Of a DNA stretch of 64,000 bases, positions 1-64,000 are shown piece by piece (position 1 is the stretch's first letter; each line of letters opens with the position of its first letter). The position numbers and the translations under genes are program-made. This DNA comes from an uncultured Bacteroidota bacterium (GTDB lineage: Bacteria; Bacteroidota; Bacteroidia; Chitinophagales; Chitinophagaceae): contig CAIUZK010000225.1 of assembly GCA_903903635.1 (NCBI GenBank), positions 1 to 64,000 on the forward strand, given 5' to 3'. Below the pieces are notes generated by a model. That model saw nothing but the letters and a program-made list of their open reading frames with translations, searched no databases and was not told where the DNA came from.

Positions 1-28
1 CGTGCCCTTGCGGGCATGCCTCATAAAA

Positions 29-92
29 CATGCCTTCGCTAAAGCTATGGCAGTTAATAACATGCCTTCGCTAAAGCTATGGCAGTTAATAA
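29..92. repeat. two tandem 32-bp units
   Basis: The 32-bp unit beginning CATGCCTTCGCTAAAGC is present twice, exactly head to tail (29-60 and 61-92). A small hairpin with GCCC/GGGC arms (4-7 and 12-15) lies just upstream. The core CTTCGCTAAAGCT recurs in reverse orientation around 46635-46648, so it is a dispersed sequence of this genome. No coding sense is visible. Confidence 0.8.
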
Positions 93-176
93 AAGAAATA
101 TAACTTCGCAATATGGTGGAACTTATTTCGTCAACGTTCCTAAGGGCTTATTCCATTAACTTTTATGGCTTATCGG

Positions 177-521
177 TTACCTATCCAATAACTTTTCTAT
201 TTCAGATTTCAATACAGGCAGATGCTTTATCACAATGCCCCAAATAATATCGTCGGAAACAGTGTCATAGCCATGAATAATTCTGTTCCTGGTATCAACA
301 ATTTTTCTGGTATTTGAAAGTTGAAAAGAATTATTTTGGCTCAAAATACGATTCATTGCTTCTCCAATAATTTCAATATTTCTTTCTACTGCTCGTTTAG
401 TCTTCAAATCACTTTGATAAATAAAGAAGTCTTTGGGAATATCAATAAAGAAACTTTCGATTTCATTGATAGCATTCAAAATATCGTAAAGCCATATTTT
501 TACATCAATGTCCATAAACAA
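177..521 (-). CDS. hepT: HepT-like ribonuclease/toxin (DUF86, HEPN)
   Basis: This 114-residue all-helical protein has the HEPN RX4-6H signature near residue 83, read as RNRIIHGY: the catalytic arginine, the histidine, and the tyrosine that MntA AMPylates in studied systems. HepT toxins cleave RNA and are neutralised when the partner nucleotidyltransferase modifies that tyrosine. The start overlaps the end of the upstream mntA-like gene by 17 bp, which implies translational coupling. Length and motif are normal, so the toxin looks intact. Known from the family: toxin or anti-phage role. Inferred here: activity. Confidence 0.9.
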   Translation of the reverse strand: MFMDIDVKIWLYDILNAINEIESFFIDIPKDFFIYQSDLKTKRAVERNIEIIGEAMNRILSQNNSFQLSNTRKIVDTRNRIIHGYDTVSDDIIWGIVIKHLPVLKSEIEKLLDR

Positions 522-981
522 GTTTACGGTTTTGGCTAATTGCCTGCCTGAAATAGGGGTTTTTTAATGCTTTTTCTTCGAGAAGATCAACTGATCTGTG
601 CAAAATATCCTGCAAAGAGAATTTAAGATCAAAGTAATTGTCAGCATAATTTGCAACATCAATGGGATCAAAATCAACAATTAAATCTATATCGCTGTTT
701 GTATTGAATTTTTCAGTTAAGACAGAACCAAAAGCATAAAGTCGTCTCACCTTGTGGCTGGCACAAAGCAAGTTAATATCTCCGCTATAATGGTCAAGTA
801 TTGACATATCCTCTTTTTGCAAAGCTAAGAAATTCTTCCAAGGCTTATAAATCTTCAATAAATTGGTTCGGACTATGACATCCTTGCCGTATACAAGTTC
901 AAAAACATTGATCAGCGACTGGTTGATAACCATTGACAAAAGAAATCCATTCTCCCACTGGGCTGGATTTTTTTTATTCAT
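505..981 (-). CDS. mntA: MntA-like antitoxin nucleotidyltransferase
   Basis: The minimal nucleotidyltransferase motif GSX10DXD is intact (GSVLTEKF..SDID, about residues 85-99), followed by a conserved third-acid region (SVDLLEEKAL). In the family this enzyme AMPylates HepT. The longest frame gives 158 residues, but relatives are usually near 100. An internal ATG at 805-807, preceded by AGAGG, would give a 100-residue protein starting MSILDHYSGD. Residues 1-58 (WENGFLLSMV) match no domain I recognise and may be untranslated or a fused remnant. It precedes and overlaps hepT, as a two-gene operon. Confidence 0.85.
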   Translation of the reverse strand: MNKKNPAQWENGFLLSMVINQSLINVFELVYGKDVIVRTNLLKIYKPWKNFLALQKEDMSILDHYSGDINLLCASHKVRRLYAFGSVLTEKFNTNSDIDLIVDFDPIDVANYADNYFDLKFSLQDILHRSVDLLEEKALKNPYFRQAISQNRKLVYGH

Positions 982-1031
982 ATTATTGGGATCAAAATGT
1001 TATTTGTGGGTACTATTTTCAATAATGTTTG

Positions 1032-3020
1032 TCAGGATTTGTTATATAAGTAATCAGCGATTTGCATAATTAAAATACTATTGTCGAATTCTTCTTTGCC
1101 AATAAAGTTTTCGGGGATGCAAGAATTAATGAACCTGGAAAACTCAATATTGTAGCAATTAAAGTATAAACCATTGTATTTAAATTTCCAGGGAAGATGC
1201 CAGGGTAGAGAGCTTTCATAATAATCCCGTGTAATACTAAGCGTATCGTATTTTTGATTGACTATTTGAATGGTAATCCAACGGCTTGTTGTACTCACCA
1301 ATCCTTCCTGCTGATTTAAAATGGTTGCGACAATTGAGCTTTCTAAAGTGTCTAACGTAGCAGGAACAGCATAATAAAACTCTTTGTTTATTTGTTTTTT
1401 GCCGCTAAAATTATTAGCCCCATTGCTATTAAGCTGATTGTCAACTAAAGTTAAATAATTATTTTTATCCTTTTCAGTGATTTGAAAGTCCTTTAATAAA
1501 GGAATTGCCGATGGTCTTGAATCAATTGAGATTAAATTATTTGAAAGTATATTGCTTTTTACCTTATTCCTGAACGTTGAGTTGTCTTTACCTTGGTTAT
1601 TATTTACTGAGAAAGTTGTAGTTGCAAATGTTGAATCGTCTGCCTTGCTGTATATAACTTCATTGACTGAACTCTGGAAGCATCCTTGAATGCCGGATTT
1701 TATTGAAAACCATTGTACCTGTGATTCTAAAAAATGTTTGATAGGGTTGTCGGGGAAGTAAAGTTTGGGAATATGGTTGTGGATAGAATATCGGTAATTG
1801 TTTTGTACTCCATCCCAAATGATTACTTCGCTATCATTTAAGACTTTGAAATCAGCGACACTAAAATCAAGAACATATTCTCTGTACCAATTATGCTGGT
1901 TTATGTCTGCTAAATAAATCTGATTTCTATTAATTCCCCATTCCAATTTTGTGCCCTGTTTTACAATATGTGGTTCTGGAATTCCTTTGTCTGTTGTATA
2001 AGGGAATGTATGCGTCCATTCTTTTTCATTCACTTTGTAAACCTCATTTCCATAAGACACCAAATACAGAGAGTTATTGACTGCCTTAATGTTAATTGGG
2101 AAACCTGAAAGTTGATTGTTACTTAATTTCTCAAATTTGGTTGGTGAGGAGAAAGATGCGATTTTCAAACTTTCTGTTACTGCAAAGAGTTTATTCGAAT
2201 TAATATCCAGCTCAAAGTCAATAATTGCAATTGGAAATAATTTCCAATCAATGTAATTTGTCGCTGAGTAGAAAATATGCCCATGTTGATTTACTACAAT
2301 GTAGTCGTTCCATTTTAGTATTTTAGATATTCTATTGTCAACAGATCCCATCAATTCGTCCTCATGGTACTTTTTTTGATCTAGGGGCGTTTTTAAATAG
2401 GTTACTGATTTCCAATTGTCTTCGGTTGTTAATAATTCATTGTGGTTTGAACTTGCAATACCACTATTTGTATTGACCATGTAAATGCCGTATGTTCTAT
2501 CTGACGATTTATACGGCAATTTTATTGTAGTCCAACTCTGTCCAAAGTTGTTGGAGTAATAAAGCTCCTTTGACAGGCCACCCATCCATGCATTACCATT
2601 TTTGTCTGTATAAATTGTGTAAATCCAGGAGTTACCGCCATAATCAAGAAGTTCCCAATTTTTGCCGGCATCTTTAGTCAGATAGTATCCATTATTCTTT
2701 AGAGCATTAATAGTAGCTGAAATATAGCCGGTCATTATTGCAGTGTCATTATTGAAGAACGAAATTCTTTCAAGATGAGGGTTGTTAGTACCGTATTCAT
2801 CCTTATTATTTATCAGCGACTTTCCATAATGCCAACTTGAACCAATGCGGTCAGTATAGTATGTGCTACCAGTGGCAGTCACCAGCCAAATTTTCTCGTC
2901 AGGCGAAACAGAGATTTCATTCACCCGTCCTGCAATGTCAAGTTCTGCCCTTCTGTCTTTGGTTTGTCCCGACACAGTTGCAGCTATGAGCAGTGTCAAT
3001 ATGGTTACAAAAAATTTCAT
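1032..3020 (-). CDS. secreted Asp-box/BNR-type repeat protein
   Basis: A signal peptide (MKFFVTILTLLIAATVSGQ) is followed by several short Asp-box-like turns typical of sialidase/Ycf48/sortilin beta-propellers: GSSWHYG, GKNWELL, GQSWTTI, DNWKSVT. The first 300 residues therefore probably fold as a propeller; the C-terminal half is unrecognised. I use the Met at 3018-3020, because seven residues further upstream overlap a TAnnTTTG promoter box and the signal peptide starts cleanly here. There is no T9SS tail. The function is unknown; an exported binding or enzyme scaffold is inferred. The gene is AT-rich compared with later housekeeping genes. Confidence 0.7.
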   Translation of the reverse strand: MKFFVTILTLLIAATVSGQTKDRRAELDIAGRVNEISVSPDEKIWLVTATGSTYYTDRIGSSWHYGKSLINNKDEYGTNNPHLERISFFNNDTAIMTGYISATINALKNNGYYLTKDAGKNWELLDYGGNSWIYTIYTDKNGNAWMGGLSKELYYSNNFGQSWTTIKLPYKSSDRTYGIYMVNTNSGIASSNHNELLTTEDNWKSVTYLKTPLDQKKYHEDELMGSVDNRISKILKWNDYIVVNQHGHIFYSATNYIDWKLFPIAIIDFELDINSNKLFAVTESLKIASFSSPTKFEKLSNNQLSGFPINIKAVNNSLYLVSYGNEVYKVNEKEWTHTFPYTTDKGIPEPHIVKQGTKLEWGINRNQIYLADINQHNWYREYVLDFSVADFKVLNDSEVIIWDGVQNNYRYSIHNHIPKLYFPDNPIKHFLESQVQWFSIKSGIQGCFQSSVNEVIYSKADDSTFATTTFSVNNNQGKDNSTFRNKVKSNILSNNLISIDSRPSAIPLLKDFQITEKDKNNYLTLVDNQLNSNGANNFSGKKQINKEFYYAVPATLDTLESSIVATILNQQEGLVSTTSRWITIQIVNQKYDTLSITRDYYESSLPWHLPWKFKYNGLYFNCYNIEFSRFINSCIPENFIGKEEFDNSILIMQIADYLYNKS

Positions 3021-3038
3021 ACTAGTCCCTGATTTTTT

Positions 3039-3046
3039 CAAATTTA
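3039..3046 (-). promoter_or_regulatory. Bacteroidota -7 box (TAAATTTG)
   Basis: TAAATTTG on the minus strand matches the Bacteroidota consensus TAnnTTTG and lies 18 nt before the chosen ATG at 3020. No convincing -33 TTTG was seen. Confidence 0.45.
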
Positions 3047-3124
3047 CAACTTATTGCGAAGTGCCTAATCTGTATTTCCCCTGAATAGTGTATTTTTAAA
3101 TCACACGATAAAAATAATTTAATG

Positions 3125-3321
3125 CATATGGTAGCCAACTTAAAAGCGCATTTATTAAATGATTCAATCAGATTTTAGAGATAGTTCATTAGCATTAATC
3201 ACTCCTGATAATCATATCACGGACGTGTGAATAATGTAACATATACCATAAGTTGTGTAAAGCATATTCCTGTGAAATGGATCAACTTTACAGGTTAGCT
3301 ACCATATGATAAAGGTAGCTA
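3125..3321. repeat. inverted repeat pair plus nested hairpin in divergent intergenic region
   Basis: CATATGGTAGC (3125-3135) and its exact inverse GCTACCATATG (3298-3308) bracket 162 bp. A second inverted pair, TAGCTACC/GGTAGCTA (3296-3303 and 3314-3321), overlaps the right arm. The element lies between the divergent Asp-box gene and the aminotransferase-cyanophycinase operon. It could be an operator with three GGTAGC half-sites or a small inverted-repeat element; no target-site duplication was seen. Confidence 0.5.
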
Positions 3322-3331
3322 CAATGAGGAT

Positions 3332-4594
3332 ATGTGCATATTGCTAAAAAAGGAAAGAACGTTCAAGGAAATAAGAGACATTGGCGTTATTTGGGTAATG
3401 GATGAAGCCGTTAAACTTGGCTTTTATAATTGCAATCCTGAGTGGGCGAATCTTGGACAAGGTGAGCCTGAGGTGGGTGAAATGATGGGCGCACCACCCA
3501 GAATTACTAATTTTACAATTGAGCCGGGCGACGACAGGTATGGACCTTTGAATGGAATGGCTGCTTTAAGAAGATCTATTGCCGGGCATTACAACCGGCT
3601 ATACCGGAAAAACAAAAGCGATAAATATACAGCAGACAATGTGAGTATTGCAATGGGGGGCCGTCTTGTACTTACCCAGATCTTTTCTATCCTCGGGCAG
3701 GTAAGGTTGGGTTATAAGGTGCCTGAATACCCAGCCTACGAAGACCTGATCAATAACCAGGCGCAGCGTATTACTGCAGTACGTATCCCATCGAAAAAGG
3801 AGAACAACTATTCAATTTCCTCCGGCGAATTTGAAGAAGCCATAAATCAGTTAAAGCTGGATGCATTCCTTTTCAGCAACCCATGTAATCCCACCGGCCA
3901 TGTAATAAAAGGTGATGAACTGAATGCTCACTTAAGGATAGCGCGAGAACAGAATTGTGCATTGATTATCGATGAATTTTATTCACACTTTATTTATGAG
4001 GACGGGAAAGCGGCCAATGCGCCGGTATCGGCTGCCGCATACGTGGAAAATGTGAATTCAGACCAGGTGTTAATTGTGGATGGTCTTACAAAATCATTCC
4101 GTTATCCGGGTTGGAGACTAGCCTGGGTACTGGCGCCAAAAGATATAATTGAAGACCTGGGACGTGCAGCAAGCGGAATAGATGGGGGACCAAGCATGCC
4201 CATACAAAGAGCGGCTCTTCAGTTGCTTGAGCCGGAAAGGGCTGATATGGAAACACAGGCGTTGCGTGAGGTATTTAGCAGGAAACAAAGAATTACATTG
4301 AAGTCGCTGCGGGAAAACGGAATGATATGCTCAACAGATGCCAACAGCACGTTTTACGTGTGGGCCGATATTAGTATGCTTCCACCTCCTTTGAATGATG
4401 CAGGTACTTTTTTCCTGGAATTGCTCAAACGTAAAGTGGTGGTTGTTCCGGGATATATGTTTGACATTCATCCCGGGCAAAAAAACGGGGACATTCACTT
4501 TGAACAATATGTGCGGATCTCTTTTGGGCCTGATGAAGAAATTTTGAAGATGGGCCTGCGCCGTATTACCGAACTCATTAAATCATACCGATAA
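3332..4594 (+). CDS. PLP-dependent aminotransferase, class I/II
   Basis: The fold-type I aminotransferase signatures are all present: the NPTG-like motif (SNPCNPTG), the cofactor aspartate region (IIDEFYSHF), the Schiff-base lysine in GLTKSFRYPGWR (Lys254), and a C-terminal substrate-carboxylate arginine region (YVRISFG). The length of 420 residues is normal; the first 20 residues may be extra, since a Met at residue 23 is also possible. The substrate is not fixed by sequence. The stop is one base before the cyanophycinase start, so the two genes surely share a transcript; an amino donor released from beta-Asp peptides is an inferred substrate. Confidence 0.85.
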   Translation: MCILLKKERTFKEIRDIGVIWVMDEAVKLGFYNCNPEWANLGQGEPEVGEMMGAPPRITNFTIEPGDDRYGPLNGMAALRRSIAGHYNRLYRKNKSDKYTADNVSIAMGGRLVLTQIFSILGQVRLGYKVPEYPAYEDLINNQAQRITAVRIPSKKENNYSISSGEFEEAINQLKLDAFLFSNPCNPTGHVIKGDELNAHLRIAREQNCALIIDEFYSHFIYEDGKAANAPVSAAAYVENVNSDQVLIVDGLTKSFRYPGWRLAWVLAPKDIIEDLGRAASGIDGGPSMPIQRAALQLLEPERADMETQALREVFSRKQRITLKSLRENGMICSTDANSTFYVWADISMLPPPLNDAGTFFLELLKRKVVVVPGYMFDIHPGQKNGDIHFEQYVRISFGPDEEILKMGLRRITELIKSYR

Positions 4595-4595
4595 C

Positions 4596-5465
4596 ATGAT
4601 ACCCAAAGGAACCCTGATATTAATAGGCGGACATGAAGAAAAAGGAGAAGAGAAAGTAGACGGCGAAAATCTAAAAATTGAAACTGATAAGGATGCCCTA
4701 TCCCATTTCGAAATTTTAGGTAAGTTAATATCGAAAATACCACGCGCTCACCATATAATCGAAATAATTGCATCAGCATCTTCTATACCTGAAGAGATGG
4801 AGGATCTGTACATAAATTCTTACAGGAAAGTTGGGTTTACCCATGTTGGATTTATAAAAGTAGAAAACAAAGAAGATGCCTCCAACCCTGATTCTATAAA
4901 GCGCCTTAAAGAAGCTCATGCTGTTTTCTTCACAGGTGGTGACCAGAATAAACTAATTAACCTGATAGCAGCATCACCATTGCTGGCTGCCGTTACCAAA
5001 AAATACTATTCTGATAAACATTTTATTGTTGGAGGCACCAGTGCGGGAGCAATGGTTATGCCGGAAACAATTATTGTGGGTGGGTTGATCAGGGAAGCGC
5101 TATACCAGAATGATATTAAAATTGCCAAGGGCTTTAATCTGATAAGAGATGTGATTGTAGATACCCACTTTATTAAAAGAGGTCGCTTTGCAAGACTGGC
5201 ACATGCGGTTATACTAAATCCCGGCTGCCTGGGAATTGGTCTGGGGGAGGATACTGCCTTAATAATTTCGGAAGGCAACTGTGCGACATGCATAGGGTCG
5301 GGGATGGTAATACTTATTGATGGGAGTAAAATGGGAACAACTAATATAAATAGCGCAACAGGTAGTGTCGCTATAGTTGTTGAAAATTTAAACGTCAGTA
5401 TAATTGCAGAGGGAAGTTATTATTCATTGAAAGAAAGAAGCATGCAAAAATCTGCGGATGCCTGA
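4596..5465 (+). CDS. cphB: cyanophycinase-like peptidase (family S51)
   Basis: Cyanophycinase hydrolyses multi-L-arginyl-poly-aspartate to beta-Asp-Arg dipeptides. The protein shows the family elements in order: LILIGGHE at the start, FTGGDQNKL, the nucleophile elbow GGTSAGAM (Ser149), DTHFIKRGRFARL, and GIGLGEDTAL. The length of 289 residues is typical. It follows the aminotransferase by one base and meets the next gene tail to tail with no spacer. No cyanophycin synthetase or isoaspartyl dipeptidase lies in the window, so the substrate may be an imported or different beta-linked peptide. Confidence 0.88.
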   Translation: MIPKGTLILIGGHEEKGEEKVDGENLKIETDKDALSHFEILGKLISKIPRAHHIIEIIASASSIPEEMEDLYINSYRKVGFTHVGFIKVENKEDASNPDSIKRLKEAHAVFFTGGDQNKLINLIAASPLLAAVTKKYYSDKHFIVGGTSAGAMVMPETIIVGGLIREALYQNDIKIAKGFNLIRDVIVDTHFIKRGRFARLAHAVILNPGCLGIGLGEDTALIISEGNCATCIGSGMVILIDGSKMGTTNINSATGSVAIVVENLNVSIIAEGSYYSLKERSMQKSADA

Positions 5466-6287
5466 TTAAAAGAAATACTTTCCGACAAGGGTATTCAGTA
5501 CTTCAAAGAAAATCAACAAAATGATTATCCATTCCAGTTTGTTGGCATCACGGTGCTGAACGAGTTGGGCAAAAGTTTGGTGGTTGTTGTCAATGATTTT
5601 CAAGGTATACTCTATTTCCTTGAAGCGGGTTTTAAGATTGAAAGTGTTGGACAAACCGCCATTGATTTCGGATAAATATTCATCCTCCCATACAGTATCG
5701 GGCGCATCGAGAAAATACAGGCTATCGGTGATACGGTTTTGTATATTCAATGTTTTGCCGACCAGCTTCATCAACTGGGTTTTTGAAATGCCGACTTTGC
5801 CCCTTAATTCAAGCTCTTGTGTATATTTATTGGTTTCGAACAGGATGTTTTGACACAACTCGGTAAAGTAGTCGAGGACTACTGATTGGCTTACATTCAG
5901 CATAGCTATCTTGATCACATCCGCGCTGATTACCGGTACCTGCATGGAATTGTATTCAAAATTGAGCGGTTGGCCGGGGTTTATTTCAACCTCAAAATCC
6001 TCCATATATTCTTTGCCGGTCAAAACAGGCACATCAATAAAAGGTTTTAGAAAGGATATAAACTCCAGGATGGATTTTTCATCGCAATCAGAAAATGATA
6101 CATCACCATAATTCTGGACACAGATATAGGAGCAATCGCCTTTTTTTATAAAGATTTCTGTTGAGGATCCGGAGTGAATTTTACCGACATAGACCTGTTT
6201 CAACTTTTTAATGTCGATATTGCCACCTAACCAGTAGGCCACTATTTTTATTTTCTGCAAGATCATACTGCTAAAATGTCTACTCAA
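5466..6287 (-). CDS. RMND1/Sif2 family protein (DUF155)
   Basis: The C-terminal half carries the DUF155 signature (DAPDTVWEDEYLSEI, FKEIEYTLKIID, HRDANKLEWII) and a single terminal membrane helix, as in yeast Rmd1 and human RMND1. In mitochondria the family supports translation; the bacterial role is unknown. The start overlaps the end of the upstream phosphatidylserine decarboxylase-like gene by 8 bp, so the two are co-transcribed. A second Met at residue 8 is possible. Its stop abuts the cyanophycinase stop without a visible terminator. Confidence 0.8.
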   Translation of the reverse strand: MSRHFSSMILQKIKIVAYWLGGNIDIKKLKQVYVGKIHSGSSTEIFIKKGDCSYICVQNYGDVSFSDCDEKSILEFISFLKPFIDVPVLTGKEYMEDFEVEINPGQPLNFEYNSMQVPVISADVIKIAMLNVSQSVVLDYFTELCQNILFETNKYTQELELRGKVGISKTQLMKLVGKTLNIQNRITDSLYFLDAPDTVWEDEYLSEINGGLSNTFNLKTRFKEIEYTLKIIDNNHQTFAQLVQHRDANKLEWIIILLIFFEVLNTLVGKYFF

Positions 6288-7428
6288 TAACCGGGTATGC
6301 CTGTGCTATCCTGGCACCCATTTTGTAATGCAGTGTTCGCTGCGCACTAAAACAAACGTTGGCTGAAGACTCAAATAAGAGTATGATATCCGACCCTCCA
6401 AATTGGAAATAAGATAGCTCTTCTCCTTTTCGAACGGTAACACCAACCTCGGCAGTAATGATAACAGATGATACCTGACACATGCCAATGGGTAAAACAG
6501 CTACAAGGCCTATGGCAGTATCCAGTACTATCAGACCCCTGCTTTGGGCAAATTGGTATCCGGGGGTATCCAGGGAGTCAAAAGCCGCTTTAAGGTGTAA
6601 GGAATGTGTGCCGGTAGTGTCCTCTGATTCTACTGCTTCAACTTCAAGGTATACCTGTTGGTGAATAACACGGGCTTCCAGCACCTTTCCTCCTACCGGG
6701 GCATGTTGCCTGTGATAATCAGTAGGGCCAAGAAACGAATGCATGAATAGTCCGCCTTCGAAGCGATCTTTGTAGGGGCTTCCTTCCAGCAGTTCACTTA
6801 CTTTCCAGTTCAGTTTCTTTACAGTTATGTGCGAGTCTTTTCTGATTTCCCACTGCCCGCCAAATGTAGAATCAGCCGGAGATACAATTATGGTTTGGTC
6901 CGAAACGGCTGCAATGGGCCGGTATCCGGGCTTGAAATGCCTCGCAAATAATTGATTGAATGTATTCCAGCCTCCATGTGGTCTTACATACTCATTCATG
7001 TTGTAATAAGGAGAATCGTAGAAAGTTTGCTCCGACTCTGCTGTCAACGATTCATGAGTGTCGAGGAATAACCCTATTTCGGTGGCATAATGCGCCAGCC
7101 ATTTAGAAAAGGGCGTAAGTGCAGGCGCTTTGTCATACGGTATTCTTTTGTTTTGTAACGACAAAACCGGTTCCTGGTCGGCTATAAAATAGAATGCGCT
7201 AAGATGGTCATTAACATTTTGCCCGGAAGATGTTTCTCTGGGTATCCAGTACAGGAATCCATTGATCCATTCCAGGTAATTATCCAACGTCCTGACATGG
7301 GCAATGAGTGGTACCTTTTTACTATTAGCTGTCTTAATAGCTTTCTCAAAAGCGGGCTGCCATTTGTTGGCGCTGATCAATTGCACTAGTTCCTGAACAA
7401 CAGGATGATACTTTTTTTGGGTTGGCAT
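6280..7428 (-). CDS. phosphatidylserine decarboxylase-like protein with PSDC N-domain
   Basis: Residues 1-150 resemble the PSDC domain that precedes some decarboxylases; the rest is a PSD catalytic domain with LGPTDYHRQHAP (catalytic histidine region) and the self-processing site GGS (residues 344-346) in place of the classical LGST. Cleavage there would make the pyruvoyl cofactor. Classical PSD makes phosphatidylethanolamine; members with the extra domain may act on other substrates. No signal peptide or clear membrane anchor is seen. It is first of a two-gene unit with the RMND1-like gene. Confidence 0.8.
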   Translation of the reverse strand: MPTQKKYHPVVQELVQLISANKWQPAFEKAIKTANSKKVPLIAHVRTLDNYLEWINGFLYWIPRETSSGQNVNDHLSAFYFIADQEPVLSLQNKRIPYDKAPALTPFSKWLAHYATEIGLFLDTHESLTAESEQTFYDSPYYNMNEYVRPHGGWNTFNQLFARHFKPGYRPIAAVSDQTIIVSPADSTFGGQWEIRKDSHITVKKLNWKVSELLEGSPYKDRFEGGLFMHSFLGPTDYHRQHAPVGGKVLEARVIHQQVYLEVEAVESEDTTGTHSLHLKAAFDSLDTPGYQFAQSRGLIVLDTAIGLVAVLPIGMCQVSSVIITAEVGVTVRKGEELSYFQFGGSDIILLFESSANVCFSAQRTLHYKMGARIAQAYPVIE

Positions 7429-7632
7429 GCCTTTATGTGATTATCCGCAAAGGTTCACATTAGTTTACGCCTGTTTGTTATACAGATCCATAAATTAATT
7501 GCATAAATCACACTTTACACATGAAATAGATACTGCCAACAAAGAAACGGGAGGTTGTTTGCAGTTAGGCTAAGCTGGAAGTATGCACCCTGTCCCAAAA
7601 GGCAATTGCTTCCTTAGGTATCATACAAAAAG

Positions 7633-7667
7633 AATAATCTCAACTGTTTTGAACAATTGAGATTATT
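7633..7667 (-). terminator. rho-independent terminator after secG
   Basis: The perfect 11-bp arms AATAATCTCAA and TTGAGATTATT enclose a 13-nt loop and are followed on the minus strand by CTTTTTG. It lies 44 bp downstream of secG and closes the miaB-to-secG cluster. Confidence 0.85.
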
Positions 7668-7710
7668 CCGAAAATATGGTTGGTAACTGAAAGTATTAGC
7701 AGTAACGGTA

Positions 7711-8007
7711 TTATTTTCCTTTTTTGGCCGGAGCAGATTTCGATTGAGCTGCTTTGTTGCCGTTATTGTCGTTTCCCTGTGGCTTCTGGAAAAACATTAC
7801 GGAAATAACACAAAGACCTGCGATTATGCTGATCATTGTCCATGTTCCTTTTTCCATTACATCACTCGATTGCTTTACGCCCATTACCTGGGAACTCATA
7901 GTACCAAACGAACCTGAAAGCCCACCTCCTTTTGGATTCTGGATCAGAATGAAAAAACCTAGTATCGCACAGGCCAGCAAAATTAAAATGGTAATTATTG
8001 GTATCAT
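7711..8007 (-). CDS. secG: preprotein translocase subunit SecG
   Basis: This small SecG protein has two membrane helices (about residues 2-22 and 56-74) joined by the conserved loop LIQNPKGGGLSGSFG, and a charged Lys/Ala tail (APAKKGK). SecG assists SecYE in export across the inner membrane. It is the last gene of a leftward cluster and overlaps the TPR gene stop by 4 bp. The length of 98 residues is normal. Confidence 0.95.
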   Translation of the reverse strand: MIPIITILILLACAILGFFILIQNPKGGGLSGSFGTMSSQVMGVKQSSDVMEKGTWTMISIIAGLCVISVMFFQKPQGNDNNGNKAAQSKSAPAKKGK

Positions 8008-9014
8008 GATTGTTTATCCTTTAAAGCGTCTTCTATTTTTCGGGCAAAGTAAGCATTTTTTTGAGGATTTCGCAAACTTAATTTGCGATACATCTCAATT
8101 GCCTGGTCATATTTGCCTTGTTTTATATATATGTTGGCTAATGTTTCACTTGCCAGTCCTTCTTCTTTACTGATAGAATTAACGGCCATTTCGAATACTT
8201 TCTCCGGAATTTCTTCATTTTCCTCTTCCATGGCGGCGGCTAATTTTTCTTTCTGCCACATGGTTTTGAGGGCTTTTTGATCCTTGGTTTCTTCCTTTTC
8301 TCTTTCGGCCGAATGTTTGAAATGCAGTAACCACTCCGAAAAACTCATCATAACCATCAGAGATTTGTCTTCCTCAGTGGTATAAACCTCAGGTTTCAGG
8401 TCTTTTAATTCAAAAGAAATTTCTTCTGATATTTTTTCTCCTTCATGCAAAAAATAATCCTGCGAAAAAACCGGGGTAATCAATGATTCTTCAGCAAGTT
8501 GTGATATTTCCGGTTCAACCTCAGTAACAATAATTTCGGCTGGTATTTCCAAAACTTCAACAATTTCAACAACTACCGGTTCTTTTTTTTCTTCAATAAT
8601 AATAACAACAGGTTCAGCAATAATTTCTTTCTCCATTGCTTTTTCCTCAGCAACAACCGTAGTATTTTCTTTTGTCTGGGCAGTTGTTACAGGGGCTATT
8701 AATTCCGGTTGAGGTACTGTTATAGCTTCAGCGGGTGGCAGGTTTTGGGCTCTTTCTTTTACATTCAGAAAATCATTGAAGAGGATCCAATTCCCGCGGT
8801 AGGGCAGCGCAGCCTGTTTCATTGCAGGCGTTAATGGCTTAGTTAAATGATCAGACAGGATACCAAGATATCTGGCTGGTACAAAGTATGGGTAGACCGC
8901 AATCAATGATGCAATTTTCTCATTATCAGTTTCGGCGGGAGCAGATTTTCCTGATAATACAGATGAAATAAAATTTATTGAAGATTGGTCTGTCATATTG
9001 TTTAAGGCTACCAA
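8004..9014 (-). CDS. TPR protein between lptE and secG
   Basis: Residues 1-90 form a helical domain (FISSVLSG, LIAVYPYF). About residues 95-190 are a low-complexity Glu/Val/Ile/Pro-rich linker. The C-terminus has TPR helices (LANIYIKQGKYDQAIEMYRKL). Proteins of this layout sit between LptE and SecG in many Bacteroidota genomes but have no assigned role that I can name. It overlaps lptE by 7 bp and secG by 4 bp, so translation is coupled. An alternative start is Met7. No signal peptide, so it is probably cytoplasmic. Confidence 0.8.
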   Translation of the reverse strand: MVALNNMTDQSSINFISSVLSGKSAPAETDNEKIASLIAVYPYFVPARYLGILSDHLTKPLTPAMKQAALPYRGNWILFNDFLNVKERAQNLPPAEAITVPQPELIAPVTTAQTKENTTVVAEEKAMEKEIIAEPVVIIIEEKKEPVVVEIVEVLEIPAEIIVTEVEPEISQLAEESLITPVFSQDYFLHEGEKISEEISFELKDLKPEVYTTEEDKSLMVMMSFSEWLLHFKHSAEREKEETKDQKALKTMWQKEKLAAAMEEENEEIPEKVFEMAVNSISKEEGLASETLANIYIKQGKYDQAIEMYRKLSLRNPQKNAYFARKIEDALKDKQS

Positions 9015-9508
9015 TTTACGAAAGCTTTATTAAAAATATCATCAGCAAGCTGATTGCCTATGTCTTCTATCAAAGTAGCCTCCACATTCTGGAGTATCTG
9101 GGAAGCATCGAAATCGGCAAAACGGGTAAATGTTTGCGAAAAATTCGCCTTTTCATTTATCTTGTTTTTAAATGTAACCTGAACGCTTAATGTAAGCCTG
9201 TTCTTACTGGCTACCTGCACACCAGTGGCCGCTGTAACAGAAACTGCATAGGTAGTAATGGCCCCCGTCATATCGTAATCGGCATTGTCCCGGGTAACCG
9301 GTGTTAAACCTGTTTGAGACAGAATACGACTACTTATCTTATTGGTAATGGTTGTGGCAAGACTAGGTACCACATTGAGCGCTTTATTTTCAAAAGCATG
9401 TATATTAATGTTCTTACCTTCTATATGTGCCCCCGAAAAGCTGTAAATGCCACAGCCGGAAAGGAAGAAAAGGCAGAACGGAATTAATAATAGCTTTTTA
9501 AACTGCAT
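9008..9508 (-). CDS. lptE: LPS assembly lipoprotein LptE
   Basis: A lipoprotein signal ends in the lipobox LSGC (Cys19), followed by GIYSFSGA and a short alpha/beta domain (VTRDNADYDMTGAITTY). This matches the Bacteroidota LptE family, which plugs the LptD barrel for delivery of LPS to the outer membrane. Kdo synthesis (kdsA at 36 kb) supports LPS production by this organism. It is followed with overlap by the TPR gene and lies 49 bp after the sigma54 regulator. Confidence 0.85.
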   Translation of the reverse strand: MQFKKLLLIPFCLFFLSGCGIYSFSGAHIEGKNINIHAFENKALNVVPSLATTITNKISSRILSQTGLTPVTRDNADYDMTGAITTYAVSVTAATGVQVASKNRLTLSVQVTFKNKINEKANFSQTFTRFADFDASQILQNVEATLIEDIGNQLADDIFNKAFVNW

Positions 9509-9557
9509 ATGGTTTGTAAAAATAAGCTCTAAGAGCCGATTTAACTGTTAAATTTTA

Positions 9558-10796
9558 TTACTCATTTATATCATACTCCTTTATTTTTCGGTATAATGTC
9601 CGTTCCGAAATGCCCAATTCAGTTGCAGCATCGCGCCTGCGGCTCTTATGCTTTTTAAGCGCCTTGGTAATAAATTCTTTTTCCCGGTCGGCCAGCAATA
9701 AGGTTTCTTCTACATCTTCATGATGATCATTTGAGTCGAGCAGGATAGGTGTGTTGATATTATAACTTGCCGTACCGCTTGAATCACTTTCGTTATAAAC
9801 CGGCATGAGTGTATTGGATGAGGGTTCAACAGGAGTATAGCCCTGGTGATGCGCCACATCATAGATCATTTGCTTCAGATCGTTCATGTCTTTTTTCAGA
9901 TCGAAGAAAAGCTTGTACAGTATATCGCGTTCTGTATTGAAGTCGGCATTTGAGCCTCCGGACCCGATTGACGAAGAGCCACCCTGGCCAATAAGCGCCA
10001 GGCTTCTGGTAGTATTGCGTTGCGGCAAAAATCGTTGCAGTACATCTGCTGTTATCTGTTTATCGGTACTTAATACGGAAATCTGTTCAGCAATATTTTT
10101 CAGTTCACGCACATTGCCCTGCCAGTAGTAATTGGTCAGCATTTGCTGCGCTGCCGGATCCAATTGAACAGATTGTGTTTTATAGCGTTCGGCGAAGTCT
10201 GCGGCAAATTTTCTGAATAGTAATGGCACATCTTCCTTACGGTCGCGAAGTGCAGGAACCCTGATTGGCACAGTGCTTAAGCGGTAATAGAGATCCTGCC
10301 TGAAATCTCCATCCTGCGTATATTCAAGCAGGTCCCTGTTTGTTGCGGCAATTACACGTACATCCGTTTTCTGTACTTTCGAAGAACCTACTCGTATAAA
10401 TTCCCCGGTTTCCAGCACACGAAGCAGGCGTGCCTGGGTGCCTAATGGCATCTCGCCTATTTCATCAAGGAAAATGGTACCACCGTTTACAGTTTCAAAA
10501 TAACCTTTACGGCTATCTACAGCGCCGGTAAACGAACCTTTTTCATGCCCGAATAATTCACTGTCAATAGTTCCTTCTGGTATAGCTCCGCAGTTAACCG
10601 CAATAAAGGGATTGTGTTTTCTGGGCGACAGTGCATGAATGATCATCGAAAATACTTCCTTACCCACACCGCTTTCTCCTACTATCAGTACCGAAAGGTC
10701 GGTGTTAGCTACCTGAACTGCTGTATTTAAAGCGTGGTTCAGTGCAGGAGAATTCCCGATGATCCCAAACCTGTTTTTTATGCTTTGAATGTCCAT
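9558..10796 (-). CDS. sigma54-dependent transcriptional activator, no receiver domain
   Basis: The AAA+ domain starts almost at the N-terminus: Walker A GESGVGKE (residues 40-47), a sigma54-contact loop GSFTGA (87-92; GAFTGA in most relatives), Walker B GGTIFLDEIGE, and the arginine-finger region YYRLSTVPIRVP. A roughly 110-residue linker follows, then a Fis-type helix-turn-helix at the end (AATELGISERTLYRKIKEY). No receiver, GAF or PAS domain precedes AAA+, so control must come from the linker, a partner or expression level. It lies between miaB and lptE. Confidence 0.92.
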   Translation of the reverse strand: MDIQSIKNRFGIIGNSPALNHALNTAVQVANTDLSVLIVGESGVGKEVFSMIIHALSPRKHNPFIAVNCGAIPEGTIDSELFGHEKGSFTGAVDSRKGYFETVNGGTIFLDEIGEMPLGTQARLLRVLETGEFIRVGSSKVQKTDVRVIAATNRDLLEYTQDGDFRQDLYYRLSTVPIRVPALRDRKEDVPLLFRKFAADFAERYKTQSVQLDPAAQQMLTNYYWQGNVRELKNIAEQISVLSTDKQITADVLQRFLPQRNTTRSLALIGQGGSSSIGSGGSNADFNTERDILYKLFFDLKKDMNDLKQMIYDVAHHQGYTPVEPSSNTLMPVYNESDSSGTASYNINTPILLDSNDHHEDVEETLLLADREKEFITKALKKHKSRRRDAATELGISERTLYRKIKEYDINE

Positions 10797-10907
10797 GTTA
10801 ATTGTAGATCTTAATTAATCAGTTTCAATGGTAATGAGCTTTTAATGGGATGCTTTATACCGCCTTCATGCCTGGTCATAAAATCGTTTTATGCCAGTAC
10901 TGCCATA

Positions 10908-12320
10908 TTATATTATATGCCCCATCAATGTTGCTGATGTAGCTGAAGTAATTTTTACATTCGCATAATCGCCCTTTTTCAGATCCGAGTTATCCTTCGC
11001 GAATACCACAACCTTATTTTGAGAGTTTCTGCCACACCATTCAGTATCTTTCTTTTTACTATCCCCTTCAATAAGCACTTTAAATGTCTTGCCGATATCG
11101 TTTTTATAGCTTTCCCTGGATAGTGAGTTCTGAAGATTGATAATCTCTATGAGTCTTCTTTTCTTTACATCTTCGGGTATATCATCTGTATATCTCTTTG
11201 CAGCCAGTGTGCCCGGACGTTCGCTGTAGGAGAACATATAGGCCATATCAAAACGGCTAAGCTCCATTACTGATAAAGTATCCAGATGATCTTCTTCAGT
11301 TTCGGTACAAAATCCGGAAATCACATCAGTGCTCAGGCCGCAATCCGGCATAATTTCACGTATGCGTTTTACCTTATTCAGATACCATTCCCTGGTATAG
11401 GTACGGTTCATTAAGTTAAGGATTCTTGTGTTGCCACTTTGAACCGGCAGATGAATATATTTGCAGATGTTGTCATATTTAGCCATTGTCATTAATACAT
11501 CATCTGTGATATCTTTAGGATGTGAGGTGCTGAATCTTACCCTTAACAGTGGGGAAATCCCGGCAACTTTTTCCAGCAGATTCCCAAAATCGATATTATT
11601 CCCGGCTTCATCTGTATAATAATAGCTGTCTACATTCTGACCAAGCAGGGTTACTTCTCTGAAACCACGATCGAAAAGGTCTTTTGATTCATTTATTATA
11701 CTTGCTACATCCCTGCTCCGTTCTCTTCCTCTTGTAAATGGCACCACACAAAAAGCACACATATTATTACAACCTCGCATAATTGTCACAAAAGCGGTAA
11801 TACCATTGCTATCCAATCTTACCGGTGAAATATCGGCATATGTTTCGTCCCTGCTCAGTAATACATTTATGCTCTTCTGGCCGGTCCCGGCTTCGGTTAC
11901 TAATCCCGGCAGGCTACGGTAGGCATCAGGCCCCACAACCATATCAACCAGTTTTTCTTCTTCCAGAAATTTAGTTTTCAATCGTTCTGCCATACATCCC
12001 AGTACACCAATAAGAACTCCAGGTTTGTTGTTTTTTAACTTTCTGAAAACCTGAAGCCTGTTTCTTACGGTTTGTTCAGCCTTTTCCCTTATCGAACAGG
12101 TATTGAGGAGTATCAGATCTGCTTCCTCAAAATTGCTGGTAGCGCCAAATCCTTCTTCATTTAGAATAGAAGCCACAATTTCACTGTCGCTGAAATTCAT
12201 CTGGCAGCCATAACTTTCTATATAGAAATATTTATTAAATTCATTAGGGTCGCCGGCAAAAGGAGCATATGCTTCTCCTTGCCTCAACTCTTCTACCACT
12301 TTTTGCAGTATTTCTGCCAT
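10908..12320 (-). CDS. miaB: tRNA (A37) methylthiotransferase MiaB
   Basis: MiaB adds the 2-methylthio group to i6A37 in tRNAs reading U-starting codons. The N-terminal domain has the three auxiliary-cluster cysteines (Cys39 in SYGCQMN, Cys75 in LNTCSIRE, Cys109 in GVLGCM). The radical SAM triad is [10 protein letters not shown] (Cys184, 188, 191), and a C-terminal TRAM-like domain ends near [13 protein letters not shown]. The length of 470 residues is normal. It appears to be the first gene of the leftward cluster ending at secG. Confidence 0.95.
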
Positions 12321-12339
12321 AATTTCCGATTTCGTGATG

Positions 12340-12347
12340 CAAAGTTA
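12340..12347 (-). promoter_or_regulatory. -7 box (TAACTTTG) for the miaB cluster
   Basis: TAACTTTG on the minus strand matches TAnnTTTG exactly and sits 19 nt before the miaB ATG. It is the best candidate promoter for the miaB-to-secG cluster. Confidence 0.55.
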
Positions 12348-12912
12348 AAGCATTGTAATGTGAAAACGGCAGGGATGAAGATTATCGGATTCTATTTAAC
12401 CTGAGTTCGACGATTTTTCAGGTGGTTATGCGCTGCACCGCTTCTTCAGCGCTGACCGCATAACGTTGCAGATGCGGTACTGATCTGTACTTAACGAAAC
12501 CCCGTCTGACCGTAAAAAGGCGGTACAGGGTGTTTCTACTCAAATTTATTGTTGAACTGACGTTAATTTAGCAGCATATATTAACGTAAGTTCTGAGTAT
12601 TAATAATTGATTGTCAAAATAGTATAACCAAATATTTGGTTCAGCTTCAGAACATGCGATACCTCCGGCATCGGTGCAGTGTCTTTAGTTGTTTCTATAA
12701 ACATGTAATCCCTTCAGGATTAGTGTTGATTGTCCCAATAATCAAGTGGAATAATAACAAATGTCATCGAACTGGCGTTATTTAAGCTCATTTATAGAAT
12801 TAAACAGTTATTGTGGTACTATTTGAAAGAAAATATGTAAATTTGAATTCTGTTATTGCTCTAGCCAACGCTATAAAAAAAATTGTATTAATTATTATAT
12901 TTGTTCTGCAAA
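12348..12912. other. 565-bp intergenic region with a hairpin
   Basis: No coding sequence is visible. A stem with arms GTTATGCG/CGCATAAC (12425-12432 and 12457-12464) overlaps an alternative stem GCGCTG/CAGCGC (12430-12435 and 12447-12452). The region becomes very AT-rich towards the glycosyltransferase start. No tRNA or known riboswitch was recognised. Confidence 0.5.
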
Positions 12913-14079
12913 ATGAATCATGGTAAAATATTATTATTAACTCTAGTACACCCTGATTTCCTCCCTCCTGTTTATTCTGTTGCTCAGGTCCTAAGAGATT
13001 TGGGATATGATATTCATATACTTACCTTTGATTCATTTGTGCCGGCAGAATTGAATTTAGGAAGCAACATTGAGTTGGAATCCATTGGCCGTCATTATGA
13101 TGCAGGTACTATTCAAAGAATAAAACTCAGAAGAAAATTTGCCGAGAGGGCCAGAAACATTACAAAAGAAAATCCTAAAGCAATAATTTCATTCTGTCCG
13201 TTTACTTTTAATTGCGGATTAGATATCCGTAATAATATCCCTCTGATTTATGTTGCACTTGAGATAGCTGATTTTGTTTTCAGCGATTTTTTAAAGTCCC
13301 CGCTTTCTTATTACAGGAATCTACGAACATTTCAAAAAGTCCACAAGGCCGACCTGCTGGCAACACCTTCAATTCAAAGGTCTGCATGGCTGGCGGGCAG
13401 ATGCAGGCTGAATTTTATGCCTTTTACTATTCTAAATACAGCATATATTTCAGGTCGGGAAATTGAAAACTCATTCGAAACATTTAAAGAACTCGTACCA
13501 CCTGATTTTTTAGATAAGAAAATAGTGCTTTACACCGGCGCTGTTAATAATCAATTATGTACTATAGAACTTGTCAAAGCTTTTGAACTGGCAAATGATG
13601 AAAATAGTGCGCTGATAATTACCGGAATCAGGGAAAATGAATATTGCAATGAACTTAAGGAATTGGTTGAAAAAAGCAAAATAAAAAATCGGATAAAACT
13701 ATTCCCTTATGTTACCAGGCATCAGATGCTTTCACTTCAGGATAATGCTGATATTGGGGTTTATCTTTCGAAAGAATATTATAATAAAATTCAATCAAAG
13801 ATGATCGCTCCAAACAAAGTTGGAGAATATCTTGAAAAAGGATTGTTCCTGCTTGGTATTAATAACGATTATTTCAGGCCATTTGAAATGAAAGGTATTG
13901 CATCCCTGGCAGCTTCTCCAAAACCTGAAGATGTATGTGTTGCTATCCGTAATGCGCTGCTTGCAGTGAATGATAGTGGTTATAAAGAGAGGATCAGAAG
14001 TTTTGTTCTGGAGTATTTCTGCATGCAAAAGCAGGTAATGCCCATTGTTGAATTTATTGAAAAGACAAGTAGATTATAA
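12913..14079 (+). CDS. glycosyltransferase, GT4-like (GT-B)
   Basis: The N-terminal half resembles a GT-B acceptor domain (LVHPDFLPPVYSVAQVLRDLGYDIHILT). The C-terminal half has the nucleotide-sugar domain pattern: VLYTGAV, ALIITG, IKLFPYVTRHQMLSLQDNADIGV and KVGEYLEKGL, which replaces the usual KxxEYLA. No signal or membrane segment is seen, so it acts on the cytoplasmic side. I use ATG at 12913; an in-frame TTG twelve bases upstream is less likely. It heads an AT-rich group with asnB, a Wzy-like polymerase and a second glycosyltransferase, so a role in surface polysaccharide is inferred; sugar unknown. Confidence 0.8.
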   Translation: MNHGKILLLTLVHPDFLPPVYSVAQVLRDLGYDIHILTFDSFVPAELNLGSNIELESIGRHYDAGTIQRIKLRRKFAERARNITKENPKAIISFCPFTFNCGLDIRNNIPLIYVALEIADFVFSDFLKSPLSYYRNLRTFQKVHKADLLATPSIQRSAWLAGRCRLNFMPFTILNTAYISGREIENSFETFKELVPPDFLDKKIVLYTGAVNNQLCTIELVKAFELANDENSALIITGIRENEYCNELKELVEKSKIKNRIKLFPYVTRHQMLSLQDNADIGVYLSKEYYNKIQSKMIAPNKVGEYLEKGLFLLGINNDYFRPFEMKGIASLAASPKPEDVCVAIRNALLAVNDSGYKERIRSFVLEYFCMQKQVMPIVEFIEKTSRL

Positions 14080-14196
14080 TTTTGCTGGTGTGTATTGTTA
14101 ATTGCATTTTGTTTTAGTTGCCGATAAAATAATCATTTAGTTTAATAAGATAGTCTGTTGAAAATAGTTATCAGTGAATAACTTTGTTATTGATTT

Positions 14197-16032
14197 ATGT
14201 GTGGAATAGCTTGCTGTTTGGGCAGTAATAAAACTGAGGGTTTAAAATTTGGCAACAATGCTTTGGCTTTGCTTAAGCATAGGGGGCCAGATGATAATGG
14301 TATATATAATGATGATAATATTACTTTAGCTCATACCCGGCTTTCTATATTAGAATTATCTAAATTAGGCCATCAGCCAATGAATTCATCCTGCGGTCGG
14401 TATGTAATCGCCTATAATGGAGAAATTTATAATCATCTTGATTTAAGGAAGAAATTCCTGCCAAACCATAATTTCAGAGGCCATTCAGATACCGAAACTA
14501 TAATTGAGCTGTTCCGCATCCAGAAAGAAAAAATGCTTGAAGGGATGGTTGGTATGTGGGCTATTTTAATATGGAATAAAGAAGCAAAGAAACTGTTTAT
14601 TAGCAGAAGTCGGTTTGGTCAAAAGCCATTATATGTCAGGCGTGTTGGTAAGACCTGGCTATTGTCAAGTGAAATAAAACCGTTGATTGCCGAAAAAGAG
14701 ACATTGGCGTTTGATACTACTGCCGTTGTAGAGTATCTCGCTCTTGGCAATTACGGTCATTTGGGAGTACATACGTTTTTTAAGGATATCCAACATTTCC
14801 CTGTAGATACCTTTGCATGGTTAACTGAAGCTGATGAAAAGATAAGCGCCAAATCCTATTGGACATTACCCAACATAAATAATAAGGATAAGGTGCCTTT
14901 TGATAAAAACATCCAGAAGGGCCTGCATGATTGTATTGTTGATGCTGTATTGTCTGAAACATTATCTGATGTGCCGATCGGTATAACTTTATCCGGGGGT
15001 ATTGATTCTTCCATTATCGCAGGGATACTGGCTAATTATTATGACAAGGATATTCATCTTTTCACAGCCCAGTCGCCGGATAGTAAATTTGATGAAACGA
15101 TTTACGCAGATTCAGTTATTAATAAATTTCCGTCCACTAAGTTTTTTGTACATAGAAGAAACATCAATAAGCTGTCATTGCAGGAAAATCTTGAAAAATA
15201 TATTAAAATTCAGGAAGAACCTTTTGGAGATACTTCAATTCTGGCTCATGGTACATTAATGGAACTGGCGGCCAATGCAGGTATCAAAGTTGTAATGAAT
15301 GGTCAGGGTGCCGATGAATTTTTCTTTGGTTATAATAATATGGCTCAGGCAATATTATCAATGCAACTCAAATCAATTGAATTCAATAATTTCAAAGAGA
15401 ATATTGATGGTATGAATTTGGGCAGCAGTTATTTGATGCGTACTTTGCTGAAATCTGTTTTTCCTCAAATGGAATTTAATTTAAGAACCAAATCAAGGAT
15501 AAAAAGGAGAAGCATTATTAGGTCTGAGTTCCTCGAAAGTGTTGATAATAATCTGATTTCATTATATAAGTACAACAATATTTATGACGTTTGGAAAGAA
15601 TCAATATACGGTGTACACATACCGCATTTAGTTCATTATGACGATCGGAACGGAATGGCTTACAGTATTGAAGGGAGAATGCCGTTTCTTGATCACAGGA
15701 TAGCAGAATATATCGCAAAAATCAAGCCGGAAGAATTTTTGAAAAATGGTATGCGTAAGTATATTCTCAGAGAGTCATGTAAACAATATTTACCGGAAAT
15801 TGTTTACAACAGAAAAGATAAAATTGGTTTCTTTACTCCATTAATAAATGTAATCTACGCAGAGCAAAATTGGGTTTCCGAACAACTCAGATCAAACAGC
15901 TTGCTTACAGATGCCCATATAGGCAAACTATTGCATAAATTAAAAACGAATTCATTGGAAATAAATGATGCCCTCCAGATTTGGAGATGTATATCATTGA
16001 ATATTTGGATGAAAGATTTTCGAATTAATTAA
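14197..16032 (+). CDS. asnB: asparagine synthetase, glutamine-hydrolysing (AsnB type)
   Basis: The N-terminal amidotransferase starts MCGIACC with the nucleophile Cys2, then KHRGPDDNG and AYNGEIYNH. The synthetase domain has the PP-loop SGGIDSS near residue 268 and the typical GQGADEFFFGY and EGRMPFLDHR motifs. It makes asparagine or amidates another carboxylate. Its position between glycosyltransferase and polymerase genes is common in surface-polysaccharide loci, where such enzymes may amidate sugar acids (inference). The length of 611 residues is normal. Low GC like its neighbours. Confidence 0.92.
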   Translation: MCGIACCLGSNKTEGLKFGNNALALLKHRGPDDNGIYNDDNITLAHTRLSILELSKLGHQPMNSSCGRYVIAYNGEIYNHLDLRKKFLPNHNFRGHSDTETIIELFRIQKEKMLEGMVGMWAILIWNKEAKKLFISRSRFGQKPLYVRRVGKTWLLSSEIKPLIAEKETLAFDTTAVVEYLALGNYGHLGVHTFFKDIQHFPVDTFAWLTEADEKISAKSYWTLPNINNKDKVPFDKNIQKGLHDCIVDAVLSETLSDVPIGITLSGGIDSSIIAGILANYYDKDIHLFTAQSPDSKFDETIYADSVINKFPSTKFFVHRRNINKLSLQENLEKYIKIQEEPFGDTSILAHGTLMELAANAGIKVVMNGQGADEFFFGYNNMAQAILSMQLKSIEFNNFKENIDGMNLGSSYLMRTLLKSVFPQMEFNLRTKSRIKRRSIIRSEFLESVDNNLISLYKYNNIYDVWKESIYGVHIPHLVHYDDRNGMAYSIEGRMPFLDHRIAEYIAKIKPEEFLKNGMRKYILRESCKQYLPEIVYNRKDKIGFFTPLINVIYAEQNWVSEQLRSNSLLTDAHIGKLLHKLKTNSLEINDALQIWRCISLNIWMKDFRIN

Positions 16033-16296
16033 CAGCTTATAGATTTCATGATCCGGAATTGAAAATCTATTAAATGCCAATTTCTGTAATGCTGAATTAT
16101 TTAAGTTTGTTGGGGCAAAACCATTTCTCTAATCTGAATTCTGAATAGTAAATGTATGCCGGCTCTCCATTGTTTTAAGTGATAGCATTTTACAATTACA
16201 TATTATGTAAGACACAAAAAATGAGAATTAGTTGTAAAGATCAGAAATGAGGTTAAGAATTAGAAATACAAATTAAACAAGCAAAAATATAGTAGT

Positions 16297-17613
16297 ATGC
16301 TGAATGTTGTGTTTTTGATAATATATTTAATTGCATCACAGGTGGGATCTGGTGTTGATTTATATACTATCCAAATAATTCACTTTAGTATACTTGCAAT
16401 CAATCATTTGCGAAAAAAAACCATATCGATTACTCCTCAATTTATTTACTATATAGGAGTAACAATAATTAATTTCGGAAATATTAGCTTAATTAGCCAT
16501 ATTGGATCTACAGACCAAATAAAGACATATAGCTACATTGTTCCGGCTAATATTGATACAGCCGCTTTAATTTGGTGCATTTCAAATACATTTTACCTTA
16601 TTGGCTACAATTTAAATAATTCAAGAAGTTTCCCTTCTATTGCTTTTGATCTGAAGAATCCTAAAATTCTTAGTGGGATTTTCTATGTTCTTATAATACA
16701 AAATATATTGCTGATTATAGGCAGTGGAATTGCTTTGCGACAAAACCAAATAGGTAAAATTTTTGATTTGTTAAATTCAATAGGGATATTATTTTTTGCA
16801 AGATTATGGGCTAAAAATGACAGTAAAACATATAGAAATTATGCATTAGCTCTTTTCTTATTGGAAACCTATTTTTCTCTTTTAACATCATATCTTAGAT
16901 TTGAATTGATATTGCCGACATTTTACTTGTTTATTGGATATTTTATTGGCAAGCGCCATGTAAAATATATTTTCAGTTATCGCATGATCCCATTTGTTCT
17001 AATTTTCTTTGTTTTCTCCAGTATTTTTACAAAACTCCAAAGCAACAGATCGAATTTCTTAAATGTTGTGACTAATATTGGCAGCAGTCAAAAACAAAAG
17101 GAGCAACCAGAAGACACAAAGAAAGGAGGCTTGCTTATCAGGACTTCAAACGTTGCCCAACTCACAAATGTGGTAAAACTCACAAATAAAAATGGATTTT
17201 ATAATGGAAGAGCCTCTGCACCTATTATTATTGCTTTGATTCCTCGTGCCATTTGGCCCGATAAGCCATTAATTCAACTCGGAAACTGGTTTGCACTCGA
17301 GATTGGAGTCGCTTCGAAAACAGATTTCGGAGTTTCCAACAATTCAATAAATATGACTGTTGGCGGAGAGCTTTATCTTGATTTCGGATGGATTGGTGCT
17401 ATTTTGGGCTGTATGCTTTTAGGCGTATTTATTTCGGCGCTTTGGAATGCTACCCATTTTTATGCTTCCGAATATAATCTTTCTGGTATAATTATGGGTG
17501 GATACCTGATCATGCTGTCTTTTGGAACTTATTCCGACCTTCAGATTGTTGTGACATTCCTATCAACCTATCTGATATTTTTGGTAATAAAAAATATAGT
17601 ATTGAGATTATGA
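16297..17613 (+). CDS. O-antigen/oligosaccharide polymerase-like membrane protein (Wzy-like)
   Basis: About ten hydrophobic segments run through 438 residues. A large soluble loop lies in the second half (about residues 250-350), including IPRAIWPDKP and GNWFALEIG, and then GGELYLDFGWIGAILG. This loop arrangement is typical of the Wzy/oligosaccharide repeat-unit polymerase group, which joins glycan repeat units at the periplasmic face. The next gene starts within its stop (4-bp overlap), so they are coupled. Codon use is very AT-rich. Assignment rests on topology and motif style, not on a catalytic signature. Confidence 0.75.
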   Translation: MLNVVFLIIYLIASQVGSGVDLYTIQIIHFSILAINHLRKKTISITPQFIYYIGVTIINFGNISLISHIGSTDQIKTYSYIVPANIDTAALIWCISNTFYLIGYNLNNSRSFPSIAFDLKNPKILSGIFYVLIIQNILLIIGSGIALRQNQIGKIFDLLNSIGILFFARLWAKNDSKTYRNYALALFLLETYFSLLTSYLRFELILPTFYLFIGYFIGKRHVKYIFSYRMIPFVLIFFVFSSIFTKLQSNRSNFLNVVTNIGSSQKQKEQPEDTKKGGLLIRTSNVAQLTNVVKLTNKNGFYNGRASAPIIIALIPRAIWPDKPLIQLGNWFALEIGVASKTDFGVSNNSINMTVGGELYLDFGWIGAILGCMLLGVFISALWNATHFYASEYNLSGIIMGGYLIMLSFGTYSDLQIVVTFLSTYLIFLVIKNIVLRL

Positions 17614-18644
17614 GAATGCTCACTGTTGGCCCTTTATGGAGAGGTAGTAATGCGGGCGGGCTGTTCAAGGCTTTGGGCAGACAGGGTTGCCTTATTGAAA
17701 TAATAGATGAATTTTATTTCATTAGTTTGCAAACACGCAGCAAGATTACTAAAGTGTTTGAACGGTGCATCAGACCGCTGCATGTAAAGGAGTACAATAA
17801 TGCGATCTTAAAAAAGATTGATACTTTCTCGCCTGATGTTTTGTTCGTCTATAAGGGGACTTTTGTTTTGCCTGAAACGTTGAACTATGCAAAGGCGAAG
17901 AATATTCGACTCGTCCTGTTTTATCCCGATGTAAGCATGTCGGCCCATGGCCCCAACATACCCAGGGCGATACCCATTTATGATCTTATTTTTACCACCA
18001 AGACATTTGGCATTAAGGACATGCAGAAAACCTATGGAGTGAACAACTCGGTTTTTGTACCCCATGGTTTCGATCCTGAAATACACAGAAAGTTAAGCAT
18101 TAGTCCCGAAGACCAGCTAAAATATCAATGTGATGTTTCCTTTATAGGTACCTGGTCTCGTAAAAAGGAAAACTGGCTAACAGTGTTGAAACAAAAGTGC
18201 CCGGATATTAATTTGAAAATCTGGGGTGAGCAATGGTTTAGAGCAGATTCAGCGATTATTAAAGAATCGGTTGCTTACACTGCTGTTCTGGGTGACTTAT
18301 ATTCGATAGCTATACAATGCTCAAAAATTAATCTTGGCATATTATCTGAGCAGATCGTGGGTGCTTCTTCGGGTGATCTGATCACTTCCCGTACATTCCA
18401 CATTCCCGGAGCTTCGGGCTTTATGCTGCATGAAAGAAATGAAGAGTCTGTTTTGTACTTCGATGAAAATAAGGAAGCCGGATTTTTTGCCGGCCCCGAT
18501 GAAATGGCCTCCCAGGTAAAGTACTATCTTTCAAACGACCAATTGCGGGCTTCAATACAGGAAGCAGGGTATATCAGAGCTCAGAAAGAACACTCGCTTG
18601 ATGAAAGAGCAAAAACTGTAATTGCGGAAATTAATAAACTATAA
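17610..18644 (+). CDS. CgeB-like glycosyltransferase
   Basis: The protein has a GT-B layout: an N-terminal nucleotide-binding-like half (SPDVLFVYKGTF, LVLFYPDVSMS) and a C-terminal half with CDVSFIGTWSRKKENW, then SRTFHIPGASGFML and YFDENKEAG. The last two motifs are characteristic of the CgeB/glycosyl transferase family 1_2 C-domain. It presumably adds a sugar to the glycan polymerised by the adjacent Wzy-like protein. It overlaps that gene by 4 bp (ATGA). GC content rises towards its end, marking the right edge of the AT-rich glycan block. Confidence 0.8.
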   Translation: MRMLTVGPLWRGSNAGGLFKALGRQGCLIEIIDEFYFISLQTRSKITKVFERCIRPLHVKEYNNAILKKIDTFSPDVLFVYKGTFVLPETLNYAKAKNIRLVLFYPDVSMSAHGPNIPRAIPIYDLIFTTKTFGIKDMQKTYGVNNSVFVPHGFDPEIHRKLSISPEDQLKYQCDVSFIGTWSRKKENWLTVLKQKCPDINLKIWGEQWFRADSAIIKESVAYTAVLGDLYSIAIQCSKINLGILSEQIVGASSGDLITSRTFHIPGASGFMLHERNEESVLYFDENKEAGFFAGPDEMASQVKYYLSNDQLRASIQEAGYIRAQKEHSLDERAKTVIAEINKL

Positions 18645-18645
18645 C

Positions 18646-18660
18646 CCTTTCTCTGAAAGG
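18646..18660. terminator. short hairpin between convergent genes
   Basis: The 6-bp arms CCTTTC/GAAAGG with a 3-nt loop fill the 16-bp gap between the CgeB-like gene and the DUF5683 gene. A weak bidirectional terminator is possible; there is no long T-run. Confidence 0.35.
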
Positions 18661-19314
18661 TCATTTATAATTCATTACAATTCCAAGACCAGGGCCATTG
18701 GGCGTTATTACTGGTCTTAAATGCATGGATATATCACGCGAAATATCAAAGTTCTTCAGGTGCGCTGAGGTTACAGCATCCATTACCTGTAAGGCATAAC
18801 CCAGGCCGGTAAACAATACAGTAAGATCAAGAAATTTATTGTAATCGTTTTGCAACTGCTGCAACTGACTTGTGGTATATATATTTACATATTTATCTGT
18901 AGGATAGGGGTTATTTATCCTGCCAATATAGGCCAGCCTGTAAGCCTGATAATCGTTAAGGTTCTGAACAAAATAATAACCTGCAACAGTAAGGCCAGCG
19001 TATACCAGCGGTACCTTCCAATATTGGCGGTTATAAAGCTGCCCAAGACCCGGAACGATAGCTGAATAAAGACCTGCTTTTTTAGGATTTGGCTGAAAAC
19101 GGTGCGGCCTTTGAGCATAAGCTAAGCTATCGGAGCTGGTGGGGGAGTTCGCTCCTGATTGGAGTGTATCATGCCGGGGCGCTGCCTTTTCATTAGTTAC
19201 CGGATTAACAGGTTGTGTTTTGGATGAGTCTTTATTTACCTGCCCTTTACAGAACTGAGCAGAACCCAGCATTGCGCTGCACAACAGGATTACAAAAAAC
19301 AACCTTGGTAATGA
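18661..19314 (-). CDS. DUF5683 family envelope protein
   Basis: A signal peptide (MSLPRLFFVILLCSAM...) is followed by a Ser/Thr/Pro-rich spacer and then the DUF5683 core: KKAGLYSAIVPGLGQLYNRQYWKVPLVY is split by a turn into two hydrophobic helices, with further helices near FLDLTVLFTGLGYALQVMD. The family is widespread in Bacteroidota and lies in the envelope with no assigned function. I chose the Met at 19314 rather than one sixteen codons upstream, because it starts the signal peptide cleanly. It is divergent from the CCA-adding enzyme gene. Confidence 0.75.
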   Translation of the reverse strand, partial: SLPRLFFVILLCSAMLGSAQFCKGQVNKDSSKTQPVNPVTNEKAAPRHDTLQSGANSPTSSDSLAYAQRPHRFQPNPKKAGLYSAIVPGLGQLYNRQYWKVPLVYAGLTVAGYYFVQNLNDYQAYRLAYIGRINNPYPTDKYVNIYTTSQLQQLQNDYNKFLDLTVLFTGLGYALQVMDAVTSAHLKNFDISRDISMHLRPVITPNGPGLGIVMNYK

Positions 19315-19425
19315 CATGCTCAGATTTTCGACCTTAATGGGGGTAAAGATAAATCTAATCAAATAATTAATTTAGTTAAAATTGATTATTGCTTTTTCAA
19401 TTTCGAATAATTCAATTCGCTACCA

Positions 19426-19433
19426 TAGCTTTG
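19426..19433 (+). promoter_or_regulatory. -7 box (TAGCTTTG) for the CCA-adding enzyme gene
   Basis: TAGCTTTG fits TAnnTTTG exactly and ends nine bases before the ATG at 19443, which supports that start. Confidence 0.55.
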
Positions 19434-19442
19434 CACCCGATT

Positions 19443-20864
19443 ATGGATATTGTTTGCTCCAGAGAAGAATTAATGTTATTTGAGCGTATTGGCAAGGCTG
19501 CTGAAATGCTCAATGTAAGCTGTTATGTTATTGGTGGCTTTGTGAGGGATAAACTGCTGGGCAGACCAACCAAAGATGTTGATATTGTTTGTACTGGTGA
19601 TGGTATTGAATTGGCTAATACAGTAGCCGGTACTTTCAGGCATAAGCCGCAGGTGAACTTTTTTAAGAACTTCGGAACGGCGCAATTCAGAATTGATGGC
19701 CTGGATATAGAATTTGTAGGCGCCCGCAAAGAGTCTTATTCACCCGATTCCCGCAAACCTGAGGTTGAGCCAGGCACTATTGAGGATGATCAGAAGAGGA
19801 GGGATTTTACGATCAATGCCCTGGCTATAAGCCTGAATGCTGCTGACTATGGCCAACTTGCAGACCCCTTCAACGGGGTTCAGGATCTTGACCAGAAACT
19901 GATTCGGACGCCTCTTGGGCCGGATGTTACTTTTTCTGATGATCCCTTACGCATGATGCGTGCTATCAGGTTTGCAACACAACTGGGTTTTACCATAATT
20001 GATGATGTTTTTGAGGCCATAAAAAGGAATAAAGAAAGGATCCGTATCATTTCTCAGGAGCGAATAACCGATGAACTGAATAAGATTATGGCCGCCAGGA
20101 AGCCTTCTATAGGGCTGGATCTGTTGTTCAGGAGCGGGTTGCTGAAGGAGTTCTTTCCGCAGATGGCGGATCTGTCGGGGGTGGAGATAGTAGAGGGTAA
20201 GGGGCATAAGGATAACTTCTACCATACACTGCAGGTAATAGACAATACGGCCGATAAAAGCGATAATCTCTGGCTGCGCTGGGCAGCACTGCTGCATGAT
20301 ATTGGTAAACCAGCTACCAAACGATATGAAGAAGGACATGGCTGGACTTTTCATGGACATGAAGTAGTAGGTGAACGGATGACCTCGAAAATTTTCAGGC
20401 AACTGAAACTACCGCAGAATGAGCATATGAAGTTTGTAGCCAAACTGGTAGCGCTGCATTTGCGCCCCATAAGTCTTACAAAGGAGGATATCACTGATTC
20501 GGCGATGAGAAGGTTGTTGTTTGATGCCGGTGAGGACATTGATGATCTGATGATGCTTTGTGAAAGTGACATAACCTCGAAGAACAGGATGAAGGTGAAG
20601 AAGTACCTGGAGAATTTTGAGTTGGTAAAACAGCGGCTGAGAGAAGTAGAGGAAAGTGACAAGATCCGTAACTGGCAGCCCCCCATAACCGGCGACCAGA
20701 TCATGGCAATGTTCAACCTTACGCCTTCGCGTGAGGTGGGTGTACTTAAAACAGCCATAAGGGAGGCTATTCTTGACGGCGTAATACCCAATAACTATGA
20801 AGCGGCTTATGGGTTGCTGATACAAAAAGCAAAAGAGATAAACCTTTTCATGCCGTCAAGCTGA
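19443..20864 (+). CDS. cca: CCA tRNA nucleotidyltransferase / polyA polymerase family with HD domain
   Basis: The class II nucleotidyltransferase head has GGFVRD (residues 31-36), the catalytic DVD (45-47), and [10 protein letters not shown] for tRNA/NTP binding. [11 protein letters not shown] and a helical body follow, then an HD domain ([18 protein letters not shown]). It completes or repairs the CCA end of tRNAs; the HD domain usually has phosphohydrolase activity. The start at 19443 follows a -7 box by nine bases and gives 473 residues; 18 more codons upstream are less likely. Confidence 0.92.
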
Positions 20865-20884
20865 ATAATCATCGTTCCTTAGTC

Positions 20885-20892
20885 TAACTTTG
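20885..20892 (+). promoter_or_regulatory. -7 box (TAACTTTG) before the macrodomain gene
   Basis: An exact TAnnTTTG match lies 23 nt upstream of the macrodomain ATG, in the 51-bp gap after cca. Confidence 0.5.
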
Positions 20893-20915
20893 CGTTTAAT
20901 ATTGTTTGTTTAATC

Positions 20916-21422
20916 ATGATTCAGGTAAGTATTCTTAAAGGTGATATTACCAGGATAGCGGCTGATGCTATTGTTAATGCGGCAAACAACTCCCTGCTGG
21001 GTGGCGGGGGGGTGGATGGCGCCATACACAGGGCGGCGGGCCATGAATTGCTTGAAGCCTGCCGGTTGCTTAATGGCTGCCAGACCGGTGAGGCAAAGAT
21101 CACCAAAGGGTTTAACCTGCCGGCCCGATACGTTATTCATACGGTTGGGCCTGTATGGAGGGGTGGAGGACATAATGAAGAGACATTGTTGTATAATGCC
21201 TATTACAACAGTCTGCTTCTTGCCACCAGCTACGAGGTGAAAACGATAGCTTTCCCCAATATCAGTACAGGCGTATACGGATTCCCGAAAGACAAAGCTG
21301 CGGTAATCGCTGTGAAGGCCCTGAATGATTTTGATAAGACCACCCACGCAATCAGGCAGCTTACTTTTATGTGCTTTGATGATGAGAACTTTAATCACTA
21401 CCACACGTTACTTACTTTATAA
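20916..21422 (+). CDS. macrodomain protein (YmdB/O-acetyl-ADP-ribose deacetylase type)
   Basis: This is a single macrodomain of 168 residues with the ADP-ribose-binding elements GDITRIAADAIVNAANN, LLGGGGVDGAIHRAAG, YVIHTVGP and FPNISTGVYGFP. The MacroD-type Asn and Asp-Gly in NAANN and GGVDGA are present, so hydrolysis of ADP-ribose esters is likely. It acts in the cytoplasm. It precedes a class III aminotransferase by 32 bp; no NAD-consuming partner enzyme is seen nearby. Confidence 0.92.
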   Translation: MIQVSILKGDITRIAADAIVNAANNSLLGGGGVDGAIHRAAGHELLEACRLLNGCQTGEAKITKGFNLPARYVIHTVGPVWRGGGHNEETLLYNAYYNSLLLATSYEVKTIAFPNISTGVYGFPKDKAAVIAVKALNDFDKTTHAIRQLTFMCFDDENFNHYHTLLTL

Positions 21423-21454
21423 TTACTCACTACTACTTTAGCATCCATAATATA

Positions 21455-22630
21455 ATGACCAACCGCCAGTTATTTCAGCAGCATGTAGCCCAGACATCGC
21501 CTTCCCCGGTGGGCATTGAGATCGTTTCGGCATCGGGCAATTACCTTATAGATGCTGAAGGTAAGCGGTACCTTGACCTGATAGGCGGCATAAGCGTTTG
21601 CAATATTGGTCACAGCCATCCATCGGTGGTTGCAGCCATCACCAGGCAGGCCGAAAGCTACCTGCATGTCATGGTGTATGGCGAGGTCGTTCAAAGCCCG
21701 CAGGTGCAATATGCTGCATTGCTGGCGGCACATCTGCCGGCGCAACTCGATTGTGTTTACTTTACCAATTCAGGAGCTGAGGCTACCGAGGGCGCTATCA
21801 AACTCGCACGAAGGGCAACAGGCCGCACCGATATCATCAGTTGCAACAAGGGCTACCACGGCAACACGCTGGGCGCGCTGAGCGTGATGGGTGATGAGTA
21901 CTGGCGCAACGCGTTCAGGCCGCTGATGCCGGGCGTATGGCATTATGATTTCAATTCGCAGGAACTGATAGATGCCATTAATGAGCATACCGCCTGTGTA
22001 CTCATAGAAACCATACAAGGTGAAGCAGGAGTAATAGCTCCCGACCCTGAATGGCTTGCCTCGCTCCGCCGGCGCTGCACCGAAAACGGCACCCTGCTTA
22101 TCTTTGATGAGATACAGTGCGGATTTGGACGCACCGGCAAGCTTTGGGGTTTTGAGCACTATACCAATATTGTACCTGATATCGTATTGCTGGGTAAAGC
22201 GCTTGGTGGCGGAATGCCCATGGGCGCATTTGTATCCAGTCATGCGCTGATGCAGTTGCTGACCTTCAATCCCGTATTGGGGCATATTACTACTTTTGGC
22301 GGACACCCGCTGTGCTGTGCTGCCGGTATGGCGGCTATGCATGTGCTGATGGATGAACACCTTGTAGCCGGTGTGGCTGCAAAGGAAGCTCTGTTTATTT
22401 CACTGCTGAAGCATCCTGAAATCAGGACAGTGCGCAGCAAGGGTTTGTTGATGGCCATTGAATTATCCTCTGCCGGAAAAGTATCTGAAACTTTAAGAAG
22501 GTGTATTACTCATGGCCTGTTCTCCGACTGGTTTCTGTTTGCACCTGAGTGCATACGGATAGCGCCACCACTTACCATTACAGAGGATGAAATAAGGCAT
22601 GCCTGCGCACAACTACTTTCCTGCATTTAA
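21455..22630 (+). CDS. class III PLP aminotransferase (acetylornithine/ornithine type)
   Basis: A fold-type I, class III enzyme: phosphate-binding NSGAEATEGA, KGYHGNTLGALS, the cofactor aspartate in LIFDEIQCGFGRTG, and the Schiff-base lysine in LGKALGGGMPMGA (Lys248), then TTFGGHPLCCAAG. The family includes acetylornithine, ornithine and GABA aminotransferases; sequence reading alone does not fix the substrate. The length of 391 residues fits the acetylornithine/ornithine size. No arginine or GABA pathway genes lie next to it. Confidence 0.85.
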   Translation: MTNRQLFQQHVAQTSPSPVGIEIVSASGNYLIDAEGKRYLDLIGGISVCNIGHSHPSVVAAITRQAESYLHVMVYGEVVQSPQVQYAALLAAHLPAQLDCVYFTNSGAEATEGAIKLARRATGRTDIISCNKGYHGNTLGALSVMGDEYWRNAFRPLMPGVWHYDFNSQELIDAINEHTACVLIETIQGEAGVIAPDPEWLASLRRRCTENGTLLIFDEIQCGFGRTGKLWGFEHYTNIVPDIVLLGKALGGGMPMGAFVSSHALMQLLTFNPVLGHITTFGGHPLCCAAGMAAMHVLMDEHLVAGVAAKEALFISLLKHPEIRTVRSKGLLMAIELSSAGKVSETLRRCITHGLFSDWFLFAPECIRIAPPLTITEDEIRHACAQLLSCI

Positions 22631-22674
22631 GCAAAAGCCACTTTGATAAAAATAATCCGTCCGGAAAAAAGGAA

Positions 22675-23559
22675 TTATTTGGTCAGGGTAAAGTTGAAAA
22701 CAGTATTTCCGCCAAGGCTTACCTGGGCGTTTGCATCGCAACCACCGGTACCATAATTAAGTACGCGGCTACCTTGAGCCCCGAGTATGGTTGCAATACC
22801 AGATTGCGCATAGCTGCAATTCATTGCAAATACAAATGGCGATGAAATATTGAAAGTGAACTGATGGCCGTTAGGACGGGTGATAGTAGCATTACCTGAA
22901 ATAGAGAATGCATCATCGCCTCTGTCCGGAGTACCGAAACCACTTATCCATTTGCGGTCAAGAGAACCGTTCCATACAATGAACTGGCTCTTCAGCGGAT
23001 CAGGACTCATATTGAGTGAGTCATTAACCACAACGTTGTAATGCCAGTTGCCGGTTACTGTTGTATCAACCAGCATAGTCTGTACACTGCCGGTCAACTG
23101 ATTATCGTTGATGTAGTAATTGTCGTAGGTAATGGTATGCACCTGACCAAAGTCGAAATACCGGCCCGAATAGGAAACAATAATAGTACCCCGGCGTTTT
23201 CTGCCATCAAGACAAGTACAATCGTCATTAGGAGAATTGGTGCCTCCGATGCTTATGCCAAAGCGGATAACCAAAGAATGCGTAAAACCCGATGTGGTAT
23301 CGGTACCAACTGTGGCGCAAGTGCCAAGCGTGGTATGGGTAGTGCGCATATAAGCTCCGTTGTACACAAGGCCTGCTGCATCGGCTATGGAAATAACATC
23401 GTTATTTATCCACTCTATACGTGATGCATCAGATGCATATCCGCCGTTGTCGTCAACACTCGAAAGGGTATTGTCGGGTGTTGGTGAGCATGCAGTCATC
23501 AGGAACATCGGTGTAACGATAAATAAAGCATATTTTTTCAGACTTGTAATACAATGCAT
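22675..23559 (-). CDS. lipoprotein with CxCxDGRxRRG motif, copy A
   Basis: The signal peptide ends in LMTAC (lipid Cys24). The body has CTCLDGRKRRGTIIVSYSG, then QVHTITYDNYYINDN, and a C-terminal block with VLNYGTGGCDANAQVSLGG. The same order of motifs occurs in the neighbouring lipoprotein (23726-24541), so the two are paralogues. I recognise no enzyme signature; paired cysteines and a beta-rich composition suggest a disulphide-stabilised surface domain. The two genes are separated by 166 bp without overlap. Function unknown. Confidence 0.75.
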   Translation of the reverse strand: MHCITSLKKYALFIVTPMFLMTACSPTPDNTLSSVDDNGGYASDASRIEWINNDVISIADAAGLVYNGAYMRTTHTTLGTCATVGTDTTSGFTHSLVIRFGISIGGTNSPNDDCTCLDGRKRRGTIIVSYSGRYFDFGQVHTITYDNYYINDNQLTGSVQTMLVDTTVTGNWHYNVVVNDSLNMSPDPLKSQFIVWNGSLDRKWISGFGTPDRGDDAFSISGNATITRPNGHQFTFNISSPFVFAMNCSYAQSGIATILGAQGSRVLNYGTGGCDANAQVSLGGNTVFNFTLTK

Positions 23560-23725
23560 AGCTATAATTTGTTTTTGGCCCTTCCCGCTAAGGAAGCAGT
23601 ATGATCAATTTTGGTGCTAATATACGAATAGTAGTTAATGTTGCATAAAGATAACACCAAAATATATAAGGTTGCGAATATTTCCGCCTTATATATAAAA
23701 GTTTGTACAAAAATATTTTAAAAAA

Positions 23726-24541
23726 CTAGGGTAGGGTGATGGTTTTTACGGTTCCGTTTGCCAGGGTAACAGTTGCTGCATCATCGCAGTTGGCAGTATC
23801 TCCATAGTTCAGGGTGCGTTTAATATTGCCTGAAAGGGAGTAGGTTACGGTACCGGCCTCTATCCAATGGCAGTTATTGGCCACTACCAGCGGCGTGGTA
23901 ATATTAATGCTGATAATGTTGCCGTTGGCGCGGGTCATGGTTCCGCTACCCGATATTTCGTATACATCATCGGAATTGTCGGTGGTATTATAGCCTGCGG
24001 TCCAGGTGCGGGTGCGCGACCAGGTTGAGGTAATAGTGCCGCCGCCGGGGTGGGTGACAGAACCATTGATTGTAACCGTGAAGCAGGGCTGGCCCAGACT
24101 GTTGTGGCCAATATTGGTCACTGTTTTTGTTCCGGTTATTTTATTGTCGTTCTGGTAAAAATTATTGAAAGTGATGGTATGTACCGAGCCTGAATCTGCA
24201 TAATTACCGGAATAGGAGACAAGGATCTGTCCGCGGCGGTAGCGGCCGTCATGACACAGGCAATTGGTGGAACCGAAATCGATGACAATATTGCCAGGTG
24301 TATGGGTAACTGTGGCGCAGCCGCTGCCGGTACCTTTATAACCCAGTGTGCCGGATGTGTTGGTGGCTGCCAGATCGGCAACAGCCTGAACATCGTTGAA
24401 GGTCTGCTCGGATACGGCGTGATCCGAAGCGTAGGTGATGTCTTCGGCTGTATTTTTATTTTTCCGGCATGCGGTAAAGATGATGAGCGCTGCCGCTACC
24501 ATAGATAATGTAAAACCGAAAGTAAATTTATAATTACGCAT
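23726..24541 (-). CDS. lipoprotein with CxCxDGRxRRG motif, copy B
   Basis: The lipobox is IFTAC (Cys25). It shares with the downstream paralogue the blocks CLCHDGRYRRGQILVSYSG, VHTITFNNFYQNDN, RTWTAGYNTTDNSDDVYEISG, the cysteine in ANNCHW, and RTLNYGDTANCDDAATVTL. The conserved cysteines occur as C-x-C and as single residues in two later blocks, consistent with disulphides in an exported beta-structure. The length of 271 residues is close to copy A. No function is assigned; a surface-exposed or periplasmic binding role is an inference. Confidence 0.75.
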   Translation of the reverse strand: MRNYKFTFGFTLSMVAAALIIFTACRKNKNTAEDITYASDHAVSEQTFNDVQAVADLAATNTSGTLGYKGTGSGCATVTHTPGNIVIDFGSTNCLCHDGRYRRGQILVSYSGNYADSGSVHTITFNNFYQNDNKITGTKTVTNIGHNSLGQPCFTVTINGSVTHPGGGTITSTWSRTRTWTAGYNTTDNSDDVYEISGSGTMTRANGNIISINITTPLVVANNCHWIEAGTVTYSLSGNIKRTLNYGDTANCDDAATVTLANGTVKTITLP

Positions 24542-24651
24542 AGGATTGTATTTTGAAGATTTGCTTTTTTAGACTGTGGTTTTTTGGTTTGGTTTAAAAT
24601 TATGTAAATGTAAGGAAAATAAGGCATGGTAGAATGTCCGTAGGGAACCAA

Positions 24652-24779
24652 GTGGGGGTAATGCGGGGCTAATGGGGTAATGTGGGGTTAATGCGATAAT
24701 GTGATTGAATGTGGGGTTAATGTGGTAATGTGGTGCTAATGCGGTAATGTGGGGTTAATGTGGTAATGTGATTGAATGT
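24652..24779. repeat. degenerate tandem repeat, GGGGTTAATGTGGTAAT type
   Basis: About seven imperfect units built from GTGGGGTTAATGTGGTAAT and GCGGTAAT variants, with a longer-range echo ending TGATTGAATGT, occupy the intergenic space upstream of lipoprotein copy B. The strand is strongly G/T-biased with little C. No reading frame is supported. Confidence 0.75.
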
Positions 24780-24875
24780 TGTTTTATGTTAGTGCGCTGG
24801 TATGCTTTTGGAAAATTGCAGGTGGGTGCAAAATTTGTCTGAATCTGAATTGGCAGGATTTTAGGATTTGCAGAA

Positions 24876-25047
24876 TTGTGACCTCTCCCCGGCCCTCTCC
24901 GAAGGAGAGGGAGGTGTTATGTGAGTAGAATGAGATACCTGATGTGCGCGAGTTTACCACCCCTGATTGTACTCGGCAGTCGCCTCGTCCAATCGTCCCG
25001 CTCCTTGCTGAAATTCTTCGGGATCTGCGAAAAAACGGGAGGGGAGC
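24876..25047. repeat. 172-bp direct repeat, copy 1
   Basis: Starts TTGTGACCTCTCCCCGGC and ends GGGAGGGGAGC; nearly identical to 26813-26984, with the differences clustered at CTCCTTGCTG versus CTCTTTCGCG. It contains an 8-bp stem CCCTCTCC/GGAGAGGG with a GAA loop (24893-24911). A further similar stretch, GTGGCCCGTGTT, follows both copies. The copies bracket the T9SS cargo gene. Confidence 0.9.
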
Positions 25048-25192
25048 TGTGTTGCGTGGCCCGTGTTGTGTGGCCTGTGTTGCATGGCACTTATTTAGTC
25101 ATCTTCTTTTTGGGGGGAGGATTATTTTGTTGGGGGTATTTGAAGTATTTTGAAATAATGTTTTTTATTCACGCAATATGCATTTAATTTTA

Positions 25193-26818
25193 ATGAAGAA
25201 ATGGATGTGTATGAAGAGGCTGTTAGGGATATTATTGGTTATGGTGGCTTATACTGGGTATGGGCAGGCATTGCATATTGATAGTACAAGGTTTATAACA
25301 GGGAATAAATGCTGCACTAATATCAGGTTTACCATTCCAACCACAGATAAGGGGATATTGTTTGTTGGTGAGGTTTATGGAAACCCAGGTGGGATAATAC
25401 CTTATTTTGCTATTGATACAGGGGTGAATGGTAATGTACTGGTAGGTAAGATAGACAGCAATCAACAAATAAGCTGGATAAGAGTATTTGGCGGGACTGA
25501 TATAGATTTTGCAAGGAGTGCATGTGAGACACCGGATGGTGGTTATGCTATATTAGCACAGACATTTTCAAATAATGGAAATGTAACAGGATTTAAAGGG
25601 CAAGCTGATATATGGGTTTTAAAGATTGACGGCTTAGGTAATTTACAATGGCAAAAAACATACGGTAGTAGCAGTGATGATGAACCAATTTCAATTGCAA
25701 ATACAAAAGACAGTGGATTAATTATTTTAGGTGATAGTAATGGCAGCGACGGAGATGTGCCATTTCATTTTGGCAGTACCTGGATATTTAATTGGGTTTT
25801 AATAAAGACAGATAGTGTGGGCAATCTAAAATGGTGCAAGAATTTGGGAGGTACTGCTGGCGAAGAAAGTAGTGGCAGCATCCTAGCCGTAGATTCATTT
25901 TATTACCTTATTTCAAGCTCAGCTTCCAGTGACCATGATTGCACTGACAATTTCTGGCATCCGGGAATAAATACACTGGATGATTATTATATCCTAAAAC
26001 TAAATGATACCGGAAAAGTACTATGGGATAGTAGTTATGGAGGGAGTTCAAACGATGTCGTAGCCCAGGCAATTTTTGATTACAGAGATAGTACAATTGT
26101 CATTATCGGAAGTACTACATCTACCGATTATTATGTTACAGATGCAAAAGGTAATGGGGATTTCTGGTTCGTAAAATTAAACCTGAATGGAAGCATGATT
26201 ATGCAAAAAATTTTAGGAAGCTATCAGGAAGAAACGGCTGCCGGAATTTGTTGCTCAAATAATAATGGATACTTGGTTTACGGTGCTACCTTCTATTCAC
26301 CACATGCAGACACTTCCATTATACATATTGGCAGGCAGGATTGCTGGATTTTCAATATTGATAACTCGGGCAATATTATTAGTAATAAAATTTTTGGTGG
26401 TACAGAGGAGGAATTACCCAGGAGTATATTCCCTTATAAATCCGGGTACGTTGCATGTGGCGTAAGCGCATCACCGTATTTTACAGAAGGAGCAAATTAT
26501 GGGAATACCCCAAACGGCGGAGCATTTATGTCATATATAGACACGGGACAGCACGAAGAGGTTGCTCAATTGAATAATGCTGAAAATAGAATGATGGCAT
26601 GCCCAAATCCTGCCAATATGTACCTGAACATATACTTCTCAGAAAAGCAGACTGGAGAATTGAAAATTATTAATGCTTATGGACAAACAATTTATGGAGA
26701 ACAAATTAGCAATAGTCATATTGAAATAAATATTGCTGACTGGAATGCTGGTGTATATTGTATTGTTTGGCATGGGAAGGATGGTGGTGTGTTGAGTGGG
26801 CGATTTGTGAAGTTGTGA
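25193..26818 (+). CDS. secreted T9SS cargo with repeated propeller-like blades
   Basis: A signal peptide (MKRLLGILLVMVAYTGYGQA) is preceded by two alternative Met codons (25178, 25193). The body repeats a blade pattern of about 50-60 residues: FGGTDIDFARSACETPDGGY, YGSSSDDEPISIANTKDSG, LGGTAGEESSGSI, YGGSSNDVVAQAIF and FGGTEEELPRSIF. The last 75 residues are a T9SS type A sorting tail (CPNPANMYLNIYF...IINAYGQTIYG...WNAGVYCIVW..GRFVKL). It is thus exported to the surface; ligand unknown. Its stop codon lies inside the second 172-bp repeat. Confidence 0.85.
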   Translation: MKKWMCMKRLLGILLVMVAYTGYGQALHIDSTRFITGNKCCTNIRFTIPTTDKGILFVGEVYGNPGGIIPYFAIDTGVNGNVLVGKIDSNQQISWIRVFGGTDIDFARSACETPDGGYAILAQTFSNNGNVTGFKGQADIWVLKIDGLGNLQWQKTYGSSSDDEPISIANTKDSGLIILGDSNGSDGDVPFHFGSTWIFNWVLIKTDSVGNLKWCKNLGGTAGEESSGSILAVDSFYYLISSSASSDHDCTDNFWHPGINTLDDYYILKLNDTGKVLWDSSYGGSSNDVVAQAIFDYRDSTIVIIGSTTSTDYYVTDAKGNGDFWFVKLNLNGSMIMQKILGSYQEETAAGICCSNNNGYLVYGATFYSPHADTSIIHIGRQDCWIFNIDNSGNIISNKIFGGTEEELPRSIFPYKSGYVACGVSASPYFTEGANYGNTPNGGAFMSYIDTGQHEEVAQLNNAENRMMACPNPANMYLNIYFSEKQTGELKIINAYGQTIYGEQISNSHIEINIADWNAGVYCIVWHGKDGGVLSGRFVKL

Positions 26819-26984
26819 CCTCTCCCCGGCCCTCTCCGAAGGAGAGGGAGGTGTTATGTGAGTAGAATGAGATACCTGATGTGCGCGAGTTTACCACCCC
26901 TGATTGTACTCGGCAGTCGCCTCGTCCAATCGTCCCGCTCTTTCGCGAAATTCTTCGGGATCTGCGAAAAAACGGGAGGGGAGC
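26813..26984. repeat. 172-bp direct repeat, copy 2
   Basis: A near-perfect copy of 24876-25047, including the CCCTCTCC/GGAGAGGG hairpin. The stop codon of the T9SS cargo gene (26816-26818) falls in its first six bases. Confidence 0.9.
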
Positions 26985-27417
26985 CTGGGTTCGGTTATTA
27001 ATTTAGCTATTTACTTGGGTTTAGGCTATTTCCCAATGAGTATCGTGTTACGTGGCCCGTGTTATGTGGCCTTTGTGATTTTACTACTGCTTTGAATTAC
27101 AATTGGGTGAATAGTGTGATGTCCATGAACGGTGCTAACGCAACTGAAGCTGGATAGAAGTAATGGCCTCCGGACCCAAAAATCTGCTTTCTGAGGGAGA
27201 TATTTTATACCTATTTAATTTCTGGCATGATAGTTGTTGCTTTTCGGGCAGGAAAAAGCAATTATAGTATTGATTTTTGCCTATATTTACAGATTAAAAT
27301 GAGGACGTACCTGGTGTCCTCATGGTTGTTATTGCTTAATTGCATCTCCGGGTAAAATAACCGTATAGCTAACATCCGGGGTAGGAATGCCCTGGGAACG
27401 TAACTAAAAAATCAATT
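26985..27417. other. leader region of the first SprB-type gene
   Basis: No gene is seen. A stretch at 27047-27077 (GTGGCCCGTGTTATGTGGCC) echoes the sequence that follows repeat copy 1. A perfect 8-bp stem ATGAGGAC/GTCCTCAT with a 9-nt loop lies at 27299-27323. A weaker stem CCGGGG/CCCTGG lies closer to the gene. The last bases, GTAACTAAAAAA, are shared with the leader of the second SprB-type gene. TATATTTA upstream of the first stem may be a -7 box. Confidence 0.5.
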
Positions 27418-30400
27418 ATGAGAAGATTATTACCGCTGGTCCTTTTGATTGCATCCGCAGGCTCATCGTGGGCCCAGTCAGCCGTTGTTTCTATAATAAC
27501 CCCGCCCTGTCATAACGATGGGTTGTTGTCGGTTGGGTTTACGGGGGTTACGCCTCCGCTCACGGTTACCTATACAACCTATGGTACTACGGGTACCAAT
27601 ATTGTGCATACAGGTGTAACCGGACTAAGCGATCTGCTTACCGGCTATTCGGGCGGACCTATATATGTAGATGCTGTGGGCGCAAGTGGCGTTCATGCTA
27701 CACAGTATTATGCTGGCCTGCCTCCTTTTAACTATTATGAAGTACCCGATTCGTTTGCTACTCCCATATGCCCGGCATTGGGCAGGGATTCGATAGCCAT
27801 AACCGGTGGTACTGCACCCTTTACGTTTTACTGGTTCGATATGGCTACCATGGGCGCAGTGGGAACAACCAATCCGCTTCATGCGCCTAACGGATTTTAT
27901 GGTGTTGTGGTAACAGACGGAGCAGGTTGCGTATATGGTAGTACGGTAAAACCGGAGTCACTGTACGTTCATGTTGCTGCTCCTTTTCGTGACAGTTTGA
28001 CTACTACCGTAGCTAGTTGTACCAATGGTACAGCCTCGGCTTTCCCGGTGGGCGGCGGTGTGGCTCCATTCAGTTATTTGTGGAGCAATGGCGCTACTAC
28101 ACCTACCATTACCAGTCTGGTAATGGGTGTTTACTCTGTAAAAATTACTGATGGTAATGGTTGTGTGAGTGATTCAACATCGGCTTATGTCAGTCAGTCT
28201 ATCTCTATATCGGCGCCTGTTACTACTACGCCTGCAACCTGTACCGCCAGCGATGGCGCTGTGATTGCATTCGGGTCGGGCGGAACAAGTCCTTATACCT
28301 ACCTCTGGAATAATGGCGCAACAACTGCATCTCAAACCGGGCTGCATGGCGGCATATATACTGTGAACGTAACAGATGCCAACGGATGTATAGGTTCCGG
28401 ATTTGCTACAGTAGGCACATCAACTCCGATTACAGCTACTTATACAGCCACGCCAAGTTTGTGTACTGTTCCTAACGGCACAGCAACTTTAACCTTATCG
28501 GGTGGAACTACTCCTTATACCATTCAATGGGTTACCTTCCCTGTGCAGACCAGCATTACCGCTACAGGACTTACTTTCGGAACTTATGATTTTAATATTA
28601 CTGATGCTGTAGGATGTGTTCAGTCGGGTACTGCATATATACCACCAATTGATGTGATCAGTGTAAGCTACATGGCCAGCCCTGCATTGTGCACACTTGC
28701 CAATGGCAGCATGACAGCTACCCCTGCAGGCGGTGTAGCGCCTTACCACTATTTGTGGAGCACCGGTGCAACTACTGCAGGCATTACAGCGGTTCCGGCA
28801 GGAACCTACGCATTGACCATTACCGACAATATGGGCTGCACCGTGAGCAAGTCGCTCTACCTGCCTGATTATTCTCCAATAGGAGCAGCGGCATTTACTA
28901 CACCATCTACATGTATATTTACCAACAATGGTAAGGACAGTATAAATGTATGGGGCGGAACCGCTCCTTATACTTATACATGGAGCAACGGAGGCACTAC
29001 GCGCACCATCAGCTCACTGGCGACAGGTCCTTACTGGTATCGTGTTTCGGATGCTGCAGGCTGCTCTACATGGGACCACTATTCTTATGTAGATTATGAC
29101 TCTACCAACAACAGTTGCTATTGCCTGATAACCGGTACTGTTTTTGCAGATACCAATAACAACTGTACCCAGGACTTTGGCGAGCGTGGTATACCTAATG
29201 TGCAGATATACATAAGCGGTCGCGGGTATACTTATACCGATGCAGCAGGCAACTACTCTTACAAGGTACCAGCGGGTTCGTATACTGTATCTGAAACTGT
29301 GCTGGCTTTCTATCCGCTGGCAATCTGCCAGGCCAATAATATACCAGTAACCACAACAGGTGGCGGCTGTGTGCAGACTGTGAATTTTGCCAACAATATG
29401 GATACTATTCATGACATGCACATCAGCACATGGGATTATTATCCGAGCGCGCCGGTTGTTGGACATCCGTATACCCAGGTGACTGTTATGAGTAATGATG
29501 GTACTATGTATGAAGATTCGGTAGTAGCTGGTTATAAAACAGACGGACAGTTGTTATCACCTTCGTTTGTGCCGGCAGGAATTTTCTCAGGCGCACCTTA
29601 CTGGTACAGCATTCCATCGCCATATATGACCATGGTGCCGGGAGCAACGCAGCAAATGCTGATGACCTATGCCGTGCCAACCAATATACCAATCAATACC
29701 AGTGTAGTATTCAAGGATTCGGTAGCCTATGGCGGCAATATGAGCAACTGGCTTACTGATTATTCTCCTTGGAATAATGTAAATTATTTTACTACAATAA
29801 CAAGAGGTTCATTTGATCCGAATTTTAAAGAGGTAAATCCTAAAGGAACAGGTCCGAATGGCGATATCTCGAATACCGACTCCATACTTGAGTACATGGT
29901 ACACTTCCAGAATACCGGCAACTATATGGCTGAGAACATTACAGTACTGGATACACTGGATGATAATGTGAGCTGGACAACCATGCGCCCTGAATATATG
30001 TCGGCTAAATGCGAGGTCACCCTTACCCAGATTGGCACCAAAAAGGTAGCTAAATTTGAGTTCAGGAACATTAATCTGCCTGCCAAAATGAATGATGAAA
30101 TACGCAGTAATGGTATGTTTACCTATACTGTGCATATAAAACCAGGACTGGCTTTAGGTACACACATCAGGAACAATGCCTCTATCTGTTTTGATTTTAA
30201 TGCGCCTGTAAAAACCAATACTACCCTGAACACAATAGGTACTATTGATCCGCATGTGGGAATAAAGGTTCTGGCACAGGCAAACAGCACATTCAATGTT
30301 TATCCTAACCCTGCAAATACCTCGTTCAGCGCTACCATAAACAGCGCGGTAGCCGGTAAGGGCAATATTACAGTATCGGATGTTGCAGGCAGAGTATTGA

Positions 30401-30537
30401 TTGCAAAACCAGTTGCTGTACAGAAAGGAACACAGACCATAGCTGTAGATGTGAACAGCCTTACACCAGGAACTTACTTTGTAACTTATTCGGGTAACGG
30501 TAATGCGGAAACACAGAAACTGGTTATCATGAAGTAG
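27418..30537 (+). CDS. large T9SS-secreted SprB-repeat surface protein, copy 1
   Basis: Order of parts in 1039 residues: signal peptide (1-19, ending SSWAQ); a lead domain (20-195); about five SprB-type Ig-like repeats of roughly 70 residues (197-547) with the pattern PYTYLWNNGATT...G.Y.V.VTDANGC; a SdrD/Cna-B-like domain with SGTVF/DTNNNCTQDFGE..GIPNVQIY (about 560-625); a DUF11-like block containing DPNFKEVNPKG and YMVHFQNTGNYMAENITVLD (about 796-930); and a type A sorting tail (NVYPNPANTSF near 959 to the end). It is exported by T9SS and probably acts as an adhesin; SprB proteins serve gliding in some species. It is followed by a strong terminator and a paralogue. Confidence 0.9.
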   Translation: MRRLLPLVLLIASAGSSWAQSAVVSIITPPCHNDGLLSVGFTGVTPPLTVTYTTYGTTGTNIVHTGVTGLSDLLTGYSGGPIYVDAVGASGVHATQYYAGLPPFNYYEVPDSFATPICPALGRDSIAITGGTAPFTFYWFDMATMGAVGTTNPLHAPNGFYGVVVTDGAGCVYGSTVKPESLYVHVAAPFRDSLTTTVASCTNGTASAFPVGGGVAPFSYLWSNGATTPTITSLVMGVYSVKITDGNGCVSDSTSAYVSQSISISAPVTTTPATCTASDGAVIAFGSGGTSPYTYLWNNGATTASQTGLHGGIYTVNVTDANGCIGSGFATVGTSTPITATYTATPSLCTVPNGTATLTLSGGTTPYTIQWVTFPVQTSITATGLTFGTYDFNITDAVGCVQSGTAYIPPIDVISVSYMASPALCTLANGSMTATPAGGVAPYHYLWSTGATTAGITAVPAGTYALTITDNMGCTVSKSLYLPDYSPIGAAAFTTPSTCIFTNNGKDSINVWGGTAPYTYTWSNGGTTRTISSLATGPYWYRVSDAAGCSTWDHYSYVDYDSTNNSCYCLITGTVFADTNNNCTQDFGERGIPNVQIYISGRGYTYTDAAGNYSYKVPAGSYTVSETVLAFYPLAICQANNIPVTTTGGGCVQTVNFANNMDTIHDMHISTWDYYPSAPVVGHPYTQVTVMSNDGTMYEDSVVAGYKTDGQLLSPSFVPAGIFSGAPYWYSIPSPYMTMVPGATQQMLMTYAVPTNIPINTSVVFKDSVAYGGNMSNWLTDYSPWNNVNYFTTITRGSFDPNFKEVNPKGTGPNGDISNTDSILEYMVHFQNTGNYMAENITVLDTLDDNVSWTTMRPEYMSAKCEVTLTQIGTKKVAKFEFRNINLPAKMNDEIRSNGMFTYTVHIKPGLALGTHIRNNASICFDFNAPVKTNTTLNTIGTIDPHVGIKVLAQANSTFNVYPNPANTSFSATINSAVAGKGNITVSDVAGRVLIAKPVAVQKGTQTIAVDVNSLTPGTYFVTYSGNGNAETQKLVIMK

Positions 30538-30556
30538 TATTCAATAATGAACAGAC

Positions 30557-30598
30557 TGCAAAAAAAATCCCTGAAATTTTTCAGGGATTTTTTTTGCA
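30557..30598 (+). terminator. strong terminator between the SprB-type genes
   Basis: A perfect 19-bp stem, TGC-A8-TCCCTGAA paired with TTCAGGGA-T8-GCA, encloses a 4-nt loop. It ends the first SprB-type gene and makes the second an independent transcription unit. Confidence 0.95.
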
Positions 30599-30745
30599 AT
30601 CAAGCGGAAATGCTGACTGTGATTTTTGTAACTATTGGCTAATAAAACAGGAAAGTAAGGGGAACGATGAAAATGTTTTTTGCTGAGGTATACTAACGAA
30701 TGACTACAATCACTCGTCAATACTGGTAACTAAAAAACTATAGCA

Positions 30746-33700
30746 ATGAAAAAGATCATCCCAATCATCCTTTGTCTGCTGTATGCCTATACTGGTATAG
30801 CACAGACAGCAACCTTTACTTTGACGACAGCGCCCTGCAATAATGATGGGGTGCTTACTTCTAATTTTACCGGGCTAACCCCGCCATTAACCGTAACATG
30901 GAGAACCTATGGCTCCACGGGCACGAACATAATCCATACAGGTGTAAGCTCATTAACCGATGCGCTCACCAGCTATTCGGGCGGGCAGATACAGATAACG
31001 GCTACTGATGGTACCAGTACAGCTTATGGTTACTATATAGGGGCTCCGCCATTCCATTATAGTACTTCCTCTACCGGTGCGGCCTGCCCTGCACTGGGAA
31101 CCGAGACAGCCACCATTACCGGTGGTACAGCACCCTTTACCTACCAATGGTATGATATGGGCACTCTGGCATCTGTGGGTACAGGTAATCCTATTAGCCT
31201 TGCTGCCGGTAATTATGGCCTTACAGTAACCGATGGAGCGGGCTGTGTATATGGCACAATGGTAAGCGTGGATTCAGTTATGCCTGTATGGTCGATACCA
31301 CCATTTTCAGTTACAGTAACAACTACGGTTGCCAATTGTACCAACGGTACAGCAACTGTAGGTACCATAACCGGCGGCACTGCACCCTATAGCTACTCAT
31401 GGTCGAACGGCGCCACTACAAGCGGTATATCGGGCCTGGTTATGGGTTCATACAATGTTACTGTTACCGATGCCTCAGGCTGCAGCAATACCGGTTATGC
31501 TTATGTAAGCCAGGCAATAACAATTAATGCGCCGGTTACTTCAACACCTGCTACATGTCTTGCCAGCGATGGCGCTGTAATAGCATTTGGTTCGGGCGGA
31601 TTGCCTCCATATACTTACTTATGGAGCAATGGCGCAACCACACAATCGCAGACCGGGTTGGTTGCCGGTAGTTATGATGTAACTGCTACTGATGCAAACG
31701 GATGTATAGGCACCGGATATGGTTATGTATCAGCATCTACACCTATTACCGTTACCTATACAGCTACAACAAGTTTGTGCACCAGTGCAACAGGTACTGC
31801 ACATCTGGTGCCTGTGGGTGGTACTGCGCCTTATACCATCAACTGGTATACAACTCCGCCGCAAACAGGAGCCACAGCTACTGCGCTTTCCGGAGGGTCT
31901 TATTACTTTCATGTAACCGATGCATTGGGTTGTCTCAGGGATGGTTCCGCAGTAGTTCCTTCGATAGAAACAATTACGGCTACCTACACCAGTACCAGTG
32001 CATTATGCACACTTGCCAATGGCGGATTGCATGCCTATCCTGCAGGTGGTACAACTCCCTATAATTATTTATGGAGCACAGGGGCTACTACTGCCAGTAT
32101 ATCCAGTGTGCATGCAGGCTGGTATAATGTTACCATAACCGATGCTATGGGTTGCAGTGTTCATAAATCCTGGTCAGTTCCCGATTATTCACCGGTTACA
32201 CTGGGTTTATCCGGTACTCCTGCATCCTGTATTTTCACTAACGACGGAAGCCTGTCGGCTATTGCTTCGGGAGGTACCGCGCCCTACACTTATAGCTGGA
32301 ATACCGGCGCTACCACCAGCGCTATTTCTTCTTTGCTTACAGGTTATTATGGCGTATATGTAACTGATGCTTCAGGATGTACTGCTTATGACAATACTAC
32401 ACTTGGGTACAATCCATTGGGCACTAGTTGCTACTGCATCATTTCAGGTACCGTTTATAATGATACCAACAATAACTGTACGCAGGATGCAGGTGAAAAT
32501 GGCATACCTAACATACAGATCTATTGCAGCGGCGTAGGATACACCTATACAGATATTAGCGGCCATTATTCTTTCAAAGTGCCAACTGGTTCCTATACTA
32601 TTACCGAATCAGTTATGACTTTCCACCCGCTATCTCCATGCCAGCTTAATAATATCCCGGTATCGGTAACCGCGTTTTCAGGCTGTACGCATACCGTTGA
32701 TTTTGCCAATAATACATCGGTTATACATGATATGCATATAAGCACATGGGATTACAGTTATGCAATTCCGGGCCATACCTACACACAATCGCTGCTCATT
32801 ACCAATGACGGAACAGTAACGGAAGGCGCTGTACTGGCAGGTTATAAACCTGATGGCCAGTTTTTTGCTCCATCCTTCGTTCCTTCAGGCGAATTTGCGG
32901 GCAGTCCATACTGGTATCAGTCTACAGGTACATTCCCAACTCTTGCTCCTGGCATCAGTGAGTCGTTCCTCATCAATTATACTGTACCTACAAGTATTCC
33001 GCTGGGTACATCTGTTCTGTTCAAAGATTCAGTGGCAAAATCAGCGCCTATTACCAACTGGCTTACTGATTATACACCATGGAATAATGTAGACTACTTC
33101 AATACGATTACGGTTTCCTCTTTTGACCCTAATTTTAAAGAAGTATCGCCTAAGGGTGTGGGTCCAACCGGTCTGATTACCCGTAATGATTCCATACTGG
33201 AGTACATGGTACACTTCCAGAATACAGGTACTGCGCCTGCTGAAAATGTAGTAGTGGTAGATACACTGGATAATAACCTAGACTGGACATCACTTCGCCC
33301 GGTTTATCAGTCTGCTAAATGTGTAGTTACACTGGAGCAGCGTGGAACCTACAAGATTGCGAAGTTTACTTTCAACCACATCAACCTGCCTCCGCAGTCG
33401 AGTGAGCCGGTTACCAGCAACGGTATGTTTACCTATACCATTAAGACCGTGCATGGCTTACCATTAGGTACTACGTTTAAAAACAGCGCATCTATCTACT
33501 TTGATTACAATGCTCCTGTTAAGACCAATTCAACACTCAATACACTGGGTTCTACGGCATCTGTACCCGGATCACCGGTTCCTTACCAGGATATGAGTTC
33601 GTTTACTGTATATCCTAATCCTGCAGCTAATACGTTCAGCACGTTGATCAACAGCGATGAAGAGGTAAGTGCAGAGCTCAGAGTGTCAGATGTTACCGGA

Positions 33701-33847
33701 AAGCTATTGATCAGCAAAACAATAGCGATACAGAAAGGAACACAGTCGATAGTAACAGATGTTGCCGCCTTTACGCCAGGTATGTATTTTGTAAGCCTGT
33801 CGAAGAATGGCCAGACAGAAACACAGAAACTGGTTATTATGAAGTAG
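30746..33847 (+). CDS. large T9SS-secreted SprB-repeat surface protein, copy 2
   Basis: A full-length paralogue of the preceding gene with identical domain order: signal peptide (ending YTGIAQ), lead domain, about five SprB-type repeats (SWSNGATTSGISGLVMGSYNV and relatives), SGTVYNDTNNNCTQDAGE near 560, FDPNFKEVSPKG near 791, HFQNTGTAPAENVVVVD, and a sorting tail from TVYPNPAANTF near 953 to QTETQKLVIMK. The tail and DUF11-like block are the most alike between copies, the lead domain and individual repeats less so. It has its own leader with GTAACTAAAAAA. Probable role as in copy 1. Confidence 0.9.
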   Translation: MKKIIPIILCLLYAYTGIAQTATFTLTTAPCNNDGVLTSNFTGLTPPLTVTWRTYGSTGTNIIHTGVSSLTDALTSYSGGQIQITATDGTSTAYGYYIGAPPFHYSTSSTGAACPALGTETATITGGTAPFTYQWYDMGTLASVGTGNPISLAAGNYGLTVTDGAGCVYGTMVSVDSVMPVWSIPPFSVTVTTTVANCTNGTATVGTITGGTAPYSYSWSNGATTSGISGLVMGSYNVTVTDASGCSNTGYAYVSQAITINAPVTSTPATCLASDGAVIAFGSGGLPPYTYLWSNGATTQSQTGLVAGSYDVTATDANGCIGTGYGYVSASTPITVTYTATTSLCTSATGTAHLVPVGGTAPYTINWYTTPPQTGATATALSGGSYYFHVTDALGCLRDGSAVVPSIETITATYTSTSALCTLANGGLHAYPAGGTTPYNYLWSTGATTASISSVHAGWYNVTITDAMGCSVHKSWSVPDYSPVTLGLSGTPASCIFTNDGSLSAIASGGTAPYTYSWNTGATTSAISSLLTGYYGVYVTDASGCTAYDNTTLGYNPLGTSCYCIISGTVYNDTNNNCTQDAGENGIPNIQIYCSGVGYTYTDISGHYSFKVPTGSYTITESVMTFHPLSPCQLNNIPVSVTAFSGCTHTVDFANNTSVIHDMHISTWDYSYAIPGHTYTQSLLITNDGTVTEGAVLAGYKPDGQFFAPSFVPSGEFAGSPYWYQSTGTFPTLAPGISESFLINYTVPTSIPLGTSVLFKDSVAKSAPITNWLTDYTPWNNVDYFNTITVSSFDPNFKEVSPKGVGPTGLITRNDSILEYMVHFQNTGTAPAENVVVVDTLDNNLDWTSLRPVYQSAKCVVTLEQRGTYKIAKFTFNHINLPPQSSEPVTSNGMFTYTIKTVHGLPLGTTFKNSASIYFDYNAPVKTNSTLNTLGSTASVPGSPVPYQDMSSFTVYPNPAANTFSTLINSDEEVSAELRVSDVTGKLLISKTIAIQKGTQSIVTDVAAFTPGMYFVSLSKNGQTETQKLVIMK

Positions 33848-34073
33848 AAAAAATGAAAGAATATTTTTAAGTACCATGCAGGGGTTCAGGAAACTGGGCC
33901 CCTGCTGCATTTTGTGGGATAGGGAATATAATAAGGTCCCGCTATCAAAATGCTATTTGGCTATAATTAAGAACCCGGCAACCTGATTCGGAGGCTGCCA
34001 GAGATGTGTTCTGAATGCAGGACAATTAGTAGTTTGCAAAATGATAAAATTTTTTCTGTTTGCACGAATTGTT

Positions 34074-34140
34074 GCACCCCTCCGGGGTGCGTGCGGTGGT
34101 GGTTTGATGGTACTACAAACATTTTACCCCTCCGGGGTAA
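34074..34140. repeat. two copies of a 7-bp-stem hairpin, core CCCCTCCGGGG
   Basis: GCACCCC-TCC-GGGGTGC (34074-34090) and TTACCCC-TCC-GGGGTAA (34124-34140) share the core ACCCCTCCGGGGT while their outer bases change in a compensating way. They lie in the 547-bp gap between the second SprB-type gene and the methyltransferase gene; nothing else is seen in that gap apart from the microsatellite. Confidence 0.7.
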
Positions 34141-34276
34141 TGACTGCACAAATAGTAATCTCATCTTTTTCAAAGAGCTTGTGCACAGCAAATTGTTTAC
34201 TCACCAGGACTTTCCATTTTTGCTTTTTATCAAAATTGATGGTGGATAGTTGTAAAAGCGGATTCCACTCAACATT

Positions 34277-34382
34277 CCAACCAATCAATCAACCAACCAA
34301 TCAACCAACCAACCAACCAACCAACTTATCAACCAATCAACTATTCAACTTATCAACCAATCAACATATCAACCAATCAGCC
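34277..34382. repeat. CAAC/CAAT microsatellite
   Basis: About 26 tetranucleotide-like units (ACCAATCAACCAACCAATC and variants, later TTATCAACCAATCAAC) run directly into the -7 box of the rlmI-like gene. A shorter relative occurs at 46590-46620. Copy-number variation would move upstream promoter or protein-binding elements relative to that box. Confidence 0.85.
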
Positions 34383-34390
34383 TACCTTTG
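34383..34390 (+). promoter_or_regulatory. -7 box (TACCTTTG), four bases before the start codon
   Basis: TACCTTTG matches TAnnTTTG exactly and is followed by CGGC-ATG. Transcription would begin at or near the A of the start codon, so the message would be leaderless or nearly so. It fixes the start at 34395. Confidence 0.6.
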
Positions 34391-34394
34391 CGGC

Positions 34395-35567
34395 ATGGCA
34401 AAATTCTTTTTACGGAAAAAAATAGGCGACCGGGTAGTAAGTGGGCATCCATGGGTATTCGGTAATGAATTGGGAGATAGCGAAGGCACGGCAGAACCGG
34501 GTGATATTGTGGAATTGTATTCTTCCAACGGCTCATTTATCGGCAAGGGTTATTTCAACCCCGCTTCTCAGATCCGTATTAGGCTGCTAACCCGCGATAA
34601 ACGGGAGACGATTGACGATAATTTCTTTTATAACAGAATAAAGGCCGCCTGGGAATACCGCAAACTGCTGGGTTATGTAGAAAACTGCAGACTGGTTTTT
34701 GGCGAGGCCGACCAGTTGCCGGCACTGATCATCGATAAGTTCAACGACTACCTGGTCATCCAGACCCTTGCCCTGGGAATTGAAAAATGGAAGGGCGCCA
34801 TTGTGGCCGCATTGCAGAAAATATTCAGCCCGAAGGGTATATACGAGCGCAACGATGTGCCGGTGCGCAACCTGGAAGGTATGGAGCAGTTAAAGGGTTT
34901 CCTGAGTGAGCCATTTGATACCAACATCATCATCAACGAAAACGGACTGAAGTTTCATGTGGATATAGAAAACGGCCAGAAAACCGGTTACTTTCTCGAT
35001 CAGCAGGATAACCGCAGGGCCATAGCCCATGTGGTAAAAGGGGCCGATGTGCTGGAAGCATTCTGTTATACAGGTACCTTCAGCATGCATGCGGCCAAAT
35101 ATGGCGCTAAGAGTGTGCTGGGGCTCGATATATCTGAAAACGCTATCAGCACTGCACGCAGGAATGCCACGCTCAATGGCTATGAAGACATCTGTAAGTT
35201 TGAAGCGGTGAATGCCTTTGATGTGCTTAAATTATGGGTAAAGGAGGGTAAGCGGTATGATGCAGTGATACTTGATCCGCCGGCATTTACCAAGAGCCGG
35301 GAAAATATAGATAAGGCAGTGACGGGCTACAAGGAAATAAACCTGCGTGCCATGAAACTGATCAGGCCCGGCGGGTTCCTGATTACCGCATCCTGCACCA
35401 ACCTGGTTACTCCCGAAATGTTCCTGAACACCATAGGCGAGGCTGCCAAAGATGCCAAACGCATCATCCGCCAGGTGGAATGGCGCACCCAGGCTTCCGA
35501 CCATCCAATATTATTCAACGTGCCATCAACCCAGTATCTTAAATTCCTGATTGCAGAAGTGCAGTAA
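34395..35567 (+). CDS. rlmI: class I rRNA methyltransferase, RlmI/RlmK family
   Basis: An N-terminal PUA-like domain (MAKFFLRKKIGDRVVSGHPW) and a middle EEHEE-type domain (YERNDVPVRNLEGM) precede a SAM-binding Rossmann fold (VLEAFCYTGTFSMHAAK, VLGLDIS) with the catalytic-loop motif VILDPPAFTKS and a late SCTNLV. RlmI makes m5C1962 in 23S rRNA in E. coli; the exact base here is an inference. The length of 390 residues is normal. A longer open frame upstream is only translated microsatellite. The gene ends 27 bp before the convergent kdsA. Confidence 0.85.
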   Translation: MAKFFLRKKIGDRVVSGHPWVFGNELGDSEGTAEPGDIVELYSSNGSFIGKGYFNPASQIRIRLLTRDKRETIDDNFFYNRIKAAWEYRKLLGYVENCRLVFGEADQLPALIIDKFNDYLVIQTLALGIEKWKGAIVAALQKIFSPKGIYERNDVPVRNLEGMEQLKGFLSEPFDTNIIINENGLKFHVDIENGQKTGYFLDQQDNRRAIAHVVKGADVLEAFCYTGTFSMHAAKYGAKSVLGLDISENAISTARRNATLNGYEDICKFEAVNAFDVLKLWVKEGKRYDAVILDPPAFTKSRENIDKAVTGYKEINLRAMKLIRPGGFLITASCTNLVTPEMFLNTIGEAAKDAKRIIRQVEWRTQASDHPILFNVPSTQYLKFLIAEVQ

Positions 35568-35594
35568 GGGGAGTTGGCTGCAGTTTGCCTTTTC

Positions 35595-36422
35595 TTATAG
35601 GCTATTTACTGCTGCTCTCAGTCTCACCAGTTTTTGCAGCAGTGGTTCCAGCAGGTCCAGGTGGAGCATGTTGGCGCCATCTGATTTTGCCGTAAATGGA
35701 TCGGGATGTGTTTCTATAAACAGGCCATCGGCACCAACGGCTATGCCTGCCCGCGCTATGGTGGCTATCAGTTCCGGATTGCCTCCTGTTACGCCGCCCG
35801 GTTGGTTGGGTTGTTGCAGCGAGTGGGTACAATCGAGCGCCACAGGCACTTTGAGCGATTGCATTATGGGTATGCCCCTGTAGTCTACTACAAGATCCTG
35901 GTAACCAAACATGGTTCCCCGGTCGGTAAGTATGATCTTGTGGTTGCCGCTTTGCTGCAACTTATCTACTACAAACGCCATAGCCCCGGGCGACAAAAAC
36001 TGCCCTTTTTTTACATTCACTATTTTGCCTGTTTGTGCGGCAGCTACGAGTATATCTGTCTGCCTGCACAGGAAAGCGGGTATCTGCAGCACATCTACAT
36101 AGGCGGCAGCCATCTCCGCTTCACCGGCGGCATGTATATCCGTCACCACCGGCAGGCCAAACGAGTCTTTTACCTTCTTCAATATTTTTAGCCCCTCCTC
36201 ATCGCCAATGCCCGAAAAACTATCCATCCTGCTGCGGTTGGCCTTGCGGTAAGATGCTTTAAAGATGAGGGGCACACTGAGACGGCTGCACATGGCCACC
36301 AGCCGCTCGGCTGTATGCATCATGATCTCCTCACTTTCAATTACGCAAGGGCCTGCCATCAGGAAGAAATTGCTGGCTGCATTTGCCCCCGGGCTGAAAA
36401 GGTCGTTTAGGTAAGGATACAT
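35595..36422 (-). CDS. kdsA: 3-deoxy-8-phosphooctulonate synthase
   Basis: KdsA condenses phosphoenolpyruvate with arabinose 5-phosphate to Kdo-8-phosphate for LPS core. Characteristic motifs are MAGPCVIESE, FKASYRKANRSR, DIHAAGEAE (metal/substrate region), LQIPAFLCRQTD, VNVKKGQFLSP, DRGTMFGY and HSLQQPNQ. No metal-type Cys is seen in the AGPCVIE position other than the conserved one, so I do not call the metal class. The length of 275 residues is typical. Its promoter region is duplicated 3.7 kb away (36431-36472 and 40115-40156). Confidence 0.95.
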   Translation of the reverse strand: MYPYLNDLFSPGANAASNFFLMAGPCVIESEEIMMHTAERLVAMCSRLSVPLIFKASYRKANRSRMDSFSGIGDEEGLKILKKVKDSFGLPVVTDIHAAGEAEMAAAYVDVLQIPAFLCRQTDILVAAAQTGKIVNVKKGQFLSPGAMAFVVDKLQQSGNHKIILTDRGTMFGYQDLVVDYRGIPIMQSLKVPVALDCTHSLQQPNQPGGVTGGNPELIATIARAGIAVGADGLFIETHPDPFTAKSDGANMLHLDLLEPLLQKLVRLRAAVNSL

Positions 36423-36430
36423 AACCGGTT

Positions 36431-36472
36431 AAGTTTATTTTAATTCAAAACTAACTTTTTTGGGATTAGGAA
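36431..36472. repeat. 42-bp direct repeat carrying the kdsA promoter, copy 1
   Basis: Identical over 42 bp to 40115-40156. On the minus strand it holds TAGTTTTG (36446-36453), an exact TAnnTTTG box 23 nt before the kdsA ATG. Similarity continues for a few bases rightwards (GG.GA). Confidence 0.9.
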
Positions 36473-36544
36473 CGGTGAAATAATTGCCAGCAGATGCCGA
36501 AGTTATAATCCTGATTTAGGAAAAATTAAGTCAGTGTCGCAGTT

Positions 36545-36863
36545 GAAGTCACAGCCGGGTAGTCTCTCGATGCGTGGCTTCTGTGCGCAAGCGAGGACTC
36601 GGGGGTAACTCGCGAAGGGTATTGCTCACATCATATTGAAGTCGCGGCCGAGTCTCTCGATGTGTGGCTTCTGTGCGCTAGCGAGGACTCGGGCGCAACT
36701 CACGAAGGGTATTGCTCACATCATATTGAAGTCGCGGCCGAGACTCTCGATGCGTGGCTTCTGTGCGTTAGCGAGGACTCGGGCGCAACTCGCGAAGGGT
36801 ATTGCTCACATCATATTGTAGTCGCGGCCGAGACACTCGATGCGTGGCTTCTGTGCGTTAGCG
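36545..36863. repeat. 90-bp repeat array 1 (3 full units plus a partial)
   Basis: Units start at 36545 (93 bp, diverged), 36638, 36728 (90 bp each) and 36818 (46 bp, truncated). A unit starts GAAGTCGCGGCCGAGTC and ends GGGTATTGCTCACATCATATT. Inside each, TCGCG...CGAGTC...CTCG can pair with CGAG...GACTCG...CGCGA, giving a long imperfect hairpin. The last unit stops after GCGTTAGCG, where sequence leading to the group II intron end begins. Confidence 0.95.
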
Positions 36864-36887
36864 GAGAGTCACCGTGTACCAAAAACT

Positions 36888-36966
36888 AACCGCCGTATAC
36901 CGAACGGCACGTACGGTGGTGTGAGAGGACGGTGAGGGAAATAATCCCTCACCTCCTACTCGATTT
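36888..36966 (+). mobile_element. orphan 3' end of a group II intron (domains V and VI)
   Basis: Domain V-like: 36888-36920, with CCGCCGTA (36890-36897) pairing with TACGGTGG (36912-36919), a two-base bulge (CG) and a short upper stem with a GAAC loop. GTGAGAGGACG follows, then a domain VI-like stem GTGAGGG/CCCTCAC (36932-36938, 36946-36952) and the typical end CTCCTACTCGATT. Domains I-IV and the reverse transcriptase gene are absent; 90-bp repeats lie upstream instead. It is therefore a remnant unable to move by itself. Confidence 0.75.
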
Positions 36967-37077
36967 CAAAGGCATCCTAAGACCGGCCGTTCCTCCTAAA
37001 CATCTTTCTGGCACAAAATTTGCTATACACTCTGCACTGGCCGACGCTAACCATCGGTTGCCAGATACTTTGTTACT

Positions 37078-38553
37078 ATGAAATTATTATCTGCTACCCC
37101 GTACCGCAATTGGGTTTATTTAGGATTATTGGTCCAAATTGTGGCTGCGTGGTTCAGTATAGGCTATCACCATCCCGATGAGCACTTCCAGGTACTTGAG
37201 TTCTGCAATTACAAGCTGGGCCGGTCTCCTGCCTGTGATCTGCCATGGGAGTTTGCGGCTCAGGCGAGGCCTTGCCTGCAGCCCTTTATCGCGTATGGCC
37301 TGGGCCGTGGGCTACAGGTGCTGGGTATGTACAACCCATTTACGCTCGCCTTCCTGCTAAGGCTGATGATGGGGTTGCTGACCTGGTTTGTTACGCGACG
37401 CATAGTGACACTGCTGCTGCCGGATCTGGTGACAAATGCGGGAAAGAAAGCATTGGTATGGTGTGGTTTTTTCCTTTGGTTTGTACCCTATATCGGTGTC
37501 AGGTTTTCAGCCGAGAATATTTCCGGTTTGTTCCTGTTCCTTGCTATCTCATTCTTGCTTTGCCTCAACGATTACCCATACAAAAAGCAATTGCAGCAGC
37601 TGATTGTGGTCGGTTTATTACTTGGCTTTGCTCTTTTTATCCGCATCCAGATAGCGCTTGCGTTGGCTGGTTTATGCTGCTGGCTGTTGTGGTATCAAAA
37701 GTGGCCGCTGCGCAATTGGATAGTATTAACCGTGGCTGGCCTCATAGCCATCATGCTGTGTGTTTGCATAGATCACTGGTTTTATGGAGCCTGGGTATTT
37801 ACCCCATGGAATTATTTCGACCAGAACATTTTCCATCATGTAGCTGCAAAATTCGGAGTCGATCCATGGTGGTATTATTTTACCAAGTTTCTCGATATTG
37901 GTGTACCACCGATAAGCGTAGTATTATTGCCAATATTCTTCGTGGGCATCAGGCAAAAGCCGCTGCACCTATTTACCTGGATAATTATCCTCTTTGTAGC
38001 CGGACATTCTTTCATTGGTCACAAAGAGATCAGGTTCTTATTTCCCGTATCCATCGCCTTTATTTTTCTTGCTTGCGCGGGCTTCGACCGTATAGTACAG
38101 AAGTATCCTGACCGGAAAGTTTTTCGCTGGGCAATACCCTCATTTGCAGCGCTAAATACCATTATGCTTGCAATCAAAATATTTACCCCGGCTCATGAGG
38201 CAATGAAATACTACGAGGTTATTTATAACTATTCCCAAAACCAATATCCGGTGCTCATATCAACAACCGAGTCGCCCTTCAAACTGGTAGGACTGTGTAT
38301 CAATTTTTACCAACCCCGGCACATCGAAGAGCAGACGGTTGCAACCCGTGAACAACTGGACACCATACTGCACAACGCAGCTGGCCGGCCGGTACTGTTT
38401 TTCAACAGCCACTTGGCCCCTGATCCCATACTCCGCAATTTCCGCACAGAAAAGGTGTACTGCATCCTTCCCGGCTGGATGAACCAATTCGATTTTACCG
38501 ACTGGCAGAGCCGATCCTACATCTGGACCATCTACCGCGTTTATCCGTTATGA
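37078..38553 (+). CDS. GT22-type mannosyltransferase-like membrane protein
   Basis: About 10-12 membrane helices with, in the first luminal-type loop, HHPDEHFQVLEF (residues 31-42), the catalytic HPDE-type motif of GT22 (Alg9/Alg12/PIG-B, dolichol-mannose users). GHKEIRFLFPVSI near residue 320 is the second family hallmark. Bacterial members occur in Bacteroidota; donor and acceptor are unknown, probably a polyprenyl-linked sugar and an envelope glycan. It lies alone in the repeat-rich segment; the sequence before the ATG (GATACTTTG) is a near -7 box. Confidence 0.85.
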   Translation: MKLLSATPYRNWVYLGLLVQIVAAWFSIGYHHPDEHFQVLEFCNYKLGRSPACDLPWEFAAQARPCLQPFIAYGLGRGLQVLGMYNPFTLAFLLRLMMGLLTWFVTRRIVTLLLPDLVTNAGKKALVWCGFFLWFVPYIGVRFSAENISGLFLFLAISFLLCLNDYPYKKQLQQLIVVGLLLGFALFIRIQIALALAGLCCWLLWYQKWPLRNWIVLTVAGLIAIMLCVCIDHWFYGAWVFTPWNYFDQNIFHHVAAKFGVDPWWYYFTKFLDIGVPPISVVLLPIFFVGIRQKPLHLFTWIIILFVAGHSFIGHKEIRFLFPVSIAFIFLACAGFDRIVQKYPDRKVFRWAIPSFAALNTIMLAIKIFTPAHEAMKYYEVIYNYSQNQYPVLISTTESPFKLVGLCINFYQPRHIEEQTVATREQLDTILHNAAGRPVLFFNSHLAPDPILRNFRTEKVYCILPGWMNQFDFTDWQSRSYIWTIYRVYPL

Positions 38554-38622
38554 CAAAAAATGATTTCCCAACAATAACACGCCACTCCGTAGCGGTCGGT
38601 GTGCTTTCGCTGGCCGCTGACA

Positions 38623-38646
38623 GGCCGGGTCTTTTTTAGCCCGGCC
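38623..38646 (+). terminator. hairpin after the GT22 gene
   Basis: GGCCGGG/CCCGGCC arms enclose a loop containing a T6 run. A second small stem CACACT/AGTGTG lies at 38720-38736, before the convergent gene end. Termination is plausible for either strand but the T-run is in the loop. Confidence 0.4.
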
Positions 38647-38758
38647 AGGTGGATAGCAAGTAACTGACGTCATCTGGGGCTATAGCCAAGGGGCAGCCAA
38701 TTGCCGACCTGGGGTGTGCCACACTTCGGCAGTGTGATGCATCTACCTTTCATTAGCC

Positions 38759-39649
38759 TTAAAACCCCCACCCCGTTGACGCCGGATAAGGTGGTAATCC
38801 AATTATTGATCTATCCCGGTTTATTGTTGCAATTATAGCCTTGTCTGGCACATATTTTGTCTGGTTCTCCGATCCGGGCAGGAACCAGTAATATTTAGGT
38901 TGCAACCCTGATATGGTGAGACTCCGGTCGAGAGCATAAGCATAGTTGGTCGGGCAAAATTCGCCTCGTTTTATGGCCTTCAATAGGTATTTATCAATCT
39001 TTTTAAAATTGCCGTAGTTATCTATGTGTATTATTTGAGTTCCTCTTGAACCGTTGAGCCATCCTGTCAATGGAGGCATACCATATCTGATGATACAATC
39101 AGAGAGAATTATGAAATTCACTGAATCAATAATGTGCATTTCTTTTTGCAACGCTATGAGCGCTTCATCAGTTTTTCCTTTTGCATTTGCTCTTGTCCTT
39201 ACGTCCTGATCCCTGTCCCTGAGCCAGGCAGTGATGCTATCCACGATTTTGGTGTTTTTCACAGAGAAATCTTTCTCCTTTTTCAACACACATTTGGGAT
39301 GATACAAATGGTTGAACGTTGTCAAGGGCATTGATATCTCTGCGTAATCACCGAGGTACTTATAGACATTGTCCTTCGGATAAATACAGGACAATTCACT
39401 GAAATACATTTTCAGTTTAGTTGTGTCGTTTTTATTAAATGCTATTTTTACCAGGTTAAAATAATGCCCGAACATGCTCTTATCGGAATACAATGCAAGT
39501 GCCTTAAGCAGGTATTTTTCAGCGCTATCGGGATGCTCCTGTTCCAGGTTCATCACTCCCATTATGCCGTTTCTGTATATCTCAATATAATTCTGGGCGA
39601 AGCTTTGTTCTGCTAACAACAAGAGGGCAAATAGTAATAATTTTCGCAT
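38759..39649 (-). CDS. secreted TPR/DUF6624-like protein
   Basis: A signal peptide (MRKLLLFALLLLAEQSFAQ) is followed by TPR-like helices (LEQEHPDSAEKYLLKALALY) and then, from about residue 140, a DUF6624-like block: WLRDRDQDVRTRA, IDSVNFIILSDCIIRYGMPP, a histidine in TQIIHIDNYGN, and YAYALDRSLTISGLQPKYY. The function of that family is unknown. The gene stands alone between repeat-rich spacers; TAGTTTTG just before the ATG may be its -7 box. Periplasmic or secreted location inferred. Confidence 0.65.
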   Translation of the reverse strand: MRKLLLFALLLLAEQSFAQNYIEIYRNGIMGVMNLEQEHPDSAEKYLLKALALYSDKSMFGHYFNLVKIAFNKNDTTKLKMYFSELSCIYPKDNVYKYLGDYAEISMPLTTFNHLYHPKCVLKKEKDFSVKNTKIVDSITAWLRDRDQDVRTRANAKGKTDEALIALQKEMHIIDSVNFIILSDCIIRYGMPPLTGWLNGSRGTQIIHIDNYGNFKKIDKYLLKAIKRGEFCPTNYAYALDRSLTISGLQPKYYWFLPGSENQTKYVPDKAIIATINRDRSIIGLPPYPASTGWGF

Positions 39650-39712
39650 AGTACAAAACTACCGTTTTTATTTTGCTACTGTATTATTTTCTCCGTGCTT
39701 GGCGTTAGCTAT

Positions 39713-39871
39713 GAAGTCGCGGCCGAGTCTCTCGGTGCGTGGCTTCTGTGCGCTAGCGAGGACTCGGGCGCAACTCGCGAAGGGTATTGCTCACATCATA
39801 TTGAAGTCGCGGCCGAGATGCTCTATGCGTGGCTTCTGTGCGTTAGCGAGGACTCGGGCGTAACTCGCGAA
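39713..39871. repeat. 90-bp repeat array 2 (1 full unit plus a 69-bp partial)
   Basis: Full unit 39713-39802, then 39803-39871, truncated after AACTCGCGAA. Same family as array 1, with the GCGGCCGAG start and GCGAGGACTCGGGCG core. It ends two bases before the stop codon of a T9SS tail remnant. Confidence 0.95.
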
Positions 39872-39872
39872 A

Positions 39873-39972
39873 CTATTCCACCAGCACCTTCTCCATCCAT
39901 CTCCCTTTTTCTGTAGTTGCGGTCACTATATACATACCTGGAGCTACATACAGGTTCAACTCCGTTTCTTTA
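39873..39972 (-). pseudogene. remnant of a T9SS sorting tail
   Basis: Read on the minus strand this 100-bp piece encodes ...KETELNLYVAPGMYIVTATT and then GRWMEKVLVE followed by TAG. That is a classic end of a T9SS type A C-terminal domain. Nothing of the remaining protein is present; both sides are 90-bp repeat units whose edges touch it. It is the last visible part of a destroyed cargo gene. Confidence 0.85.
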
Positions 39973-39973
39973 T

Positions 39974-40113
39974 GATGTCGCGGCCGAGTCTCTCGATGCG
40001 TGGCTTCTGTGCGTTAGCGAGGACTCGGGCGCAACTCGCGAAGGGTATTGCTCACATCATGTCTGATGTCGCGGCCGACTCTCTCGGTGCGTGGCTTCTG
40101 TGCATTAGCGAGG
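39974..40113. repeat. 90-bp repeat array 3 (1 full unit plus a partial)
   Basis: Units start with GATGTCGCGGCC at 39974 and 40065; the second stops at GCATTAGCGAGG. The array directly touches copy 2 of the 42-bp kdsA-promoter repeat. Confidence 0.95.
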
Positions 40114-40114
40114 A

Positions 40115-40156
40115 AAGTTTATTTTAATTCAAAACTAACTTTTTTGGGATTAGGAA
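40115..40156. repeat. 42-bp direct repeat, copy 2
   Basis: Identical to 36431-36472, same orientation, with the TAGTTTTG box at 40130-40137 on the minus strand pointing into the repeat array rather than at a gene. The 212 bp that follow to the lipocalin-like gene contain only short frames with no recognisable product. Confidence 0.9.
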
Positions 40157-40368
40157 TGGCGACTATTAAGGATAAAGATAGCTGTCCATTAAAACAGACT
40201 TCCGGGATATTAGTGTATTGGAAAAGAAAGATGTGGCGGAAAACATATTGGGGCAATGCGGAAACGTAAAGGATGGATATGTCTTTTAGTTTAATTTTTA
40301 GTTGCATATATAAAATCAGCATTTTCCTTTTTATCTTTATAGCTAAATGTATGCGTATGATTTCTTTC

Positions 40369-41076
40369 ATGAAATGGTTCGCGCTTTTGTTGTTTGTGGT
40401 TTGTAATTCGTTTTGGAGTAATGCTCAATCCGGAAATATGAATACAGAAAAAGAGCTCTTAGGAACATGGACAGGACAGACAGGTAGTTTCACCTTCAAC
40501 CCCGGTGGTAAGGGTATAGCCAATGGCAGCCCGTTTGAGTATGCTATAAAAGGCAATACGCTTGTTATGGCCGAGGCGGCAGGCTCCTACCAACTGACAT
40601 TCAGTATAACAGGCAATACCCTGAACTTAATGGGCAATGGCACTACCATATCGTTTACCCGCAAGAATGGCAACAGCCCGGCAAAGGGCCAGCCCGGCAA
40701 TATGCACAAGGGCAATGGTATGGAACTGGTGGGCAAGTGGTGCTACCTGACCAGTAACTACAATACGTTAGGTTCGCAATCGAACATTGCATCGACGGAT
40801 GAGTGCGTGGTAATAAATGCTGATGGTACATACACTTACCATATGGAAAGCTACCGGAGCGCCGGCAATAATGGTTCTTACCTGAGCAATGCCACGCAAA
40901 GTAATGACCGGGGTACCTGGAGTTATGACGGGATGAATACCCTCACCGTAAACTCGCAAACGCAGGGACAGGTGGTCTATACCCTGGAGAAGAAAAATCA
41001 TCCCAAAAATGGCGACCCAATGATATTTTTAAATGGCAGGGGGTTTGTTACCTATGGTCCTAAACCGGGCTGGTAG
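40369..41076 (+). CDS. secreted two-domain lipocalin-like protein
   Basis: The signal peptide MKWFALLLFVVCNSFWSNAQ sets the start at 40369; 32 extra upstream codons are hydrophobic noise. Two similar beta-rich halves follow: LLGTWTGQTGSFTFNPGGKG (about residues 28-47) and LVGKWCYLTSNYNTL...CVVINADGTYTYHMES with RGTWSYDGMNTLTV. The L.G.W...F..dGt pattern is that of lipocalin-like/DUF4923-type domains. Probably a periplasmic or surface small-ligand binder; no catalytic residues are evident. It ends directly at the convergent small gene. Confidence 0.65.
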   Translation: MKWFALLLFVVCNSFWSNAQSGNMNTEKELLGTWTGQTGSFTFNPGGKGIANGSPFEYAIKGNTLVMAEAAGSYQLTFSITGNTLNLMGNGTTISFTRKNGNSPAKGQPGNMHKGNGMELVGKWCYLTSNYNTLGSQSNIASTDECVVINADGTYTYHMESYRSAGNNGSYLSNATQSNDRGTWSYDGMNTLTVNSQTQGQVVYTLEKKNHPKNGDPMIFLNGRGFVTYGPKPGW

Positions 41077-41367
41077 CTATTTAAAACCTTGCCTTATTAC
41101 TGCCGGGTCAGGTACATCAATATCATCCGGATCGTAATGCTGCATCACAATTACGGCTGTATCCGTTTGGTGTTGCAGGTCATCCCACTCTATAAGCAGT
41201 TCAGGTGTCTCGTTCCTGGTTATCTCCTCCCAATTGCTCAGGACAACATCTTGCTGTAAACTGCCCGATACCGCAGGTATATTCCGGTTGCTGAACATAA
41301 AAATACCGATAGCAAGGATGCTGCAAAATGTAGCTATAAGATGTTTGGTGCATTTTCTCATAAGCAT
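41077..41367 (-). CDS. small membrane-anchored hypothetical protein
   Basis: 96 residues: a basic N-terminus, one hydrophobic helix (HLIATFCSILAIGIFMF) and an acidic exported tail (ELLIEWDDLQHQTD, YDPDDIDVPDP). No family is recognised. It abuts the lipocalin-like gene end with no spacer. Membrane tether with a periplasmic tail is inferred. Confidence 0.55.
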   Translation of the reverse strand: MLMRKCTKHLIATFCSILAIGIFMFSNRNIPAVSGSLQQDVVLSNWEEITRNETPELLIEWDDLQHQTDTAVIVMQHYDPDDIDVPDPAVIRQGFK

Positions 41368-41461
41368 GAATTATTTGAACAAAGATGATCGGTGAAGGAA
41401 ATTAAATGTAACTAAGATTTTCCGAAAAAAGAAATACATTTTAATTTATACAGTAAAGAAG

Positions 41462-41725
41462 TCACCTGCCGCCTCCGTCTTTTCTCAGCTCATCCCATGC
41501 ATAAAGGAATGCGGGCGTATACACTACATTTTTTCCGGTAGGCAGAGTATGTTCAAGGGTTTGTACGAATACAGTATGCAGTATAGTGTCCAGTTTGGCC
41601 ACAGCCGGGAAATTGCGGGCGGCGGTAGCGGGCTTAGCCTGAATACCATCTGTTTTTTCCTGATCGGGCCCTTTGCATGCCCAAAGTGAAACCATAAACA
41701 ATGCATAAATTACGCCCTTTTTCAT
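41462..41725 (-). CDS. short lipoprotein, probably truncated
   Basis: The lipobox LWAC (Cys17) follows a normal signal peptide. The mature part is only 70 residues and ends just after TGKNVVYTPAFLYAWDELRK, which reads like the beginning of a structured domain of a larger Bacteroidota lipoprotein rather than an end. No continuing frame is visible in the 94 bp downstream. It could be a truncated gene; a genuine small lipoprotein remains possible. Confidence 0.5.
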   Translation of the reverse strand: MKKGVIYALFMVSLWACKGPDQEKTDGIQAKPATAARNFPAVAKLDTILHTVFVQTLEHTLPTGKNVVYTPAFLYAWDELRKDGGGR

Positions 41726-41808
41726 TTGCTGCTGTTTTCGATTTTATCAATATTTTTTTTCGGGACTAAATAGTTTGATGTTTCATGGAAAAACCCATAA
41801 TGAAGGTG

Positions 41809-43377
41809 TTATCTCTTATAACTATCTGCTGCCGGATTAACAACCGGCAAAGGCTTCCTGGCCAGCTTTTCATCCATCATGGCGGTATGATAAATAAATG
41901 AGGCCATGATAACAGATGCCTGCTTCAGATCGTCGGCACTGGTGCGGTCGTAGGTATCCATATTGGTATGATGGGTGCGGGTGCCATATTCCAGTCCATC
42001 CTGTATGAACTGAAAGCCGGGTATGCCCACTTCATCGAATGCGATATGATCGGTAGAGCCTGTATTGCGGATGGTAACGGTACTAGCTCCCATATCTTTA
42101 AACGGATCGAGCCATGCCTGGAAAAGTGTACGGAGGGCTTCATTATTCTGCATGAATATGCCGCGAATCTTACCTCCTCCATTATCCAGATTGTAATAGG
42201 CCGAAACCTTGTCGTGCCCCGCCTTCAGCTCCATGGTAAGCCTGTTGCCGTAATGGTTCTTTACATAGCCTCTTGAGCCCAGTAGTCCCTGTTCCTCGCC
42301 GCTCCACAGCAATATGCGAATGGTTCTGCGTGGTTGTACACCTATAGCCTTAAGTATTCTTAGCGCCTCCATACATACCGCTACGCCGGTGCCATTATCT
42401 GTTGCACCCGTGCCGGCATGCCAGCTATCCATATGCCCGCCCAGCATCACCAGTTCTTCTTTCAGCTTCGGATCAGTGCCGGGGAGCTCGGCAACCACAT
42501 TGTATTCCATAGAATCAGCGGTAGAGAAGGTAGTTCTTGTATCCATTTCCAGTACTACATCTTTGCCTGCCAATAATAATCTGGATAACCTCGCAAGGTG
42601 TTCCAGTCCCATTTCCATTTCGGGTAATACCGGTTTTGCATCCAATGCCCTCGAAGAGCCATTGGAGGTAAACAAAGTACCTAAAGTGCCTCTGCCGCCA
42701 CTCAGTACCGCTACCGCTCCTTCCTGCATCAGGAAAGAATCAATTGCTTTGCGCAGGTTTACATAGGGTTTGGCCGGTGTTTTTTTAGCGGCTGGCGGGG
42801 CAGGTGGTGTAAGTGTGTCGTTAGCCATCTTTACCAGGTCTGAATCCTGCACCCTGCTGGCCTCCGGTTTGAAATTGGGCAAGGTTTCCAGTTTGGCAGG
42901 AGTGAGTACTGCAATCTTTCCTTTTACTTTGCCGATGTACTTTGCCAGGTCTTCTACGCTATCTATTCTTACCAGCACAGCATTGGCTTTTACAAGGCCA
43001 TTGGTGCCGGGTGTCCATGCACGGGGCACGGCAATGAGTTCCTGGTAATAGGGAGCGGTCATGGCCACATAGCTTTTGTTTATTTCCCATCCCTTACCGA
43101 AACTGCCCCAAGGCTCAATAGCTACATTTTTCATACCCCAGCTTTCCAGTTTTTCCTTAGCCCATTTTTCGGCATTTTTCATGCCCTGCGATCCGGTAAG
43201 GCGCGGGCCGTTTGCATCGGTCAGTTCAAAAAGGGTTTGCATTACCTGTGAATTGCTGAGCCCTTCCTGCTTTATCTTTTCAATGGTTTTGAGATCAGCT
43301 TTACCATTATTATCGCCTGTGAAAGACAGACCGATGCAGGCGATTCCGATCAGGAAAATGCCGGTTATTTTTCTCAT
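41809..43377 (-). CDS. secreted M28 family zinc peptidase
   Basis: A signal peptide (MRKITGIFLIGIACIGLSF) precedes an N-domain with LTDANGPRLTGSQGMKNAEKW, an inserted PA-like region (about 130-270, with IAVLTPAKLE and VAVLSGG), and the di-zinc catalytic core: GGHMDSWHAGTGATDNGTG, the general-base pair in SGEEQGLLGS, and the last zinc histidine in GSTDHIAFDEVGIPG. The family comprises aminopeptidases and carboxypeptidases (PSMA/Q-like). No T9SS tail, so it is probably periplasmic. The length of 522 residues is normal. Confidence 0.9.
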   Translation of the reverse strand: MRKITGIFLIGIACIGLSFTGDNNGKADLKTIEKIKQEGLSNSQVMQTLFELTDANGPRLTGSQGMKNAEKWAKEKLESWGMKNVAIEPWGSFGKGWEINKSYVAMTAPYYQELIAVPRAWTPGTNGLVKANAVLVRIDSVEDLAKYIGKVKGKIAVLTPAKLETLPNFKPEASRVQDSDLVKMANDTLTPPAPPAAKKTPAKPYVNLRKAIDSFLMQEGAVAVLSGGRGTLGTLFTSNGSSRALDAKPVLPEMEMGLEHLARLSRLLLAGKDVVLEMDTRTTFSTADSMEYNVVAELPGTDPKLKEELVMLGGHMDSWHAGTGATDNGTGVAVCMEALRILKAIGVQPRRTIRILLWSGEEQGLLGSRGYVKNHYGNRLTMELKAGHDKVSAYYNLDNGGGKIRGIFMQNNEALRTLFQAWLDPFKDMGASTVTIRNTGSTDHIAFDEVGIPGFQFIQDGLEYGTRTHHTNMDTYDRTSADDLKQASVIMASFIYHTAMMDEKLARKPLPVVNPAADSYKR

Positions 43378-43459
43378 AAAAAGTAATTAGAAATGAAAAG
43401 TAGTTAAAATCGGCTAAAGACCTGCTATGTACAGCCCGATTTACACTCTTCAAATAAAA

Positions 43460-43486
43460 AAGTGCGGCGCTTATCCGGCCGCACTT
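43460..43486 (-). terminator. terminator after the aspartate aminotransferase gene
   Basis: The 9-bp arms AAGTGCGGC/GCCGCACTT with a 9-nt loop are followed on the minus strand by TTTTTTATTTG. Confidence 0.85.
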
Positions 43487-43531
43487 CTGTAATTTATAAT
43501 GGTGGAATCAAAACCCCATATTGGGGGGCTG

Positions 43532-44722
43532 TTATCCTTTGTATTCTTTCAAAGCTACTTCCAGGCAATCCATAGCGGCATCAATGTCTTTTAGATTGAG
43601 CACATAGGCCAGCCGCACTTCATTCTTTCCTTTGCCCGGTGTGGCATAGAAACCTGCAGCAGGCGCCATCATAACGGTAGCGCCATTGTATGAAAAACCT
43701 TCCAGCAACCACTGGCAGAATTTTTCACTGTCGGCTACGGGCAACTGTGCCATGGCATAAAACGCGCCACCCGGCAGCGGACAGGTTACACCCGGCATAG
43801 CCTTGAGGCGTTTTACGAGCAGGTCGCGGCGGGCGGTATATTCGGCATGTACTTCGTCGAAATAATCGGCTGGCAGGTCAACGGCTGCCTCTCCCAGTAT
43901 CTGGGCAAATGTAGGCGGGCTGAGCCTTGCCTGTGCAAACTTCATAGCCGTATCGAGTACATGCTGATTGCGGGTAACGAAAGCGCCTATTCTGCCTCCG
44001 CATGCGCTGTAACGCTTACTGATGGTATCCAGCAATATAGCGTGCTCCTCAAGTCCATCGAGCGATAGGGCAGAAATATGTTTGGCGCCATCATAACAAA
44101 ACTCACGGTAGGCCTCATCGCTGAACAGGAACAGATCATGTTTAAGGCAGATCTCCCGTAGCACTTCCAGCTCGGCCCTGCTGTACAGATAACCGGTAGG
44201 GTTATTGGGATTGCAGATCATGATGGCCTTGGTGCGTGTGGTAATGGCTTTTACAAAGCTCTCGATAGATGGCAGCGCAAAGCCGCTTTCTATGCCCGAT
44301 GGGATAGGAACTACCCGAACACCCGAACTGGTAGAAAAACCATTGTAGTTGGCATAAAACGGCTCAGGTATGATGATCTCATCTCCCGGGTCCAGGCAAC
44401 TCTGTATAGCAAACATAATGGCCTCTGAGCCACCCGTTGTTACTATTATCTGGTTGGAAGTTACATCTATATCATTGCGCTTGTAGTATTCCACCAGCTT
44501 TTTGCGGTAACTCTCGAAACCTGCGCTGGGGCTGTACTCCAATACCTTCATATTGGTATGGCGAACCGCATCCAGCACCGATGGTGGTGTAGCGATATCG
44601 GGCTGACCAATATTGAGGTGGTATACCTTTGTGCCTCTTTTCTTGGCAGCATCGGCAAACGGAACTAATTTACGTATCGGGGAGGGTGGCATTTGTGCGC
44701 CACGATGTGAAATTACCGGCAT
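43532..44722 (-). CDS. class I aminotransferase (aspartate aminotransferase-like)
   Basis: Subgroup I-gamma pattern: LNIGQPDIATPP, VTTGGSEAIMFA, YANYNGFS, MICNPNNPTGYLYS, FLFSDEAYREFCY, the Schiff-base lysine in ISKRYSACGGRIG, and a late arginine in VRLAYVLN. The length of 396 residues is standard. It most likely uses aspartate or a similar amino donor; the exact substrate is not readable. The start is set by a -7 box four bases upstream. It is followed by its own terminator. Confidence 0.88.
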   Translation of the reverse strand: MPVISHRGAQMPPSPIRKLVPFADAAKKRGTKVYHLNIGQPDIATPPSVLDAVRHTNMKVLEYSPSAGFESYRKKLVEYYKRNDIDVTSNQIIVTTGGSEAIMFAIQSCLDPGDEIIIPEPFYANYNGFSTSSGVRVVPIPSGIESGFALPSIESFVKAITTRTKAIMICNPNNPTGYLYSRAELEVLREICLKHDLFLFSDEAYREFCYDGAKHISALSLDGLEEHAILLDTISKRYSACGGRIGAFVTRNQHVLDTAMKFAQARLSPPTFAQILGEAAVDLPADYFDEVHAEYTARRDLLVKRLKAMPGVTCPLPGGAFYAMAQLPVADSEKFCQWLLEGFSYNGATVMMAPAAGFYATPGKGKNEVRLAYVLNLKDIDAAMDCLEVALKEYKG

Positions 44723-44726
44723 GGCG

Positions 44727-44734
44727 CAAAGATA
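44727..44734 (-). promoter_or_regulatory. -7 box (TATCTTTG), four bases before the start codon
   Basis: TATCTTTG-CGCC-ATG on the minus strand. The same spacing and CGCC linker occur before the SCO1 gene, which implies leaderless transcripts. Confidence 0.6.
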
Positions 44735-44843
44735 ATTGTTATTGCTTAATTGCCCTGATCTCAGATCGGTATATTTGAATGAATGATCAGTGTTGGTTGT
44801 ATCTGGATTTATATTATAATTTGTAGGGTAAAGCCAGGTTTTA

Positions 44844-45773
44844 TTAGCCCTTTATCAACCCAACATTCCGCATTACTCCCTTCCATTTCGTTCTTTTAAG
44901 GGGTGAGTGCTTAAAAGTGCGGTTAAACATTTCCTCATCCATACTTTCCCATTCCTTCAGCGAAAGATTGAGCGCCTCGGGTATGGGTGTTAGTGCGCTT
45001 TCTTTGGTATGGGTTGCGAACCGGTTCCATGGGCACACATCCTGGCATATATCGCACCCAAATATCCATCCTTCCATTTTGTTATGAAACTCACCTGGTA
45101 TCAGGGCATCTTTCAGTTCTATGGTCAGGTAGGAGATACATTTGCTGCCGTCAACCTGTGTGGGTGAAACAATGGCCTGTGTGGGGCAGGCATCCATACA
45201 CCGGGTGCAGGTGCCGCAGTGATCAGTAGCAAAAGGTGCATCGGCCAGGAGGTACAGATCGGTGATGAGTGTGGCTATGAAGAAAAAGGAACCAGCCTTG
45301 CGGCTGATCACATTGCCGTTCTTACCCACCCATCCCAGGCCGCTGCGCACGGCCCAGCTACGTTCGAGCACCGGGGCGCTGTCTACAAATCCACGCCCAT
45401 CTACTTTGCCAATGTGGTCATTGATGAAGGAGAGCATTTCATTAAGTTTTTCACGGATCACAAAATGGTAATCGGTGCCATAAGCATATTTGGCAATCTT
45501 TGGAGCATCTGCTTTTTGCTGTTCTTCAGGAAAATAATTGAGCAGTAGTGTAATAACCGATTTAGCGCCCGGCACCAGTTTGCGCGGATCGGTGCGCAGG
45601 TCGAAGTGTCGCTCCATGTATTGCATGTTGCCCTGGTAGCCATTTTTCAGCCATTGCTCCAGTCGAATAGCATCTTCGGTCATATGTTCGGCTACAGCAA
45701 TGCCGCAGCTCATAAAGCCCAGGCGCGATGCCTCCTGTTTTATCAGTCGGGTATTTTTTTCGGCAGACAGCAA
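44844..45773 (-). CDS. queG: epoxyqueuosine reductase
   Basis: QueG reduces epoxyqueuosine to queuosine in tRNA using a cobalamin and two 4Fe-4S clusters. Motifs: KYAYGTDYHFVIREKL (cobalamin/substrate region), VDSAPVLERSWAVRSGLGWVGKN in two parts, CGTCTRCMDACPTQAI and CDICQDVCPWN (all eight cysteines present). The length of 309 residues is normal. The only upstream start in frame is TTG (45771-45773), since a stop codon stands two codons before it; a TTG start is therefore likely. No other queuosine gene is in the window. Confidence 0.93.
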   Translation of the reverse strand: MLSAEKNTRLIKQEASRLGFMSCGIAVAEHMTEDAIRLEQWLKNGYQGNMQYMERHFDLRTDPRKLVPGAKSVITLLLNYFPEEQQKADAPKIAKYAYGTDYHFVIREKLNEMLSFINDHIGKVDGRGFVDSAPVLERSWAVRSGLGWVGKNGNVISRKAGSFFFIATLITDLYLLADAPFATDHCGTCTRCMDACPTQAIVSPTQVDGSKCISYLTIELKDALIPGEFHNKMEGWIFGCDICQDVCPWNRFATHTKESALTPIPEALNLSLKEWESMDEEMFNRTFKHSPLKRTKWKGVMRNVGLIKG

Positions 45774-45907
45774 TGCTTAAAACCTCAATTTCGTTGCCGA
45801 TAAAGGTAAAGCACATTTAGCAAGATTGGGGATAAACAATAGGAACAATGCTCAGTAAAATTTCAATAGCCCAATGACAAGCACCTACGTACTCCCCGGA
45901 ACAAGGT

Positions 45908-45943
45908 CCCGATTTTTCATCGGGAGGGGTCGGGGGAGGGGCT
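45908..45943. repeat. GC-rich dispersed repeat at the yigZ 3' end
   Basis: A CCCGAT/ATCGGG stem (45908-45913, 45919-45924) is followed by GGGAGGGGTCGGGGGAGGGG. The minus strand reads CCCCTCCCCCGACCCCTCCC, a sort of sequence often scattered in Bacteroidota genomes. The yigZ reading frame enters it and ends inside its hairpin. Confidence 0.7.
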
Positions 45944-46540
45944 TGTAAGGTTAACCCCTCTTATCTCTTCCAGCTTTTTTATGTACCCGGCGCTATGTAT
46001 CCGGGGTATGCCGGCAGTTACTATGCAAAACAATTGCAGATCCTGTTTGTAGATGGTGGTCTCAGCCTGTTTCAGCAGATACAGCACTTCACCCATGGCC
46101 GGATAATCGAAGTTGATTTCTACCAAATCTTCAATCCATTTTTCAGTGGTGGGCACGCCGTCAAGCGCGTGAACTGTAGCTGTTTTGTAGGCATTTATGA
46201 GACCGGGTACGCCAAGCAGTGTGCCGCCAAAATAACGCACTACCACCACAAGTATATTGGTAAGCCCCATGCTGTCTATCTGGCCCAGGATGGGTTTGCC
46301 GGCACTGCCCGAGGGTTCGCCATCGTCATTGGCACGGTACTGTGTGCCATCGATGCCAATGCGGTAAGCATAGCAGTGGTGCACGGCTTTAGGATGTTCT
46401 TTCTTTAAGATCTGTAGTTTTTCTTTTACATCTGCCGGAGTAGCAACAGGGTAGGCATAGGCCAGAAACTTACTCCCTCTGTCTCTGAAATCGCCTGTTG
46501 CGGCAGTGGCTATTGTTTTGTACTTATTGATTACATCCAT
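45917..46540 (-). CDS. yigZ: YigZ/IMPACT family protein
   Basis: The N-terminal UPF0029 domain has DRGSKFLAYAYPV, HHCYAYRIG, the family hallmark NDDGEPSGSAGKPIL and VVVRYFGGTLLGVPGLI (residues 20-125). A second ferredoxin-like domain (about 140-195) follows. IMPACT proteins bind nucleic acid or ribosomes; YigZ's cellular role is not settled. The last residues, LTSPSPDPSR, are translated from a dispersed GC-rich repeat, so the natural C-terminus was probably replaced by about ten residues. Confidence 0.9.
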   Translation of the reverse strand: MDVINKYKTIATAATGDFRDRGSKFLAYAYPVATPADVKEKLQILKKEHPKAVHHCYAYRIGIDGTQYRANDDGEPSGSAGKPILGQIDSMGLTNILVVVVRYFGGTLLGVPGLINAYKTATVHALDGVPTTEKWIEDLVEINFDYPAMGEVLYLLKQAETTIYKQDLQLFCIVTAGIPRIHSAGYIKKLEEIRGVNLTSPSPDPSR

Positions 46541-46589
46541 TTGGTAATATCCCTTTCCAGCGCCGAGATTTTTTAATTACTAATCACCC

Positions 46590-46658
46590 AAAACTAATCA
46601 ATCAACCACCCAATCAACTTATCCCTCGTCCGCCGAAGCTTTAGCGAAGGAGGAAACC
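46590..46658. repeat. CAAT/CAAC tract and inverted CTTCGCTAAAGCT element
   Basis: ATCAATCAACCACCCAATC (about 46594-46612) echoes the microsatellite at 34277. AGCTTTAGCGAAG (about 46636-46648) is the exact inverse of the core repeated at 29-92. Both lie between yigZ and porQ. Confidence 0.65.
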
Positions 46659-46670
46659 AGTCAACTAAAA

Positions 46671-47804
46671 TCACTCCCAATCCGGGTTTTCAGCGTTCCA
46701 TTTCGACTTTTCTCCCCACTGGCCCAGGCCGAATAATTTGTTCAAAGCCAAGGTAAGGCCCAGTTCGTTGTATGGTCCGGAAATATGGTAATAAGAGCGG
46801 CCAAAATGGATCTGAAATTTGTTGAGGTGCAACCCGATACCGAAAGCAAAACCAGCCATGCCGGGTTGAGTGGTCAGTGCTATCTCTTTGCGTCGCAGAT
46901 CGTTGTAAGATACAGTAAGGGTGAGTTTCTTAGCCAGTGTTATCTCGCCGCCCAAAATAAAATGGCGGAACAGTTTATCGCCGAAGTGAGATCCATTGTC
47001 TTTGGTTGTGTCTGTTTGTCCCAGTGCATTGGTCCCTATCAGGTTGGCAGGATCATTATAGCGCACATCCCATTCATAAAGGTGATGAATAGTGGTGAAA
47101 AGCCGGAGTGGCATGTGCTTGAAGCGTTTCGAAACTCCCAGCTGGAGGTCAAAGGGTATAGGTTCAGACGGCATGGAAGCATCAAACTTCTTTACCATTA
47201 CACCCATGTTTTTTGCGGTAGCGCCTATGTCCCAGAGGCTTGCGGTATCATAGTAATTGATCCCCACATCCATACCCGCGGCCGAGCCTGATGCATTGTA
47301 ATGATCGCCATGCGCCCATTTCAATGCGGCGCCATAGCGCCAGTGATCCAGGTATTTGCGCGATGCTCCCAGCGAGACAGTATAGTCATCAGCCCTGAAG
47401 CTGCCATTCTGATTGCCCAGAGGATCGGTATTGTCGAAGGTGCCATAGTTGATGTACTGCAAACCAAAGCAAAAAGAGGTATTCAGTTTGGGCACATCGT
47501 AGCCATAAGCAAGGTTAGAGATGCTTATGCCGGCATAAAAGTTATTGTAGTTCAGTTCCAGTTGGTTGTGCAGTCCCGGGCGCATAAGTGCGGGATTTTG
47601 CAAAGCCAGCGATATGTCGTCCTGCGGATTGGCAACACTGAAGCCGCCAAGCGCCGATACCAGCGGAGAATTGGACATTCTCATAATTTCGAAAGCATAC
47701 TGCCCCCCTGTGACCTGGCTGTGGGCAACCCCACTAACGGAAAGCAGCAGTGATAGTGCTGAATATTTTAACCATTGCATAGAATAAAAACGCTGCTTCA
47801 TCAA
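46671..47804 (-). CDS. porQ: type IX secretion system protein PorQ
   Basis: A signal peptide ends near VAHSQ; the mature protein starts GGQYAFEIMRMSNSPLVSALGG and continues with NPQDDISLALQNPALM, typical of the PorQ/PorV-like family of outer-membrane beta-barrels. Alternating strands (LELNYNNFYAGISISNLAYG, TLTVSYNDLRRKE) continue to the C-terminus. PorQ takes part in T9SS attachment of cargo and LPS handling at the surface. Cargo genes elsewhere in the window carry the matching tails. The length of 377 residues is normal. Confidence 0.85.
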   Translation of the reverse strand: MMKQRFYSMQWLKYSALSLLLSVSGVAHSQVTGGQYAFEIMRMSNSPLVSALGGFSVANPQDDISLALQNPALMRPGLHNQLELNYNNFYAGISISNLAYGYDVPKLNTSFCFGLQYINYGTFDNTDPLGNQNGSFRADDYTVSLGASRKYLDHWRYGAALKWAHGDHYNASGSAAGMDVGINYYDTASLWDIGATAKNMGVMVKKFDASMPSEPIPFDLQLGVSKRFKHMPLRLFTTIHHLYEWDVRYNDPANLIGTNALGQTDTTKDNGSHFGDKLFRHFILGGEITLAKKLTLTVSYNDLRRKEIALTTQPGMAGFAFGIGLHLNKFQIHFGRSYYHISGPYNELGLTLALNKLFGLGQWGEKSKWNAENPDWE

Positions 47805-47901
47805 TATTATTGCCCGTTTTTTGAATTTTGAAATCCGGGACCCGGATTAGTTTATGATCCTGCCTTATTGACGCAACAACATACTGCCGGTTGAACAGGT
47901 A

Positions 47902-48732
47902 TTAGCTATCCTGCTTTTTACCAGCCAGGATCTCTTCCACTATCAGGTGGCTCACACCGGTGGTCGAGAATCCGCCATCGTGGAAAAGGTTCTGCATCGT
48001 AACCATGCGGGTATAGTCGCTGAACATCATTACGCAATAGTTGGCGCAGTCTTCGGCGCTTGCATTGCCCAATGGAGATGTCTTCTCGGCAAAGTGCAAA
48101 AACACATCGAAACCCGATACGCCGCTGCCTGCAGTAGTAGTGGTAGGGCTCTGGCTGATGGTATTCACTCTTACTTTTTTGGAAAAACCATACTGGAATC
48201 CGAAACTCCTTGCTATGCTTTCCATCATGGCCTTTGCATCAGCCATATCATTGTACCCAGGTATAGTGCGCTGTGCGGCTATATAGCTCAGTGCCAGCAC
48301 GCTGCCCCACTCATTGAGTGCATCCAGCTTCATGGCTGTCTGCAATACGCGGTGAAATGACAATGCAGAAATATCAAGCGTCTTCAGGAAGTTCTCGTAA
48401 TTGGTATTGGTATAGACAATATTCTTGCGCACATTCGGACTCATGCCAATACTGTGCAGGATAAAATCCATCTTGCCGCCAAAGATTTCCATACTTTTTT
48501 GCATCAGGGTTTCGATATCGGTGATGCTGGTCGCATCGGCCGGAATCACCTGGCAATTACACATTTTAGCCAGCTCGTTAATCTTACCCATCCTCATGGC
48601 AATAGGTGCATTGGTGAGCACTATTTCAGCGCCCTCGGCCACACAGGCAAGCGCTGTTTTCCAGGCAATGGAGCGCTCATCAAGCGCGCCGAAAATGATT
48701 CCTTTCTTTCCTTTCAGTAATTGGTGAGCCAT
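47902..48732 (-). CDS. fabI: enoyl-ACP reductase (NADH), FabI type
   Basis: A short-chain dehydrogenase fold of the FabI branch: KGIIFGALDERSIAWKTA for NAD binding, HSIGMSPNVR, LALSYIAAQRTIPGYNDM with the catalytic tyrosine, and YX6K completed by YNDMADAK. ARSFGFQYGFSKKVRVNTIS follows. It carries out the last reduction of fatty-acid elongation. The length of 276 residues is normal. Upstream are a -7 box and a long imperfect palindrome. Confidence 0.92.
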   Translation of the reverse strand: MAHQLLKGKKGIIFGALDERSIAWKTALACVAEGAEIVLTNAPIAMRMGKINELAKMCNCQVIPADATSITDIETLMQKSMEIFGGKMDFILHSIGMSPNVRKNIVYTNTNYENFLKTLDISALSFHRVLQTAMKLDALNEWGSVLALSYIAAQRTIPGYNDMADAKAMMESIARSFGFQYGFSKKVRVNTISQSPTTTTAGSGVSGFDVFLHFAEKTSPLGNASAEDCANYCVMMFSDYTRMVTMQNLFHDGGFSTTGVSHLIVEEILAGKKQDS

Positions 48733-48749
48733 AATGCTAATTCAATATT

Positions 48750-48757
48750 CAAATGTA
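48750..48757 (-). promoter_or_regulatory. -7 box (TACATTTG) for fabI
   Basis: An exact TAnnTTTG match on the minus strand lies 17 nt before the fabI ATG. Confidence 0.5.
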
Positions 48758-48797
48758 ATAAACTAATTGCGCCCGGATACATACAATCCAAAGTTTT

Positions 48798-48829
48798 CCT
48801 TATTGAGTTCACTATCGAACCCAATAAGG
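48798..48829. promoter_or_regulatory. imperfect palindrome upstream of fabI
   Basis: CCTTATTG-A-GTTC (48798-48810) and GAAC-C-CAATAAGG (48817-48829) form 13-bp arms with one mismatch and a 6-nt centre, about 40 bp upstream of the fabI -7 box. A repressor/activator operator is possible. No T-run for a terminator. Confidence 0.45.
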
Positions 48830-49142
48830 TTACAAAGTGTAAAAGTAGAAAAAAAGAAGGAGTATTTAAACTGAATAATGTTGGAAATAGGAATTAAATA
48901 AAGTTATCATGATTAGGGGGGAGCCTGTGAGCGAAAACCCCTGTCCCTTTAATGGGAACCGGAAATTTAGCTAATGGGTAAATTCCATGCTTGATTAATT
49001 AATTTGGCAATTTTATTTGTTGTAATGTGTCTGGGGACGGTTACTTAGAGTTGAGCCTATTTCATGTTAATTAAATATATGATAGTTCTGTTATTAGTTT
49101 GTTGCCAATAGTGTAGATGTTCTTCAGCTTTAGGAAGTAAAA
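48830..49142. other. 313-bp intergenic region, nothing recognised
   Basis: AT-rich sequence between the fabI upstream palindrome and the DUF2683 gene. No toxin gene, RNA or repeat is visible. Confidence 0.5.
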
Positions 49143-49367
49143 TTATTTGCATAGCTGAGCCAATTCGTCCATGGTAATTTTTTTTCCTTTACCTGCCATA
49201 AGATCTTTATCTCCCTGCAATATTACATCAACAAATTCAGCGTCATATGGAGATTTACCCGAAGGAGCAACTTCAAATTTTATTTTAAGCGCTTCCATGA
49301 ATGCTTTTAGCGCCACAAACTTGTCGAGGCTGGAAGGATGTGCTATTATAGTATTTGCAGACTTCAT
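49143..49367 (-). CDS. DUF2683 family (antitoxin-like) small protein
   Basis: 74 residues, with TIIAHPSSLDKFVALKAFMEALKIKFEV split across the N-terminal strand and helix, then SPYDAEFVDVILQGDKDLMAGKGKKI. This matches the small DUF2683 proteins of Bacteroidota, which often precede a RelE/ParE-like toxin. No toxin frame follows it here, so it is a lone antitoxin or has another use. Cytoplasmic. No promoter box with a perfect match was seen; CAACTTTG close to the start is near. Confidence 0.7.
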   Translation of the reverse strand: MKSANTIIAHPSSLDKFVALKAFMEALKIKFEVAPSGKSPYDAEFVDVILQGDKDLMAGKGKKITMDELAQLCK

Positions 49368-49726
49368 ATTTACAAAGTTGGTTTATTTTTTCAGAACAGC
49401 AAAACATTATTGGGAACGGATTATATGGCTTTCGGACCATGCAATCATTTATTATTACCTTAACCCCATAGGAATATCATTCGCATAGTGTTTTATAAAT
49501 GTGTTTTGTTATTTAGGGCTAAAATTATAGTAGATGAAGAAATCGGAAGAACTATTGGAAATACCTTTTGAATTATTTTTGTCATTGCGCTAAAATATCA
49601 GGCAAGGATTGGCAAACCGAAAATCCTACCTACCCCTAAAATGCTTATAGTTAAAATTAATATAAAAGCTATTTATCTATCCTTTTCCTCAAAATACAGC
49701 AATACCTTTATTTTAAAATCAAACCT
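49368..49726. other. 359-bp intergenic region, nothing recognised
   Basis: AT-rich divergent spacer between the DUF2683 gene and a T9SS cargo gene. TACCTTTA about 20 nt before the latter's ATG is a near -7 box. Nothing else is supported. Confidence 0.45.
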
Positions 49727-50719
49727 ATGCGGCAGATCCTACTTTCAGCATTAGCAGTGCTTTCCTTATCCTCTGGCGCCTCGGCGCAGATGCCATATAA
49801 TTTCAGGGCTTTCAACCAGGCTTATGTACCGCTCGATTCGGCTACATTGGTAGATTCGGGTTATGCCTGGAACTCTAACGACCTTATGGCCATGCCCATT
49901 GGCTTTCCTTTTCGTATAGATACCATAAATTGTTCCTATTATTTTTCTGAAGGTGGTGCTTCTTTTCTTACGGATACAGCCAATACAACTGTTTCCGGGT
50001 TTATCATGACCTCAGCCAGTCTCGACGACAGGGGGTATTCCATTGATAGTGTTTCGCATTCACCCATAAGGTACAAGGTTACAGGTCCGGTAGGTAATCG
50101 CATTTTTAAAAGCGAGTTTTTCAATGCCGGTTTCGACCAGCAATTGCAGAATTATGGGGTTATGACCGATTCAGTAAATCTGCAGGTATGGTTGTATGAA
50201 GATTCCGATGCTGTGGAAATGAGGTACGGCCCGTCTTTAATTTCCGACCCAACTTATTTTAGCCCTATTAATTTTGCAGGCTACGGACAGGATATAGATA
50301 CTAATGGTAATGGCAAAATTTATGTGCTCAATGGCAATCCGGCTAATCCCACATTGCAGACTGTAGCATTGCTCAATGGCAATCCGGCAACCATTTTTGC
50401 CGGCCTAAGTGCTTTCCCGCCGAGTGGAACGGTTTACCGTTTTTCGCGCAAGGCAGGCACCGGTATCAGCAATGTGCCCGATGCAGAACAGGTTGTGGTT
50501 TATCCTACCATTTGCAGCAATGAGGTAATGATAAAATATACCGGTACCGATAAGCTTGATTATAATGTGATCGCCGTAAACGGTGCAGACATGAAACTTA
50601 CAGGCAGCCTTGATAAAGGGCTGGAACACCTTGATGTCAGCAATCTGCCTGCAGGCATGTACCTGCTGCATGTGCAGAATGCATCTGGCAGTAAAGTATA
50701 CAAGTTTGTGAAGCAGTAA
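49727..50719 (+). CDS. T9SS-secreted hypothetical protein
   Basis: A signal peptide (MRQILLSALAVLSLSSGASAQ) precedes a beta-rich body of about 220 residues with no recognised family (FPFRIDTINCSYYFSEGG, QVWLYEDSDAVEMRYGPS). A type A sorting tail runs from about residue 250: VVVYPTICSNEVMIKY, YNVIAVNGADMKL, LDVSNLPAGMYLLHV and SKVYKFVKQ. It is exported by T9SS; the role is unknown. A strong hairpin follows it. Confidence 0.8.
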   Translation: MRQILLSALAVLSLSSGASAQMPYNFRAFNQAYVPLDSATLVDSGYAWNSNDLMAMPIGFPFRIDTINCSYYFSEGGASFLTDTANTTVSGFIMTSASLDDRGYSIDSVSHSPIRYKVTGPVGNRIFKSEFFNAGFDQQLQNYGVMTDSVNLQVWLYEDSDAVEMRYGPSLISDPTYFSPINFAGYGQDIDTNGNGKIYVLNGNPANPTLQTVALLNGNPATIFAGLSAFPPSGTVYRFSRKAGTGISNVPDAEQVVVYPTICSNEVMIKYTGTDKLDYNVIAVNGADMKLTGSLDKGLEHLDVSNLPAGMYLLHVQNASGSKVYKFVKQ

Positions 50720-50773
50720 GGGCGATTTGTAATTTCTTAATTATACAATATTGTATTTGCCTTCCTAATAGCG

Positions 50774-50811
50774 AATCCAACATTTAGTAAACAGATACTA
50801 AATGTTGGATT
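50774..50811. terminator. long hairpin between convergent T9SS cargo genes
   Basis: Perfect 16-bp arms AATCCAACATTTAGTA/TACTAAATGTTGGATT enclose a 6-nt loop. The position between convergent genes suggests a bidirectional terminator, though the T-runs are short. Confidence 0.7.
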
Positions 50812-50861
50812 TATGCACTTAAACTTCTTCTGAGATCAGTGAATGCTCCTTAAGCATTTTA

Positions 50862-52892
50862 TCACTCCTTTACTAATTTCTTAACTACATTTCCCTGGTC
50901 TGTACCTATGGTCATGTAGTAGATGCCCGGCGGCAGCATAGAAACGTCAACGGTAGTGAGTTGTGCCTGCAACTGGCCTTTCAGGATCACCTGGCCGATG
51001 CTGCCGGTGATACTAAATGAACGTATAGCAGGCGCATTAAACCGGATACTGATTTCGTTGCCTGCAGGATTCGGATAAACATCCGGAATATCATTCACGG
51101 ATGATGCAAGTTGGTCTATACCGGTCCGGCAGGGCTGATCGTTGATGGTAATTCGTTTGGTGATATAGCAGCCGGTAGGCTCCATGTAAGTAATGGTGGA
51201 TGTGCCTAAGGACATGCCCTTCAGGCTGCCGGTATTGGAATCGATTTTTGAAATAGCCGGTTCGCTGCTGTACCAGTGCCCGCCGCCGGAGCCATCGTTG
51301 CATATTACAGTGCGGCCCGGGCAAACGGTATCAGGCGCCGAAATAGGGCCGGGTATCAGCATATAGTTTACACGCATGGTATCTAAGGTAAGGGTGCAGG
51401 CATTCTGGTAATGTACCCAGTAGGTACCTGATTCCCTGACCGTATCGGATACTGTGGTATCGGCATTATACCATACATAATGGGTGCCTGAAGGCGGATG
51501 CAGCAACATGATGTAATTATCGCCGGGTACACATAAAGAGGTGTCCTGGTGAATAATAACTGTATCGATATGAGACGAAACCTTAATGGTATCTTCCAGC
51601 AGGCTGCAACCATTGTATATTTTCACCCAATAGATTCCGGGGGTAGTAACGGTTTTGGTTTCGGTAATAGTCACTCCGTCGTTCCAGAGGTAGCTGGACC
51701 CGGTTCCTGTATCATGCGCTGTAATGGTAATACTGCTCAGGGGAAGAATGCATGTTGATGTGTCATGATGGGTATAATTGGTATCGGTAGCTGAAACATT
51801 GAGTTCTATATTGGGCAGTCCTAATTCGCCATAAGTGCCTGGGGCAAGCGTAAAACTATTGACAACATAATTACAAGAAGTACCAGCCAGATCAGGTGAG
51901 GTAATGCAATCCAGATTGCCAACGAAGTATTTTACAATATAGATCTTATTGTCGGGAGCCAGTTTAAGGTCGCCTGCGTTAGCGGTAGTGCCTACCAGTG
52001 TTTTTGAAGCCACAATGGCTGCGGTAGTAGGTAGTGAAACATTATATTGGTATACCTCGGTGCCATATAAAGTTGAAGTATACAGTTTAGTGCTGTTTGG
52101 CGAAAACTCGGCCCCGTAGTTATTGCCAATATTATCGAGCACCTGGCAATTGCTGACAATACCGGTAGTGGCATCGAAATCAAAAAGCTCGGTGCCATGT
52201 GTTGAGGATCCTTCGCATACCTGGGATACGATCTTGTGCCTGTCGGGGCTAACTTTCATAACACCGGCATTGTATGCAGACAATGTGCCTACATTTGAAA
52301 TTACAGGTGCACTAATACCGGCCGATGTAATATTGTATACCCAGAAAGTTGCTGAATCTCTGCGGTGCGTTATCAGCCATACGTTGCAGGAGTTGCCTTG
52401 TACGGCAATCATTTTCTCGGCAAAATCGGCGCCCATAACTATGCCTGATGATGCGGTTACCACATCACCGAGTCCGCCATGAAGCGACATATCCACTATG
52501 GAGTGTGCAAGCCGCCCTGTAAGGTAAACATCACCGGAAAAGATGTAGTACTGATTAGGTGTACCTATCACCGGCACAATCTGAGCGCCCTGGGCCGCAT
52601 CGAATGTGGAATAGGTTACGATGGATGCGCCGGAGGGCATTACGGTATTGGTTCTGTCCCATACCTTTTTACCATCGGTATAAAAGAGCAGGTTGCCGGA
52701 TGCATCGCAAAGAGATGCAGAACCCTCGAGAATGGCAATACCCGATGTAGTGGCTACAGGAGACCCGCTTACAAAGTTCACAGCACCGCCGGAGCCAAAT
52801 GCCCAGAACATGTTGTAGTTGGTAGAAAACTGAGCAAATGAAGTATTCATTGCCAGTAATGACAGAATGAGGAGTGACAGGGATTTGGTCAT
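50862..52892 (-). CDS. T9SS-secreted beta-propeller protein
   Basis: Signal peptide ends NTSFAQ. Residues 20-400 look like a seven-bladed-type propeller common in Bacteroidota gliding/adhesion proteins: MFWAFGSGGAVNF, GNLLFYTDGKKVWDRTN, GVMKVSPDRHKIVSQ, GAEFSPNSTKLYTS and DLKLAPDNKIYIVKY. Two Ig-like repeats follow (SSYLWNDGVTITETKTVTTPG; HYVWYNADTTVSDTVRESG), then a type A tail (DVYPNPAGNEISIRF ... VDVSMLPPGIYYMTI ... VVKKLVKE). Surface adhesin or binding scaffold inferred. Confidence 0.82.
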   Translation of the reverse strand: MTKSLSLLILSLLAMNTSFAQFSTNYNMFWAFGSGGAVNFVSGSPVATTSGIAILEGSASLCDASGNLLFYTDGKKVWDRTNTVMPSGASIVTYSTFDAAQGAQIVPVIGTPNQYYIFSGDVYLTGRLAHSIVDMSLHGGLGDVVTASSGIVMGADFAEKMIAVQGNSCNVWLITHRRDSATFWVYNITSAGISAPVISNVGTLSAYNAGVMKVSPDRHKIVSQVCEGSSTHGTELFDFDATTGIVSNCQVLDNIGNNYGAEFSPNSTKLYTSTLYGTEVYQYNVSLPTTAAIVASKTLVGTTANAGDLKLAPDNKIYIVKYFVGNLDCITSPDLAGTSCNYVVNSFTLAPGTYGELGLPNIELNVSATDTNYTHHDTSTCILPLSSITITAHDTGTGSSYLWNDGVTITETKTVTTPGIYWVKIYNGCSLLEDTIKVSSHIDTVIIHQDTSLCVPGDNYIMLLHPPSGTHYVWYNADTTVSDTVRESGTYWVHYQNACTLTLDTMRVNYMLIPGPISAPDTVCPGRTVICNDGSGGGHWYSSEPAISKIDSNTGSLKGMSLGTSTITYMEPTGCYITKRITINDQPCRTGIDQLASSVNDIPDVYPNPAGNEISIRFNAPAIRSFSITGSIGQVILKGQLQAQLTTVDVSMLPPGIYYMTIGTDQGNVVKKLVKE

Positions 52893-53101
52893 ATAGGTGT
52901 TTTTTTAAGAGTACATGAGGAGAGTTATGTCTTTTTAATGTATTTCAAATTTAGATGTTTTATTCGAAATTTCAAATTTTTTTATAGAAAATTTTCTTCA
53001 GGTAATTCAGGCTTGCCAACCAATGGAAAATGAGCATTGTTATCAGGGCCTTAAATGCGCTAAATGTATATTCCCAACAGTTAATAGTCAACCACGATCG
53101 C

Positions 53102-54769
53102 CTAATGGGCAGCATCGATATTGCTGTCGTAGTCTATGCCTTGCCTGCGAAGGATTCCTTTTACACTCATGGCAAAAAAGGCCAGGTAGGCAAAACAGGC
53201 AACTGTGATCCAGTAGGAATTGTGGATGCCTATGCTCTTCAGGTCGGCGAGTTTGCCCTGTATGGGCGGAATAATGGCTCCTCCCAGTATCATCATTATG
53301 AGGAATGCTGAGCCCTGTGAGGTGAATTTGCCCAGACCGGCTATGGATAATACGAATATGGCCGGCCACATAATAGAGCAAAACAGTCCGCCGCTGAGGA
53401 ATGCGTAGGTAGCTACAGTGCCGGTGGTGAATATGCCAATAATCATGCACAGCATGCCGAACAAAGCAAAAATAAGCAGGGTTTTAGCGGGTTTGTCCTG
53501 GCCGGCATAAAACGCGGCAGCAAGCACCATAACGCAAATGATATAAGAATACAATGGCGTAACATCATTCTTGGCGATAACATTCACCGTCATTACCACA
53601 CCATAGGCTACAACCGGAACAATAAATATGAGTATGGACTTAAGGGATGCAGAAGGATTGAAGTTTTTGATGGAACCTGTCCAGCGACCCACCATAAGGC
53701 TACCCCAGTACATGGAGATAAACGGGGCTACCTGCGATGAGGAATAACCGCCGAAATCATGCTCACCAAGCAATGCGCTCAGATTGCTCTGTATAGATAC
53801 CTCCACCCCTACATAGGTGAAGATAGCCAGCATACCCAGCACAAGCTGAGGATACTTCATGGCGCCCCAGCCCTCGCTTTTCTTTTTGGCCATAGACAAT
53901 GATACAAGCAAGGTTCCAACCAGTATGACGAGACCGGCAAACAACCATTTAATACGGTCCATTTCTATTCCCTGCTTCATTACAGGATCGGTGGTTTCTA
54001 CCCTGTAGCTGTAGAAAATGGGTATGAAAATGGCAATGAGCAAAACAGTAAGGATGATGAGGGCAGTAAGCGCTTTTGGCGAACGTTCGGCATCTGTTTC
54101 ATACTTGCCGGAAGGCAATTTGCGGGAAAAGAAAAATACGGCAGCGGCCAGTACAAACAATGCGCCCACACAGGCATACAGCACGGTTACCTTGCCCAGT
54201 CCAAGTGATTCTATCTGCGCATCGTTGGCCTTTGTTGTGCCAAACAGCGCCAGGGCTACAATGATGGGCCCAATGAATGTGCCGAATGAATTGATACCAC
54301 CACCGAGGTTGATGCGGTTGGCGCCTGTCTCGGCCGGGCCAAGCAGGGCTGCAAAAGGATTGGCGGCTGTTTGTTGTAATGAGAAACCCAGCGCCACGGC
54401 AAAAAGGCCGATGAGCATGCCGGGAAAAGTATTGGCATTCACTGCCAGGATCATAATTACCGCGCCCAGGGCCGAGAACAACAGGCCATAGACTATGCTG
54501 TTGCGATAACCCCAGCGGGCTATCACATCGCGGCCGAATACGGTAGCGATAAAGTACAGGGCCAGTGCGCCGAGGTAGTAAGCCAGGTAAAATGCAAAAT
54601 CAATAAGCTGAGACTGAAACTGATCGAGATGGAAATAATGCTTGCAAAAAGGGATGAATACCCCATTGCCGGCGGCTATAAAACCCCAGAAGAAAAATAC
54701 AATAACGAGTGTGGAAAGGGCCCCTGAATTGGTAGTTGTTGGTTGTGTGCTAGCAGCTTTTTGCTCCAT
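53102..54769 (-). CDS. FucP-type MFS sugar:proton symporter, enlarged
   Basis: FucP/GluP hallmarks: [66 protein letters not shown] and [14 protein letters not shown]. At 555 residues it is over 100 longer than E. coli FucP (438). The extra length is mainly a central insertion (about residues 230-330) with two further membrane helices ([17 protein letters not shown] and [16 protein letters not shown]), so about 14 helices are expected. It imports a hexose or deoxyhexose across the inner membrane; sugar unknown. No sugar-catabolic genes are adjacent. Confidence 0.85.
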
Positions 54770-55140
54770 AATCTCAAATCATTTGGAGTAAAATAGTAAG
54801 TAATTGCGAATTATTATAATCGGGAGGAGGGGGAGGGTAAAAAGCATATCCCTGAAGGTAGGAACATGGGAGTATAACAGGCCGCTCTATCCCTTGAATG
54901 GCAGTCTCTTTAGCCATACAGGAGGATGGATACTTCGTCAGATAATAAGGGAAGTTAAGGCCAGCATTGAGTTTTTCAGAAAAGATAAAATGGGGTTTGA
55001 ATAAGGCATTGAAATTGCATAATATACTATACCTTACATCTTTATCAGAGAAAGACACTTCGTGGGTTTATCTGAAATCAGTTAGGGTGTTTTAAAATCT
55101 ATCTTTATATTTATTTAAAGATATAAACGAGAGAGGGTAT
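54770..55140. other. 371-bp intergenic region, nothing recognised
   Basis: A divergent spacer. A 94-codon open frame on the minus strand has no protein-like features. No clear promoter box with a perfect consensus was found. Confidence 0.5.
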
Positions 55141-55788
55141 ATGTGTTTTTCAACTGAAGCAAGTTTCGGAGCAAGCGCTATTATATTAACTATCGGTGCG
55201 GTTTGTATTAATAAATCCGTTGGTCTTCCTCAAAGGGTTTTAAGCTGTATACCAATTGTATTTGGCATTCAGCAATTTGCAGAGGGTATTGTGTGGCTGA
55301 CTTTGTCACATCCTGGTCTTACGCCTTGGGATAAGATCTCCACTTATGCATTCCTGATATTTGCCGAGGTGGTTTGGCCCTTACTTGTACCACTTGCAGT
55401 ATGGCTGCTGGAAACGAATAATCGTAAGAAAAAAATACTTTCGTTTTTTCTTTTATCAGGGGCAATTTTGTCGTGTGTTCTGGGTATTACCTTGCTGGTT
55501 TTGCCCGTGCAGTCAAGTGTATCCTGTTACCATATAGTTTATAATATTCAGTACCCGCAATATCTTAAGCACCTCGGTATTTTTTATTTTTCAGTAACTG
55601 TGGTTCCACTCGTTATATCCAGTGTAAAAGGACTTAGGTTTATGGGTATAACCATTTTGTTGTCTTATATAGTTGCATACATATTATACAAGGATTACCT
55701 TCTCTCTGTATGGTGCTTTTTTGCGGCTATTATCAGTATAATTGTGCTATATGTGATCCGGCAATTGAACAGGATACCTAAACCTTGA
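55141..55788 (+). CDS. DUF6629 family integral membrane protein
   Basis: Starts MCFSTEASFGASAII, the typical opening of the DUF6629 family, and has about seven membrane helices in 215 residues. A conserved aromatic/acidic region IQQFAEGIVWL and FAEVVWPLLVPL is present. The function is unknown; inner-membrane location. Convergent to rpsG and separated from it by about 230 bp. Confidence 0.75.
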   Translation: MCFSTEASFGASAIILTIGAVCINKSVGLPQRVLSCIPIVFGIQQFAEGIVWLTLSHPGLTPWDKISTYAFLIFAEVVWPLLVPLAVWLLETNNRKKKILSFFLLSGAILSCVLGITLLVLPVQSSVSCYHIVYNIQYPQYLKHLGIFYFSVTVVPLVISSVKGLRFMGITILLSYIVAYILYKDYLLSVWCFFAAIISIIVLYVIRQLNRIPKP

Positions 55789-55955
55789 TCATCAGGCAAT
55801 TTGAAATCCCTGCGTGGCGTGAATATTGTAGTGCGAGAGCTAAAAGTAATTACCCCAATGGGTATTATGGAATAATCGGGTGAGATACCCCTGCCACAAA
55901 AGACATTTTGGACTTCAAAATCCAACCGGGAATGAATCAGGGTTGGTAGCATCAT

Positions 55956-55986
55956 TAAAAAAAAAATCCCACCCAGAGGGCAGGAT
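55956..55986 (-). terminator. terminator after rpsG
   Basis: On the minus strand an imperfect stem (ATCCTGCCC with GGGTGGGAT) is followed by a run of ten T. It lies 32 bp after the rpsG stop and ends the short str operon. Confidence 0.75.
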
Positions 55987-56017
55987 CTTTGATATATATT
56001 GAAATGATAGTGTGTGG

Positions 56018-56485
56018 TTATACTTTGAAATGCGAGAATGCCTTGTTGGCTTCAGCCATACGGTGCGTATCTTCTTTTTTCTTGAAAGCTCCGCCTTCAC
56101 CTTTAGCTGCTGCAACGATTTCGTTGGCCAGCTTGTCGGCGATGGTTTTACCGTTACGCTCACGCGAGAAACGGATAAGCCACTTCATGCTTAAAGAGAT
56201 TTTGCGATCAGGGCGAACCTCAGAAGGAATCTGGAAGGTAGCTCCACCAATACGGCGGCTACGAACTTCAACAGCAGGGGTTACGTTATTCAAAGCGCGT
56301 TTCCACACTTCATAACCTTCCTCATTGTTCATTTTGGTTACCTTATCGAGGGCATCGTAGAATGCGCCCAGAACCACAGTTTTGTTACCACCTATCATAA
56401 GGCAGTTTACAAAACGGGTTACGTTTTTATCGTTAAATTTCGGATCCGGTGCTAACGGAAGTTTTTTTGCCTGTGCCTTTCTCAT
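56018..56485 (-). CDS. rpsG: 30S ribosomal protein uS7
   Basis: Ribosomal protein S7 with [39 protein letters not shown] split over the beta-hairpin, and the C-terminal [20 protein letters not shown]. It binds the 3' major domain of 16S rRNA. 155 residues, normal. It follows rpsL by 37 bp. Unlike the usual str operon there is no fusA after it; a terminator follows instead. Confidence 0.98.
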
Positions 56486-56522
56486 CGAATTTGATTGGCT
56501 TATATTAAAGAGTTATGAAAAA

Positions 56523-56936
56523 TTATTTTTTCTTGGCTGGCGCACCCTTAGCTGCACCTGCTTTTACTTTTTCTTTCTTGGTACCATACTTACTACGGCT
56601 CTTCTTACGGTCTTTTACACCGGCAGTATCGAGCGCACCACGAACGATGTGATAACGTACACCTGGAAGGTCCTTAACACGACCACCACGGATAAGCACA
56701 ATTGAGTGCTCCTGAAGGTTGTGGCCTTCTCCTGGTATGTATGCGATCACCTCAACTTTATTGGTCAGGCGCACTTTAGCCACTTTACGCAGGGCCGAGT
56801 TTGGCTTCTTAGGCGTTGTTGTATAAACGCGGGTACAAACACCGCGGCGTTGTGGGCAGGAGTCAAGAGCGCGGGACTTTGATTTTGTCCGCATTTGCTC
56901 ACGGCCTTTACGTACTAATTGTTGTATGGTAGGCAT
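56523..56936 (-). CDS. rpsL: 30S ribosomal protein uS12
   Basis: Ribosomal protein S12: [13 protein letters not shown], the decoding-site loop [20 protein letters not shown] in which the streptomycin-site lysine is wild type, [28 protein letters not shown], and a Lys/Ala-rich tail. It controls decoding accuracy at the A site. 137 residues. First gene of the unit, behind a perfect -7 box. Confidence 0.98.
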
Positions 56937-56970
56937 TGCTTACTTTAATGTAATTTTTTAAATCGGAGCG

Positions 56971-56978
56971 CAAAGATA
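56971..56978 (-). promoter_or_regulatory. -7 box (TATCTTTG) for rpsL-rpsG
   Basis: An exact TAnnTTTG match, 34 nt before rpsL, leaves a short leader. The 261 bp upstream to 57239 show nothing else. Confidence 0.6.
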
Positions 56979-57239
56979 GGGGAATAAATCAAAAGTAAAA
57001 ACTAAAAATGCAAAAAAAATTTATGAAGATGATTTTATTGCCTGTTTTATTGATTTTTAGTCATAAAATGAATGAAAAATAAATATCTTGTAGCATTTCT
57101 AAGTCCAAATTCAGGTTATTTTTGATAAGTAAGGGCTCGTTTTAACAACAGAAAAATTGCTGAAATGATATTTGCTGTAAAAAAAATTGGCCGCCTGCTG
57201 TAAAATATCCTGTTCGGTACGAAAAACTATGGGAAAGCG

Positions 57240-57371
57240 ATGCGTATTTTACTATTTCTGCTGGTAATAACGGTGGTAGCAGGAAGCTGTACCCAAAAGT
57301 TAAAACGAATAAAAAGCAGAGTTGAAATTATTGCGGTTTTTCGTTCAGCAGTAATTTTATATCGCCTATGA
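57240..57371 (+). CDS. possible 43-residue lipoprotein, antisense to the SCO1 3' end
   Basis: ATG at 57240 opens MRILLFLLVITVVAGSC, a good signal peptide with a near-lipobox (AGSC), then a basic stretch (TQKLKRIKSR) and a stop at 57369-57371. Its last 44 bases lie opposite the end of the SCO1 gene. It could be a small entericidin-like lipoprotein or the decayed start of a larger lost gene. Confidence 0.3.
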   Translation: MRILLFLLVITVVAGSCTQKLKRIKSRVEIIAVFRSAVILYRL

Positions 57372-57975
57372 GTTTATCAATATCAGCCTTCTCCAGCCCA
57401 TCATAAAAACCGCGAACACGGCCATAGCCATCAACCAGTGTGTAGTGCTTGTCGTGTATGAAATCATCGGTTATGGTTACGCCGTTTGCCGTATCGGCAG
57501 CATTGATGAGGTAGCTGTAACGGGCCATGTCGTAGAGTTGTTTTTTGTCGCCGGTAAGGAACACCCACTGGTCGGGGTCGGCATCGAAGCGAAGGCTGTA
57601 ATTTTTAAGCGCTTTTACCGAATCCTTGGTGGGGTCTACGGTATGCGATAATATCATGACCCGCTTATTGCCCCTGAAAGCAGCATAAACTTTAGCCAGG
57701 TTCTCATTCATTTTTGGGCAGATTCCTTTGCAGGTGGCATAGAAGTACTCTACCACACAGATTTTACCCTTAACATCATTGTCTGTAATTGTTTTTCCAT
57801 CCTGATTGGTGAAGGAGAAAGGGGAAATATGGTGGTTCTGGTCGTTGCCAATAATGGGCAACACGGGTTTGTTTTTTTCATTGTCTTTTATTTTTGGAAA
57901 GACATATCCGATGAAAGCTGTGGCCAGCGCCATGAAAAATACAATCAAAAAAATGGAGGTCTTATTCATCTTCAT
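57328..57975 (-). CDS. SCO1/SenC family copper-binding thioredoxin-like protein
   Basis: An N-terminal membrane anchor (TSIFLIVFFMALATAFIGYVF) precedes a thioredoxin fold with the copper-binding CKGIC (CxxxC) and the distant histidine in DDFIHDKHYTLV. SCO proteins deliver copper to the CuA site of cytochrome c oxidase. The start at 57975 is set by a -7 box four bases upstream; 19 further codons upstream would include the promoter. 215 residues from this start, normal. Confidence 0.9.
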   Translation of the reverse strand: MKMNKTSIFLIVFFMALATAFIGYVFPKIKDNEKNKPVLPIIGNDQNHHISPFSFTNQDGKTITDNDVKGKICVVEYFYATCKGICPKMNENLAKVYAAFRGNKRVMILSHTVDPTKDSVKALKNYSLRFDADPDQWVFLTGDKKQLYDMARYSYLINAADTANGVTITDDFIHDKHYTLVDGYGRVRGFYDGLEKADIDKLIGDIKLLLNEKPQ

Positions 57976-57979
57976 GGCG

Positions 57980-57987
57980 CAAATGTA
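57980..57987 (-). promoter_or_regulatory. -7 box (TACATTTG), four bases before the SCO1 start codon
   Basis: Minus-strand TACATTTG-CGCC-ATG. Same arrangement as the aspartate aminotransferase gene; implies a leaderless message. Confidence 0.6.
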
Positions 57988-58081
57988 ACCCCGGCCGGCC
58001 CGAAAGCTTGCCCTTGCCAGGGGCTTTAACAAAATATTTTATTCCATAATAACCCATTCAACCATTATAAATGAAATAAAA

Positions 58082-58110
58082 ATCCCGCTATGCAAACAAC
58101 ATAGCGGGAT
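58082..58110 (-). terminator. terminator after the glutathione peroxidase gene
   Basis: Perfect 11-bp arms ATCCCGCTATG/CATAGCGGGAT with a 7-nt loop, followed on the minus strand by TTTTTATTTC. Confidence 0.85.
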
Positions 58111-58128
58111 AAATATAGCCAGGCGACC

Positions 58129-58677
58129 TTATGGTTTTCCTATAGCTGAAATTACTTCCAGCGTATTCGGCTTGGTGCCTGGTTCAATAACCTTTATGAG
58201 GTTGCCGGTTTCGTCGATCAGGTATTTCTGAAAATTCCAGCTCACTTTACTGTCTTTAAATTTATTGTATTTTTTGCTGGTCAGCCATTTGTAGATAGGG
58301 GCCATATTATCGCCCTTTACAGATATCTTGGCTGCCATAGGAAAGGTAACACTGTAGTTTTTTGTACAGAATTGAGCGATCTCCTGGTTGGTGCCCGGCT
58401 CCTGGGCCCCGAAATCATTGGCAGGGAATCCAACAATGACCAGTTTGCCCTTATACATTTTATAAACGTTCTCGAGATCGGCATATTGGGGTGTATTACC
58501 ACATTGCGATGCGGTATTTACAATCAGTATTTTCTTTCCCTTGAATTTAGAGAAATCGATAGTGCCGCCTGTAAGTCCTTCCACCTTAAAGTCGTAGATA
58601 CTGGCAGGGATAGGTTCGTTTTTGGGCGCTGCAAAAAAGATAAAGAACTTGATGAGGAAAATGGTTAGTACGGACAT
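58129..58677 (-). CDS. glutathione peroxidase family protein (thiol peroxidase)
   Basis: Contains the Cys form of the GPx active site: VNTASQCGNTPQY, the second signature VGFPANDFGAQEPG with the glutamine-type region, and the tryptophan in VSWNFQKYLID. Such enzymes usually reduce peroxides with thioredoxin. An N-terminal hydrophobic segment (VLTIFLIKFFIFFAA) indicates export or anchoring. I start at 58677 because a -7 box covers the upstream Met at 58698. Length normal. Confidence 0.9.
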   Translation of the reverse strand: MSVLTIFLIKFFIFFAAPKNEPIPASIYDFKVEGLTGGTIDFSKFKGKKILIVNTASQCGNTPQYADLENVYKMYKGKLVIVGFPANDFGAQEPGTNQEIAQFCTKNYSVTFPMAAKISVKGDNMAPIYKWLTSKKYNKFKDSKVSWNFQKYLIDETGNLIKVIEPGTKPNTLEVISAIGKP

Positions 58678-58695
58678 GAATTTATTAGTTTGAAA

Positions 58696-58703
58696 CAAAT
58701 ATA
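58696..58703 (-). promoter_or_regulatory. -7 box (TATATTTG) for the GPx gene
   Basis: TATATTTG on the minus strand, with a TTG 22 bp upstream (58726-58728) as a possible -33 element, 18 nt before the chosen ATG. Confidence 0.5.
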
Positions 58704-58785
58704 GTAAGTTCCTTCATTTTATTCCCAATGAAACAAAGTTTATCTTTTTAAATTCGCACTTTGAAGAAATACGCTGAACTATCTA

Positions 58786-58793
58786 TAAATTTG
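58786..58793 (+). promoter_or_regulatory. -7 box (TAAATTTG) for the DUF1624 gene
   Basis: TAAATTTG with TTTG 22 bp upstream (58760-58763). It ends seven bases before the ATG, so the leader would be very short. Confidence 0.55.
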
Positions 58794-58800
58794 GAAGGCC

Positions 58801-59934
58801 ATGCAGATAAATAATTCCAGAATAAACTCAATAGACATATTGCGTGGTCTTGTCATGGTTGTAATGGCCCTCGACCATGTGCGCGATTTTTTCAGTGATT
58901 TTAAGTTCCAGCCCACAGACCTGGAGCATGCTGGTACGATTATGTTTTTTACCAGGTGGGTGACCCATTTTTGCGCGCCTGTTTTTATATTTCTGTCGGG
59001 GGTAAGCGCATTTCTGTCTTTAGGTAAGGGAAGAACCTTAAATCAGGAGGCGTATAGATTACTGACCAGGGGCATCTGGCTTATCTTTCTTGAATTCACA
59101 TTTGTGCGGTTTGGCTGGACATTTAATGTTGATTACAGCCTGATCATCATGCAGGTGATATGGGCGATAGGGGTGAGTATGGTGGTATTATCGGGGCTTA
59201 TTTTTTTGCCGAGGGCTGTTATACTGTGCATTGCATTAGTGATGATATCCGGACATAATTTGCTGGACAGCCTGCATCCATCGGGGGCGGCAGGTGTTTT
59301 GTGGCAGTTTATACATATTCAAGGTCCGGTTCATTATGGGCATGGCAATACCATTTTTGTTATTTATCCGGTGGTGCCATGGATAGGTGTCATGGCGGCA
59401 GGGTATTGTTTTGGCGCCTTGTTCAGGATGCCTGAACAGGTGAGATTCAGGTGGCAGTATATAATCGGGTTCAGTTGCATCGGCTTGTTTATTCTGCTCA
59501 GGCTTTTAAATAGTTATGGAGACCCATTGCACTGGACAACACAAACAGCCTGGTGGCGCACAGTCTTGTCGTTTATCAACTGTACGAAGTATCCGCCATC
59601 TTTACTGTATCTGCTCATGACCATTGGTCCGGCCATAGCGCTGCTGCCCGTTTTTGAAAAGCTGAAGGGGAAGGCAGGAAGTGTAATGAAGGTATATGGT
59701 CAGGTCCCATTATTTTACTACCTGCTGCATATATACCTGATTCATGGTTTGGGTGTGCTGGCAAGTTATCTGTTCAGTGGTGGCGCGCTGGTTTCGCCAT
59801 TTGATCTTCCGGGATATGCACTTTGGGTGGTGTATGCTGTCTGGTTGTCGGCAGTTGTTCTATTATACTTTCCATGCAGGTGGTTTGCGGGAATAAAAAA
59901 AAGCCACCGGAAATGGTGGCTTAGTTACTTATAA
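58801..59934 (+). CDS. DUF1624/heparan-alpha-glucosaminide N-acetyltransferase-like membrane protein
   Basis: About ten membrane helices. The opening RINSIDILRGLVMVVMALDHVRDFF contains the DxxRG and DH motif of the DUF1624/acyltransferase-related group (the run is split here as SIDILRG and MALDHVRDF). HFCAPVFIFLSGVSAFL and FYYLLHIYLIHGL are further family marks. The group transfers acyl units across membranes; bacterial substrates are largely unknown. The last codons overlap the terminator of the convergent dapA. Confidence 0.85.
   Translation: MQINNSRINSIDILRGLVMVVMALDHVRDFFSDFKFQPTDLEHAGTIMFFTRWVTHFCAPVFIFLSGVSAFLSLGKGRTLNQEAYRLLTRGIWLIFLEFTFVRFGWTFNVDYSLIIMQVIWAIGVSMVVLSGLIFLPRAVILCIALVMISGHNLLDSLHPSGAAGVLWQFIHIQGPVHYGHGNTIFVIYPVVPWIGVMAAGYCFGALFRMPEQVRFRWQYIIGFSCIGLFILLRLLNSYGDPLHWTTQTAWWRTVLSFINCTKYPPSLLYLLMTIGPAIALLPVFEKLKGKAGSVMKVYGQVPLFYYLLHIYLIHGLGVLASYLFSGGALVSPFDLPGYALWVVYAVWLSAVVLLYFPCRWFAGIKKSHRKWWLSYL
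59892..59922 (-). terminator. dapA terminator inside the convergent gene's coding end
   Basis: AAGCCACC/GGTGGCTT arms with a 6-nt loop (59901-59922) are followed on the minus strand by about eight T (59894-59902 region). It serves dapA but also encodes the C-terminal KKSHRKWWLS of the DUF1624 protein on the other strand. Confidence 0.8.
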
Positions 59935-59948
59935 TCTTAGTGTTTAAA

Positions 59949-60830
59949 TTAACCGTTGAGAAACGCAGTAATGCGTGCTGCAGTAGCTTCTGTTACCGGA
60001 ACCAGAGGCAGACGTAATACATTTTCACAAAGGCCCTGCTGGTGCAAAACGAACTTTGCGCCGGCAGGATTGCCATCTGCAAAAAGCAGGTCGAAACCAG
60101 GCAGCATTTTGTAGAGTACTTTGCGGGCTTTTTCGAATTTGCCAACAATAGCAAGGTTGACAATATCTGTCACTTCTTTTGTATAGCAATTTGCTGCTAC
60201 CGAAATGACACCTTCCATACCAATAGCCATTTGCGCCAGAACCAGGTTGTCATCGCCCGAAAGTACATTGAAGTTGTCGGGTTTTGTGCGCATCAATTCC
60301 ATGCACTGAACCATGTTGCCACTTGCTTCCTTGATACCAACAATGTTCTTGAAGTCTTTAGCCAAACGAACAATTGTCTCGGGTAAAATGTTGCTGCCCG
60401 TGCGGCCAGGAACATTGTACATGTAGATCTGCTTGTTGGTTGCACCAGCCAAAGCTGCGAAGTGCTGGTAAATTCCTTCCTGAGAAGGTTTGGTGTAATA
60501 GGGCACTACACTCAGTATGTAGTCGACACCACGGAGGTCCATAGTTTTTAACTGCTGAACCACCTCTTCGGTGTTATTCCCCCCCACGCCGCATACCAGT
60601 GGTACTTTGTTGGCCGTGTAACTAATAATGGCAGAAAGTACTTCTTGTCTTTCTGCGGCACTAAGCGTTGAAGTCTCGGCTGTAGTGCCCAATGCGACAA
60701 GGAAATCAACGCCTCCTCTGATTAAATTGTCGACTAATTTCTCCAATGCGGGATAGTCTACCATCCCATTTTGCTGAAAAGGCGTAATCATTGCCACGCC
60801 TGTTCCCTTAAGTTGTTGATTTGTTGCCAT
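59949..60830 (-). CDS. dapA: 4-hydroxy-tetrahydrodipicolinate synthase
   Basis: A TIM-barrel lyase that condenses pyruvate and aspartate semialdehyde in lysine/diaminopimelate synthesis. Signatures: GVAMITPFQQNG, ALGTTAETSTLS, the tyrosine in IYMYNVPGRTGSN and the Schiff-base lysine in VGIKEASGN. The start is MATNQQL at 60830, preferred over one seven codons upstream. 293 residues, normal. Supplies diaminopimelate for peptidoglycan. Confidence 0.96.
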   Translation of the reverse strand: MATNQQLKGTGVAMITPFQQNGMVDYPALEKLVDNLIRGGVDFLVALGTTAETSTLSAAERQEVLSAIISYTANKVPLVCGVGGNNTEEVVQQLKTMDLRGVDYILSVVPYYTKPSQEGIYQHFAALAGATNKQIYMYNVPGRTGSNILPETIVRLAKDFKNIVGIKEASGNMVQCMELMRTKPDNFNVLSGDDNLVLAQMAIGMEGVISVAANCYTKEVTDIVNLAIVGKFEKARKVLYKMLPGFDLLFADGNPAGAKFVLHQQGLCENVLRLPLVPVTEATAARITAFLNG

Positions 60831-60931
60831 TTTATATAGTTTAGTTTCCAATTAGTCCATCCATGGTGAGGGTAACAAAAGAACTATGAGGGTTACATAT
60901 AAAATTGAACCAGCAATATTTTTCTACAATA

Positions 60932-61903
60932 CTATACTACCGCATTAAATTCCACCTCATCATAAAAGCCCATTTCAGACAGCTTGTCTATGCGCTGACT
61001 GATACGGGTTTCGGGATCGATAGTATTTAAAACAGTTAATGTTTTCAATAAGTAATTTTTTAAAGTTTCTGCCATTTTTTCGGGGTCAGAATGTGCACCA
61101 CCAACGGGCTCAGGAATTACATCATCTACCAGTCCGAAAGCACTCATGTCCTGAGACGTTAAACGGAGTTGTTCGGCTGCTTTTTCCTTGAAATTCCAAC
61201 TGCGCCATAAAATGGAAGAGCATGATTCGGGAGAAATAACAGAATACCAGGTATTCTCCATCATGGCCACCCTGTCGCCAATACCAATGCCCAAAGCGCC
61301 TCCTGAAGCACCTTCGCCAATAATTACGCAGATAACGGGTACTTTCATGTTAACCATTTCAAAGAGGTTGCGGGCAATGGCTTCAGCCTGGCCACGTTCT
61401 TCGGCTTCCAGACCAGGGAAAGCTCCCGGAGTATCAATGAAGGTAATAACAGGTCTGTTGAATTTTTCGGCAATTTTCATAAGCCGGAGCGCCTTACGAT
61501 ATCCTTCAGGATTAGCCATGCCGAAATTGCGCATCTGGCGTAATTTGGTGTTAGTGCCTTTTTGCTGGCCAAGCACCATTACGGGCTGTCCGTCAAGTTC
61601 AGCCATACCGCCAACCATGGCTTTATCATCTTTAACCTGGCGATCGCCAAATAACTCTGTGAAATTCGTGAATATCTTCTCTATATAAAAAAGTGTATAT
61701 GGTCTGTCGGGATGACGGCTCAATTGTACTCTTTGCCATGGAGTAAGGTTGTCGTAAATCTGTGTCCGGGTTTTCTCGATTGCAGCTTCTAATTCACGAA
61801 TACTGCCGGCCGCATCTACTTTATTTTTAGCAGAAAGCTCTTTTAGCTTGTGTATCTGCGAAAAAAGGTCTTCAAGTGGTTTTTCAAAATCCAAAAAAAT
61901 CAT
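60932..61903 (-). CDS. accA: acetyl-CoA carboxylase carboxyltransferase subunit alpha
   Basis: Alpha subunit of the carboxyltransferase that makes malonyl-CoA. An N-terminal helical region ([19 protein letters not shown]) precedes the crotonase-like core: [10 protein letters not shown]-type strand ([20 protein letters not shown]), [30 protein letters not shown] and [13 protein letters not shown]. The start at 61903 follows a -7 box by 18 nt. The beta subunit gene is not in the window. Confidence 0.97.
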
Positions 61904-61921
61904 AAAAAATAGTTTCCTATA

Positions 61922-61929
61922 CAAATGTA
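61922..61929 (-). promoter_or_regulatory. -7 box (TACATTTG) for accA
   Basis: An exact TAnnTTTG match on the minus strand, 18 nt before the ATG at 61903; it overlaps a more distal Met codon and so rules that start out. Confidence 0.55.
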
Positions 61930-62036
61930 GCGATAATAAAATTAAAAATAATCCGACTTTTCATTGTTAGTAAAACAGAAACATTTCATTGGGAAAACCC
62001 GAGTTATCTGTTTATTATATATTTTATACTAAGTTG

Positions 62037-63212
62037 TTATTTGTGAACCTGTTTACCCCATCGTTCATACACGTATTTTGAAAGCCTCATTCCCGGAGCA
62101 TCAATGTACCGGGCCATAAGCCAGGAAACACAAAGTGAAAAAGCCAGCGTAAGAACAAATACAATAGCAGTAGTGTGATTATATCCAAATTGGTCGTGCA
62201 GCTTCAGGAATAAAAAGCAGCTTAAAGAGCCCAGGATAATGGGGTGCAGCAGATAAAATGAAAACGAGATATAGCCCAGGAACCTGAAAATGCGAAGGCT
62301 GATGAAGCGTTGCAGACGGGGTGAAATAACAAATGCCATAACCAGGAAAAAGGCGCCTGCAACAGGAATCCATTCCCAATGCATCAGCACCGGATGTGGC
62401 ATTTTCGCGAATATAGTTCCTTCCAGTTCAAACCTGGCAGGGAAAGAACCAAGCAGCAGTGCAGCAACGAGGAGTGCTGTGCTAAGAATAGTGTTAAAAT
62501 ACCTGTTGCTGTTTTTGGTGAATTTTTCGACATAATTCAAGCTTATGCCAAAAATAAATGTTGCATATTGTTCTCTATCGGTGAGCATAAAATAGAGAAA
62601 CACAAAAATCAGCATTAAAAAGCGGTTCTTAATCTGGTGGGTCAGGGCAAGAAATCCGAAAATGAGGAAAGAGCCAAATAATTCAATGGTCATGGTCCAC
62701 ATACTATTATCGAAGGAGCTATCACCCAGAAACATGGTGTCAAATAGCAGGCTATGCCATAGCTTTGAAAAGACGTCGGGGAAGTGCCAGAAACTACCTA
62801 ACCACCAATCGGAACGGGTGATTATACTGGCGGGAACATTGTAATAAAAACCAGCCAGCATTAGTATCCAGGAGAGTAAGATGGTAAATGCAACCGGAAA
62901 ATACAAGCGCAAAAACCTTCTGTTAGCTGAAGACAATACAATATTCAGATTGTTTTCAATGAAGTATTTTCTGCTCAGAACGTAACCGCTGAGTACAAAA
63001 AATATATTGACGCAAAAACGGCCGCTTGTAAAAACACTGAAAATACTCTTGCCATATAGTATTTCAAGGTTATTGGCAAGGTGAACAGCCTTAGGGTCGA
63101 AACTGGCAAATGAGCTATAAAATGTGAGTAAAAAGTGATAAAAAAACACACATAGTGCAGCAACGCCCCGGATGCCATCGAGATAGACTATTTTATCAGT
63201 ACTTTTTGCCAT
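62037..63212 (-). CDS. acyltransferase 3 family membrane protein
   Basis: Ten or so membrane helices with the family opening IVYLDGIRGVAALCVFFYHF (catalytic histidine in the first helix, DGxRG motif), then SGRFCVNIFFVLSGYVLSRKYF and the late SFSFYLLHPIILGSL. Such proteins acylate (often acetylate) sugars of LPS, exopolysaccharide or membrane lipids. The acceptor is not readable. A -7 box lies at 63238-63245. Confidence 0.9.
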   Translation of the reverse strand: MAKSTDKIVYLDGIRGVAALCVFFYHFLLTFYSSFASFDPKAVHLANNLEILYGKSIFSVFTSGRFCVNIFFVLSGYVLSRKYFIENNLNIVLSSANRRFLRLYFPVAFTILLSWILMLAGFYYNVPASIITRSDWWLGSFWHFPDVFSKLWHSLLFDTMFLGDSSFDNSMWTMTIELFGSFLIFGFLALTHQIKNRFLMLIFVFLYFMLTDREQYATFIFGISLNYVEKFTKNSNRYFNTILSTALLVAALLLGSFPARFELEGTIFAKMPHPVLMHWEWIPVAGAFFLVMAFVISPRLQRFISLRIFRFLGYISFSFYLLHPIILGSLSCFLFLKLHDQFGYNHTTAIVFVLTLAFSLCVSWLMARYIDAPGMRLSKYVYERWGKQVHK

Positions 63213-63237
63213 TAAAATTTATTCAGCCAAATGTAAA

Positions 63238-63245
63238 TAAATATT
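63238..63245 (-). promoter_or_regulatory. -7 box (TACATTTG) for the acyltransferase gene
   Basis: An exact TAnnTTTG match on the minus strand, 25 nt before the ATG at 63212. Confidence 0.5.
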
Positions 63246-63318
63246 TGAAAGGCAGAGAAAGTATAAACTACGCGGGAGCAGGGAGACTAATTATTGTGCA
63301 GGTATTAAAGAAGGCGCT

Positions 63319-64000
63319 TTAACAGGGCAATGAGAAACTAAAAACAGATCCTTTGCCAATTTCGCTATCGACCCAGATTTTTCCTTTTTGGGCCAGAATA
63401 AATTCTTTTGAAATGGACAAACCCAGTCCGGTTCCCTTTTCCTTTGATCCGGGTACCTGGAAATAGCGTTCGAAAAGGCGTGGTAAGTATTCCTTGCTGA
63501 TGCCGGGGCCTGAATCGGAAACGGAGAAAATCATATTATCCTTTTCCTTGGTTAAGCTGATGGTGATTTTTCCATTAATACCTGAGTACTTAATAGCATT
63601 GGTAAGAAAATTATTGAGCACCCAGGTGCTTTTCTCCGCATCCGCAAGGACGATGGGCAAGTTGTTGCTTACAGTTCTGATCAATTCAATATTTTTCTCT
63701 TTTGCACTGGTTGCCACTGTTTCAATGGCTTTATTAAGGATGAGTTGAGGGTTCACCATTTGAGCCTGAATTTGAATTCGTCCAGACTCAACCTGAGTCA
63801 TATTTAGTAGTTCGCTGATTATCTTCAGCACCCGTTGATTGTCCTGTTTCAGATTTCGAATCAGTTCTTTTTGTTCATCAGATAGTTTACCGATACGTTC
63901 GTCTTCCAGAAGTTTAAGACTAAAGTCGGATGCAGCGAGTGGCGTTTTCAGCTCATGCGAAATGGTAGCTATGAAATTTGTTTTAGCAACATCCAGTTCT
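63319..64000 (-). CDS. sensor histidine kinase, C-terminal part (runs off the window)
   Basis: The open frame continues to the window edge. Reading inwards: ELDVAKTNFIATISHELKTP with the phospho-accepting histidine codon at 63955-63957, a dimerisation helix pair (QKELIRNLKQDNQRVLKIIS), then the ATPase domain: N box WVLNNFLTNAIKYS, G1 DSGPGIS, F box LFERYF and G2 GTGLGLSISK, ending FSFSLPC. The sensor region lies outside the window. It autophosphorylates and signals to a response regulator that is not visible. The upstream half is missing only because of the window. Confidence 0.95.
   Translation of the reverse strand, partial: ELDVAKTNFIATISHELKTPLAASDFSLKLLEDERIGKLSDEQKELIRNLKQDNQRVLKIISELLNMTQVESGRIQIQAQMVNPQLILNKAIETVATSAKEKNIELIRTVSNNLPIVLADAEKSTWVLNNFLTNAIKYSGINGKITISLTKEKDNMIFSVSDSGPGISKEYLPRLFERYFQVPGSKEKGTGLGLSISKEFILAQKGKIWVDSEIGKGSVFSFSLPC

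Follow-up and report, generated by a model that had tools for sequence, protein, structure and literature searches.

A 90-bp unit repeated in three arrays within the window (the whole 64-kb stretch of DNA analysed, from an uncultured member of the Chitinophagaceae) makes up one of the two hairpin halves of an element that belongs to the CGTC-tagged type of REP/BIME repeats and has an enlarged loop. The best explanation of the sequence data, to which we give a probability of roughly 0.7, is that the repeat is non-autonomous and is moved from the head of its hairpin by a Y1 transposase, the arrays being the product of head-anchored events. A distinct transposase whose gene is flanked, in related bacteria, by relatives of the hairpin probably moves this kind of repeat.

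Three arrays of a hairpin-forming unit

All three arrays lie on the plus strand. The first (36545-36863) consists of three complete 90-bp units plus one that is cut after GCGTTAGCG, the second (39713-39871) of one complete unit and another cut after AACTCGCGAA, and the third (39974-40114) of a unit at 39974-40060 followed by one (40065-40114) cut after GCGAGGA; the right edges fall at 36863 (GCGTTAGCG), 39871 (AACTCGCGAA) and about 40113 (TAGCGAGGA). Units at these places, a 90-bp period, constant left edges and variable right edges had been predicted from the sequence, and all were borne out. Tandem Repeats Finder reported a period of 90 with 94% matches for array 1 (36564-36863), and a repeat search of the window gave 7 copies with spacings of 90, 90, 2985, 90, 171 and 91, the exceptional 91 belonging to array 3. 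A covariance model of the unit, itself partly trained on these window copies, placed eight whole or partial copies in the window, six complete and two cut. The left edge reads GA[A/T]GTC..., except in the final unit of array 1, which has GTAGTC. Among the loci of the source genome that were read, 35 of 38 alignments start within the first 7 bases of the unit (34 of 37 once a duplicate is removed), and their right ends range from position 46 to 91. A coding role was considered and set aside: with a period divisible by three, one frame stays open through the array (75 aa). Integron attC and CRISPR identities for the arrays were dismissed by eye.

The expected hairpin is also real. Its inverse partners pair as AAGTCGCG-g-CCGAGTC-t-CTCG / CGAG-GACTCGG-g-CGCAACTC, and the unit at 39713-39802 outfolds most shuffled sequences, with 2 of 200 shuffles folding as well on the plus strand (z -2.6) and 0 of 200 on the minus strand (z -4.2). 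The unit at 36727-36816 folds more weakly (z -0.6, 52/200 shuffles, and z -2.0, 10/200). The hairpin body, H1 (39714-39781, plus strand), has a GTCG head, an interrupted stem, an enlarged loop that contains a small inner hairpin, and the tail AACTCGCG; its head is (A)AGTCG, not CGTC. The arrays are probably passive relics by now.

A dispersed element of two hairpins

H1 was shown to be a structural homologue of a second hairpin, H2. A CGTC-hairpin model (R1), built from H2 alone without any H1 sequence, matches the window at 36639-36706, 39714-39781 and 39975-40042 and nowhere else in the 64 kb, although these matches score only 21.5-22.8 bits (E 0.002-0.004 for 64 kb). H2-type hairpins are present in 29 of 35 genomes of the genus; 150 candidates per genome were scored, so that the copy number of each genome is a minimum. 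The H2 stem has 14 pairs, starting with C-G, and the tail is AATCAGGG.

The compensation test that had been proposed for the stem gave a divided answer. Support is strong in H2, where 22 compensatory cells compare with 4.9 by shuffling and 0 of 500 shuffles are as high in cells or score; 92.5% of cells are paired, and both sides have changed in 7 of the 14 pairs. In the unit itself, compensation is weak (4 pairs, with 40 of 500 shuffles as high), and RNAalifold gives H1 an almost zero covariation term. The H2 types carry a conserved TT(T)CCGTC head, with CGTC in most H2. In 48 GTC-headed hairpins with distinct flanks, a count that leaves out 12 matches lacking GTC, C occupies position -1 in 42 and T position -3 in 43, and upstream of -5 no position is conserved.

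Copies were also sought beyond the window, and the source genome holds 27 unit matches over 20 contigs, 3 of them within the window and the others involving 19 further contigs, contrary to what local duplication alone would leave. A single unit used as query gave matches in 3 of 60 genomes: 24 in the source genome, 4 in G011 and 1 in G028. An inverted H2 lies opposite H1, no more than 250 bp away, at nine places in the source genome (C243 twice, C209, C207, C149, C262, C143, C12 with a diverged H2 and C188, where only half of H2 is present) and at one in G011 (C120). Six copies in the source genome (two each on C93 and C223, one each on C52 and C19) fuse a CGTC head, an H1 loop and an H2 tail. 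The window units have no H2 partner in the R1 search of 64 kb. Three traits of REP/BIME (REPIN-like) repeats are present: dispersed palindromes, an inverted pair with a linker, and a conserved head 5' of the hairpin foot. The original prediction of a mobile, REP/MITE-like element is supported by the 27 dispersed matches, their sharp heads, the hairpin and its inverted pairing with a second one.

An empty site was also looked for, by way of the reading frame at 37078-38553, which is matched in 12 of the 35 genus genomes (the source genome included, four of them weakly) and in 33 public loci. None of the three flanking window genes occurs in the eight loci compared (L018 and L143-L149), so no empty site could be read.

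A Y1/HUH transposase clade with flanking hairpins

A distinct clade of Y1/HUH transposases is represented by four intact genes in the genus and occurs in 46 of 396 genomes of the order. All four intact genus genes have inward-facing hairpins on both sides. At 30 loci of the order, with a threshold of at least 15 bits, 17 flanks are inward and 1 outward, with hairpins on both sides at 7 loci and on any side at 10; at 12 bits, 15 of the 30 have an inward hairpin, and the other half lack one near the gene. Zero matches of 15 bits were found in 33 unrelated loci (274 kb). Heads differ outside the genus (TTCCC, TTACCCC).

Among nine genomes whose own clade loci were compared, only G106 has near-identical copies. 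Its two full hairpin-gene-hairpin copies agree at 97.0% over 795 bp, end sharply and carry tandem hairpins (tandem repeats of the element ends); a third G106 copy, at a contig end, lacks the right hairpin. Copies within other genomes are more distant (90.7% in G173, one pair at 85.2% in G097, 69% in G228 and a 106-bp piece in G408), and in G270, G108, G201 and G150 no clade locus matched another as a copy.

We then compared gene-side hairpins with 21 dispersed copies of at least 40 matches in four genomes, a total that includes some flanking hairpins. In three of the four, the gene-side hairpins are on average nearest to the dispersed hairpins of the same genome, although in G013 the margin is narrow (0.73 vs 0.72 for two of its three hairpins) and in G019 the result rests on one dispersed copy. 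In G022 the dispersed hairpins are of another sequence type, and the gene-side hairpins are no closer to them than to those of other genomes.

A tree of 82 Y1 proteins places the 32 clade sequences in one group (support 77/84), on a branch separate from the RAYTs of the genus that carry WQ. The long-branched RAYTs L194 and L197 stand beside the clade in this tree and were flagged for possible long-branch attraction. The clade (A4) has NH[VL]H and YIHxNP-like motifs and no WQ, a motif present in many other RAYTs of the genus. A PDB profile search with the clade gave only weak transposase matches (E 0.3), and a plasmid search with the G106 protein gave 5 records of at most 32% identity. IS200/IS605 elements are likewise small, with a Y1 HUH transposase and end hairpins. 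The end hairpins here, however, are inverted to each other, whereas IS200 ends share one orientation.

An intact clade gene is present in only 4 of the 29 hairpin-bearing genus genomes and a remnant in 1. The source genome (G000, 98.6% complete) has none, its best match being a RAYT on C94 (52 bits). This leaves some room, though we think it improbable, for the repeats to be moved here by the C94 RAYT with the clade uninvolved. The C94 gene is the only stop-free Y1 gene found in the source genome (NCBIfam REP_Tyr_transpos, 100.5 bits), and some 150 bp beyond its 3' end there is an inward-oriented H2 hairpin. Its 5' side, however, has no R1 match, and the gene is bracketed by another inverted sequence (CCACTGGTCGAAG / CTTCGACCAGTGG, by eye), which makes its likelier ends. 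Among the 44 lower-scoring Y1 loci of the genus outside the clade, none is flanked on both sides by inward hairpins at a distance of up to 250 bp. The arrangement of a REPtron, a Y1 gene with an inward REP on either side and copies elsewhere, is found in four genus genomes, and in the source genome the clade gene is absent and the C94 RAYT has a one-sided R1 hairpin.

Head-anchored movement by a Y1 transposase, the reading we prefer, could proceed as follows. The complete element (H1, linker, inverted H2) would measure about 136-200 bp, and the 90-bp unit, made up of hairpin H1 and some 23 linker bases, would be its left half. The clade transposase or, failing that, the C94 RAYT would cleave single-stranded DNA at the hairpin head and then transfer or copy the DNA adjoining the head. 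Each event would be anchored at the head and vary in its end point, which would produce fixed left edges, variable right edges and head-to-tail arrays. Such edges and arrays occur in the window and, in other genomes, next to the transposase. Nothing observed favours the reverse-transcribed element that had also been suggested; a single-stranded DNA element of a Y1/HUH transposase fits better.

Other origins and known repeat families

The regular 90-bp period and the high identity within arrays would be expected of plain local tandem duplication, by slippage or unequal recombination, of non-mobile intergenic DNA; on C275, an 86-bp duplication takes in 36 bp of neighbouring DNA. The dispersed copies refute this origin as the whole explanation: the 19 other contigs carry unit matches, mostly with the same head, and homologous hairpins occur in 29 of the 35 genus genomes. 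We regard it as quite unlikely. It may still apply to array growth, and the last growth step of each array could well be slippage.

Slightly less probable again is a structured RNA or transcription signal retained for regulation. The hairpin is stable, and one unit outfolds most shuffles on both strands. However, Rfam gave no match overlapping the arrays, even at E 10; arrays 1 and 2-3 sit between divergently transcribed reading frames and not 3' of them (intergenic location was examined for the window arrays only); and cut copies of the unit are common.

Other sequences lie beside the arrays. Two copies of a 48-bp sequence on the plus strand, 96% identical, bracket a 3.6-kb segment holding all three arrays; the left one (36431-36478) is upstream of the reading frame at 35595-36422, and the right one (40115-40162) directly adjoins array 3 where its last unit is cut. 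Between arrays 2 and 3 a gene has left a remnant of its 3' end (...LNLYVAPGMYIVTATTEKGRWMEKVLVE stop; 39873-39972, minus strand), and a similar gene end adjoins two other unit copies (L057 and L062). Just right of array 1 is a group II intron fragment of domains V and VI only (36888-36964, plus strand; Rfam RF00029, 42.5 bits, cut-off 40), one of nine RF00029 matches in the source genome, two of them below the cut-off. We read it as a separate element and not as part of the unit. That the units are themselves intron pieces is very improbable: although the domains begin 25 bp downstream of array 1, and an intron match on C207 (2366-2441) lies about 90 bp from an H2 and about 520 bp from an H1, the unit matches none of the group II domain I-IV families, and on this ground the origin suggested by the match at 36888 was rejected. 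The 24 bp separating unit and intron match the flank of the L057 and L062 copies (by eye), and nearness on 2 of 9 intron contigs is consistent with a common site where mobile elements gather.

The original prediction knew of no named family that fits, which holds only in part. Closest to the repeat is the CGTC-tagged REP super-family (PMC3733652, Di Nocera et al. 2013), which has a different stem and tail. The likenesses are a CGTC-like unpaired head by the hairpin, inverted heterodimers and Bacteroidetes hosts. Families 1-4 are given there a CGTC head (TGTC or CCTC allowed), an 8-9 bp stem starting with A/T pairs, a loop of 4-5 and the tail CCA; H2 has a 14-pair stem of different sequence, and the tail here is AATCAGGG or ACTCGCG. 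The enlarged H1 loop, the direct tandem arrays and the associated transposase are further differences; for the CGTC-tagged REPs, HT dimers are called negligible and a dedicated transposase is reported absent (PMC3733652). We found no paper in the open-licence PMC literature joining CGTC repeats to a transposase.

REPtrons, especially those of TnpAREP (RAYT) subclass 2.6 of Bacteroidetes, resemble the clade loci in their HUH-Y1 transposase of about 180-210 aa, inverted hairpins on both sides and dispersed hairpins (PMC6006769, Quentin et al. 2018). Subclass 2.6 has NH[LIV]H, WQ and YIH[QN]NP, of which the clade lacks WQ, and the set NH[VL]H ... YIHxNP without WQ has no exact row in Table 1 of that paper; the two near-identical full copies in G106 are another difference from REPtrons. 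TIRtrons (TIRYTs), as outlined in PMC3733652, also combine a RAYT-like gene with inverted repeats at the ends; some of these are self-complementary, and they can form families. Inspection of H2 (GGGGACG) by eye did not reveal the GGGGWSAS motif of TIRtrons.

More tentatively, these comparisons raise the possibility that the clade is an undescribed branch of HUH/Y1 enzymes in this order of Bacteroidota, with inverted and not parallel end hairpins, that it is the missing cognate enzyme of CGTC-tagged repeats, and that one-ended copying anchored at the head explains the shared edge, the variable other edge and the head-to-tail piling. The spread of REPs is still described as poorly understood (PMC8266576). 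A transposase clade with such hairpins at both ends provides a concrete candidate pair of enzyme and substrate. The clade may be intermediate between insertion sequences and domesticated REPtrons, and the single fixed edge of the arrays points to a mode of copying that lends itself to a direct search.

A CGTC-type hairpin with an enlarged loop

The window contains the 90-bp unit (H1, a hairpin plus linker) eight times, complete or partial, in three arrays at 36545-36863, 39713-39871 and 39974-40114, the edges of which were correctly placed by the original prediction; spacing within arrays is 90 bp, with one exception at 91. The window units consist of H1 alone. Several dispersed H1 copies continue into H2, a second, inverted hairpin with a CGTC-type head (CGTCCCCGGCGAGTCTCCGC-TTTTT-GCGGGACTCGCCGG), and the two lie within 250 bp of each other at nine places in the source genome, one H2 being diverged and one half.

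Among 28 H2-type sequences, 92.5% of cells were paired and 7 of 14 pairs had changes on both sides; we counted 22 compensatory cells versus 4.9 by shuffling, a value that none of 500 shuffles reached. For H1 (22 sequences), pairing was 86.1% of cells versus 29-42% with slid partners. Only 4 H1 pairs had changed in both partners, with 40 of 500 shuffles as high, so the H1 structure rests more on conservation than on compensation.

R1, a covariance model of CGTC-type hairpins built without H1 sequence, matched the window at 39975-40042, 39714-39781 and 36639-36706 (21.5-22.8 bits, E 0.0017-0.0037); up to E 1, nothing in the window was found beyond these three H1 units. Six copies in the source genome combine the CGTC head, the H1 loop and the H2 tail and are the link between H1 and H2. 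Given the R1 matches and these linking copies, H1 is a CGTC-type hairpin with its loop enlarged by about 20 bases; the enlarged loop can itself fold into a small stem. A DNA search detected H2-type hairpins in 10 of 35 genomes and R1 in 29 of the 35 genus genomes, the source genome included in both (30 R1 matches); the R1 counts per genome are lower bounds, with 150 candidates scored in each.

As described by Di Nocera et al. (2013, PMC3733652), CGTC REPs have stems of 8-9 bp and tails that are mostly CCA, HT (tandem) dimers are negligible, and no transposase lies beside them. Their inverted-dimer layout recurs in the H1/H2 hairpins, and their CGTC head in most H2, the head of H1 being AGTCG; stem and tail differ. 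We file the H1/H2 hairpins under REP/BIME repeats as a variant outside CGTC families 1-4.

Dispersal of the unit and surroundings of the arrays

With the array at 36545-36863 as query, the source genome (a draft assembly of 275 contigs) yielded 27 matches, which lie on 20 contigs and include three inside the window; the unit is not confined to the window locus. A single unit matched in 3 of 60 genomes (24 matches in the source genome, 4 in G011 and 1 in G028). At the source-genome loci examined, 35 of 38 unit alignments (one copy counted twice) started at most 7 bases into the consensus, the left edge being absent in three copies, and right ends were scattered over positions 46 to 91. Part of this spread reflects linker divergence, since six copies (two each on contigs C93 and C223, one each on C52 and C19) stop at position 60 and continue with another tail. 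Contig C275 (L006, 1624-1790) carries a head-to-tail duplication of a cut unit together with 36 bp of adjacent DNA, an example of an array that has grown with host DNA included.

Both array regions of the window sit between divergently transcribed reading frames, the first between 35595-36422 (minus) and 37078-38553 (plus), the second between 38759-39649 (minus) and 40273-41076 (plus). A group II intron fragment (36888-36964; domains V-VI without upstream domains) lies 25 bp right of the first array, and this type has nine matches in the source genome, two below the family cut-off; another group II intron match lies near H1/H2-family hairpins on contig C207. The remnant of a gene end, about 33 codons long (39873-39972, minus), separates the second and third arrays. 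Gene ends of this kind (...GRWM[DE]KVLVE stop), which we take to be typical of type IX secretion tails, lie near three unit copies, here and at L057 (~3600) and L062 (~1260), as if unit and gene end had been copied together. The 3.6-kb segment that contains all arrays lies between the two copies of a 48-bp direct repeat (36431-36478 and 40115-40162, 96% identical, no further match in the source genome); the right copy directly abuts a cut unit, and the repeat may be a trace of the way in which the segment was acquired. The array region looks like a collecting place for mobile-element debris. Further tandem repeats lie in the window at 24657-24770 and 34265-34379 (19/48-bp and 8/12/16-bp units).

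A transposase clade flanked by inward hairpins

Y1_Tnp genes were present in 33 of 35 genus genomes, including the source genome. When 108 genus Y1 locus records (some being the same gene twice, for example L113/L200) were scanned with R1, inward hairpins within 250 bp on both sides were found at three loci only, L199 (G013), L183 (G019) and L196 (G022), and their proteins form one distinct group, the clade. A profile search added a fourth clade gene in G034, which hairpins likewise flank on either side, and a broken remnant in G031 that has one on its 3' side. Elsewhere, R1 hits were inward on one side (L054, source genome), pointed outward more than 600 bp from the Y1 gene (L158, L181) or lacked the inward layout (IS200-like L113/L200 and L215). 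The clade proteins of G019, G022 and G034 are 56-61% identical to that of G013. Clade proteins carry an NH[VL]H HUH motif and YIHxNP, and the four tested score 54-67 bits against NCBIfam REP_Tyr_transpos, under its cut-off of 80; the WQ motif listed for subclass 2.6 in Table 1 of PMC6006769 is absent from them. Three of the four intact loci have tandem hairpins on one side (period 89 bp in G013), and enlarged hairpin loops recur beside the transposase in G022.

Across the order, the clade occurs in 46 of 396 genomes drawn, spanning 30 of 165 genera. In 30 such loci (one per genome, 97.8 kb), R1 scored 15 bits or more 28 times, a single array in L299 accounting for five of these hits; no hit scored as high in 33 unrelated loci (274 kb), where three reached 12 bits. 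At 15 bits and within 250 bp of the gene, inward hairpins were found upstream at 8 loci and downstream at 9, outward ones at 0 and 1; both sides were occupied at 7 of 30 loci and any side at 10. At 12 bits, at least one side was occupied at 15 loci and both at 8, with one outward; the remaining half had no such match near the gene, so that either R1 is too narrow for them or the hairpins are absent.

From 97 R1 hits in the scanned loci we removed 17 below 20 bits, 12 without the head GTC and 20 whose flank was already represented, keeping 48. Stepping upstream from GTC, the first two bases were C in 42 and 34 of the 48 aligned hairpins and the next three T in 43, 32 and 30, with no conservation upstream of those five; several of the 12 removed hits keep the T run with GTC altered. 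Such a sharp head boundary would be expected at the edge of a mobile element.

Signs of recent mobility and a possible mechanism

The source genome had no clade gene, its best profile match being the RAYT (REP-associated Y1 transposase) on contig C94, at 52 bits. This gene has one inward H2 hairpin about 150 bp 3', on one side; a different inverted sequence (CCACTGGTCGAAG...), seen by eye on both sides (L054, 1140-2100), and GGAAGCG-type palindromes probably represent a second repeat family. An intact clade gene was found in only 4 of 29 hairpin-bearing genus genomes, so that one has to assume loss after spread, mobilisation in trans by other enzymes or gaps in these draft genomes.

A 795-bp hairpin-gene-hairpin stretch recurs on two contigs of G106 at 97.0% identity; similarity starts at TTCCC, and GGGAA closes the stretch. 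A third contig shares 656 bp with them (96.8 and 98.6%), which cover most of the gene together with the left hairpin; the gene is cut near its 3' end, without the right hairpin, and a new left end is directly joined (L343, 1528, on G106 contig C32). As this junction lies about 55 bp before the contig end, an assembly artefact is possible. Two copies each were also found in G173 (90.7% over 731 bp) and G097 (85.2% over 671 bp). Among the six other genomes compared, G228 gave 69% and G408 a 106-bp piece, and four had no DNA similarity between clade loci.

Both full G106 copies have direct tandem repeats right of the gene, with outer edge GGGAA and a varying inner edge. One such repeat starts inside the gene at the gene's own GGGAA, so short homology could also explain it. 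The G106 pattern is that of the window: one edge fixed, one variable, and head-to-tail arrays. According to PMC8266576, TnpAREP cleaves REP DNA in single-stranded form next to the hairpin and joins it again, leaving a 3' OH that may prime copying. By analogy, cleavage would be anchored at the hairpin head and termination would be variable.
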